Assembly (NCBI GenBank): GCA_014240365.1 | Contig: JAAZXC010000016.1 | Coordinates: forward strand, 1-32,623 | DNA length: 32,623 nucleotides | DNA from: Acidimicrobiales bacterium | GTDB taxonomy: Bacteria > Actinomycetota > Acidimicrobiia > Acidimicrobiales > MedAcidi-G1 | Reading direction: 5' to 3' | Shown here: positions 1 through 32,623 of the stretch, piece by piece | How positions within the stretch are numbered: the first letter of the stretch is position 1 | Layout of the letters: every line of letters begins with the position of its first letter | Position numbers and translations under genes: made by a program | Notes under the pieces: generated by a model | Databases searched by the model: none | Told to the model about the DNA's origin: nothing | Seen by the model: the letters and a program-made list of their open reading frames with translations, nothing else

Positions 1-147
1 GAGGCCCTGGTGCTGGTAGGCGTGGACGACCTTGACGAGACGGCCATGGAGTTCACCATCGGAACCCTCCTCAAGTACCGCGAGGACCAGGACCGCCTGC
101 GGTCCCGTGGCTTCGGTGAGGTGGTTGGTCTGCTGCGCGAGGCCTGA
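1..147 (+). CDS. C-terminal fragment of a CoxD/MoxR-like AAA+ ATPase (partial)
   Basis: The open frame runs from base 1 to a TGA at 145-147 and gives 48 residues with no start in the window. The fragment contains a LKYREDQDRLR-type segment. I recall similar C-terminal ends in CoxD/MoxR ATPases of CO-dehydrogenase clusters, but the fragment is too short to prove the family. The main support is context: the next gene, only 3 bases downstream, is a CoxE-like VWA protein, and MoxR ATPases and VWA proteins are usually co-encoded as a chaperone pair that matures metalloenzymes. The frame is sound; the function is inference. Confidence 0.5.
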   Translation, partial: EALVLVGVDDLDETAMEFTIGTLLKYREDQDRLRSRGFGEVVGLLREA

Positions 148-150
148 GCG

Positions 151-1365
151 GTGGCCGTTGAGGTTCGGCTCACCCTGGACCGCCACCTAGTCCGCTTCGT
201 CGACGAGCTCCGTCGGGCCGGGTTGGACGTTCCCCCCGGATGCACCCTGGAGTTCGGGCGGGCCGTGGCCGAGGTCGGTGCCACCACCCGGTCCGGCGTC
301 TACTGGTCGGGCCGTGCGACCCTGGTGAGGCGCCCAGAGGACGTCGACACCTATGACGAGGCATTCGAGCGCCACTGGATGAGCTCAGCCGCCGGCTCCG
401 TTGCGGTCGCCGAGCAGCCCACGATCACGCTCCTCCTGGATGTCCCCGAGGATGCCGCGGTGCCAGATGCCGACGACGGCGCCTCGGACGGAGACGGTGA
501 CCACATCAGCGTCAGGTGGTCGCGTACCGAGGTGCTGGCATCTCGGGATTTCGCCGACTGCACCGCCGACGAGCTCGCCGAGCTGCACGACCTGATGGGC
601 GGGCTACGACTCTTCGGCGCCACCCGCAGGTGCAGGCGTCTCCGCCCGGCGCATCACCGTGGCCGACCCGATCTGCGCCGGACGGTCAGGGCCGCACTCA
701 GGACCGGCGGTGAACCGATCCACCGGGCCTTCTCCGAACCGGGGGTTCGCCCCCGGCGCCTTGTCCTGCTGCTGGATGTGAGCGGTTCAATGGAGCCCTA
801 TGCCCGGGCCCTCATCCGGTTCCTGCATGCCGCAATGGTCGGGCGTCGTGATGTGGAGGCCTTTGCCCTGGGGACCCGCCTGACCCGCCTGACCCGCGAG
901 CTCTCCACCCGCGATCCGGATGCCGCCCTGGCTCGGGCCGCCGTGGCCGTCACCGACTGGTCCGGGGGAACCCGGCTGGGCGACGGGCTGCGGGTGTTCA
1001 ACGACAAGTGGGGCGTTCCGGGAATGGCCCGTGGTGCCACTGTGGTGATCCTCTCCGATGGCTGGGACAGGGGAGAGCCGTCCGTCATGGAGGAGCAGAT
1101 GGGTCGCCTGCACCGCGTTGCCCATCAGGTCGTGTGGGTGAACCCGCTGAAGGCCTCGCCCGGCTACGCACCGATCGCCCGCGGCATGGCTGCAGCCCTG
1201 CCGTATGTGGACCGGTTCGTGGAGGGGCACTCGTTGGACTCCCTGCGGAGCCTGGTGGCGGTCCTGGCCGACCGGGTGGAGCCGGCTGGTTCAGCCGGTG
1301 TTGCGCATCCCGGCGGCGATTCCGTTGATGGTGAGCAGGAGTCCCCGCTGCAGTTCCTCGTCTGA
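151..1365 (+). CDS. coxE: CoxE-like VWA-domain protein (Mo-hydroxylase maturation)
   Basis: This 404-residue protein starts at GTG, 3 bases after the preceding gene. The C-terminal half is a von Willebrand A domain with a complete metal-ion-dependent adhesion site: D209-x-S211-x-S213 (DVSGS), T274 in the GGTRLGDG segment and D303 in LSDG. Architecture and length fit the CoxE family (VWA domain containing CoxE-like), which works with a MoxR/CoxD ATPase in inserting or maturing the active site of aerobic CO dehydrogenase and related molybdenum hydroxylases. The structural subunits are not in the window. XdhC, MobA-like and CoxG-like genes follow at 7245-9625, after an intervening serine-cycle block. 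The last 25 codons (1291-1365) lie antisense to the 3' end of ppc and look like a read-through tail. Confidence 0.82.
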   Translation: MAVEVRLTLDRHLVRFVDELRRAGLDVPPGCTLEFGRAVAEVGATTRSGVYWSGRATLVRRPEDVDTYDEAFERHWMSSAAGSVAVAEQPTITLLLDVPEDAAVPDADDGASDGDGDHISVRWSRTEVLASRDFADCTADELAELHDLMGGLRLFGATRRCRRLRPAHHRGRPDLRRTVRAALRTGGEPIHRAFSEPGVRPRRLVLLLDVSGSMEPYARALIRFLHAAMVGRRDVEAFALGTRLTRLTRELSTRDPDAALARAAVAVTDWSGGTRLGDGLRVFNDKWGVPGMARGATVVILSDGWDRGEPSVMEEQMGRLHRVAHQVVWVNPLKASPGYAPIARGMAAALPYVDRFVEGHSLDSLRSLVAVLADRVEPAGSAGVAHPGGDSVDGEQESPLQFLV

Positions 1366-4020
1366 GGTCCCGCTGCGTGACCGCTGCAGCATTTCCACCT
1401 GGAGCACGTTGAGGGGGTCCAGGTAGGCGTCGCGCACGGCCAGCGTCCGGCGCAGCATGGGCTTTTCGGCGAGGAGGTCGGTGCCCGTGATGGCCCGGAT
1501 CTCGGCCTCGGTCCGGTTGTATTCGTCCTCGACGGCATCGAAGAGGTGGTGCAGCGACGGGTCCACCAGGCGTTCCACGTAGTGGCGCGCTATGGACAGG
1601 TCGGTCTTGGTGAGGGTCATCTCCACGTTCGACACGAATGTCCGGAAGAACTGCCAGTCCCGGTACATGAGCTTCAGCTCGTCGCCGAGGCCAGCGGCCC
1701 TACAGGCGGCGATGCCGCTGCCGGCTCCGTACCAGCCGGGAATGATCTGGCGGGACTGCGTCCAGCCGAACACCCACGGGATGGCCCGCAGGTCCGAGAT
1801 GCCGGTGGTTGCCCCGCGCCGCCGCGCCGGTCGTGAACCGATGTTCATCTCGCCCAGTTCCTCGACCGGCGTCGACGTGGTGAAGTAGTCGACCAGGCCG
1901 GGTGTCTCGACGAAGCGCCGGTAGGACGCGTATGCGTCGTCGGCCATGTCGTCCATGATCGAGTACCACCGTGTGATGGTCTCCTCGTCGTGCCTGGGAG
2001 CGCGGTGGACGAGGGATGCCTCGAGGAGGGCCGTGAATGCCAGGTCCAGATTCCGGCGGGCGATGTCGGGGTGGCCGTACTTGTCGGCAATTACCTCGCC
2101 CTGCTCGGTGAACTTCACCTCGCCGTCCAACACGCCGTTGGGCTGGCTGAGGATCGAGGCGTGGGTGGGGCCGCCACCCCTGCCAATGGTGCCGCCGCGC
2201 CCGTGGAATACCCGGATTGGGATGCCTGTCTCGTCGGAGATATCCCGGATGGCCCTCAGGGCCTTGTGGATCTCCCACTGCGATGTGGTGATGCCACCGT
2301 CCTTGTTGGAGTCCGAGTAGCCGACCATGACCTCCTGGGTGCCGCCGCGCAGGTCCACGATCCGCCGGTAGGGATCGACGGCGAACAGTGCCCTGAGGGT
2401 CGGGCCGATTGAGCGCAGGTCGTCGATCGTCTCGAACAGAGGGACGAACCCGATGCGGGCAGTGTCATGGGCGAGGTCTATGAGGCCCACCTCGCGGGCC
2501 AGCACCACCGGGGCGAGGATGTCCTGGACACCCTGCGTCATGGAGATCACGTAGCTCTCGATGACCTCGTCGCCATCGCGGTCCATGATCGTCCGCAGCA
2601 TCCGGAAGAGTGCGAGGGCACCGGCGTCGTCGGACGTGCCCGGAGGTGCAAGGGGTCGCCTGCTTTCCAGCTCGGCGGCAAGGAGGGTGGCCCGCTGTTC
2701 TGCCGACGTGCCGGCGTAGTCGAAGTCGTTTGCCGCGAACAGCGTGGTCAGGGCATCGTGGTGGCGGTCGGAATGCTCCCGGACGTCCATGGTCGCAATG
2801 TGGAAGCCGATCATCCTCAGGATCCGACGGACCCGCGAGACAATGCCGTCCGCCAGGAGGCCCCCGCCATTGGAGCGCAGCGACTCCTCGATCACGGCCA
2901 GGTCGGCGTCCAGGTCGGCGGGCGAGCGGTAGCCCCTGCGGCTGGTGTCGCCGTCGGAGGTGGCGGCGAGGCGCCTGCGGATGGCTTCGCAGCGGATCCG
3001 GTAGGGCTCCGACCAGTCGACGCGCCCTGCTATGTCCTTGAGGGCCCTGCGGTCCGCTTCTACCGCTTCGCGCAGTTCGTCGGACACGTCGTGCACCCGG
3101 GTGCTGACGCTCAATTCGTGGCCCATGGCAACGACCTCGGCGAGGAGTATCTCCAGGGCGTGCCTGCGTTGCAGTCCGAGAACCTGGTCGGTGGTCTCCG
3201 GCGAGACGTTGGGGTTGCCATCGCGATCGCCGCCCACCCAGGTTCCGAAGCTGATCGGGACGCGGTCGTCGGGGAGCTGCTGTCCGATGGAGCGGAGGGC
3301 CGTCTGCATCTCGTCGAGGAGTTCGGGAACGGCGTCGCGGACCGTCTGGCCGAGGTAGTAGAGGACGGAGCGGGCCTCGTCGAGCGGTTCCGGTCGCGCG
3401 TGGCGGAGTTCGTCGGTCTGCCAGATTGCTTCGATGATCTCTTCGACGCGGCGGTCGATCCGCTGTATCTCGGCTTCGGTCCGACGGCTGTCAAGGCGTT
3501 GCTCGATGAGCCCGCTGACCTGGGCCAACTTGTCCAGGATGGCCCTTCGGGAGGCCTCGGTGGGATGCGCGGTGAACACCGGCCGGAGTTCGGCACGACC
3601 GACCAGTTCGCCGATGTCGGTCGGGGAGATGCCCGACTCCACGAGGGACCGGACCGTCTCGTCGAACTGGTTGGCTGAGTTCGGCGAGCCGCTGTTCAGG
3701 TCCTCGATCCGGTGTACCTGCTCGGCGACGTTGGCCAGGTGGAAGTACACGGTGAATGCCCGGATGAGGAGGATGGCGTGGGAGACGTCCGTGTCGTCGA
3801 AGAGGTCGTGGAGCTCGGTGGCGACGTCCCGATTGGAGCCGGGTTCGCGGAGGTGTCGTGTCAGGGTCCGGGTTCGCTCCACGGCTTCGAGGAGTTCTTC
3901 GCCGTGCTGGCGCACGAGCGTGTCGCCCAACTGGTTCCCGAGGCGCCTGATGTCGGCGCGCAGCGCTGCGTCGGTTGGCTCGGGTCCGCGACCGGGAGTG
4001 ACGGAGGTCACTGATGGCAT
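1291..4020 (-). CDS. ppc: phosphoenolpyruvate carboxylase
   Basis: This 909-residue protein has the usual length for bacterial PEP carboxylase, which carboxylates PEP with bicarbonate to give oxaloacetate. Diagnostic motifs are all present: VFTAHPTE at residues 148-155 with catalytic His152, VGGDRDGNP around 262-270, GYSDSNKDGG at 567-576, the mobile-loop FHGRGGTIGRGGGP at 605-618, and the typical C-terminal end NTG. The ATG at 4018-4020 is preceded by an AGGTAGG-like ribosome site. It is divergent from mclA-mtkAB, with 176 bases between. In serine-cycle methylotrophs ppc supplies the oxaloacetate that becomes malate for MtkAB, so this position suggests the same job. Its 3' end overlaps coxE by 75 bases. 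Confidence 0.97.
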   Translation of the reverse strand: MPSVTSVTPGRGPEPTDAALRADIRRLGNQLGDTLVRQHGEELLEAVERTRTLTRHLREPGSNRDVATELHDLFDDTDVSHAILLIRAFTVYFHLANVAEQVHRIEDLNSGSPNSANQFDETVRSLVESGISPTDIGELVGRAELRPVFTAHPTEASRRAILDKLAQVSGLIEQRLDSRRTEAEIQRIDRRVEEIIEAIWQTDELRHARPEPLDEARSVLYYLGQTVRDAVPELLDEMQTALRSIGQQLPDDRVPISFGTWVGGDRDGNPNVSPETTDQVLGLQRRHALEILLAEVVAMGHELSVSTRVHDVSDELREAVEADRRALKDIAGRVDWSEPYRIRCEAIRRRLAATSDGDTSRRGYRSPADLDADLAVIEESLRSNGGGLLADGIVSRVRRILRMIGFHIATMDVREHSDRHHDALTTLFAANDFDYAGTSAEQRATLLAAELESRRPLAPPGTSDDAGALALFRMLRTIMDRDGDEVIESYVISMTQGVQDILAPVVLAREVGLIDLAHDTARIGFVPLFETIDDLRSIGPTLRALFAVDPYRRIVDLRGGTQEVMVGYSDSNKDGGITTSQWEIHKALRAIRDISDETGIPIRVFHGRGGTIGRGGGPTHASILSQPNGVLDGEVKFTEQGEVIADKYGHPDIARRNLDLAFTALLEASLVHRAPRHDEETITRWYSIMDDMADDAYASYRRFVETPGLVDYFTTSTPVEELGEMNIGSRPARRRGATTGISDLRAIPWVFGWTQSRQIIPGWYGAGSGIAACRAAGLGDELKLMYRDWQFFRTFVSNVEMTLTKTDLSIARHYVERLVDPSLHHLFDAVEDEYNRTEAEIRAITGTDLLAEKPMLRRTLAVRDAYLDPLNVLQVEMLQRSRSGTSDEELQRGLLLTINGIAAGMRNTG

Positions 4021-4061
4021 GCCGAAAACCTACCTGAAATCATCCTTGTGGTTCCACCTAC

Positions 4062-4090
4062 TTGAATCGTAGGAAAGATTGGTGCAGAAT
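4062..4090 (+). promoter_or_regulatory. candidate sigma-70-type promoter for mclA-mtkAB
   Basis: TTGAAT at 4062-4067 and CAGAAT at 4085-4090 are separated by exactly 17 bases and each match four of six consensus positions. They lie about 107 bases upstream of the mclA start, in the 176-base gap between the divergent ppc and mclA genes. This region is also noticeably more AT-rich than its surroundings. Position and spacing are seen; promoter activity is inference. Confidence 0.35.
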
Positions 4091-4196
4091 GGCCGCAATT
4101 GCAGGGGGTGTCCGGCCGTGGGGTGGCGTTCGGACCATATCTGGTGGACCGGTACACCTCTCCGCACGATTGCACCATTTCTTCATCGGAGCGACC

Positions 4197-5135
4197 ATGA
4201 GCCACACCCGATACGCCCCCGCCCGCCAGCGACTGCAGCGCAGCGAGCTCGCCGTTCCCGGTTCCAACCCGGCCCTTTTCGCCAAGGCAGCGGCCTCGGA
4301 CGTTGACTACGTATTCCTGGATCTTGAGGACGCAGTTGCTCCCGGCGACAAGGAGCAGGCCCGCCGCAACGTGATCGAAGGCCTCCGCGACATCGACTGG
4401 CGGGGACTCGGCAAGACCGTCTCGGTGCGGATAAACGGCATCGACACCCACTACATGTACCGCGACGTCGTGGACGTCGTGGAGCAGGCCGGCGAGCATC
4501 TCGACACCATCCTCATCCCGAAGGTGGGCGTGCCCGCCGACGTCTACATGGTCGACGCCATGGTCTCCCAGATCGAAGAGGCCATGGGCCTCACGAATCC
4601 GATCGGCATCGAGGTGCTGATCGAGACAACGCTGGGGATGGCCAACGTGGAGGCCATCGCCACCTCCAGTCCACGCCTGGAGGCCATGCACTTCGGTGTC
4701 GCCGACTATGCGGCGAGTTGCCGGGCACGGACCACCAACATCGGCGGCCTGAACCCCGACTACCCGGGCGACCAGTGGCACGAGGGCCTGTCCCGGATGC
4801 TGGTGGCCTGCCGGGCCTACGGCATCCGACCCATCGACGGACCCTTCGGCGACTTCAACGACCCCGACGGGTACATGGACGGTGCCCGAAGGGCCGCAGC
4901 ACTCGGCTACGAGGGCAAGTGGGCCATCCATCCGGCCCAGATCGGGTTGGCCAACGACGTCTTCTCGCCACCGGCCGATGAGGTCGACCGGGCACATCGC
5001 ATCCTCGCCGCCCTCGCAGAGGCTGCAGGTGAGGGTAGGGGCGCAGCCCAACTGGAGGGCCGCATGATCGATGCGGCGTCGGCTCGCATGGCCGAGAACG
5101 TCGTGGCCCAGGCCGCAGCCATCCAGAACAAGTAG
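4197..5135 (+). CDS. mclA: L-malyl-CoA lyase (HpcH/HpaI / citrate-lyase beta family)
   Basis: This 312-residue TIM-barrel lyase would cleave (S)-malyl-CoA to acetyl-CoA and glyoxylate, reversibly. It shows FLDLEDAV at about 40-47, the VRING segment around 77-81 with CoA-binding Arg78, IPKVG near 107-111, and the two acidic Mg ligands of the family, E143 (VLIE) and D170 (FGVADY). These sit two residues off the E141/D168 numbering I recall for characterised bacterial malyl-CoA lyases. I chose ATG 4197 because GGAG lies five bases upstream; a TTG-started frame from 4062 lacks support. Beta-methylmalyl-CoA or citramalyl-CoA could also be substrates. The following mtkA-mtkB pair, which makes malyl-CoA, argues strongly for malyl-CoA lyase. 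mtkA starts 26 bases downstream. Confidence 0.93.
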
Positions 5136-5161
5136 TCGAGAAGGGAACGGAGACCAGAGCC

Positions 5162-6334
5162 ATGGATATCCACGAATACCAGGCAAAGGCCCTGCTCGAG
5201 GGATACGGGGTGCCGATCGCCGCCGGTGGTCTCGCCTACAGCCCTGAGCAGGCCGCATACCGGGCCAAGGAGATCGGCGGCGACAAGTGGGTCGTGAAGG
5301 CCCAGATCCATTCGGGGGCCCGCGGCAAGGCCGGCGTAATACGGATCTGTGATGACGAGAACGAGGTGTGGGAGGCCGCAGACGCCCTCCTGGGTTGTCG
5401 TCTGGTGACTGACCAGACTGGTCCCGGTGGCAAGGGCGTCTACCGCCTCTACATCGAACCGGTGGTCGCCTTCGAGCGTGAGCTCTACATGTCAATGGTG
5501 CTGGATCGTCAGTCCGAACGCATCGTGCTGGTCATGTCGGGTTCCGGTGGCATGGAGATTGAGGAACTGGCCGAGACCGATCCCAACGCCATCATCCGGG
5601 TCATGATCGAGCCGGCCGTCGGACTCCAGGGATTCCAGGCCCGCGGTGCGGCCTTCGCCTGTGGCCTTGACCCCGCACTCATCTCCCAGGCCGAAAACCT
5701 CCTGCTGGGGGCCTACAGGGCCTTCAGGGAGATGGACGCCACGATGCTCGAGATCAACCCACTGGTCGTCACGGTGGAGGGTCGCCTGCTGGCGCTCGAC
5801 GCCAAGATGAGCTTCGACGACAACGCCCTGTTCCGCCACCAGGACGTCTCCGAACTGCGGGACAAGTCCCAGGAGGACCCCCGCGAGATGAACGCAGCGG
5901 ACCGGGGTCTCAGCTATGTCGGCCTTGGGGGAAACATCGGCTGCATCATCAACGGTGCGGGACTGGCCATGGCCACCATGGACATGATCCAACTTGCCGG
6001 CGGCGAGCCGGCCAACTTCCTGGACATCGGAGGTGGCGCATCGCCTGACCGGGTGTCGAAGGCATTCAAGCTCGTGCTCTCGGACGACAGGGTCGAGGCG
6101 ATCCTGGTCAACATCTTCGCCGGCATCAACCGGTGCGACTGGGTTGCCGAGGGGGTCGTCAAGGCGATGAACGAACTGGACGTGAAGGTACCGGTGGTGG
6201 TCAGGCTGGCCGGCACCAACGTGGAGGAGGGGCATCGCATCCTCGCTGACAGCGACGTGGACCTGATCACGGCCGACACGCTGGCTGAGGCCGGCGAGCG
6301 AGCCGTGGCAGCCGTTTCATGGGAGGCCAACTAG
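5162..6334 (+). CDS. mtkA: malate-CoA ligase (malate thiokinase) beta subunit
   Basis: This 390-residue ATP-grasp protein begins MDIHEYQAK and carries [12 protein letters not shown] at about 47-58, [10 protein letters not shown] in the metal-binding region and [19 protein letters not shown] in the ligase-CoA domain. The overall sequence resembles Methylobacterium MtkA, as remembered, more than succinyl-CoA synthetase SucC. The segments [16 protein letters not shown] and [16 protein letters not shown] are shared with both families. With MtkB it converts malate, CoA and ATP to malyl-CoA, ADP and phosphate. GGAG at 5149-5152 lies nine bases before the ATG. It sits in an operon mclA-mtkA-mtkB. 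Neighbourhood rather than a single residue rules out SucC. Confidence 0.92.
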
Positions 6335-6336
6335 TC

Positions 6337-7215
6337 ATGAGCATCATCGTCAACGAGAAGACCCCGGTCATCGTCCAGGGTTTCACAGGGCGTATGGGCA
6401 CGTTCCACGCCGAGGAGATGATCGGTTACGGCACGAACCTGGTCGGCGGCATTGCCCCGGGCAAGGGCGGTAGCGAACACCTGGGGCTCCCGGTGTTCGA
6501 CACGGTGAAGGACGCCGTGACAGAGACCGGTGCCGAAGCCAGCATCGTGTTCGTTCCGCCGCCGTTCGCCGCTGACGCCATCATGGAGGCGGCCGACGCC
6601 GGCATCCGGCACTGCGTGTGCATCACCGACGGCATCCCCGCGCAGGACATGATGAAGGTCAAGCGCTACATGCGGACCAAGCGGGTCGAGAAGCGAATGA
6701 CTCTGCTGGGCCCGAACTGTGCCGGCGTCATCAGTCCCGGCAAGGCCCTCCTGGGCATCATGCCCGGCCACATCTACGCCGAGGGTCCGGTCGGCATCAT
6801 CGGCCGATCCGGGACGCTCGGCTACGAGGCCGCCTCCCAGCTCAAGGCTGTTGGCATCTGCGTCAGCACCAGCGTCGGGATCGGCGGCGATCCGATCAAC
6901 GGCAGTTCCTTCACCGACCACCTGAAGGCCTTCGAGCAGGACCCTGACACCAGCCTTGTCGTCGTCATCGGCGAGATCGGTGGCCCGCAGGAGGCCGAGG
7001 CTGCGGCATACGCACGCGACCACATGCACAAGAAGGTCGTGGCCTACATAGCGGGCCTCTCGGCCCCCAAGGGTCGGACCATGGGCCACGCCGGAGCCAT
7101 CGTGACGGGCGTCGGTGAGTCGGCAGCCGAGAAGATCCAGATCATGCGGGACTGCGGTGTGACCGTGGTCGAGCGGCCGTCGGACTTCGGCACAGTCATC
7201 TCCAAGCTCCTCTAG
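6337..7215 (+). CDS. mtkB: malate-CoA ligase (malate thiokinase) alpha subunit
   Basis: This 292-residue protein has an N-terminal CoA-binding Rossmann domain (VIVQGFTGRMGTFHA) and a C-terminal ligase domain. The phosphohistidine is His251 in MGHAGAIV, matching the active-site histidine of the succinyl-CoA synthetase alpha family. DGIPAQDMMKVKRY and SVGIGGDPINGSSF are typical of MtkB/SucD. ATG 6337 lies two bases after the mtkA stop and is preceded by GGGAGG at 6320-6325. An upstream in-frame ATG at 6319 falls inside mtkA and is less likely. It completes the malyl-CoA synthesising enzyme, and the genes are evidently co-transcribed and translationally coupled. Confidence 0.93.
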   Translation: MSIIVNEKTPVIVQGFTGRMGTFHAEEMIGYGTNLVGGIAPGKGGSEHLGLPVFDTVKDAVTETGAEASIVFVPPPFAADAIMEAADAGIRHCVCITDGIPAQDMMKVKRYMRTKRVEKRMTLLGPNCAGVISPGKALLGIMPGHIYAEGPVGIIGRSGTLGYEAASQLKAVGICVSTSVGIGGDPINGSSFTDHLKAFEQDPDTSLVVVIGEIGGPQEAEAAAYARDHMHKKVVAYIAGLSAPKGRTMGHAGAIVTGVGESAAEKIQIMRDCGVTVVERPSDFGTVISKLL

Positions 7216-7244
7216 AGCAGCGGGCGGCCCCTAGCCTGAGGCCG

Positions 7245-7559
7245 ATGCGGGAGATCCTGAAAGACCTCGAGCGCTGGCGCCGCCAGGGGCAGCGTGTTGC
7301 GATAGCGCGCGTGGTGGACCTGGAGGGTTCCGGGCCCCGTCTCCCGGGTGCATCGATGGCCGTCACCGAGGACGGCCAGGTGGCCGGCTCGGTTTCCGGA
7401 GGCTGTGTCGAGGGGGCCGTGGTCGTGGAGGCCCTCGACGTGCTCGCCACGGGCGACAGGCGCATGATGACGTTCGGCTACAGCGATGACGAGGCGTTCG
7501 CCGTGGGCCTGACGTGTGGTGGCACCATCCACCTCTTCATCGAACCGCTGGACTGGTAG
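7245..7559 (+). CDS. XdhC/CoxI N-domain protein (Mo-hydroxylase maturation)
   Basis: This 104-residue protein contains only the XdhC_CoxI domain: the DLEGSGPRLPGASMAV segment, the VAGSVSGGCVEGAVV motif around residues 45-60 and LTCGGTIHLFIEPL at the end. Proteins of this family bind molybdenum cofactor and help its sulfuration and insertion into xanthine or CO dehydrogenase-type enzymes. In many actinobacteria the small domain and the Rossmann-bearing XdhC are separate adjacent genes, as here with a 15-base gap, so this is not a broken gene. It begins a maturation operon running to coxG at 9625. Confidence 0.88.
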   Translation: MREILKDLERWRRQGQRVAIARVVDLEGSGPRLPGASMAVTEDGQVAGSVSGGCVEGAVVVEALDVLATGDRRMMTFGYSDDEAFAVGLTCGGTIHLFIEPLDW

Positions 7560-7574
7560 CCGGGGACCAGGCCC

Positions 7575-8378
7575 TTGTCCGAGACCCCGATCTTCGACCG
7601 TCTGGCGGCACTGCTGCGCGATGAGGTCCCTGTGGCGCTGGCCACGGTTCTGGATGGCCCGCGTGCCGGCGCCAAGCTCATGGTCCATCGCCCAGCGGTC
7701 GACGAGGTGCAGGTCGAGGGCACCCTCGGCAACAACGACCTGGACCGGGTCGTGGCACGGGACGCCCTGGGCGAGCTGGCCGCCGGCCGTAGCGGCCTCC
7801 GGCACTACGGCGATCACGGCGAGGCCCGCGAGGAGTCCCTGCGGGTGTTCATAGAGGCCTTCGCCGCCCCGCCCAGGATGCTCCTCTTCGGTGCGGTCGA
7901 CTTCACCCTCGCCCTGGTCCGGGTTGCCAAGGTGCTGGGCTACCGGGTGACGGTGTGCGATGCCCGCGAGGTCTTCGCCACCACCCAGCGGTTCCCCCTC
8001 GCCGACGAGGTCGTCGTGGACTGGCCGGATCGCCTGCTGGCCGAGGTCGGGCCGGACCTGCGGCGCCGTGACGCCATCTGTGTGCTGACCCATGACGTCA
8101 AGTTCGATGTGCCGGCCATCGTGGCGGCCCTGCGGACGTCGGTCGGCTACATCGGCGTCATGGGATCCCGGCGAACGCACGAGGACCGCATCGGGCGCCT
8201 CGCCGACGTCGGGGTGACCGGGGCTGAGATGGCTCGACTGCGTTCGCCCATCGGGCTCGACATCGGCGCACGTACTCCGGAGGAGACCGCCATCTCGGTC
8301 ATGTCGGAGATCATCGCCCTGCGAACCGGTCGTTCGGCGCGGGCGCTTTCGGACACCGACGGTCCGATCCACGACTGA
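7575..8378 (+). CDS. XdhC/CoxF family protein with Rossmann domain
   Basis: This 267-residue protein starts at TTG, as no ATG or GTG in frame fits the N-terminus. Residues 1-90 form an XdhC_CoxI-like domain and roughly 100-245 a Rossmann domain. The nucleotide-binding loop reads LLFGAVDFTLALV, lacking the GxGxxG seen in canonical XdhC. I recall this variant in CoxF-like actinobacterial members. YIGVMGSRRTHEDR and IGLDIGARTPEETAISVMSEI are strongly typical of XdhC. The likely role is molybdenum-cofactor handling during maturation of a Mo hydroxylase encoded elsewhere. It is followed nine bases later by a MobA-like gene. Confidence 0.88.
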   Translation: MSETPIFDRLAALLRDEVPVALATVLDGPRAGAKLMVHRPAVDEVQVEGTLGNNDLDRVVARDALGELAAGRSGLRHYGDHGEAREESLRVFIEAFAAPPRMLLFGAVDFTLALVRVAKVLGYRVTVCDAREVFATTQRFPLADEVVVDWPDRLLAEVGPDLRRRDAICVLTHDVKFDVPAIVAALRTSVGYIGVMGSRRTHEDRIGRLADVGVTGAEMARLRSPIGLDIGARTPEETAISVMSEIIALRTGRSARALSDTDGPIHD

Positions 8379-8387
8379 GGGCCGGCC

Positions 8388-8963
8388 ATGACCATCCCCG
8401 GAAGTGGAACGATTGCCGCCGTGGTGCTGGCCGCCGGCGGAGGTAGCCGGTGGACGGGTTCCGGCCACAAGCTCCTGGCGGACCTGGACGGCAGGCCCCT
8501 CGCAGCCCACGCCCTGGAGGCGGCTGCAGTTGCCGGCCTGGACGAGCTGGTGGTGGTGACGGGTGCAGCGGACCTTTCGGCGGTCATACCCCGCGGCGCC
8601 ACCGTCGTGCACAACGGATCCTGGTCCCAAGGTCAGGCCGGCTCCATCCGGTTGGCCGTGGACTATGCCCTCAGTGCCGGGCACGAGGCGATCGTGCTGG
8701 GCCTTGCCGACACTCCGGGCGTACCCGCCGAGGCATGGCGGGCGGTGGCCGTTGCCGAGGGTTCTCTCGTCGTGGCGGTGTTCGACGGTTTGCGCAGGCC
8801 TCCGACCAAGGTCGGGCGGAGGTTCTGGGAGGAACTCCCGGTGTCCGGTGATTCCGGAGCAAGGTCGCTACTGGCGGCGAGGGCGGCCGGCGTGGTGGAA
8901 GTAGCGTGTCGCGGGAACCCGGCAGACATTGACACTGTGGAGGACCTGCAGTTGTGGAACTGA
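8388..8963 (+). CDS. MobA/MocA-like molybdenum cofactor nucleotidyltransferase
   Basis: This 191-residue NTP-transferase-fold protein shows the family start VVLAAGGGSRWTG with AAGGGSRW at 15-22 and Lys28, plus the metal-binding LADTP with D108. Relatives (MocA/MobA-like) attach CMP or GMP to molybdopterin, giving the dinucleotide cofactor used by CO dehydrogenase and xanthine-dehydrogenase-type enzymes. The sequence does not decide between CTP and GTP; the cox-like context favours cytidylylation. The end overlaps the next gene by 10 bases, indicating translational coupling. Confidence 0.85.
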   Translation: MTIPGSGTIAAVVLAAGGGSRWTGSGHKLLADLDGRPLAAHALEAAAVAGLDELVVVTGAADLSAVIPRGATVVHNGSWSQGQAGSIRLAVDYALSAGHEAIVLGLADTPGVPAEAWRAVAVAEGSLVVAVFDGLRRPPTKVGRRFWEELPVSGDSGARSLLAARAAGVVEVACRGNPADIDTVEDLQLWN

Positions 8964-9625
8964 ACAATGACTTCGAGGTGGCGGCACCCATTGACCTGGT
9001 GTGGTCCGTTCTGACCGACGTGGAGCGCATCGCTCCGTGCCTACCGGGAGCCCAGTTGCTCGAGGTCGAGGGCGACGAGTTCCGCGGGGTGGTCAAGGTC
9101 AAGGTCGGCCCGATCACCGCCCAGTACAAGGGAGCCGCTTCCTTCCTGGAGCGCGACGACGTCGGCTACAGGGCGGTCCTGCGTGCCGAGGGTCGTGACA
9201 CCCGCGGAGCGGGCAACGCCGCAGCGAACATCACCGCCGAGTTGGAGGCGACCGATGTCGGTACGAAGGTCACCGTCACGACCGACCTGACGGTGACGGG
9301 CAAGGTGGCACAGTTCGGACGCGGCGTGATGGCCGACGTCTCGAAGAAGTTGATGGGCCAGTTCGCCGACAACCTGGGCGAGCTCATGGTTGCATCCGGT
9401 GACGAGGTGGCCACTGATGCCCCGGTGGTCGACGCCGATGCCGAGACACCTGCTGACGGGCCAACCGACAACGACGGGGACGCACCGACGATCCGGGTTG
9501 TGGATGCGCCCGAGGTGGAGGCGATCGACCTGTTCGGTGCCGCCGGGGCCCCGATCCTGAAGCGCCTGGTTCCCGTGCTGGTGGCGGTTGCGGTGGTCGT
9601 GGTCATCATCCTGGTCCTGCGCTAG
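8954..9625 (+). CDS. coxG: CoxG-like SRPBCC protein with C-terminal membrane anchor
   Basis: The 223-residue protein starts at GTG inside the end of the MobA-like gene. Residues 1-148 form a CoxG-type SRPBCC domain (APIDLVWSVLTDVERIAPCLPGAQ, VKVKVGPITAQYKG, GRGVMADVSKKL). Residues 150-195 are an acidic, low-complexity linker. Residues 204-222 are a single hydrophobic helix ending in Leu-Arg. CoxG proteins are associated with recruiting CO dehydrogenase to the cytoplasmic membrane, and the tail anchor seen here fits that role. This is the last gene of the maturation block; the next start is 31 bases away. Confidence 0.9.
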   Translation: MELNNDFEVAAPIDLVWSVLTDVERIAPCLPGAQLLEVEGDEFRGVVKVKVGPITAQYKGAASFLERDDVGYRAVLRAEGRDTRGAGNAAANITAELEATDVGTKVTVTTDLTVTGKVAQFGRGVMADVSKKLMGQFADNLGELMVASGDEVATDAPVVDADAETPADGPTDNDGDAPTIRVVDAPEVEAIDLFGAAGAPILKRLVPVLVAVAVVVVIILVLR

Positions 9626-9656
9626 GACCTTCCAGGCTCTTCCATCAGACCAGGCC

Positions 9657-10157
9657 ATGGACACGTCGATCCCGCCTCCGACCGAAAATGCCGCCGATGA
9701 CAATGAGGTGGTCGCCGGCCTCCTGGGGAGACGTCCGAAGGGACAGTTCGAAGTGGTCGTCCGTGACGACGCCGGCGTGCCCGTCGTGATCCGCAACCAT
9801 CCGTTGCTGGAGGACGGTCGTCCCATGCCGACGCGCTTCTGGCTGGTCGGCAATGACCTCCGCTCCCGGATCGGGACACTTGAGTCGACCGGCGGGGTGC
9901 GGGCCGCCGAGGCGGACTGCGACCCGGCGGTGCTGGCCGACGCCCACGCCCGCTACGCGGAGGAGCGGGACGCTGCCATCCCTGAGGGGTATGTGGGTCA
10001 CCGACCCTCCGGCGGGGTGGGTGGGACAAGAAAGGGCGTCAAGTGCCTGCACGCCCACTACGCCTGGTTCCTGGCGGGCGGGGACGACCCTGTGGGTCGG
10101 TGGGTGCATGCCCACCTGAACGAGGGCCCCGCCCCGGAGGATGGATCCGGTGGCTGA
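9657..10157 (+). CDS. DUF501 family protein
   Basis: This 166-residue protein belongs to DUF501, recognised by LLGRRPKGQFEVVVR, VIRNHPLLEDGRPMPTRFWL and the C-terminal KCLHAHYAWFLAGGDDPVG. The family is actinobacterial, of unknown function, and commonly sits just upstream of ppx/gppA, as here. I start it at ATG 9657; the longer frame from 9588 would run antiparallel to nothing but would overlap coxG. The 3' end overlaps the ppx start by 17 bases. The usual upstream partners eno and ftsB/divIC are missing from this locus. Confidence 0.88.
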   Translation: MDTSIPPPTENAADDNEVVAGLLGRRPKGQFEVVVRDDAGVPVVIRNHPLLEDGRPMPTRFWLVGNDLRSRIGTLESTGGVRAAEADCDPAVLADAHARYAEERDAAIPEGYVGHRPSGGVGGTRKGVKCLHAHYAWFLAGGDDPVGRWVHAHLNEGPAPEDGSGG

Positions 10158-11058
10158 ATTGGTGGCTGCCGTGGACTGCGGCACGAACTCCACCCGACTC
10201 CTGATCGGTGACGGGCTGCGGACCGTCGAGCGCCTCATGCACATAACCCGCATGGGGGAGGGGGTGGATGCGACGGGGCGTCTTTCCCGGCAGGCAATGG
10301 ACCGGGTGCTGGTGGTGCTCCGCGGCTACCGGGAGGCAATGGACCGGCACGGGGTGACCAGGTGCAGGGTGACGGCCACCTCGGCGGCGCGCGACGCCGC
10401 CAACCGGGAGGACTTCTTCGACAGGGCTGAGGAGGCGCTCGGGCATCGTCCGGAACTCCTGACCGGCATCGAGGAGGGCAGGCTCTCGTTCGTCGGCGGC
10501 ACCGCTGAGCTGGACCCGGCCGACGGGCCGTTCCTCGTGGTCGACATCGGAGGCGGCTCGACGGAGTTCGTCACGGGCACCACGGAGGCTGAGGCGGCCT
10601 GGTCGTGCGACATCGGCTGCGTGCGCCTGACCGAGCAGTGGATCGAACACGACCCCCCGTTGCCTGAGGAGCTCGTCGCCTGCCTTTCGATCACCGAGGG
10701 GCACATCGACGACGTCCTGCGGGAGGTCCCGGGGGCAGCTTCAGCCCGCACCCTGGTGGGTCTGGCCGGCACCGTGCCGTGTGCTGCGGCCGTCGAGATC
10801 GGCCTGACGGACTACGACAGGGACCGGATACACCACTTTCGCCTCTCCAGGGCGGCCGTGGAGGACGTCTTTCGGACGCTGGCAACCGAGACGCGTGCTG
10901 AGCGGCTCGAGAATCCGGGGATGGAGGAGGCCCGTGCCGATGTGATCATCGGGGGGATGGCGATCCTGGTGAAGGTCATGCGCCAGCTGGGTTTCGACGA
11001 GTGCCTGGTCTCGGAGTCCGACATCCTGGACGGTCTGGTGGCCTCGCAGCAGGTCTGA
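10141..11058 (+). CDS. ppx: Ppx/GppA family exopolyphosphatase / pppGpp phosphatase
   Basis: This 305-residue protein of the actin-like ATPase fold contains the phosphate-1 loop AVDCGTNSTRLLI near 10-22, the catalytic glutamate segment GIEEGRLSF at 109-117 with E111, and phosphate-2 VVDIGGGSTEFV at 133-144. At about 300 residues it is the short actinobacterial form without the C-terminal HD domain. It would hydrolyse the terminal phosphate of polyphosphate or the 5' phosphate of pppGpp; the sequence alone does not choose. A GTG nine bases downstream of the ATG is an alternative start. Confidence 0.93.
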   Translation: MDPVAELVAAVDCGTNSTRLLIGDGLRTVERLMHITRMGEGVDATGRLSRQAMDRVLVVLRGYREAMDRHGVTRCRVTATSAARDAANREDFFDRAEEALGHRPELLTGIEEGRLSFVGGTAELDPADGPFLVVDIGGGSTEFVTGTTEAEAAWSCDIGCVRLTEQWIEHDPPLPEELVACLSITEGHIDDVLREVPGAASARTLVGLAGTVPCAAAVEIGLTDYDRDRIHHFRLSRAAVEDVFRTLATETRAERLENPGMEEARADVIIGGMAILVKVMRQLGFDECLVSESDILDGLVASQQV

Positions 11059-11076
11059 TCGGGCCTTCTGCGGATT

Positions 11077-11100
11077 TTCCCCACAGGGAAATAGTTTCCC
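11077..11100. promoter_or_regulatory. triple half-site inverted repeat upstream of the glyoxylate aminotransferase
   Basis: GGGAAA-TAG-TTTCCC (11086-11100) is a perfect 6-base inverted repeat with a 3-base spacer. Just upstream TTCCC (11077-11081) can also pair with the same GGGAA across a four-base spacer. So three half-sites lie in alternating orientation in the 75-base gap between ppx and the aminotransferase. A repressor/activator operator or mutually exclusive RNA hairpins are possible. The repeat is seen; the function is inference. Confidence 0.35.
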
Positions 11101-11133
11101 ACCAGTAGTGATATTTGGTTTAGGATGACCGCC

Positions 11134-12228
11134 ATGTCGCACGCAGATCGCATCCTCATGGGTCCCGGCCCAGGAAACCCGTATCCGCAGGTCATCAAGG
11201 CCTTTGCCCGCCCTGTTCTGGGCCACCTGGACCCTGACTTCATAGCCCTCCTGGACGAGACGAATGAGCGCCTACGGGAGGTGTTCCGCACCTCCAACCC
11301 GCTCACCTTCCCCGTGTCGGCCACCGGTTCAGCCGGCATGGAAGCGACCATCGTGAACGTGCTGGGCCCCGGCGACACCGTCGTCATCGGCGTCAACGGC
11401 GTGTTCGGCGAGCGGATGTGCGATGTTGCCACGCGCTGCGGCGCCACGGTTGTCAGGGTGGATGCCGAATGGGGCCGGGCACTTGATCCCCAGGACCTGC
11501 TCGACGCCCACCCCAACCCCAAGGTCATTGCCGTGGTGCACGCCGAGACCTCGACCGGCGTCCGAAATGACATAGCCCCCATCGGTGCCGGCAAGGGCGA
11601 CGCCCTGCTGCTGGTGGACTGCGTCACCTCGCTGGCTGGTATTCCCCTCGAGATCGACGCCTGGGGCGTGGACCTCGCCTACAGCGGCACGCAGAAGTGC
11701 CTCGGGGTGCCGCCCGGGCTCTCACCGGTGACGGTGTCGCCGGCCGCCATCGACCGGTTCGTGGAGAAGTCACCGTCGTGGTACCTGGACCTCCAGATGA
11801 TCGCCAGGTACGTCACCAGCGGCGGCGCACGCGCTTATCACCACACGGCACCCATCTCGATGATCTACGCCCTCCACGCCGGCCTCGGTGTCGTCCTGGA
11901 TGAGGGCCTGGAGAACGTGCAGGCCCGCCACAAGGCGTGTGGCGACAAGCTCCAGGCCGGTCTGGTGGATCGGGGCTTCGAGCTGTTCGCACAGGAAGGG
12001 CACCGCCTACCGGAGCTCACCTCCGTGCTGGTCCCCGTCGAGCGCCTGCCCGAGGGCATGGACGAGGCCGGCGTGCGTGCCCGCCTGCTATCCGAGTACG
12101 GCATCGAGATCGGTGGTGGCCTCGGTCCGGTAGCCGGCAAGGTCTGGCGCATCGGATGCATGGGGCACACCGCCCGCATTCGCAACATCACCCTGCTCCT
12201 GGCCGCTCTGGACGAGATCCTGGACTGA
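11134..12228 (+). CDS. serine/alanine-glyoxylate aminotransferase (class V, PLP)
   Basis: This 364-residue fold-type I aminotransferase opens with LMGPGPGNPYPQV. It has the VSATGSAGMEA phosphate-loop region and PLP lysine K188 in YSGTQKCLGVPPGL, and ends with the typical RIGCMGHTA segment. The family includes serine-glyoxylate aminotransferase, alanine-glyoxylate aminotransferase and serine-pyruvate aminotransferase. I chose ATG 11134 over ATG 11125 because AGGA at 11122-11125 is well spaced from 11134 and would abut 11125. The serine-glyoxylate reaction would use the glyoxylate released by MclA, closing part of a serine cycle with the genes at 1291-7215. Substrate assignment is inference from context. 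Confidence 0.87.
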   Translation: MSHADRILMGPGPGNPYPQVIKAFARPVLGHLDPDFIALLDETNERLREVFRTSNPLTFPVSATGSAGMEATIVNVLGPGDTVVIGVNGVFGERMCDVATRCGATVVRVDAEWGRALDPQDLLDAHPNPKVIAVVHAETSTGVRNDIAPIGAGKGDALLLVDCVTSLAGIPLEIDAWGVDLAYSGTQKCLGVPPGLSPVTVSPAAIDRFVEKSPSWYLDLQMIARYVTSGGARAYHHTAPISMIYALHAGLGVVLDEGLENVQARHKACGDKLQAGLVDRGFELFAQEGHRLPELTSVLVPVERLPEGMDEAGVRARLLSEYGIEIGGGLGPVAGKVWRIGCMGHTARIRNITLLLAALDEILD

Positions 12229-12284
12229 CCGCCGGGTGCTGGCCGGTTTGCAACCCGGCTGCCACCGCTGTCCATGATTGGTCC

Positions 12285-12923
12285 ATGGCAATCGACCAGG
12301 CGCCCGACACTCCGGTCCTGCATGGCGGGAGGGTCGTCCTGCGGCCCCTCGAGGTCGAGGACTTTTCGGCGTGGCGCGAGGTGCGCCGTCGCAACGCCGA
12401 GCTCCTGAACCGCTGGGAGCCCCGGCGGACCTTCGGCCAACCCGACCCGGTGGAGGACCGGCGGGCCTTCGCCATGCGCTGTGCAGCCCGACGGCGGGAG
12501 CGCCAGCTGGGTACCGGTTGGGGCTTCGGGGTGTTCCTGGGTGAGCACGGCTCCGAGTCCTTCATCGGGGAGATGAACCTTTCCAACGTGGTGCGCGGCG
12601 CCTTCCGAAGCGCCACCGTCGGCTACTGGGTGGACCAGGACCGGGCTGGCAACGAGTACATCCCCGAGTCACTCATCGTGGTGTGCCGTTTCGCCTTCGA
12701 GGAGATTGACCTCCACCGGCTCCAGGTCTCGATCGTGCCCCGCAACACCCGTTCGCGACGGGTGGTCGAGAAGTTGGATTTCCGGTGCGAAGGCCTTGCG
12801 GAGCGCTATCTGGAGATCGCCGGAGTCTGGGAGGACCATCTCCGGTTCGCCATCACCGCAGAGGAATGGTGTCTCCGGCGGGCAGCTCTGGCCGCCACCT
12901 GGCTCGGCCCGACCGTGGACTGA
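12285..12923 (+). CDS. GNAT acetyltransferase, RimJ/RimL type
   Basis: This 212-residue protein begins at ATG 12285. The frame is open upstream but out of family character there, and overlaps the aminotransferase. It has the RimJ/RimL (Acetyltransf_3) pattern: RVVLRPLEVEDFSAW at the start, SATVGYWVDQDRAGNEYIPESL as the acetyl-CoA-binding strand/loop, and LHRLQVSIVPRNTRSRRVVEKLDFRCEG near the end. These enzymes acetylate N-terminal amines of ribosomal proteins or other small amines; the substrate here is unknown. The gene is convergent with the crotonase downstream, 25 bases apart. Confidence 0.87.
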   Translation: MAIDQAPDTPVLHGGRVVLRPLEVEDFSAWREVRRRNAELLNRWEPRRTFGQPDPVEDRRAFAMRCAARRRERQLGTGWGFGVFLGEHGSESFIGEMNLSNVVRGAFRSATVGYWVDQDRAGNEYIPESLIVVCRFAFEEIDLHRLQVSIVPRNTRSRRVVEKLDFRCEGLAERYLEIAGVWEDHLRFAITAEEWCLRRAALAATWLGPTVD

Positions 12924-12948
12924 CAGCCGGGATCAGGGTCCGTGCCGC

Positions 12949-13716
12949 TCAGTCCCTGGCGGTTATCCGGGTCTTCAGCCGGTTGACCATCTCCACGAAC
13001 GCCGGCTGCTTCATGGACCAGGCCTGGGGCGGAATCTCCAACTGGACCGCCGGGACCGACTCGGTCACGCCGGCCGTGTCGTGCAGTGTCTGCTTCGTGA
13101 CGGCAACCAGCTCCACCGGATGGCCGGCGGCCTTCGCCGCATAATCCACAGCGGTATCGACCAGGTCCTCGTCGTCCACGCAGTCCCACGCCAGGCCGTG
13201 TCGCACGGCCTGTTCGCCGTCCAGGATCTGCTCGAAGAGCACCATGGCCTTGGCCGTCTGCAGGTTCGTGATGTTGCGGAGGCGCCAGGTGTGGCCCCCG
13301 CCGGGGTGGATCCCGATTGTCAGGAACCGGCTGTCGAATCGGGCCGAACGGCCTGCGACCACCAGGTCGCAGGCCAGCACCATGTTCATGCCGGCACCGA
13401 CCGCTGCGCCGTTCACTGCCGCCACGGTGGGAAGGGTGGTGTGGGCGACCCGCAGGAAGCCCCGGTAGATGTCGGGCAGCGAACCCTCGGAGTCTCCTTT
13501 GCCGGCCTCCAGCAGGTCATCCAGGACGGCTCCGGCGCAGAAGGCCCTTCCGGCACCGGTCAGCACCACGGCTCCGATGCCGTCGTCGGACTCCAGGTCG
13601 TCGAAGGCGGCCAGGAGCTCCTCGTTCATCTCATCGGAGACCACATTGCGGCGGTCCGGGTCGTCAAAGGTGAGGATTGCGACTCGGTCACGTCTTTCTA
13701 TTCGCAGCACGCTCAT
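12949..13716 (-). CDS. enoyl-CoA hydratase/isomerase (crotonase) family protein lacking the canonical glutamates
   Basis: This 255-residue crotonase-fold protein begins at ATG 13714-13716, with GGGAGA suitably upstream. The oxyanion-hole segments are present: GAGRAFCAGAVLDDL, and NGAAVGAGMNMVLACDL followed by FDSRFLTIGIHPGGG. Aligning by eye with classical enoyl-CoA hydratase, the two catalytic glutamates (E144 and E164 in the rat enzyme) fall on Asn and Phe. Simple hydration of enoyl-CoA is therefore doubtful. Isomerase, thioesterase-like or decarboxylase activity are alternatives within the superfamily. The gene stands alone between two convergent/divergent neighbours, so context does not name the substrate. 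Confidence 0.85.
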   Translation of the reverse strand: MSVLRIERRDRVAILTFDDPDRRNVVSDEMNEELLAAFDDLESDDGIGAVVLTGAGRAFCAGAVLDDLLEAGKGDSEGSLPDIYRGFLRVAHTTLPTVAAVNGAAVGAGMNMVLACDLVVAGRSARFDSRFLTIGIHPGGGHTWRLRNITNLQTAKAMVLFEQILDGEQAVRHGLAWDCVDDEDLVDTAVDYAAKAAGHPVELVAVTKQTLHDTAGVTESVPAVQLEIPPQAWSMKQPAFVEMVNRLKTRITARD

Positions 13717-13824
13717 GGGGTGAGTCTCCCATGTGGTGGCCCGTACCGACGGACCGGAGCAGGCCATGCAGTGCGGCGTCCAGCCGCTGGGAGGCCGCTG
13801 GCGGGCCGGGGTTAGGGTCGCCGG

Positions 13825-15111
13825 ATGGCATCAGGGGAACCGGTCGAATCGGCCACTCCGAGGCTGGTGCCACGGGATCGCCGGCGCTTTTCGGCTATGG
13901 GCTTCCCGAACTACCGCCGCTTCTGGATCGGCGGTGTGCTGACCAACAACGGGCGTTGGGTGCAGTACGTCACCACCTACTTCATCGTGTACCGGATCAC
14001 CGGTTCGGCTGCGTGGGTGGGCATGGCGGGGTTCTCCACGTTCATCCCCGTGCTGCTGATGAACCCCCTTGCCGGCTACGTGTCGGACCACTTCGACCGT
14101 CGCAGGGTGCTGTTGGCGATCAACAGCCTCTGCAGCCTGCTGGCAGCAGCGATGGCCCTGACCTGGGCGGCCGGGGGCCGCAACGTGGGTATCTGGATGC
14201 TGCTCCTGCTTGTCGGCGGATTCGTCTACGGCGTCCAGTTGCCCACGTGGCAGTCCTTCGTGGCCGAGTGCGTTCCGAGGGAGCACCTCCGCAACGCCAT
14301 CACGATGAACTCCATCCAATTCAACGCCGCCCGTACGTTCGGCCCGGCCCTGGGAGGCCTGCTGATCGGCACGCTGGGTCCCGGTTGGGCCCTCACGCTC
14401 ACGGCCGTGCTCTACGGCCCGGTCCTCGTCGCCCTCCTGCGGATCGATCCGGCGACCCTGTACCGACCCCAACGGTCTGCTGGAGCCGATGGACGTGGAA
14501 GGTCGGCGGTGGTCTCGGACTACCGGGAATCGATCCGGTACGTGATGAACGAACCGGGAATCAGGGCGGCGATCATCACCGTCGCGCTCATCTCGACGGC
14601 AGGCCAGCCCATCGTGCAGCAGATCGTCGTGTTCGCCGAGGAGGTCTTCGAGGTCTCGCCGTTCTGGTTCGGGATCCTCGGCTCTGCACAGGGGATGGGT
14701 GCTCTGGTGGCGGCCCCGCTGGTGGCTGGGGAGTTGAGCCAACTCAGGCGTTCGAGGGTCCAACTCGTGGCGACGTCCGGCTACGGGTTGGCCATCGTGA
14801 TGTTCGCCCTTGCGCCGTCCTTCTGGGTGGGCTTCGGCGCCCTGGCCCTGATCGGTGCGATGCACCTCGCCTCGGCCACGAACCTCAACTCCACCGTGCA
14901 GTTGCAGGTGGTCGACGAACTGCGCGGTCGGGTGATGGCCATCTACCTGATGGGTGTCCTGGGGCTGTCCCCGTTCGCCAACCTGCTCATGGGTTGGCTG
15001 ATATCGATCCTGGGGCCCCGACCGGTGGTTGCAGGCAGTGGCCTGATCGTCGTCGCCGGTGGGCTGGTACTCCAGTTGACTGGGCAGTACGCCCGGCTGG
15101 ACCGGGACTGA
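13825..15111 (+). CDS. MFS transporter (MFS_3 / EntS-like exporter)
   Basis: This 428-residue integral membrane protein has about twelve hydrophobic segments. It shows the MFS_3 features NYRRFWIGGVLTNNGRWVQ at the start of helix 1 and the A-motif-like loop GYVSDHFDRRRVL between helices 2 and 3, with ELRGRVMAIYLMGV in the C-terminal half. This branch includes enterobactin exporter EntS and many uncharacterised drug or metabolite exporters. No biosynthetic genes adjoin it, so the substrate is unknown. The gene is convergent with the nuclease gene downstream. Confidence 0.88.
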   Translation: MASGEPVESATPRLVPRDRRRFSAMGFPNYRRFWIGGVLTNNGRWVQYVTTYFIVYRITGSAAWVGMAGFSTFIPVLLMNPLAGYVSDHFDRRRVLLAINSLCSLLAAAMALTWAAGGRNVGIWMLLLLVGGFVYGVQLPTWQSFVAECVPREHLRNAITMNSIQFNAARTFGPALGGLLIGTLGPGWALTLTAVLYGPVLVALLRIDPATLYRPQRSAGADGRGRSAVVSDYRESIRYVMNEPGIRAAIITVALISTAGQPIVQQIVVFAEEVFEVSPFWFGILGSAQGMGALVAAPLVAGELSQLRRSRVQLVATSGYGLAIVMFALAPSFWVGFGALALIGAMHLASATNLNSTVQLQVVDELRGRVMAIYLMGVLGLSPFANLLMGWLISILGPRPVVAGSGLIVVAGGLVLQLTGQYARLDRD

Positions 15112-15113
15112 CC

Positions 15114-15128
15114 AGCCCTGACCGGGCT
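15114..15128. terminator. candidate hairpin between convergent genes
   Basis: AGCCC-TGACC-GGGCT forms a five-base-pair hairpin with a five-base loop exactly between the MFS stop (15109-15111) and the nuclease stop (15128-15130). A second pairing, CCTGA with TCAGG (15117-15132), overlaps it. There is no T-run on either strand, so intrinsic termination is uncertain; the position suits a shared terminator. Confidence 0.25.
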
Positions 15129-16066
15129 CAGGCCGGGTCGTCGAACGCAGACCGGTGGGCCTGCCCCTCCTCACAGGTGTCGTACACGGGGCACCAGCGA
15201 CACGGGGGGCCGGGAAGCCGGGTCGGGGTGCGGCCACCATGGAGCAGCTCGACGAGTCGGCCCACGCCGTCGGATAGGCGGGCCACGCTGGCCGTGAGGG
15301 TGTCCTCCGTGACCTCTTCGGGCACGAAGCTGGCGGTGTCCAGGTAGTAGGAGGCCAGGAGCCGGGGTGGGACGCCGATGCGGAGCGTCTCGATCAGGGC
15401 GTAGAAGCGGAGGTCCTCGCGGTGCACCGGTAGCGAGTTTCCCGTCTTGAGGTCGACTATCACCTTGCCGGCCCGCTGGCCAATGGCCCGCCCCAGGGTG
15501 AGGTCCACCTTGCCCGCCAGGATCAGGCGGCCGCCGCACAACTCGGCACGGAGCCGGCTCTCGGTCACCGGGCGCCATGCCGGCTTGAGTGGTGGCCAGC
15601 ACTCCATGTACTTGGTGAACGCGTCCAGCGACTCGGACCGGAGTTCGGCGCGTTCCACCTCACTGCAGCCCCGCAGCCAGTGTCCGAGGCCGCCCTGGTC
15701 GGACTCGTAGCGGGCGAGTGCCTCGTCAACCAGGACCGGCGGTTCGACCTCGAGCCGCCAGTTGATGGCCAGCTCGACGGCCTTGTGGACGATTGAGCCC
15801 CGGGCGGTCGGAACCCGCCACTCGAACTCCTCGACCTCGTCGGCCATGAACTTGGCCTCGCAGCCGTGGACCTGGGCGAGGCGGTGCTTGTGGACGAATA
15901 GGTCCTCACCGGCCGGGAGGCCATCGAGGTGGGGTTCGACGGCCGTCTCGAGGGCGGAGCGGAGGTGGTGCCGGAGGTCCTCGGCGAACTCGGGTCGTTC
16001 GTCGGCTGTTGCCCCGAGCTGGTCCAGCACGGCCTGCTGGGCCGGGTTCAGCTCTGGTGGTTTCAT
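15128..16066 (-). CDS. RecB-family PD-(D/E)XK nuclease with four-cysteine (Fe-S-like) arrangement
   Basis: This 312-residue protein, numbered from ATG 16064-16066, has the RecB/Cas4/AddB nuclease signature: H94 (VHKA), D188 (AGKVDLT), D205-x-K207 (IVDLKTGN) and the helix residue Y222 (LRFYAL). C69 lies ahead of the nuclease core, and C289, C292 and C298 (PCRWCPVYDTC) follow it. This split one-plus-three cysteine layout holds a 4Fe-4S cluster in AddB and Cas4 proteins. No helicase, cas or recombination gene is nearby. The family is likely a DNA exonuclease; its pathway is unknown. A GTG at 16087 in frame would add seven residues and cannot be excluded. Confidence 0.8.
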   Translation of the reverse strand: MKPPELNPAQQAVLDQLGATADERPEFAEDLRHHLRSALETAVEPHLDGLPAGEDLFVHKHRLAQVHGCEAKFMADEVEEFEWRVPTARGSIVHKAVELAINWRLEVEPPVLVDEALARYESDQGGLGHWLRGCSEVERAELRSESLDAFTKYMECWPPLKPAWRPVTESRLRAELCGGRLILAGKVDLTLGRAIGQRAGKVIVDLKTGNSLPVHREDLRFYALIETLRIGVPPRLLASYYLDTASFVPEEVTEDTLTASVARLSDGVGRLVELLHGGRTPTRLPGPPCRWCPVYDTCEEGQAHRSAFDDPA

Positions 16067-16162
16067 CGTGCCGTCTATCGGGTCCACGTCGGGAGTATGG
16101 CCCAGTCTCCACCGGGGACTCCGTCATCGTGGCTGTCACACCCTCAGTGGATACTGGAACCC

Positions 16163-16480
16163 ATGGAGATCAGATACCCCGAGACATTCGCCGCCCGCTT
16201 CGGCGAGACCGCCCGTTCGCTGGGTCGGGCCGCCCGTCTCCGGGGTCTGGACGTTCCCACCTTCCGTTACCCGCCGGGCCTCGATGGCGTGCAGCGTTCG
16301 ATCCGGCGCCGCAGCGGTTCGGCCACGATTGCCGTGGTTGTGCGGGGGCGGCCGTGGGGAGCGGTGGTTGCCGACATGGTCGAGGGGATCGTCGTGGCCA
16401 ACGACCTGGACCCCGCCAGGGCGGACACCGTGAGGGCCGCGCTCTGGCTGGCCCTGGAAGAACCTGCCCTGGCTGCCTGA
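16163..16480 (+). CDS. small uncharacterised protein (105 aa)
   Basis: I do not recognise this protein. It starts at ATG 16163 with a short GGA four bases upstream, and encodes an Arg- and Ala-rich 105-residue chain. An N-terminal helix-like stretch (ARFGETARSLGRAARL) is followed by a predicted beta section (ATIAVVVRGRPWGAVVADMVEGIVVAN) and a C-terminal helix (ADTVRAALWLALEEPAL). It has no cysteine pair, signal peptide or membrane segment. Codon usage looks like that of neighbouring genes. It is divergent from the nuclease gene and upstream of a tRNA gene. Confidence 0.6.
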   Translation: MEIRYPETFAARFGETARSLGRAARLRGLDVPTFRYPPGLDGVQRSIRRRSGSATIAVVVRGRPWGAVVADMVEGIVVANDLDPARADTVRAALWLALEEPALAA

Positions 16481-16593
16481 TCGCCTGCCCACTTCCGGTC
16501 CTCGAGGCTTGATGGCCGGCCCGTTTCGGGCTCCGCGCCGCCTCTCGGCCCGGCCCGGCTGCGTTGGGTGACGGCTGGCTAGCGTGGCATGAC

Positions 16594-16679
16594 GCCCGGG
16601 TGGCGGAACTGGCAGACGCAGCGGGCTTAAACCCCGCGGCCCCCCAGGGGGCGTACAGGTTCAAATCCTGTCCCGGGCA
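16594..16679 (+). tRNA. tRNA-Leu (anticodon UAA)
   Basis: A class II tRNA folds by eye. Acceptor arm GCCCGGG (16594-16600) pairs with CCCGGGC (16672-16678), with discriminator A16679. Anticodon stem GCGGG/CCCGC encloses loop CTTAAAC, giving anticodon TAA. A long GC-rich variable arm follows, then a T arm with loop GTTCAAATC. The type II variable arm and anticodon agree on leucine. The bases after the discriminator are CCG, so the 3' CCA is not fully encoded and must be added. I saw no integrase or attachment-site repeat at its 3' end. Confidence 0.95.
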
Positions 16680-16722
16680 CCGGAGGTGGATTGGATGCCA
16701 CCCGTACGGCGAGGATGGATGA

Positions 16723-17472
16723 ATGGTCGATTCGGAGCACTCCTACGAGCATCCATACCCGGCGCCTGATCTGGCCGCCCTACATCCGTTCGTACCCCTC
16801 GAGACCCGTCGCCTACCCGACGACGAGATGCTGGAGCGTGCCCGTGCCTTCCACGAGGCGATGGGTTCCAGACGCAGCGTCCGGATGTTCAGTTCCAGGC
16901 CAGTGCCCGGCGAGCTCATAGAGCGGGCGGTGCTGGCAGCATCGACCGCCCCGTCTGGAGCCCACAAGCAGCCGTGGACCTTCGTTGCGGTCCGCGACCA
17001 GGACCTGAAGTCTCGTATTCGACGGGAGGCCGAAGCCGAGGAGAGATCCAACTACCTCGAGAACCGGATGAATGAGGAGTGGATCGAGGCACTCGCTCCG
17101 CTGGGCACAGACCACCACAAGGAGTTCCTGGAGGTCGCGCCGTGGATCGTGGTGCTGTTCGAGCAGCGCTACGAACTGCGCCCCGATGGGTCCAGGCGGA
17201 AGAACTACTACGTGAAGGAGAGCGTCGGCATCGCCGCCGGCCTGTTCATCGCAGCGATCCACGACATGGGTCTGGCCACCCTCACCCACACCCCCTCACC
17301 AATGGCGTTCCTGCGACGGCTCCTGGGTCGTCCGGAGAACGAGAGGCCCTTCGTGATGTTCCCGATCGGCCACCCGCTTCCCGGCCTGCAGGTGCCGGAC
17401 CTGAAGCGCAAGTCGCTGTCGGAGGTGTACGTCGAGGTCGATGGCGGGGGCGACGCGGGCACCGTCAGATGA
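16723..17472 (+). CDS. iodotyrosine-deiodinase-like nitroreductase-fold flavoprotein
   Basis: This 249-residue FMN protein has the nitroreductase start RRSVRMFSSRPVP (FMN phosphate binding) and ASTAPSGAHKQPWTF. The C-terminal half, YYVKESVGIAAGLFIAAIHDMG followed by LLGRPENERPF and PDLKRKSL, resembles animal and bacterial iodotyrosine deiodinases more than generic nitroreductases. The substrate-binding triad known from those enzymes (Glu, Tyr, Lys) appears as E107, Y111 and K133 with the right spacing. The family performs reductive dehalogenation of halotyrosines. Activity here is inference, but the triad is a specific sign. The stop overlaps the convergent EamA gene by eight bases. Confidence 0.85.
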   Translation: MVDSEHSYEHPYPAPDLAALHPFVPLETRRLPDDEMLERARAFHEAMGSRRSVRMFSSRPVPGELIERAVLAASTAPSGAHKQPWTFVAVRDQDLKSRIRREAEAEERSNYLENRMNEEWIEALAPLGTDHHKEFLEVAPWIVVLFEQRYELRPDGSRRKNYYVKESVGIAAGLFIAAIHDMGLATLTHTPSPMAFLRRLLGRPENERPFVMFPIGHPLPGLQVPDLKRKSLSEVYVEVDGGGDAGTVR

Positions 17473-18394
17473 GGAGGGCGGTTCCGAGCACGGTGAGCAG
17501 GGCGCCCAGCCATGCGCCCGGTGCCGGGGCCTGGCGGATCCTGATCCAGAGCAGGGGCAGCATGATCACCGGTGTGGTGGCTGACAGGATCGTCGCCACA
17601 CCCGTGTCGCCGTGGCCGATCGCCCAGAGCAGCAGCGTCATCCCGAGCACCATGGCCGCCAGGGCACTTGCGGCCAGACGGACGTGGTCGCTGGGACGTA
17701 TCTCCCCACGCTGACGCGGCCTGGCCAACAGGTCGGTGGGTCGGGCCACCAGCCACATGGCGGCCGTGGCGATCACGGCGCGTGTCGCTGCCACCGCCAG
17801 GGTGTCGGCGCCGCCGTCCAGTACCGGTTTGACGGTCAGTGCTCCGACTGCCTGGCCGAGGGCGCCGAGTACCCCCCAGGAAGCTCCGGCCCGGAGCGAA
17901 CCCTCGATTCGCTCGAACACATTGGCGTGTGTTCCACCCCTGGAGCCGAAGTTGACCGCCATGGCGATTCCCACGACCGTCAGAGCGGCGCCGCCGAGTG
18001 CCGTGAGGCTGAAGGACTCGTCGTACAGCAGGACCCCGCCCACAGCCGCCAGCGGAGCGTTGGAGGTGAACACCACGGCGGTCCGACGGGGTCCGATCCG
18101 GGCCATGGCGGTGAAGAGGGCTACGTCGCCCAGCAGGATGCCGATGAGCCCCGAGACCGCCAGCAGTCCCAGGTCGTCCCGGCTGAGCGACGACCAGCCC
18201 CCGGTCACGGTGGCCAGGACCAACAGCATTCCGCTGGCATAGAGCATCCGGATACGACAGAAGCGGGGTCCTCCGAGGCGCCGGACGGGTTCGGCGGCGA
18301 TGAGGCTGCTGGTGGCCCACGAGGCGGCGGCGAGAAGAGCGGCGAGCTGGTACGACAAGGCTGATATTCCACCACCGGGTTCGAACCCATGCAT
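17465..18394 (-). CDS. EamA/DMT-family transporter
   Basis: This 309-residue membrane protein has about ten hydrophobic helices in two EamA repeats (roughly 8-140 and 165-308). Typical features are the first-repeat ALFTAMARIGPRRTAVVFTSNAPLAAVGGVLLYDESFSL and the second-repeat GDTGVATILSATTPVIMLPLLW. Family members export amino acids, metabolites or nucleotides, but the substrate is not predictable. I start at ATG 18392-18394, since the upstream frame is proline- and arginine-rich and not family-like. It is divergent from the GFA-family gene. Confidence 0.85.
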   Translation of the reverse strand: MHGFEPGGGISALSYQLAALLAAASWATSSLIAAEPVRRLGGPRFCRIRMLYASGMLLVLATVTGGWSSLSRDDLGLLAVSGLIGILLGDVALFTAMARIGPRRTAVVFTSNAPLAAVGGVLLYDESFSLTALGGAALTVVGIAMAVNFGSRGGTHANVFERIEGSLRAGASWGVLGALGQAVGALTVKPVLDGGADTLAVAATRAVIATAAMWLVARPTDLLARPRQRGEIRPSDHVRLAASALAAMVLGMTLLLWAIGHGDTGVATILSATTPVIMLPLLWIRIRQAPAPGAWLGALLTVLGTALLI

Positions 18395-18453
18395 GGTCGG
18401 GTGGGCCCCTTCGAGTAGACCACTTGGCGCCGGCACTGCGCGAAGATGCACCG

Positions 18454-18915
18454 GTGGCTGACGACGGTTCCAATGCAGGGGTGGGGGCAACCGGCGGATG
18501 CCAGTGCGGCGGCGTTCGTTACCGGGTGGAGGGGCCCCTGCGGGACGTCGTCAACTGCCACTGCGAGCCGTGCCGCCGTATCACCGGCCACCACATGGCG
18601 GCCACCGCTGCCAGCGTCGACGACGTCCATTTCGAGAGCGACGCCACCCTGGGCTGGTACCAGCGGACGGCCGGTACCCGCTACGGGTTCTGCACGACGT
18701 GTGGTTCCACGCTCTTCTGGTCGGCGGCCGACAAGGCCGACATGCTTTCCATCGCCGCAGGGAGCATCGACCAGCCTTCCGGACTGGTCACCGTCCTGGC
18801 CATGTACGCCGATGAGGCACCCGACTTCCACCGTCTGGACACGACCATCCCGACGTTCGGCCGGGATCGGCCAGTCGGCGATCCGTCATGGCCCGTTCTG
18901 GGCGATGAGGTCTGA
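18454..18915 (+). CDS. GFA/CENP-V family zinc protein
   Basis: This protein has 153 residues from GTG 18454; a TTG at 18424 would add ten. It contains the full GFA zinc pattern: C16-x-C18 in GGCQCGGVRY, C35-x-C37-x2-C40 in NCHCEPCRR, and C80-x2-C83 in FCTTCGSTLFW. The founding member is glutathione-dependent formaldehyde-activating enzyme, but most relatives have other or unknown roles. Actinobacteria generally use mycothiol rather than glutathione, so I would not call it a formaldehyde enzyme despite the serine-cycle genes in the same window. Confidence 0.82.
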   Translation: MADDGSNAGVGATGGCQCGGVRYRVEGPLRDVVNCHCEPCRRITGHHMAATAASVDDVHFESDATLGWYQRTAGTRYGFCTTCGSTLFWSAADKADMLSIAAGSIDQPSGLVTVLAMYADEAPDFHRLDTTIPTFGRDRPVGDPSWPVLGDEV

Positions 18916-18993
18916 CGGGGCCAGCGGTCCGGCGACGATGGAGGCCGATCAGGGGTACCCGGCCAGGCACATGGCCGCATCTATAGTCCGACC

Positions 18994-19611
18994 ATGCGCC
19001 TGCTCCTCCTTCCGTTGCTGGTCCTGGCCGTTGTGGCGACTGCATGTGGGGGCTCCGACGACGGGCCGGTAGTCGTGCAGACGACCACCACCGGAATGTT
19101 CGTCACGACCACGGCCGCCCCGTCGGACTACTCGCCTGCGACCACAACCACGCCGAGCGTCGCCACGACGGTGGTAGCAACGGCCACCACGACTGCTCCT
19201 CCGGCGACCACCACCGCTGCCGTGATGGACGTTCCGGAGTCCGTGACCGTCGAGAAGGGCGATTCGCTCTCCAAGATCGCGAAGCGGTACGGCACGACCG
19301 TCGATGCCCTGGTCAGGATCAACGGGCTCTGTGACGCCAACCAGATCTTCGTGGGCCAGGTGGTCCTGCTGGAGGATCCGGAGGCCGAAGCCGAAGCCGA
19401 GGCCGCAGAGGACCAGGCCGAGACTGCCATCGTGACGGTCCAGCCGGGCGATTCGCTCTCCAAGATCGCCAAGCGCAACGACACGACCGTCGAGGAGCTG
19501 ATGGCCCTCAACAGCATCGACGATCCCAACCTCCTCTTCGTGGGCCAGGAACTCCTCGTGGATGCGGCCGCCTCGGCCGACGAGGAGCCCGAGGAGAACC
19601 CGAACTGCTGA
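18994..19611 (+). CDS. lipoprotein with two LysM domains
   Basis: This 205-residue exported protein has a hydrophobic signal (residues 1-17) ending in a lipobox-like VATAC with C18 as the likely lipidated residue. A Thr/Ala/Pro-rich linker (about 28-78) suited to spanning the envelope follows. Two LysM domains lie at about 83-127 and 145-190, separated by an acidic Ala/Glu stretch, and the tail is acidic. Both LysM copies contain GDSLSKIAKR, encoded by an identical 24-base stretch. LysM binds peptidoglycan, so this is a cell-wall-binding lipoprotein without a visible catalytic domain. Confidence 0.88.
   Translation: MRLLLLPLLVLAVVATACGGSDDGPVVVQTTTTGMFVTTTAAPSDYSPATTTTPSVATTVVATATTTAPPATTTAAVMDVPESVTVEKGDSLSKIAKRYGTTVDALVRINGLCDANQIFVGQVVLLEDPEAEAEAEAAEDQAETAIVTVQPGDSLSKIAKRNDTTVEELMALNSIDDPNLLFVGQELLVDAAASADEEPEENPNC
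19257..19469 (+). repeat. direct repeat within the LysM gene
   Basis: A 24-base segment at 19257-19280 recurs exactly at 19446-19469, each encoding the start of one LysM domain (GDSLSKI). The bases around the copies diverge, fitting a fairly recent domain duplication or gene conversion inside the lipoprotein gene. Confidence 0.8.
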
Positions 19612-19681
19612 CGGCCGGTACGTCCGCAGGCAGTTCACCCACCTGACCGTCCTGCGTCCCGCCGGGTCTACGATCCGCAAC

Positions 19682-20950
19682 ATGGCACCCAGGCTCGAGG
19701 CACGAGACGAGGCCCGGCTGGCGGGAGCTGAGGGCCCGGCGCAGCAGATGGCGACCCGGGTGGTCACCCGACTGGCCGCCGCCATGGGTGCCGAAGAGCT
19801 CATCGACATCACCGGGGCCCACATCGACTCCTGCCTCTACCACGGTCAGGCCGTCCTCGACTTCGCCGACCGCCTGGCTGACGACGGAGCGCGGGTCGTG
19901 GTGCCCACCACGCTGAACGTCTCGTCCCTGGACCTGCTTCACCCGGAGCACGCCAGGGGTGACCCCGGGGAGGCCCGTGCGTCACGAAGGCTCATGGAGC
20001 GCTTCGAGGAGATGGGCTGTCGGCCGACCTGGACCTGTGCCCCGTACCAGTTGGAGGTCCGGCCGCAGTTCGGTGAGCAGATCGCCTGGGCGGAGTCCAA
20101 CGCCATCGTGTTCGCCAACTCGGTGCTGGGTGCACGGACGAATCGCTACGGCGACTTCGCTGACATCTGCTGCGCCGTCACCGGGCGGGCACCTGCCGCC
20201 GGGTTGCACCTGGACGAGCATCGCAGGGCCACCGTCGTCATCAGGCTCGACGGTGTCTCCGCCGGACTGATGGAGCGTGACGTCTTCTATCCGGTGCTCG
20301 GAGGCCTCCTTGGTGGGCTGGTAGGCAAAGCCGTACCGGTCATCAGCGGTCTGGCGCCCGGCGTGTCAGAGGATCGCCTCAAGGCGCTGGGGGCGGCGTC
20401 GGCATCAACCGGCTCTGTCGGCATGTTCCACATGGTCGGGAGCACACCCGAGGCTCCGACCCTGGAAGCAGCGCTGGCCGGCCACCGGCCCGTCGAGGAG
20501 GTCACTGTCACGGCAGCGGACCTACGTGGCGCACGGGATCGACTCTCCACGACTACCAGTGACGACCTCCGGACCGTGAGCCTCGGTACACCGCACTACT
20601 CGGTTTCCGAGATCGGACGGCTCGTCGAGCTGCTTGGTGGTCGGCGGGTCGGCGACGGCGTTGCGTTCTTCGTATCCACGGGACGTGACGTACTCCACGA
20701 GGTGGAGTTGAGGGGCTGGGCGGGCCGACTTGCCGATGCCGGGGTGACGATGGTGACCGACACCTGCACCTACTTCACCCCGATAATCCAGGACCGCACC
20801 GGCACCTCGATGACCGATTCGGCCAAGTGGGCCTACTACGCCCCCGGAAACCTCGGCCTCGAGGTCGTCTTCGGGAGCACCGAGGACTGCGTGGAATCGG
20901 CGATCCTCGGCCGGGTGGTTCGTGACGAGGGGATCTGGGCCGATGTCTGA
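19682..20950 (+). CDS. aconitase X (AcnX) large/catalytic subunit
   Basis: This 422-residue protein of the AcnX family is recognised by ITGAHIDSCLYHG (residues 43-55), CAPYQ with C119, AESNAIVFANSVLGARTNRYGDFADICCAVTGRAP (137-171) and DTCTYF near the C-terminus. Conserved cysteines in these places bind the iron centre in characterised members. I start at ATG 19682, as the longer frame upstream runs into the LysM gene. AcnX enzymes include cis-3-hydroxy-L-proline dehydratase in bacteria and phosphomevalonate dehydratase in archaea; neither substrate is supported by neighbours here. The stop overlaps the small subunit start (ATGTCTGA). Confidence 0.88.
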   Translation: MAPRLEARDEARLAGAEGPAQQMATRVVTRLAAAMGAEELIDITGAHIDSCLYHGQAVLDFADRLADDGARVVVPTTLNVSSLDLLHPEHARGDPGEARASRRLMERFEEMGCRPTWTCAPYQLEVRPQFGEQIAWAESNAIVFANSVLGARTNRYGDFADICCAVTGRAPAAGLHLDEHRRATVVIRLDGVSAGLMERDVFYPVLGGLLGGLVGKAVPVISGLAPGVSEDRLKALGAASASTGSVGMFHMVGSTPEAPTLEAALAGHRPVEEVTVTAADLRGARDRLSTTTSDDLRTVSLGTPHYSVSEIGRLVELLGGRRVGDGVAFFVSTGRDVLHEVELRGWAGRLADAGVTMVTDTCTYFTPIIQDRTGTSMTDSAKWAYYAPGNLGLEVVFGSTEDCVESAILGRVVRDEGIWADV

Positions 20951-21383
20951 GGCGGGCCCGACGCCGTTGGTGCTGGTGGCTGGCACCGCCATCGGGAAGG
21001 TCCTTCGCCTCGATGAGCCCCTCAGCTTCTGGGGAGGTGTGGAGACGCTGCAGGGTCGGATCATCGACCAGCGCCACCCCCAGGTCGGCGAGATCGTCGC
21101 GGGTCGCATCCTGGTCATGCCGTTCGGTCGGGGGTCCAGCTCCGGCAGCAGCGTCATCTGCGAGGCGGTCCGGGCGGGGACCGCTCCAGCTGCCATCCTG
21201 ATGGCCGAACGCGACGACATCATCGCCCTCGGGGCCATTGCCGCCGACGAGATCTACGGGCTGGTCATGCCGGTCGTGGTGCTCGCCCCCGACGACCACG
21301 ATGCCCTCCTGGATGGTGCGGCGGTGACCATCGGGATCGACGGCACGGTGAGCGTGCCAGACCGCGACACCGGCATCGTCTGA
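20943..21383 (+). CDS. aconitase X (AcnX) small swivel subunit
   Basis: This 146-residue protein is the swivel domain partner of the preceding gene, which it overlaps by eight bases. The signature is GRILVMPFGRGSSSGSSVICEAVRAGTAPAAILMAE at about 57-92, where the Gly/Ser-rich loop helps bind substrate in this family. In many fungi and some bacteria the two parts are fused; here they are separate and clearly co-translated. Substrate is unknown, as for the large subunit. Confidence 0.88.
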   Translation: MSEAGPTPLVLVAGTAIGKVLRLDEPLSFWGGVETLQGRIIDQRHPQVGEIVAGRILVMPFGRGSSSGSSVICEAVRAGTAPAAILMAERDDIIALGAIAADEIYGLVMPVVVLAPDDHDALLDGAAVTIGIDGTVSVPDRDTGIV

Positions 21384-21387
21384 CTGA

Positions 21388-21945
21388 TCAATCCTCCGGG
21401 ATCCACTCCTCGAGGGTGATGCCCAGGCCGTCGGCTATCCGGTTGGCGTAGGCGTAGTAGGCGGTCACCTCGGTGATGTCCAGCACGTCGCGGTCGCTGA
21501 AGCCGGCGACGCGCAGGGCCTCCACGTCGGCCTGTTCCATTTCGCCGGGACTGCGGGTCAACTTCACCGCGTAGGCGATCATCGCCCGACGCTGTGGGGT
21601 CAGGGGAGCGCTCGTCCAGTCGGCCTCGATGGCGGCCAGCAGGTCGTCGTCCTTCAGGAGCTGGCGCAGACCGCGCCGGTGGTGGGTGATTCAGTAGTGG
21701 CAGTGGTTCTCGAGGCTGACCACGAGTGCCACCAGTTCCCGCTCGACCTTGCGCAGGGTGCCGGTTCCTGACATTGCCGAGCGGTACAGCCCCTCGTGGG
21801 CGGCCAACCCGGCGGGGTTCAGCGAATGGACGGCCATGATCCGGTCAACCCGCCCGAAGGAGGCGTCCACCACCCGGCCGTAGAGGTCGCCGAGACCGTC
21901 GTCTCCAGCCCAGTCGTCGTCGGGAACGGTACGGATCCATGCCAT
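21388..21945 (-). CDS. AhpD/carboxymuconolactone-decarboxylase-family selenoprotein (CxxU), read through TGA
   Basis: The gene encodes 185 residues if the in-frame TGA at 21691-21693 is read as selenocysteine. The frame is continuous on both sides. Residues 1-84 (MAWIRTVPDDDW to HCHY) and 86-185 (ITHHRRGL to EEWIPED) are together a complete peroxidase-related CMD-family protein, whose relatives have CxxC here. The motif becomes C82-H-Y-U85. E70 and H89 reproduce the spacing of the AhpD relay (E118, C130, C133, H137), putting Sec at the C133 position. A SECIS-like hairpin follows directly. The expected role is thiol/selenol-dependent peroxide reduction. It lies 49 bases downstream of the sulfotransferase-like gene, in a likely operon with the aminotransferase. 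The alternatives, a sequencing error or a nonsense mutation of TGC/TGT, are less likely given the hairpin. Confidence 0.82.
21661..21693 (-). promoter_or_regulatory. UGA selenocysteine codon with candidate bacterial SECIS hairpin
   Basis: On the minus strand the TGA (21693-21691) is followed by 18 bases (21690-21673), then loop GGTCT (21672-21668). The loop is closed by a perfect five-base-pair stem GGCGC (21677-21673) and GCGCC (21667-21663), with one more C-G pair beyond a mismatch. A short upper stem with a G-starting apical loop 16-37 nt after UGA is the known requirement for a bacterial SECIS. From memory, E. coli fdhF has the same GGUCU loop at the same 18-nt distance. The fdhF bulged U is not obvious here. 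Confidence 0.78.
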
Positions 21946-21994
21946 GCCGGCGAGTCTGGCATGGGCCGGGCGGCTGTCGGGGCTCCGGTCGGCT

Positions 21995-22714
21995 TCAGGC
22001 GTCGAGGGTGAACTCGCTGAGGCGGTCGTACAGCGGCCTCGCCTCGGCGACCACTGAAGCCAGGTGCGCCGGTGCGGGTTCGGTGCTGGGCCGGCTGGCA
22101 GCGAAGCCTGTCGAGCGATGCGTGCTGGAGTACCAGTGTTCGGCCCAGACGCCGTCCTCGGGCTTGGGTCCGTCGGGCCACGAAAGCATCCCGGTGTCGA
22201 ACTCGAGGCCCAGACGGCCGCACAGAGTTCGCAGGGTGGCCTCGGGGGCGGCCAGCAGTGCGGCGGAGTCGATCACGATGGGATCACCGCCGCCGGCCAG
22301 GATCGACTCCAGGAGCTCCACCTGTATCGACAGGCCGGTGTCGGCAACCTTCACGTCCGGCACGTTCTTGGCGAACGACGTGATGACCCTCTCCGGGTCC
22401 CGGATCAGGAGCAGGTTCCGGCATTGTCCGAGGAAGGAGCGGTCCAGTTGCACGAAGTGCTGGGCCATCTGCTTGAAGAACACGACCGGTGTGGGGTGTT
22501 CGCCGAGGATCAGGTCACGGACGACCGCCTCGCCGTCCGGGTCCTGGCTGGCCAGCACCTCGTCACGGCCGGGGTGCTCTCGTCCGGTGACCCGCAGGTA
22601 GTGCGCGTAGATCGGCTCGTCGAAGACCGTGGTGTCGCTCCGCTGCCGGAAGGCGTACATGAACGACGTGGAGATGTTCCGGGGGCCGGACCAGCAGTTG
22701 ATGCGCAGTGTCAT
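21995..22714 (-). CDS. sulfotransferase-family P-loop protein
   Basis: The 239-residue protein carries an N-terminal P-loop-like SGPRNIST at residues 9-16, corresponding to the PAPS 5'-phosphosulfate loop, and LLLIRDPERVITSF, corresponding to the 3'-phosphate-binding segment. This compact family is often encoded beside or fused to class IV aminotransferases, and the aminotransferase gene lies 11 bases upstream here. Whether it transfers sulfate or performs another nucleotide-dependent step is not known. It is followed by the selenoprotein gene on the same strand. Confidence 0.75.
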   Translation of the reverse strand: MTLRINCWSGPRNISTSFMYAFRQRSDTTVFDEPIYAHYLRVTGREHPGRDEVLASQDPDGEAVVRDLILGEHPTPVVFFKQMAQHFVQLDRSFLGQCRNLLLIRDPERVITSFAKNVPDVKVADTGLSIQVELLESILAGGGDPIVIDSAALLAAPEATLRTLCGRLGLEFDTGMLSWPDGPKPEDGVWAEHWYSSTHRSTGFAASRPSTEPAPAHLASVVAEARPLYDRLSEFTLDA

Positions 22715-22725
22715 GTGTCCGGCGC

Positions 22726-23643
22726 TCAGTCGCCGGAGACGTCGGCCTCAACGGCCGCGCGGTAGAGCTCCTGGAGCCTTGCGGTCATCGGGCCCGGTCG
22801 GCCATCGCCGATGGTACGACCGTCGATCTCGACGACCGGGGTGAGGCCACCGAAGGTGCCGGTCACGAACGCCTCCTCGGCCGAGTAGACGTCGGTCAGG
22901 GAGAAGGGCTTCTGGTGGGCGGTGAGGCCGGCGAGCGGCGCCACCTCCAGCACCAACTGGCGTGTGATGCCGTTCAGGTTGTACTGACCGGTCGAGGTCC
23001 ACACCCCGCCCTCACGAACCACGAAGAAGTTCGTGGCGTTGCAGGTGGCGACCGCACCGGTGGGATCGAGCATGAGCGCCTCGTCGGCCCCGGCCTTCAC
23101 GGCCTGTATGAGGGCGATGACCTCGTGCAGTTTGGAGTGGCAGTTGAGGCGCTGGTCAAGCGTGTCGGGTGCCGGTCGGCGCACCGTCGTCGTGAACAGG
23201 GTTATGCCGGCCGCAGCCACGGCCGGGTCGGCGGCCTTGTGCTCGGCGATGATCACCATGTTGGGGCCGCCCACGACGTTGGATGGATGCTGCGAGGGGG
23301 TCTTCTTGTCTCCCCGGGTGATCATGAGCCGGGCATGCACGTCGTCGTGCATGTCGTTGTGGCGGACGGTGGAGTACAGCGCCCCGGCCACCTCGTCGCG
23401 GGTCATGCCGATGTCCAGGTCAATGGCCGCTGCACCGGCGAACAGGCGGTCCAGGTGCCTGTCCAGGAAGGCGAAGCGTCCATGGTGCAGGCGCAGCCCC
23501 TCCCAGATTCCGTCGCCCACCAGGAAGCCACTGTCAAATACCGAGATCCTGGCCTCGTGGCGTGGGAAGAACTCGTCGTTGATGAAGATCTCGACCGACT
23601 CGTTGCGTTCGTCGGCGAGGGCCTGATGGGTGCTGTGTGGCAT
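22726..23643 (-). CDS. class IV (branched-chain/D-amino-acid type) aminotransferase
   Basis: This 305-residue PLP fold-type IV protein starts at ATG 23641-23643. It shows SVFDSGFLVGDGIWEGLRLHHG (34-55), LDRHLDRLF (60-68), PLP lysine K171 in LNCHSKLH, and CNATNFFVVREG (201-212). The general layout matches branched-chain amino acid aminotransferases and D-amino acid aminotransferases. The Tyr usually close after the lysine is not evident, so the exact substrate is open. It is divergent from a LIV-type amino acid transporter, which favours a branched-chain amino acid role. It heads a minus-strand operon with the sulfotransferase-like and selenoprotein genes. Confidence 0.87.
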   Translation of the reverse strand: MPHSTHQALADERNESVEIFINDEFFPRHEARISVFDSGFLVGDGIWEGLRLHHGRFAFLDRHLDRLFAGAAAIDLDIGMTRDEVAGALYSTVRHNDMHDDVHARLMITRGDKKTPSQHPSNVVGGPNMVIIAEHKAADPAVAAAGITLFTTTVRRPAPDTLDQRLNCHSKLHEVIALIQAVKAGADEALMLDPTGAVATCNATNFFVVREGGVWTSTGQYNLNGITRQLVLEVAPLAGLTAHQKPFSLTDVYSAEEAFVTGTFGGLTPVVEIDGRTIGDGRPGPMTARLQELYRAAVEADVSGD

Positions 23644-23716
23644 GACGGCGAGCGTACCGACGGGGACGGGGCCTGTTGGCGCCTCCGGAAAGGACGGGGA
23701 AAACAGGGCGGTATTG

Positions 23717-23730
23717 GTGACGTAGGTCAC
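23717..23730. promoter_or_regulatory. CRP/FNR-like palindrome between aminotransferase and liv operon
   Basis: GTGA-CGTAGG-TCAC is a perfect inverted repeat with six central bases, the core of the CRP/FNR-family consensus TGTGA-N6-TCACA. It sits in the 152-base divergent gap, 65 bases upstream of the livH start and 73 bases upstream of the aminotransferase start. It could govern both directions. The regulator is not in the window; function is inference. Confidence 0.4.
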
Positions 23731-23795
23731 GCATGTGCGGCGGGGGCCGGATATCGTCCCGTCTGCCCACTGCCGATGACTCCAACGGAGCGCAT

Positions 23796-24926
23796 GTGAC
23801 AACCCACGCAGTCTCGACTAAGCCCGCGAAGCGCGTAGTGGCCGTCGACCGCTTCCTGACCTTTATCCGGATCTTCCTGGTCACGATGATCGTGATCGGG
23901 CTACTGGCCTTCATCTGGCAGCAGATCGATGCCGACAACGTGTTCGCCCGGTGGCGCAACCCGGGCGCCCGGGGCCTCACTGGCGACCAGTTCAAGGGCC
24001 TGCTCATCTCGGGCCTCTCGCAGGGGTCCATGTACGGCCTCATCGCCCTTGGCTACTCGATGGTCTACGGCGTCCTCGGGTTCATCAACTTCGCACACGG
24101 CGAGGTGTTCATGGTCGGTGCCATGACGGGGTTCATCGCCTCGGACAAGTTCGCTGCGAACGGGCTGTGGGAGTCCAACTTCCTTCTCTGCCTGGCACTG
24201 ATCATGCTCATGGCGATCTTCTTCTCGACCTTCACGGCGATCCTCATGGAACGCGTTGCCTATCGGGCGCTGCGGAATTCGCCGCGACTCATCCCGTTGA
24301 TCACCTCGATCGGCGTGTCATTCTTCATCCAGAACCTTGTGCTGGGCCTGTTCGGGCCGGCCACCAAGAGCTACCCACGCCTTCCCGAGTGGCTGGCCGA
24401 CCAGCGGTCCATCCTGACCTTCGAGATCGCCGGCACCCGGATCCTCGTGCTGGTGGTCGCCGCTGCATCGATGACGGGCCTCTGGTACATCGTCGAGCGC
24501 ACCAAGACCGGCAAGGCAATGCGAGCCGTGGCCGAGGACAAGGAGATCGCCTCGCTCATGGGGATCGACGTGAACCGGACCATCGTCACCACGTTCGCTG
24601 TCGGTGGGGCCATGGCTGGCGTGGGCGGGATCCTCTGGGGTCTCATGTTCCGGTCGGTCACCCACATGACGGGCTTCCTGCCCGGCGTGAAGGCGTTCAC
24701 CGCCGCGGTGGTCGGTGGCATTGGCAACCTCGGCGGTGCCATGGCCGGCGGCATCTCGCTGGGTTCCGCTGAATCGCTCGCCCCGCTTCTCATCCTCGAA
24801 CCCCTCGGGGTGCCGGGCGTGTCGCAGCTCAAGGACGCCGTGGCGTTCACGGTCCTCGTCCTCGTGCTCCTGTTCAAGCCGACCGGGCTCTTCGGAGAGC
24901 GGCTCTCAGCGGAGGATCGGGCATGA
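23796..24926 (+). CDS. livH: LIV-type ABC transporter permease LivH
   Basis: This 376-residue membrane permease starts at GTG 23796, with GGAG at 23787-23790. The LivH core begins near residue 70 (GLLISGLSQGSMYGLIALGYSMVYGVLGFINFAHGEVFM) and includes the cytoplasmic EAA-like region RAVAEDKEIASLMGIDVNRTI. Around 60 residues precede the core and hold an extra helix (about 21-42), an extension not in the classical protein. It overlaps livM by ATGA. With livM, livG and livF it imports branched-chain amino acids or related amides; no periplasmic binding protein is encoded in the window. Confidence 0.93.
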   Translation: MTTHAVSTKPAKRVVAVDRFLTFIRIFLVTMIVIGLLAFIWQQIDADNVFARWRNPGARGLTGDQFKGLLISGLSQGSMYGLIALGYSMVYGVLGFINFAHGEVFMVGAMTGFIASDKFAANGLWESNFLLCLALIMLMAIFFSTFTAILMERVAYRALRNSPRLIPLITSIGVSFFIQNLVLGLFGPATKSYPRLPEWLADQRSILTFEIAGTRILVLVVAAASMTGLWYIVERTKTGKAMRAVAEDKEIASLMGIDVNRTIVTTFAVGGAMAGVGGILWGLMFRSVTHMTGFLPGVKAFTAAVVGGIGNLGGAMAGGISLGSAESLAPLLILEPLGVPGVSQLKDAVAFTVLVLVLLFKPTGLFGERLSAEDRA

Positions 24927-26737
24927 GCACAATGACCGCAACCATGCCGTCGTCGGCCCTCGACCAGGACTGGCGCAGGGTGCTGCGCTGGGGCCTCATC
25001 TGCGGCGGTGTCCTGATCGCCCTCTGCCTGGTCGGCATGCCAGTCGAACTGGACAGACGGGAGCTAATTGAGCGCTACCTCAGCCTCGGTTATGTCTCGG
25101 TTCTGATGATTCCGATCCTGATCGGCCGGATCGCCGCCACCCAGGTTGTCCTGGAGGGCGTCGAGTCCCGGAAGCAGGGTCTGTACGACCTGGTCACCGG
25201 CCTGGCGGTCGGCATCCTCGGTGGTGTCAGCCTGTCGTTGCTGATCGTGGCGCTGGACTCCTGGGACCTGCGGGACCCGCTGGTCAACTGGAGCCCGAAG
25301 CTGTTCCGCTTCCTCACCTACGAGAACGGCATTGGTTTCGGTCTCATGGCCTGGATCGTGACCTGCGGGCTGCTGGGCATGATGGGAGCGGCGTCGCACG
25401 TCGTGCCGGCAATGCTGCGACGGGTGTCGGGAATCGTGGTGCTCAGCCTGCTGGGCATCTCGGTGCTGGAGGGAGCCATAGAGGACCTCTCGGAGGGCTT
25501 CGGTCTCGAGTGGTTGACGGACCTTCTCTACGCCAAGAAAGGCGGCCTGACGCTCACGTCGGCGATCCTGGCTGGAGCGGCCATCGCCTTTGTCGCGGTC
25601 CTCACCAGCGGACGCGTGAAGGCGCTCACCACCAGCTACCGGGAGAAGGAGGGCGCCGACCGCCAGAAGGCCTCGATCATCCTGTTCGTCGTGGTGGCCG
25701 TGCTCGTCATCGTCCTGCCGATATTCCTGGGCAAGATCATGAACGAACTGCTGGCCAATGTCGGCCTCTTCCTACTGCTCGCCCTGGGCCTGAACATCGT
25801 GGTCGGCCTGGCTGGGCTCCTGGACCTCGGCTACGTGGCCTTCTTCGCCGTCGGCGGCTACACGACCGCTGTTCTGACCTCGCCGAACAGCCCGTTCTTC
25901 GCTCCTGAAATGCACTTCGGGTTCGCCCTCATCTTCGTGGTCATCTTCGCCATCGTCGTGGGACTGGTGATCGGGGCACCGGTCATCAGGATGCGCGGCG
26001 ACTACCTGGCCATCGTGACTCTCGGATTCGGCGAGATCATCCGTCTGCTGTTCCTGTCGGACTGGCTGGGCCCCTACTTCGGTGGCGCCCAGGGCATCAC
26101 GAACATCCCGGGCGTGGACCTGGGCTTTGCAACGGTGAAGGGGACCGACCCGAGGTCGGTGTTCTACCTGGTGCTGTTCTTCTGTGCTATTGCCATCTAC
26201 GTCTCCTGGCGCCTCCAGGCCTCGCGCCTGGGGCGGTCCTGGATGGCTATCAGGGAGGACGAGCAGGTGGCTGAGACCATGGGCATCAACACCGTCAACT
26301 CGAAGCTGATGGCGTTCGTGGTGGGTGCCGTTATGGCGGCCTTCAGCGGGGCGGTGCTGGCAGCCAAGGTCGGGTCGATCTTCCCGACCAGCTTCATGAT
26401 CCTCATCTCGATCATCATCCTCGTGGTTGTGATCGTCGGTGGGATGGGCAACATCGCCGGAGTGATGGTCGGCTCGTTCGTCCTCATCGGAGTGCTGGGT
26501 GGGCCCAAGCAGCCGGGCCTGCTCCAGGAGTTCCAGAACTTCAAGCTGCTCATCTACGGCATGCTGCTCGTCTTCATGATGTTGAAGCGCCCAGAGGGCC
26601 TGGTACCCAGCGCCCGACGCAGCCGTGAACTCCACCAGGACGAGTTCCTGCAGGACGCCTGGCTGAAGGGCGACAAGCCCGGCACTGACGACGATGACGG
26701 AGAGACCGTGGGCGACGACGGGGGGGAGGAGGAATGA
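24923..26737 (+). CDS. livM: LIV-type ABC transporter permease LivM with long N-terminal membrane extension
   Basis: This protein has 604 residues, against roughly 320-420 for ordinary LivM. The LivM core starts near residue 250 and includes NIVVGLAGLLDLGYVAFFAVGGYTTAVL, MRGDYLAIVTLGFGEIIRLL and REDEQVAETMGINTVNSKL. The first 245 residues contain about six hydrophobic helices (near 22-39, 57-72, 91-112, 136-155, 169-183, 211-228) of unknown purpose. The C-terminal 25 residues are strongly acidic (Asp/Glu/Gly). Both ends overlap neighbours by ATGA, so the operon is tightly coupled. Confidence 0.93.
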   Translation: MSTMTATMPSSALDQDWRRVLRWGLICGGVLIALCLVGMPVELDRRELIERYLSLGYVSVLMIPILIGRIAATQVVLEGVESRKQGLYDLVTGLAVGILGGVSLSLLIVALDSWDLRDPLVNWSPKLFRFLTYENGIGFGLMAWIVTCGLLGMMGAASHVVPAMLRRVSGIVVLSLLGISVLEGAIEDLSEGFGLEWLTDLLYAKKGGLTLTSAILAGAAIAFVAVLTSGRVKALTTSYREKEGADRQKASIILFVVVAVLVIVLPIFLGKIMNELLANVGLFLLLALGLNIVVGLAGLLDLGYVAFFAVGGYTTAVLTSPNSPFFAPEMHFGFALIFVVIFAIVVGLVIGAPVIRMRGDYLAIVTLGFGEIIRLLFLSDWLGPYFGGAQGITNIPGVDLGFATVKGTDPRSVFYLVLFFCAIAIYVSWRLQASRLGRSWMAIREDEQVAETMGINTVNSKLMAFVVGAVMAAFSGAVLAAKVGSIFPTSFMILISIIILVVVIVGGMGNIAGVMVGSFVLIGVLGGPKQPGLLQEFQNFKLLIYGMLLVFMMLKRPEGLVPSARRSRELHQDEFLQDAWLKGDKPGTDDDDGETVGDDGGEEE

Positions 26738-27519
26738 GCCTTCTCGAGATCAAGGACCTGAAGATCACCTTCGGTGGTCTGGATGCCCTTTCAGGGTTGA
26801 ACTTCCATATCGACGAGGGCGAGATCGTGAGTGTCATCGGCCCCAACGGGGCTGGCAAGACGACGTTCTTCAATGCCATCTCCGGCCTCGTGGCTCCCAC
26901 GGAAGGCGATATCGAGTTCGAGGGAGAGTCGCTTCTGGGCCTGGATCCCAGCACCGTGACCTCGCTGGGCATTGCCCGCACCTTCCAGAACGTGCGCCTG
27001 TTTCCCAACATGACGGTCCTCGAGAACGTCATGGTGGCCCAGCACTGCCGCACCAAGGAGCTCATCTACGGGGCGTTGTTCCAGACGAAGGCATTCAGGA
27101 AGGAGGAGAGCGAGATCCGGGAGCGGGCCATCGAGATCCTCGGATTCTTCGGTAACCGTCTCATCGGCTACCGCCTGGACCAGCCGGCCTTCGCGCTCTC
27201 GTATGCCAACCGCCGTCGTCTTGAGATCGCCCGTGCGATGGGAACGCAGCCGAGGCTGCTGCTCCTGGACGAGCCTGTTGCCGGCATGAACCCAATCGAG
27301 ACGACCGAGTTGACCAACCTCATCGGCCGGTTGCGTAGCGAGTGGGGCTTCACGATCGTGATGATCGAACATGACATGAAGGTGGTGCGCGATGTCTCGG
27401 ACAGGGTCGTCGTGCTGGACCACGGCGTGCCCATCGCCCAGGGCTCCTACGACGAGGTGTCCACTGATCCGAACGTCATCGAGGCCTATCTGGGCCGCCC
27501 GGTGGAGGCCAAGGCATGA
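26734..27519 (+). CDS. livG: LIV-type ABC transporter ATPase LivG
   Basis: This 261-residue ATPase has Walker A GPNGAGKT at 36-43, the Q-loop in ARTFQNVRLF (81-90), the signature LSYANRRRLEIARAM (155-169), Walker B LLLLDE (175-180) and switch H213 in IEHDMK. The signature departs from the common LSGGQ but matches LivG proteins, which often have LSYG or similar. It energises import through LivH/LivM together with LivF. Start and stop both overlap neighbouring genes by four bases. Confidence 0.94.
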   Translation: MSLLEIKDLKITFGGLDALSGLNFHIDEGEIVSVIGPNGAGKTTFFNAISGLVAPTEGDIEFEGESLLGLDPSTVTSLGIARTFQNVRLFPNMTVLENVMVAQHCRTKELIYGALFQTKAFRKEESEIRERAIEILGFFGNRLIGYRLDQPAFALSYANRRRLEIARAMGTQPRLLLLDEPVAGMNPIETTELTNLIGRLRSEWGFTIVMIEHDMKVVRDVSDRVVVLDHGVPIAQGSYDEVSTDPNVIEAYLGRPVEAKA

Positions 27520-28250
27520 CCGACAACAACGGCGCAACTGCGCTTCTCGAGTTCCGGAAGGTCAACACCCACTACGGAGCCGTCCACATCCTGAAGGACG
27601 TGGACCTGGCCATCTATCCGGGCGAGTTGGTCTGCCTGTTGGGCGGCAATGCTTCAGGCAAGTCCACGACGCTCAAGACCCTTCTCGGCATGGTCACTCC
27701 TACGTCGGGTGAGGTGGTGCTCGACGGTGAGGTCGTGAACGACAAGCCCACCAGCTACCGGGTCATCAACGGCGTCACGATGGTCCCGGAGAACCGACGG
27801 CTGTTCAAGCGCCTCAGCGTCAAGGAGAACCTCGAGCTGGGTGCGTACCTGCGTAACGACAAGGACGGCATTGCCGAGGACCTGGAGAAGATCTACGACC
27901 TGTTCCCACGGGTCAAGGAGCGCCTCTCCCAGAAGTCCGGCACGTTGTCTGGTGGCGAGCAGCAGATGGTGGCCATTGGCCGGGCGCTCATGTCGAGGCC
28001 CCGGGTCCTGCTCATGGACGAGCCGTCGATGGGTCTGTCCCCAGCGTTGGTGCAGCAGAATTTCGAGCTGATCCAGCAGATCCACGCCGACGGGATGGCC
28101 ATCTTCATGGTGGAGCAGAACGCCAACATGGCGCTTTCCATTGCCGACAGGGGATGGGTGCTCCAGACCGGCCGGGTAGTGCTGGACGACAGTGCCGAGG
28201 CGCTCCTCGCCAACCCGGAACTACGGGCCTCCTACCTCGGTGAGGGCTGA
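27516..28250 (+). CDS. livF: LIV-type ABC transporter ATPase LivF
   Basis: This 244-residue ATPase has Walker A GGNASGKST at 43-51, signature LSGGEQQ at 144-150 and Walker B VLLMDE at 164-169. It has the VEQN motif replacing the switch histidine, which is usual in LivF. The Walker A loop has Ala-Ser where Gly-Ala/Val is common but keeps GxxxxGK[S/T]. It is the last gene of the liv operon; 189 bases without a gene follow before the convergent FAD oxidoreductase. Confidence 0.94.
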   Translation: MTDNNGATALLEFRKVNTHYGAVHILKDVDLAIYPGELVCLLGGNASGKSTTLKTLLGMVTPTSGEVVLDGEVVNDKPTSYRVINGVTMVPENRRLFKRLSVKENLELGAYLRNDKDGIAEDLEKIYDLFPRVKERLSQKSGTLSGGEQQMVAIGRALMSRPRVLLMDEPSMGLSPALVQQNFELIQQIHADGMAIFMVEQNANMALSIADRGWVLQTGRVVLDDSAEALLANPELRASYLGEG

Positions 28251-28254
28251 GACT

Positions 28255-28299
28255 GCGGGACACGACCCCTGTCTCCGGTACTGCCCAGAGCGGTCCCGC
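28255..28299 (+). terminator. candidate long-loop hairpin after livF
   Basis: GCGGGAC at 28255-28261 and GTCCCGC at 28293-28299 are perfect seven-base complements separated by 31 bases, starting four bases after the livF stop. No T-tract follows, so it may be a weak or factor-dependent terminator or a 3'-end-stabilising stem. The rest of 28300-28439 shows nothing I can name. Confidence 0.3.
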
Positions 28300-28439
28300 C
28301 AGGAGTGCCGACGCTGAGGCCCGGAGGCGGCGCTAGTCCAGCATCTCCTCCCGGCAACCGACTATGGCCTCCGTGCCAACGCTTTCAAATCGTGATGCGG
28401 TCGGGCCTGGAACCGGCCACCACCGGGGCATAGGTCGCC

Positions 28440-29651
28440 TCAGATAATGGCCTTCTCGAGGAAGGGTTCGCCTCGCACTATGCGGTCGTGGCCGAGGTCG
28501 GCCAGGTCCAGGGTCCGGTATTCGCCGTAGATGATGAGCTCGCTGAGGCCCCGGCCCACGCCTGCGCTCTGCTGGAATCCGTGGCCGCTGAAGCCGTTGC
28601 AGAAGTAGAAGTTGGGCACGGCGTCGGCGGGTCCGACCACGGCGTTGTGGTCCAGCGTGTTGTAGGCGTAGTGGCCCGCCCACGAGTGGGTAACGCCGAT
28701 CCGCTCGAACGCCGGTATCCGATGAGCCAGCGCAGGCCAGATGACCTCCTCCCACTGGTCGTGGCGGACAGCGAAGTCATCGGGGTCCACCTCCACGTCG
28801 TCCAACGGCGGGGCACCGGCCAGGTAGTGGGGTGGTTCGGTCCGGACGTGAACTCCGGTGGTGTCGATGGTCATCGGCAGGGTCGGCCCGTCGAGGGCCT
28901 CGCGGCAGGCAAACACGAAGGCAGCGCGGATCCTGGGTTCCACCGGCAGTTCCAGGCCGGCCATCTCGGCGATCCACCGGCCCCGCGGCCCGGCACAGTT
29001 CACGACCCGACCACAGGACACCACGTTGCCCGACGCAAGCTCCACGTGGGTGATCCGCTGTCCGCCGCCGTCGGCTCCGGCCAGCCTCAGGTCCACCACC
29101 CGGTCGGTGAGGTACTCCACGCCGTTGTGGCGGGCCCGCTGTTGGAAGCCCCGCATGAGGCAGTAGGCGTCCAGCGTGCCTTCGTGCCGCAGCCCCAGGC
29201 TGGCACCGGCCAGGTCGTCGACGAACAGGTACGGAAATCGGTCTGCCAGCTCGCCGGGAGTCAGCAGGGCGACTTCGGCACCGCAGGACCGCTGCACCTC
29301 GTGGTTCTCGCGCAGGACGTCCATGCCGTCGTCGGTGCCCAGGAACAGGTAGCCGGTTTCCCGGAAGCCCAGACCGGGGGCCTCGTCATCCACCTGGACG
29401 TTCTGGTGGAAGTCGGCGAAGAACTCGGTGGCGAACATCGACAATCGGATGTTCACCGGTTCGGAGAACTGGTGGCGGATGCTGGCCTCCGACAGCGTCG
29501 TGGATGACTTCTCGTAGGTGGGGTCGGGCTCGACGACCAGCACCGTGCCGCCGTGGTCGGGGTTCTCCGACAACCAGTAGGCCAGCGAGCTGCCCATGAC
29601 GGCCCCACCGATGATGACCGTGTCGTAGGAGGTGCGGACGGGACCGCTCAA
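28440..29651 (-). CDS. FAD-dependent oxidoreductase (DAO family)
   Basis: This 403-residue protein starts at TTG, whose TTGA overlaps the hyuB stop; no better start fits the N-terminal dinucleotide fold. The FAD-binding loop is VIIGGAVMGSSLAYWL, with Ala in the second Gly position of GxGxxG. Typical DAO features follow: SSTTLSEASIRHQFSEPVNIRLS, GRVVNCAGPRGRWIAEMAG, and the C-terminal HSWAGHYAYNTLDHNAVVGP with NGFSGHGFQQSAGVGRGLSEL. The FOXRED1/sarcosine or dimethylglycine-oxidase-like branch is likely. The substrate is probably an N-methylated or cyclic amino compound, judging from the coupled hyuA-hyuB genes (inference). Confidence 0.87.
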   Translation of the reverse strand: MSGPVRTSYDTVIIGGAVMGSSLAYWLSENPDHGGTVLVVEPDPTYEKSSTTLSEASIRHQFSEPVNIRLSMFATEFFADFHQNVQVDDEAPGLGFRETGYLFLGTDDGMDVLRENHEVQRSCGAEVALLTPGELADRFPYLFVDDLAGASLGLRHEGTLDAYCLMRGFQQRARHNGVEYLTDRVVDLRLAGADGGGQRITHVELASGNVVSCGRVVNCAGPRGRWIAEMAGLELPVEPRIRAAFVFACREALDGPTLPMTIDTTGVHVRTEPPHYLAGAPPLDDVEVDPDDFAVRHDQWEEVIWPALAHRIPAFERIGVTHSWAGHYAYNTLDHNAVVGPADAVPNFYFCNGFSGHGFQQSAGVGRGLSELIIYGEYRTLDLADLGHDRIVRGEPFLEKAII

Positions 29652-31252
29652 CTGACGTAGCCCTGCCTGTGGTCGCGGATCACGTCTTCGGGGTCCCGTT
29701 CGCCCTCGTCGCCGAAGCCGCCGCCTCCCGGTAGCTCAAGTATGAGGGTCCGTCCCTCGGGGACCATCTGCTTCCCCTTGGCATTGAAGGGGGTGCCGTC
29801 ATCCAGGTACACGCGGCCCGTGGCGCCATCGCCGCCGCCGTGTCGACCCCGGGCCGGGTTCTGGACCCGGTCGAACATGCAGGAGAAGGCGAACTCGTAG
29901 CCCTCGGTCGGGCCCAACTCGATCACCTGGCCCAGCCCGCCGCGCATCCGGCCCGCTCCGCCGGAGTCGGGGCGGAGTTCCTTTCGCCACACGACGATGG
30001 GGCCGGCCTGCTCGGTTGCCTCGGCCGGCATGGTGCGCACGCCGCTCGGGAAGGCCGTGGCGTTGAGGCCGTCCAGCGTGGGTCGTGCACCGGTGCCCCC
30101 GCTGTTGAACATGAGGATCTCCCGGGGCGGCAGTCCCGACATGGGGTCGGTCGCCCGGGCGCTCACCTGGAAGTTCCAGAGTGCGCCGGCGCCCTCGGCC
30201 GGCACGATGTCGGGCAGAGCGCCGGCGATGGCCCCGAGGCACAGGTCGGTCACGAAGTGGCCGATGACGTGGCGCACGGCCACCGGCTCGGGATGCTTGG
30301 CGTTGAGGATGCAGCCCTCGGGTGCGCTGACGGTGAAGACGGCCAGCGAGGCGTGGTTGGACGGCATCTCCGGTGCCAGAGCCACCAGCATGGCGTAGGA
30401 GAAGTAGGCGTGGGCGTAGGTGAGCGGCACGTTCACGCCGTGGGCGCACGTCGCCGAGGTACCGGTGAAGTCGGCGTGGGCGCCGTCGTCTGTGACCGTG
30501 AGCGTCACCGCGAGGTCCACGGAGTCGTTGTACCCGTCGACGCGCATCTCGTTGCTGTAGGTGCCCACAGGCAGGGTGCGGATGCGCTCCCGGGTGGCGG
30601 TATCGGTCCGGTCGAAGACGAAGGCGGCCAGGTCGGCCAGGTCGTCCAGGTCGAACTCGTCGAGCATGGCGTGCAGGCGTCGGATGCCGGTGTCGTTGCA
30701 GCCCGACAGCGAGTAGAGGTCGCCGACCACCTGGCCGGCCTCGCGCACGTTGTGGCGGACGATGTTGAGCAGGTCCTCGTTGACCACACCGCGCTCGGCG
30801 AACTTCATGATCGGGACGAACAGGCCCTCCTCGTACACCTCGGTGGCATCGGGCCCGTAGCCGCGGCCACCCACGTCGACCACGTGGGCCGTGCATGCGA
30901 AGAAGGCGACCAGGGTGCCGTTGCGAAACACCGGGTTGACCACCGTGAAGTCATGCAGGTGGCCTGTGCCCTTCCACGGATCGTTGGTGATGTAGGAGTC
31001 GCCCTCGTAGATGCGATGCGGGCCGATGTCCTCGATGAAGTTGACTACGGCGGCAGCCATCGTGTTGACGTGGCCAGGTGTACCGGTCACCGCCTGGGCG
31101 ATCATCCGGCCCTCGGCGTCGTAGACGCCTGCCGAGAGGTCACCGGCTTCGCGCACGCTGGTGGAGAACGCGGTGCGCACGAGGGCGAGCGCCTGTTCCT
31201 CCACTATGGAGATGAGGCGGTTCCACATGACCTGGTTGCGTAGTTCGCTCAT
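29648..31252 (-). CDS. hyuB: hydantoinase B / oxoprolinase family subunit
   Basis: This 534-residue protein starts at ATG 31250-31252, overlapping the hyuA stop as ATGA. HyuB features include VREAGDLSAGVYDAEGRMIAQ, TPGHVNTM, ITNDPWKGTGHLHDFTVVNPVF, TAHVVDVGG and the Gly-rich end LELPGGGGFGD. With HyuA it forms an ATP-dependent N-methylhydantoinase or 5-oxoprolinase-type amidohydrolase (acetone carboxylase subunits are more distant relatives). The exact substrate cannot be read from the sequence. The next gene, a FAD oxidoreductase, overlaps its stop. Confidence 0.9.
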   Translation of the reverse strand: MSELRNQVMWNRLISIVEEQALALVRTAFSTSVREAGDLSAGVYDAEGRMIAQAVTGTPGHVNTMAAAVVNFIEDIGPHRIYEGDSYITNDPWKGTGHLHDFTVVNPVFRNGTLVAFFACTAHVVDVGGRGYGPDATEVYEEGLFVPIMKFAERGVVNEDLLNIVRHNVREAGQVVGDLYSLSGCNDTGIRRLHAMLDEFDLDDLADLAAFVFDRTDTATRERIRTLPVGTYSNEMRVDGYNDSVDLAVTLTVTDDGAHADFTGTSATCAHGVNVPLTYAHAYFSYAMLVALAPEMPSNHASLAVFTVSAPEGCILNAKHPEPVAVRHVIGHFVTDLCLGAIAGALPDIVPAEGAGALWNFQVSARATDPMSGLPPREILMFNSGGTGARPTLDGLNATAFPSGVRTMPAEATEQAGPIVVWRKELRPDSGGAGRMRGGLGQVIELGPTEGYEFAFSCMFDRVQNPARGRHGGGDGATGRVYLDDGTPFNAKGKQMVPEGRTLILELPGGGGFGDEGERDPEDVIRDHRQGYVS

Positions 31253-32568
31253 CGCCCAGATCCCCCGTTCTGACTCTGGGTGATGAGCAGGCAACCGTCG
31301 GTCTGGACGACCGCCTGGCGGCTGGATGACACCCAGGTGGTGGTCTGGGGTTCGACGATGACCGCCGGCCCGGCAACCCGGTCGCCGGGCGACAGGGCTT
31401 CGCGTTCCACTACCGCCGCGACCACGACCGAGTCGGTTCCGGCGTCATGCACGGGCCGGGTGCGCTGGATCGCCACCTCTCGGAGCGCCTCGACCCGCTC
31501 CACCCGTTGAACCGGGGGCCGCGGTGTGGCGACGCGCACAGACCAGCTGATGGCTTCGACGGCGAGGCCGGCAATGGCCCGCCCGAAGAACTCCTCGTAG
31601 GCCTTCTCGAACCTGTTGGCCAGCAACTCGCCACCCAGGTGGTCGAAGGGTCCGCCCTCGAGGCGGACCGGGATCTCCCAACCCTGACCGGCGTAGCGCA
31701 TGAAGGCACACCGCTCGGTCTCCAGTGCCGGCGGGTCTCCAGTGTCATCGCTGGCGGCCAGCGCCGCTGTGACGAAGCTGGTGGCCTCGTCGGCCAGGCC
31801 CGACAGCAGCAGGTTGACCGCATCGGCGTCGAACTCCCCGGCCGCCACGTGGTGGCTGCGGAGCGCCTCGTAGGCGAATGGGGCCCGTAGGAAGCCAATG
31901 GCCGATCCCACGCTGGCACCCGGTGGTACGAGCAGTTCGTCCACGTCCAGTTTGTCGCAGAGCCGACCGGCGTGGAGCGGGGCACCGCCACCGAAGGCGA
32001 TCATCGTGTACTTCGACACGTCCTTGCCGTTCTCGACGGCGTGGACCCTGGCGGCGTTGGCCATGTTCTCGTCGACCACCTCGGCCACGCCACCGGCAGC
32101 CTCGTCGGCGGTCAGGTCCAACACGTGGGCCACGTCGGTCGTCAGGGCGGCACGTGCCTCCTCATCGGACAGATCGATGCCGGGGGCTCCGAAGGTGTCG
32201 GCCGAGAGGCGACCCAGGACGAGGTTGGCGTCGGTCACGGTGGGTCGGATGCCGCCCAGCCCGTAGGAGGCGGGCCCGGGTTCGGATCCGGCGCTGAGTG
32301 GGCCGACCCGGATCTGGCCGAGCACGTCGACCCCGGCGATGGAACCGCCACCGGCCCCGATCTCGATCATCTCGATCACCGGGATGGAGATGGGCATGCC
32401 GCTGCCCTTGGTGAAGCGCTGCGTGCGGGCCACCTCGAAGGTCTTGGCCGTGCTCGGGGTGTGGTCCTCGATGAGGCAGATCTTGGCGGTGGTGCCACCC
32501 ATGTCGTAGCTCAGCACGGCGTCCAGGCCGTGGCGGGCTGCAATGTCGGCGGCGAAGATGGCGCCGCC
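31249..32568 (-). CDS. hyuA: hydantoinase A / oxoprolinase family subunit (5'-truncated)
   Basis: The coherent frame gives 439 residues beginning GGAIFAAD, missing the start codon and the whole N-terminal domain (perhaps 250-290 residues). The retained part has the actin-like ATP-binding DMGGTTAK at 22-29, GAGGGSIAGVD, GPLSAGSEPGPASYG, and the C-terminal FGGGAPLHAGRLCDKL. It pairs with hyuB, overlapping by ATGA. The frame loses family character exactly at 32568/32569, where a 55-base copy of an internal hyuA segment begins. I therefore stop the gene there. An ATG at 32517 is internal, not the true start. Confidence 0.88.
   Translation of the reverse strand, partial: GGAIFAADIAARHGLDAVLSYDMGGTTAKICLIEDHTPSTAKTFEVARTQRFTKGSGMPISIPVIEMIEIGAGGGSIAGVDVLGQIRVGPLSAGSEPGPASYGLGGIRPTVTDANLVLGRLSADTFGAPGIDLSDEEARAALTTDVAHVLDLTADEAAGGVAEVVDENMANAARVHAVENGKDVSKYTMIAFGGGAPLHAGRLCDKLDVDELLVPPGASVGSAIGFLRAPFAYEALRSHHVAAGEFDADAVNLLLSGLADEATSFVTAALAASDDTGDPPALETERCAFMRYAGQGWEIPVRLEGGPFDHLGGELLANRFEKAYEEFFGRAIAGLAVEAISWSVRVATPRPPVQRVERVEALREVAIQRTRPVHDAGTDSVVVAAVVEREALSPGDRVAGPAVIVEPQTTTWVSSSRQAVVQTDGCLLITQSQNGGSGR
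31946..32000. repeat. 55-base direct repeat, internal copy (in hyuA)
   Basis: This segment encodes the end of the HyuA FGGGAPLHAGRLCDKL region in the correct frame and recurs exactly at 32569-32623. The match ends precisely at 31945/32568 on one side and at the window edge on the other. The offset is 623 bases. Confidence 0.97.
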
Positions 32569-32623
32569 TCCAGTTTGTCGCAGAGCCGACCGGCGTGGAG
32601 CGGGGCACCGCCACCGAAGGCGA
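32569..32623. repeat. 55-base direct repeat, terminal copy (probable assembly artefact)
   Basis: These last 55 bases are identical to 31946-32000, in the same orientation. Read on the minus strand they do not continue the hyuA frame sensibly: the expected GPAG-type sequence before GGAIFAAD is replaced by out-of-frame CDS. A length of exactly 55 at a contig end suggests a shared k-mer node of a de Bruijn graph rather than biology. Confidence 0.85.

Follow-up and report, generated by a model that had tools for sequence, protein, structure and literature searches.

AhpD-like selenoproteins have been on record since 2005, when a survey of the Sargasso Sea listed an AhpD-like protein of COG2128 with a CXXU motif, represented by 27 sequences, among its new selenoprotein families (PMC1088965). 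Subsequently, a 2006 survey reported two AhpD-like selenoproteins in genomes (PMC1794560) and the GOS survey counted 299 sequences of AhpD-like 1, assigned to COG2128 with CxxU (PMC2398784). The AhpD-like selenoprotein is also entered under COG2128 in one review (PMC9312934), and a 2026 review tabulates the CxxU form under TIGR01926 (PMC13188914). A downstream bacterial SECIS is reported for this protein (PMC1088965, PMC2398784, PMC13188914), and the portions of these sources that describe it name no host lineage. Among Cys-containing relatives, PA0269 has a five-residue relay of Glu36, Cys48, Tyr50, Cys51 and His55 with a C-x-Y-C motif, and Mycobacterium tuberculosis AhpD has the same spacing with His in place of Tyr (PMC3141380). 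A further Sec-associated type is the NF041238 CFYUT (seleno)protein, the 'hypothetical protein 1' of the Sargasso Sea, which has an AhpD-type core and C-x-Y-U.

An interrupted reading frame of the TIGR01926 family

We analysed a 32,623-nt contig of an Acidimicrobiales bacterium, referred to as the window, which carries the following features.

21388-21945, minus strand: gene of an AhpD-like (TIGR01926) protein, very probably a selenoprotein; 185 codons plus terminal TGA
21691-21693, minus strand: in-frame TGA, codon 85, very probably read as selenocysteine
21736-21738, minus strand: codon of E70 (AhpD Glu118 position), invariant in 56/56 loci, spacing as in PA0269 and AhpD
21700-21702, minus strand: codon of C82, partner thiol (AhpD Cys130 position)
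21679-21681, minus strand: codon of H89 (AhpD His137 position), invariant in 56/56 loci, spacing as in PA0269 and AhpD

The frame runs on the minus strand from an ATG at 21945 to a terminal TGA at 21390-21388, and its single interruption over 185 residues is the TGA at the second redox position of C82-H-Y-U85, so that the frame is open on both sides of one TGA, as the original prediction had it. A standard gene caller would split this gene in two. That both halves belong to one family member, also part of that prediction, is borne out by two profile matches that span the TGA: Pfam CMD matches residues 51-102 of the read-through product (8.3e-14), and NCBIfam TIGR01926 (peroxidase-related enzyme), scored with Cys substituted at both residue 85 and the terminal stop, matches residues 28-176 with 140.2 bits (6e-41; cut-off 81.8). 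By this curated cut-off the protein is a member of TIGR01926/COG2128, and it is the only match over the cut-off in its genome, where two others score under it. It falls outside NF041238 (AhpD_rel_CFYUT), against which it scores 45 bits with a cut-off of 175; proteins of that family have about 350 residues and share with it the AhpD-type core and C-x-Y-U, and one copy is encoded in the same genome.

The protein contains the C-x-x-C/U motif together with the relay Glu and His (E70, C82, Y84, U85 and H89). Counted from E70, C82 lies at +12, U85 at +15 and H89 at +19 residues. PA0269 is spaced identically (E +12 C +2 Y +1 U +4 H), with Cys where the window protein has Sec, and the arrangement also fits the proton relay of M. 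tuberculosis AhpD, with Tyr for His and Sec for Cys (PMC3141380), confirming the relay geometry originally proposed. AlphaFold2, run on ten sequences, returned a model with pLDDT 80.8 and pTM 0.76, in which the main elements are all helical and C82 directly precedes helix 83-97. The top PDB fold matches of the model were 2pfx (E 7e-10), 3c1l, 6k40 and 2prr, and the leading matches by sequence were the same four structures plus 2oyo. The nearest solved structures both by sequence (1.2e-40 and 6.8e-41) and by fold are 2pfx and 3c1l, peroxidase-related or putative antioxidant proteins with C-x-Y-C, to which the PDB titles assign no reaction. M. tuberculosis AhpD matched the model weakly (Foldseek E 0.08 or more).

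Conservation and distribution of the in-frame TGA

Homologues were sought in 149 related genomes, the window's own among them, and 93 yielded at least one match with E no higher than 0.001. All full-length matches of at least 41% identity, namely 56 loci in 55 genomes that are 41-90% identical to the window copy, have one internal stop, a TGA that occupies codon 85 and directly follows CHY (with an unread base at C82 in one locus). The gene was present in 45 of the 48 genomes of the window's family versus 10 of the 101 other genomes of the order, so that nearly every genome of the family has it, and elsewhere in the order its occurrence is patchy. In genome G040 the Sec gene occurs twice, with almost identical copies (L036 and L050) on separate contigs. 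In G014 and G143 the search found only fragments, 70-73% identical, that do not extend to codon 85. They are C-terminal remnants of the gene, the one in G014 (L088, G014:C86) fused to a luciferase-like monooxygenase gene and the one in G143 (L086, G143:C71) directly behind such a gene; these are either deletion scars or assembly joins. The remaining rows of the search, of at most 40% identity, contained one TGA in 13 cases and a TAG in one. Two of these 13 distant CMD/AhpD-type rows were inspected, L087 and L089, the latter being an NF041238 protein.

A second search, in named genomes that overlap with the 149-genome set, yielded 188 confirmed stretches, and the best 80 of these all carried TGA at codon 85 and the GGTCT loop described below. 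Of the two patterns used, one had Cys as its last residue, at column 85, and would favour Cys forms. Within these best 80 of 188, the top matches, with 90% identical protein, were from an Acidimicrobiia bacterium and an uncultured Acidimicrobiaceae bacterium, and 75 were titled Acidimicrobiia or its groups, or more broadly actinobacteria or Actinomycetes. The other five comprised Candidatus Aldehydirespirator, which belongs to Acidimicrobiia by taxonomy, one Planctomycetaceae and three entries titled plainly 'bacterium'. The original prediction had named TGC or TGT at 21691-21693 in close relatives as an observation that would speak against it; no such codon was seen in either set (TGA in 56/56, and in 80/80 for the best 80 of 188), and no Cys version of the window protein occurred among the close homologues examined. 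A sample of 198 genomes from the phylum yielded matches at 1e-20 or better in 23; besides the window's, ten loci with one TGA turned up, distributed over eight genomes, and three of these loci were 58-68% identical. Three Sec/Cys label changes were required on a tree built from 78 proteins, the deep order of which is unsure owing to long branches.

To place codon 85 in the wider family, the ten best-scoring TGA-free homologues were aligned, with the fragments L086 and L088 excluded and the divergent TGA form L087 (CVYU) set apart. Cys occupied column 85 in nine of the ten and column 82 in eight, and E70 and H89 were each kept in eight; the motif is CLYC in three further TGA-free homologues found in the phylum. 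The TGA thus falls at the second redox Cys, as predicted, and an in-frame TGA aligned with the Cys of homologues is a hallmark of bacterial selenoproteins.

A lone in-frame stop in a draft assembly often means that the gene is a pseudogene or that a sense codon became TGA through a sequencing error. For this gene, such an explanation is exceedingly improbable and was rejected: the same TGA recurs in the 56 loci and in the overlapping set of the best 80 of 188, and dN/dS values of 0.07-0.43, obtained for the window copy versus nine chosen relatives from 65 codons upstream and 91 codons downstream of the TGA, show that purifying selection acts on both halves of the gene. Chance is excluded by the finding that the single internal stop is always TGA and always at the same codon in all 56 loci, which come from 55 of the 149 genomes. 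A genome-wide change of the code, by which TGA would be read as an amino acid other than Sec, was likewise rejected as next to impossible, because TGA is the terminal codon of 18 of 20 hand-picked ORFs of the window, this gene included, which argues against any general reassignment, and because the genome contains Sec machinery. Together with the full sel machinery described below, the conserved TGA and the Cys of nine of the ten TGA-free homologues support the Sec reading of the original prediction, and we infer that Sec is almost certainly inserted at UGA codon 85 in the cell. The original claim of a probable new selenoprotein was overstated as to novelty: the Sec form of COG2128/TIGR01926 was reported in 2005 (PMC1088965), and the window gene is therefore not a new kind of selenoprotein.

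The downstream hairpin and the selenocysteine machinery

Immediately downstream of the in-frame TGA, two features were assigned.

21663-21677, minus strand: predicted bacterial SECIS hairpin; 5-bp stem, GGUCU loop at 21668-21672, TGA-loop gap of 18 nt
21670-21672, minus strand: GGT codon of G92, inside the SECIS loop

The published SECIS model has a loop of 3-9 nt with G in its first two positions, a stem of 4-16 bp, an MFE of at most -7.5 kcal/mol and a distance of 16-37 nt from the UGA (PMC13188914). The window hairpin, which folds at -9.8 kcal/mol, agrees with each of these listed features. Counting the T of TGA as 1, nt 22-26 are GGTCT in 56/56 loci, and E. coli fdhF has GGTCTG at 22-27. 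In the stem formed by 16-21 and 27-32, scored on 49 distinct rows, 90.8% of cells were paired and four of the six pairs showed two-sided changes; the covariation score was 0.155 versus 0.076 in shuffles and was reached by none of 500. This register exceeded all six slid versions of the stem in score and in paired cells; slid stems tied with it in pairs with a two-sided change (four, at +2) and in cells with such a change (ten, at +1). The outermost pair was open in 17 of the 49 distinct rows.

Hairpin stability by itself was uninformative. It was ordinary for the 39-nt hairpin (z -0.63, with 50 of 200 shuffles folding as well), and for the 21-nt hairpin z was -1.89 (12 of 200 shuffles). For a 24-nt segment, 47 of the 56 homologues stayed within the limit of -7.5 kcal/mol and nine folded above it, as did the same segment of fdhF (-5.7 kcal/mol). 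When the window was scanned, a TGA with the same loop register was found just once more, at plus-strand position 19644 and outside the AcnX frame.

The Gly92 codon is GGT in 56/56 loci, versus 79 of the 557 other Gly codons of the same genes. Among more distant TGA forms, GGTCT is kept at the register in L171-L173 and not in L174-L178 or L087. Column 92 holds no Gly in any of the ten aligned TGA-free homologues, nor, on visual inspection, in the six loop-less TGA forms. The invariance of GGT, together with the missing Gly where the loop is missing, seems to imply that the RNA loop dictates Gly92.

The genome itself (2.22 Mb in 192 contigs, 95% complete) encodes a tRNA-Sec that scored 67.5 bits with the Rfam model and was called by ARAGORN as tRNA-SeC with anticodon tca. 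The Rfam model is not specific alone, as a tRNA-Ser of the same genome also passes (47.5 bits). On the tRNA-Sec contig selA and selB adjoin, each over its cut-off, and selD, in the same genome, is over its cut-off too. Of 14 control genomes, five passed the cut-off for tRNA-Sec, one for selA, two for selB and two for selD. The search for selA, selB, selC and selD suggested with the original prediction thus found all four in one genome, a further hallmark of bacterial selenoproteins.

Matches to selA occurred in 104 of the 149 related genomes (101 over the cut-off), in 53 of the 55 genomes with the gene versus 51 of the 94 without it (Fisher p 8e-9, a value that ignores kinship). Of the two gene-bearing genomes that lack a selA match, G026 is 85% and G039 69% complete; a third gene-bearing genome, G116, had a partial match that stayed under the cut-off. 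The original prediction had called Sec use sparsely documented in actinobacteria of this kind. Among the papers listed by a literature search on Sec or selenoproteins in Acidimicrobi-, none was devoted to Sec use of the class, judged by title; among the relatives themselves Sec use is common, going by the selA matches.

Two further genes of this genome contain an in-frame TGA. In selD (L018), one TGA lies near the start, at locus position 1531, in the context SHGAG-U-GCK, which makes SelD a probable selenoprotein in its own right; the 45-nt segment following this TGA folds at -27.2 kcal/mol, a value for folding energy alone. The second AhpD-type gene (L182, G000:C157:6176-7153, minus strand), of the NF041238 CFYUT type and located on a contig other than the window's, also has one in-frame TGA and scores 281.6 bits against NF041238, a model over its cut-off in none of the 14 control genomes. 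Both are probable additional Sec genes.

Proposed chemistry and genomic neighbourhood

From these data we propose that the GGUCU hairpin just downstream of the UGA would direct SelB, which would deliver Sec-tRNA to UGA codon 85, and that the ribosome would continue past it to yield a 185-residue protein of all-helical AhpD-like fold with the motif C82-x-Y-U85. In AhpD, Cys133 is the attacking residue. U85, at this position, would be the selenolate that attacks a hydroperoxide, with E70 and H89 shuttling protons. C82 would serve as the resolving thiol that converts the selenenic acid to a selenenylsulfide, which a cellular thiol reductant would then reduce, so that the protein would work as a selenol-thiol peroxidase or reductase. 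Such peroxide-type, selenol-thiol chemistry is probable, to judge from homology to enzymes that are weakly active or uncharacterised.

Alternatively, Sec may be inserted and the protein, rather than reducing hydroperoxides, may serve as an adaptor, as a thiol or selenol reductant, or in reductive dehalogenation in the manner of Bmp8. This concerns the chemistry only and is compatible with Sec insertion. An adaptor role has a precedent in AhpD, which acts as adaptor for AhpC (PMC3141380), the debrominase Bmp8 is a structural relative, and the neighbouring AcnX, sulfotransferase and aminotransferase genes do not suggest peroxide defence. On the other hand, the E/C/Y/U/H spacing is kept from PA0269, which has weak peroxidase activity (PMC3141380), and the Bmp8 chains are far less similar, with 15-18% identity to the window protein. 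Roles of this kind are thus conceivable but on the unlikely side, and peroxide-type chemistry is the reading we prefer.

The neighbours in question are the following, with counts obtained by tblastn of seven window neighbours versus 110 loci, the window's own included, among which some contigs are present twice and flank lengths differ.

21995-22714, minus strand: sulfotransferase domain protein, upstream neighbour, beside the gene in 21/110 loci
22726-23802, minus strand: class IV aminotransferase, further upstream, beside the gene in 21/110 loci
19562-21383, plus strand: Aconitase X (AcnX) large and small subunit genes, near the gene in 40/110 loci

The sulfotransferase gene, 49 bp away, possibly belongs to the same operon as the selenoprotein gene. 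The AcnX genes converge on the latter, and their nearest NCBIfam model is cis-3-hydroxy-L-proline dehydratase, with a score under the cut-off. In 12 chosen loci the largest shared neighbour groups hold four of the 12, and we therefore claim no functional link from the neighbourhood. When plasmids were searched with the 2-kb region around the gene, two records came up, and their short matches fall within the AcnX small subunit.

On a bolder view, the odds of which are somewhat short of even, the protein would be a stable selenoenzyme, obligate throughout the family and patchy in the rest of the order, that acts on a substrate of its own. Sporadic Sec/Cys exchange would then not apply, and Gly92 and GGT-CTG would be held in place by the RNA loop and not by the enzyme. 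The biology of the AhpD-like Sec gene is not of a new kind. What is added here is its near-universal presence in the window's family and a glycine that the RNA apparently imposes. Where the surveys describe the CxxU protein with its SECIS and name no host in those portions, the window gene comes with Sec machinery in its genome and occurs in nearly all genomes of one family. Altogether, a selenoprotein family known from metagenomes of marine origin is thereby given a lineage, together with a SECIS and Sec machinery.
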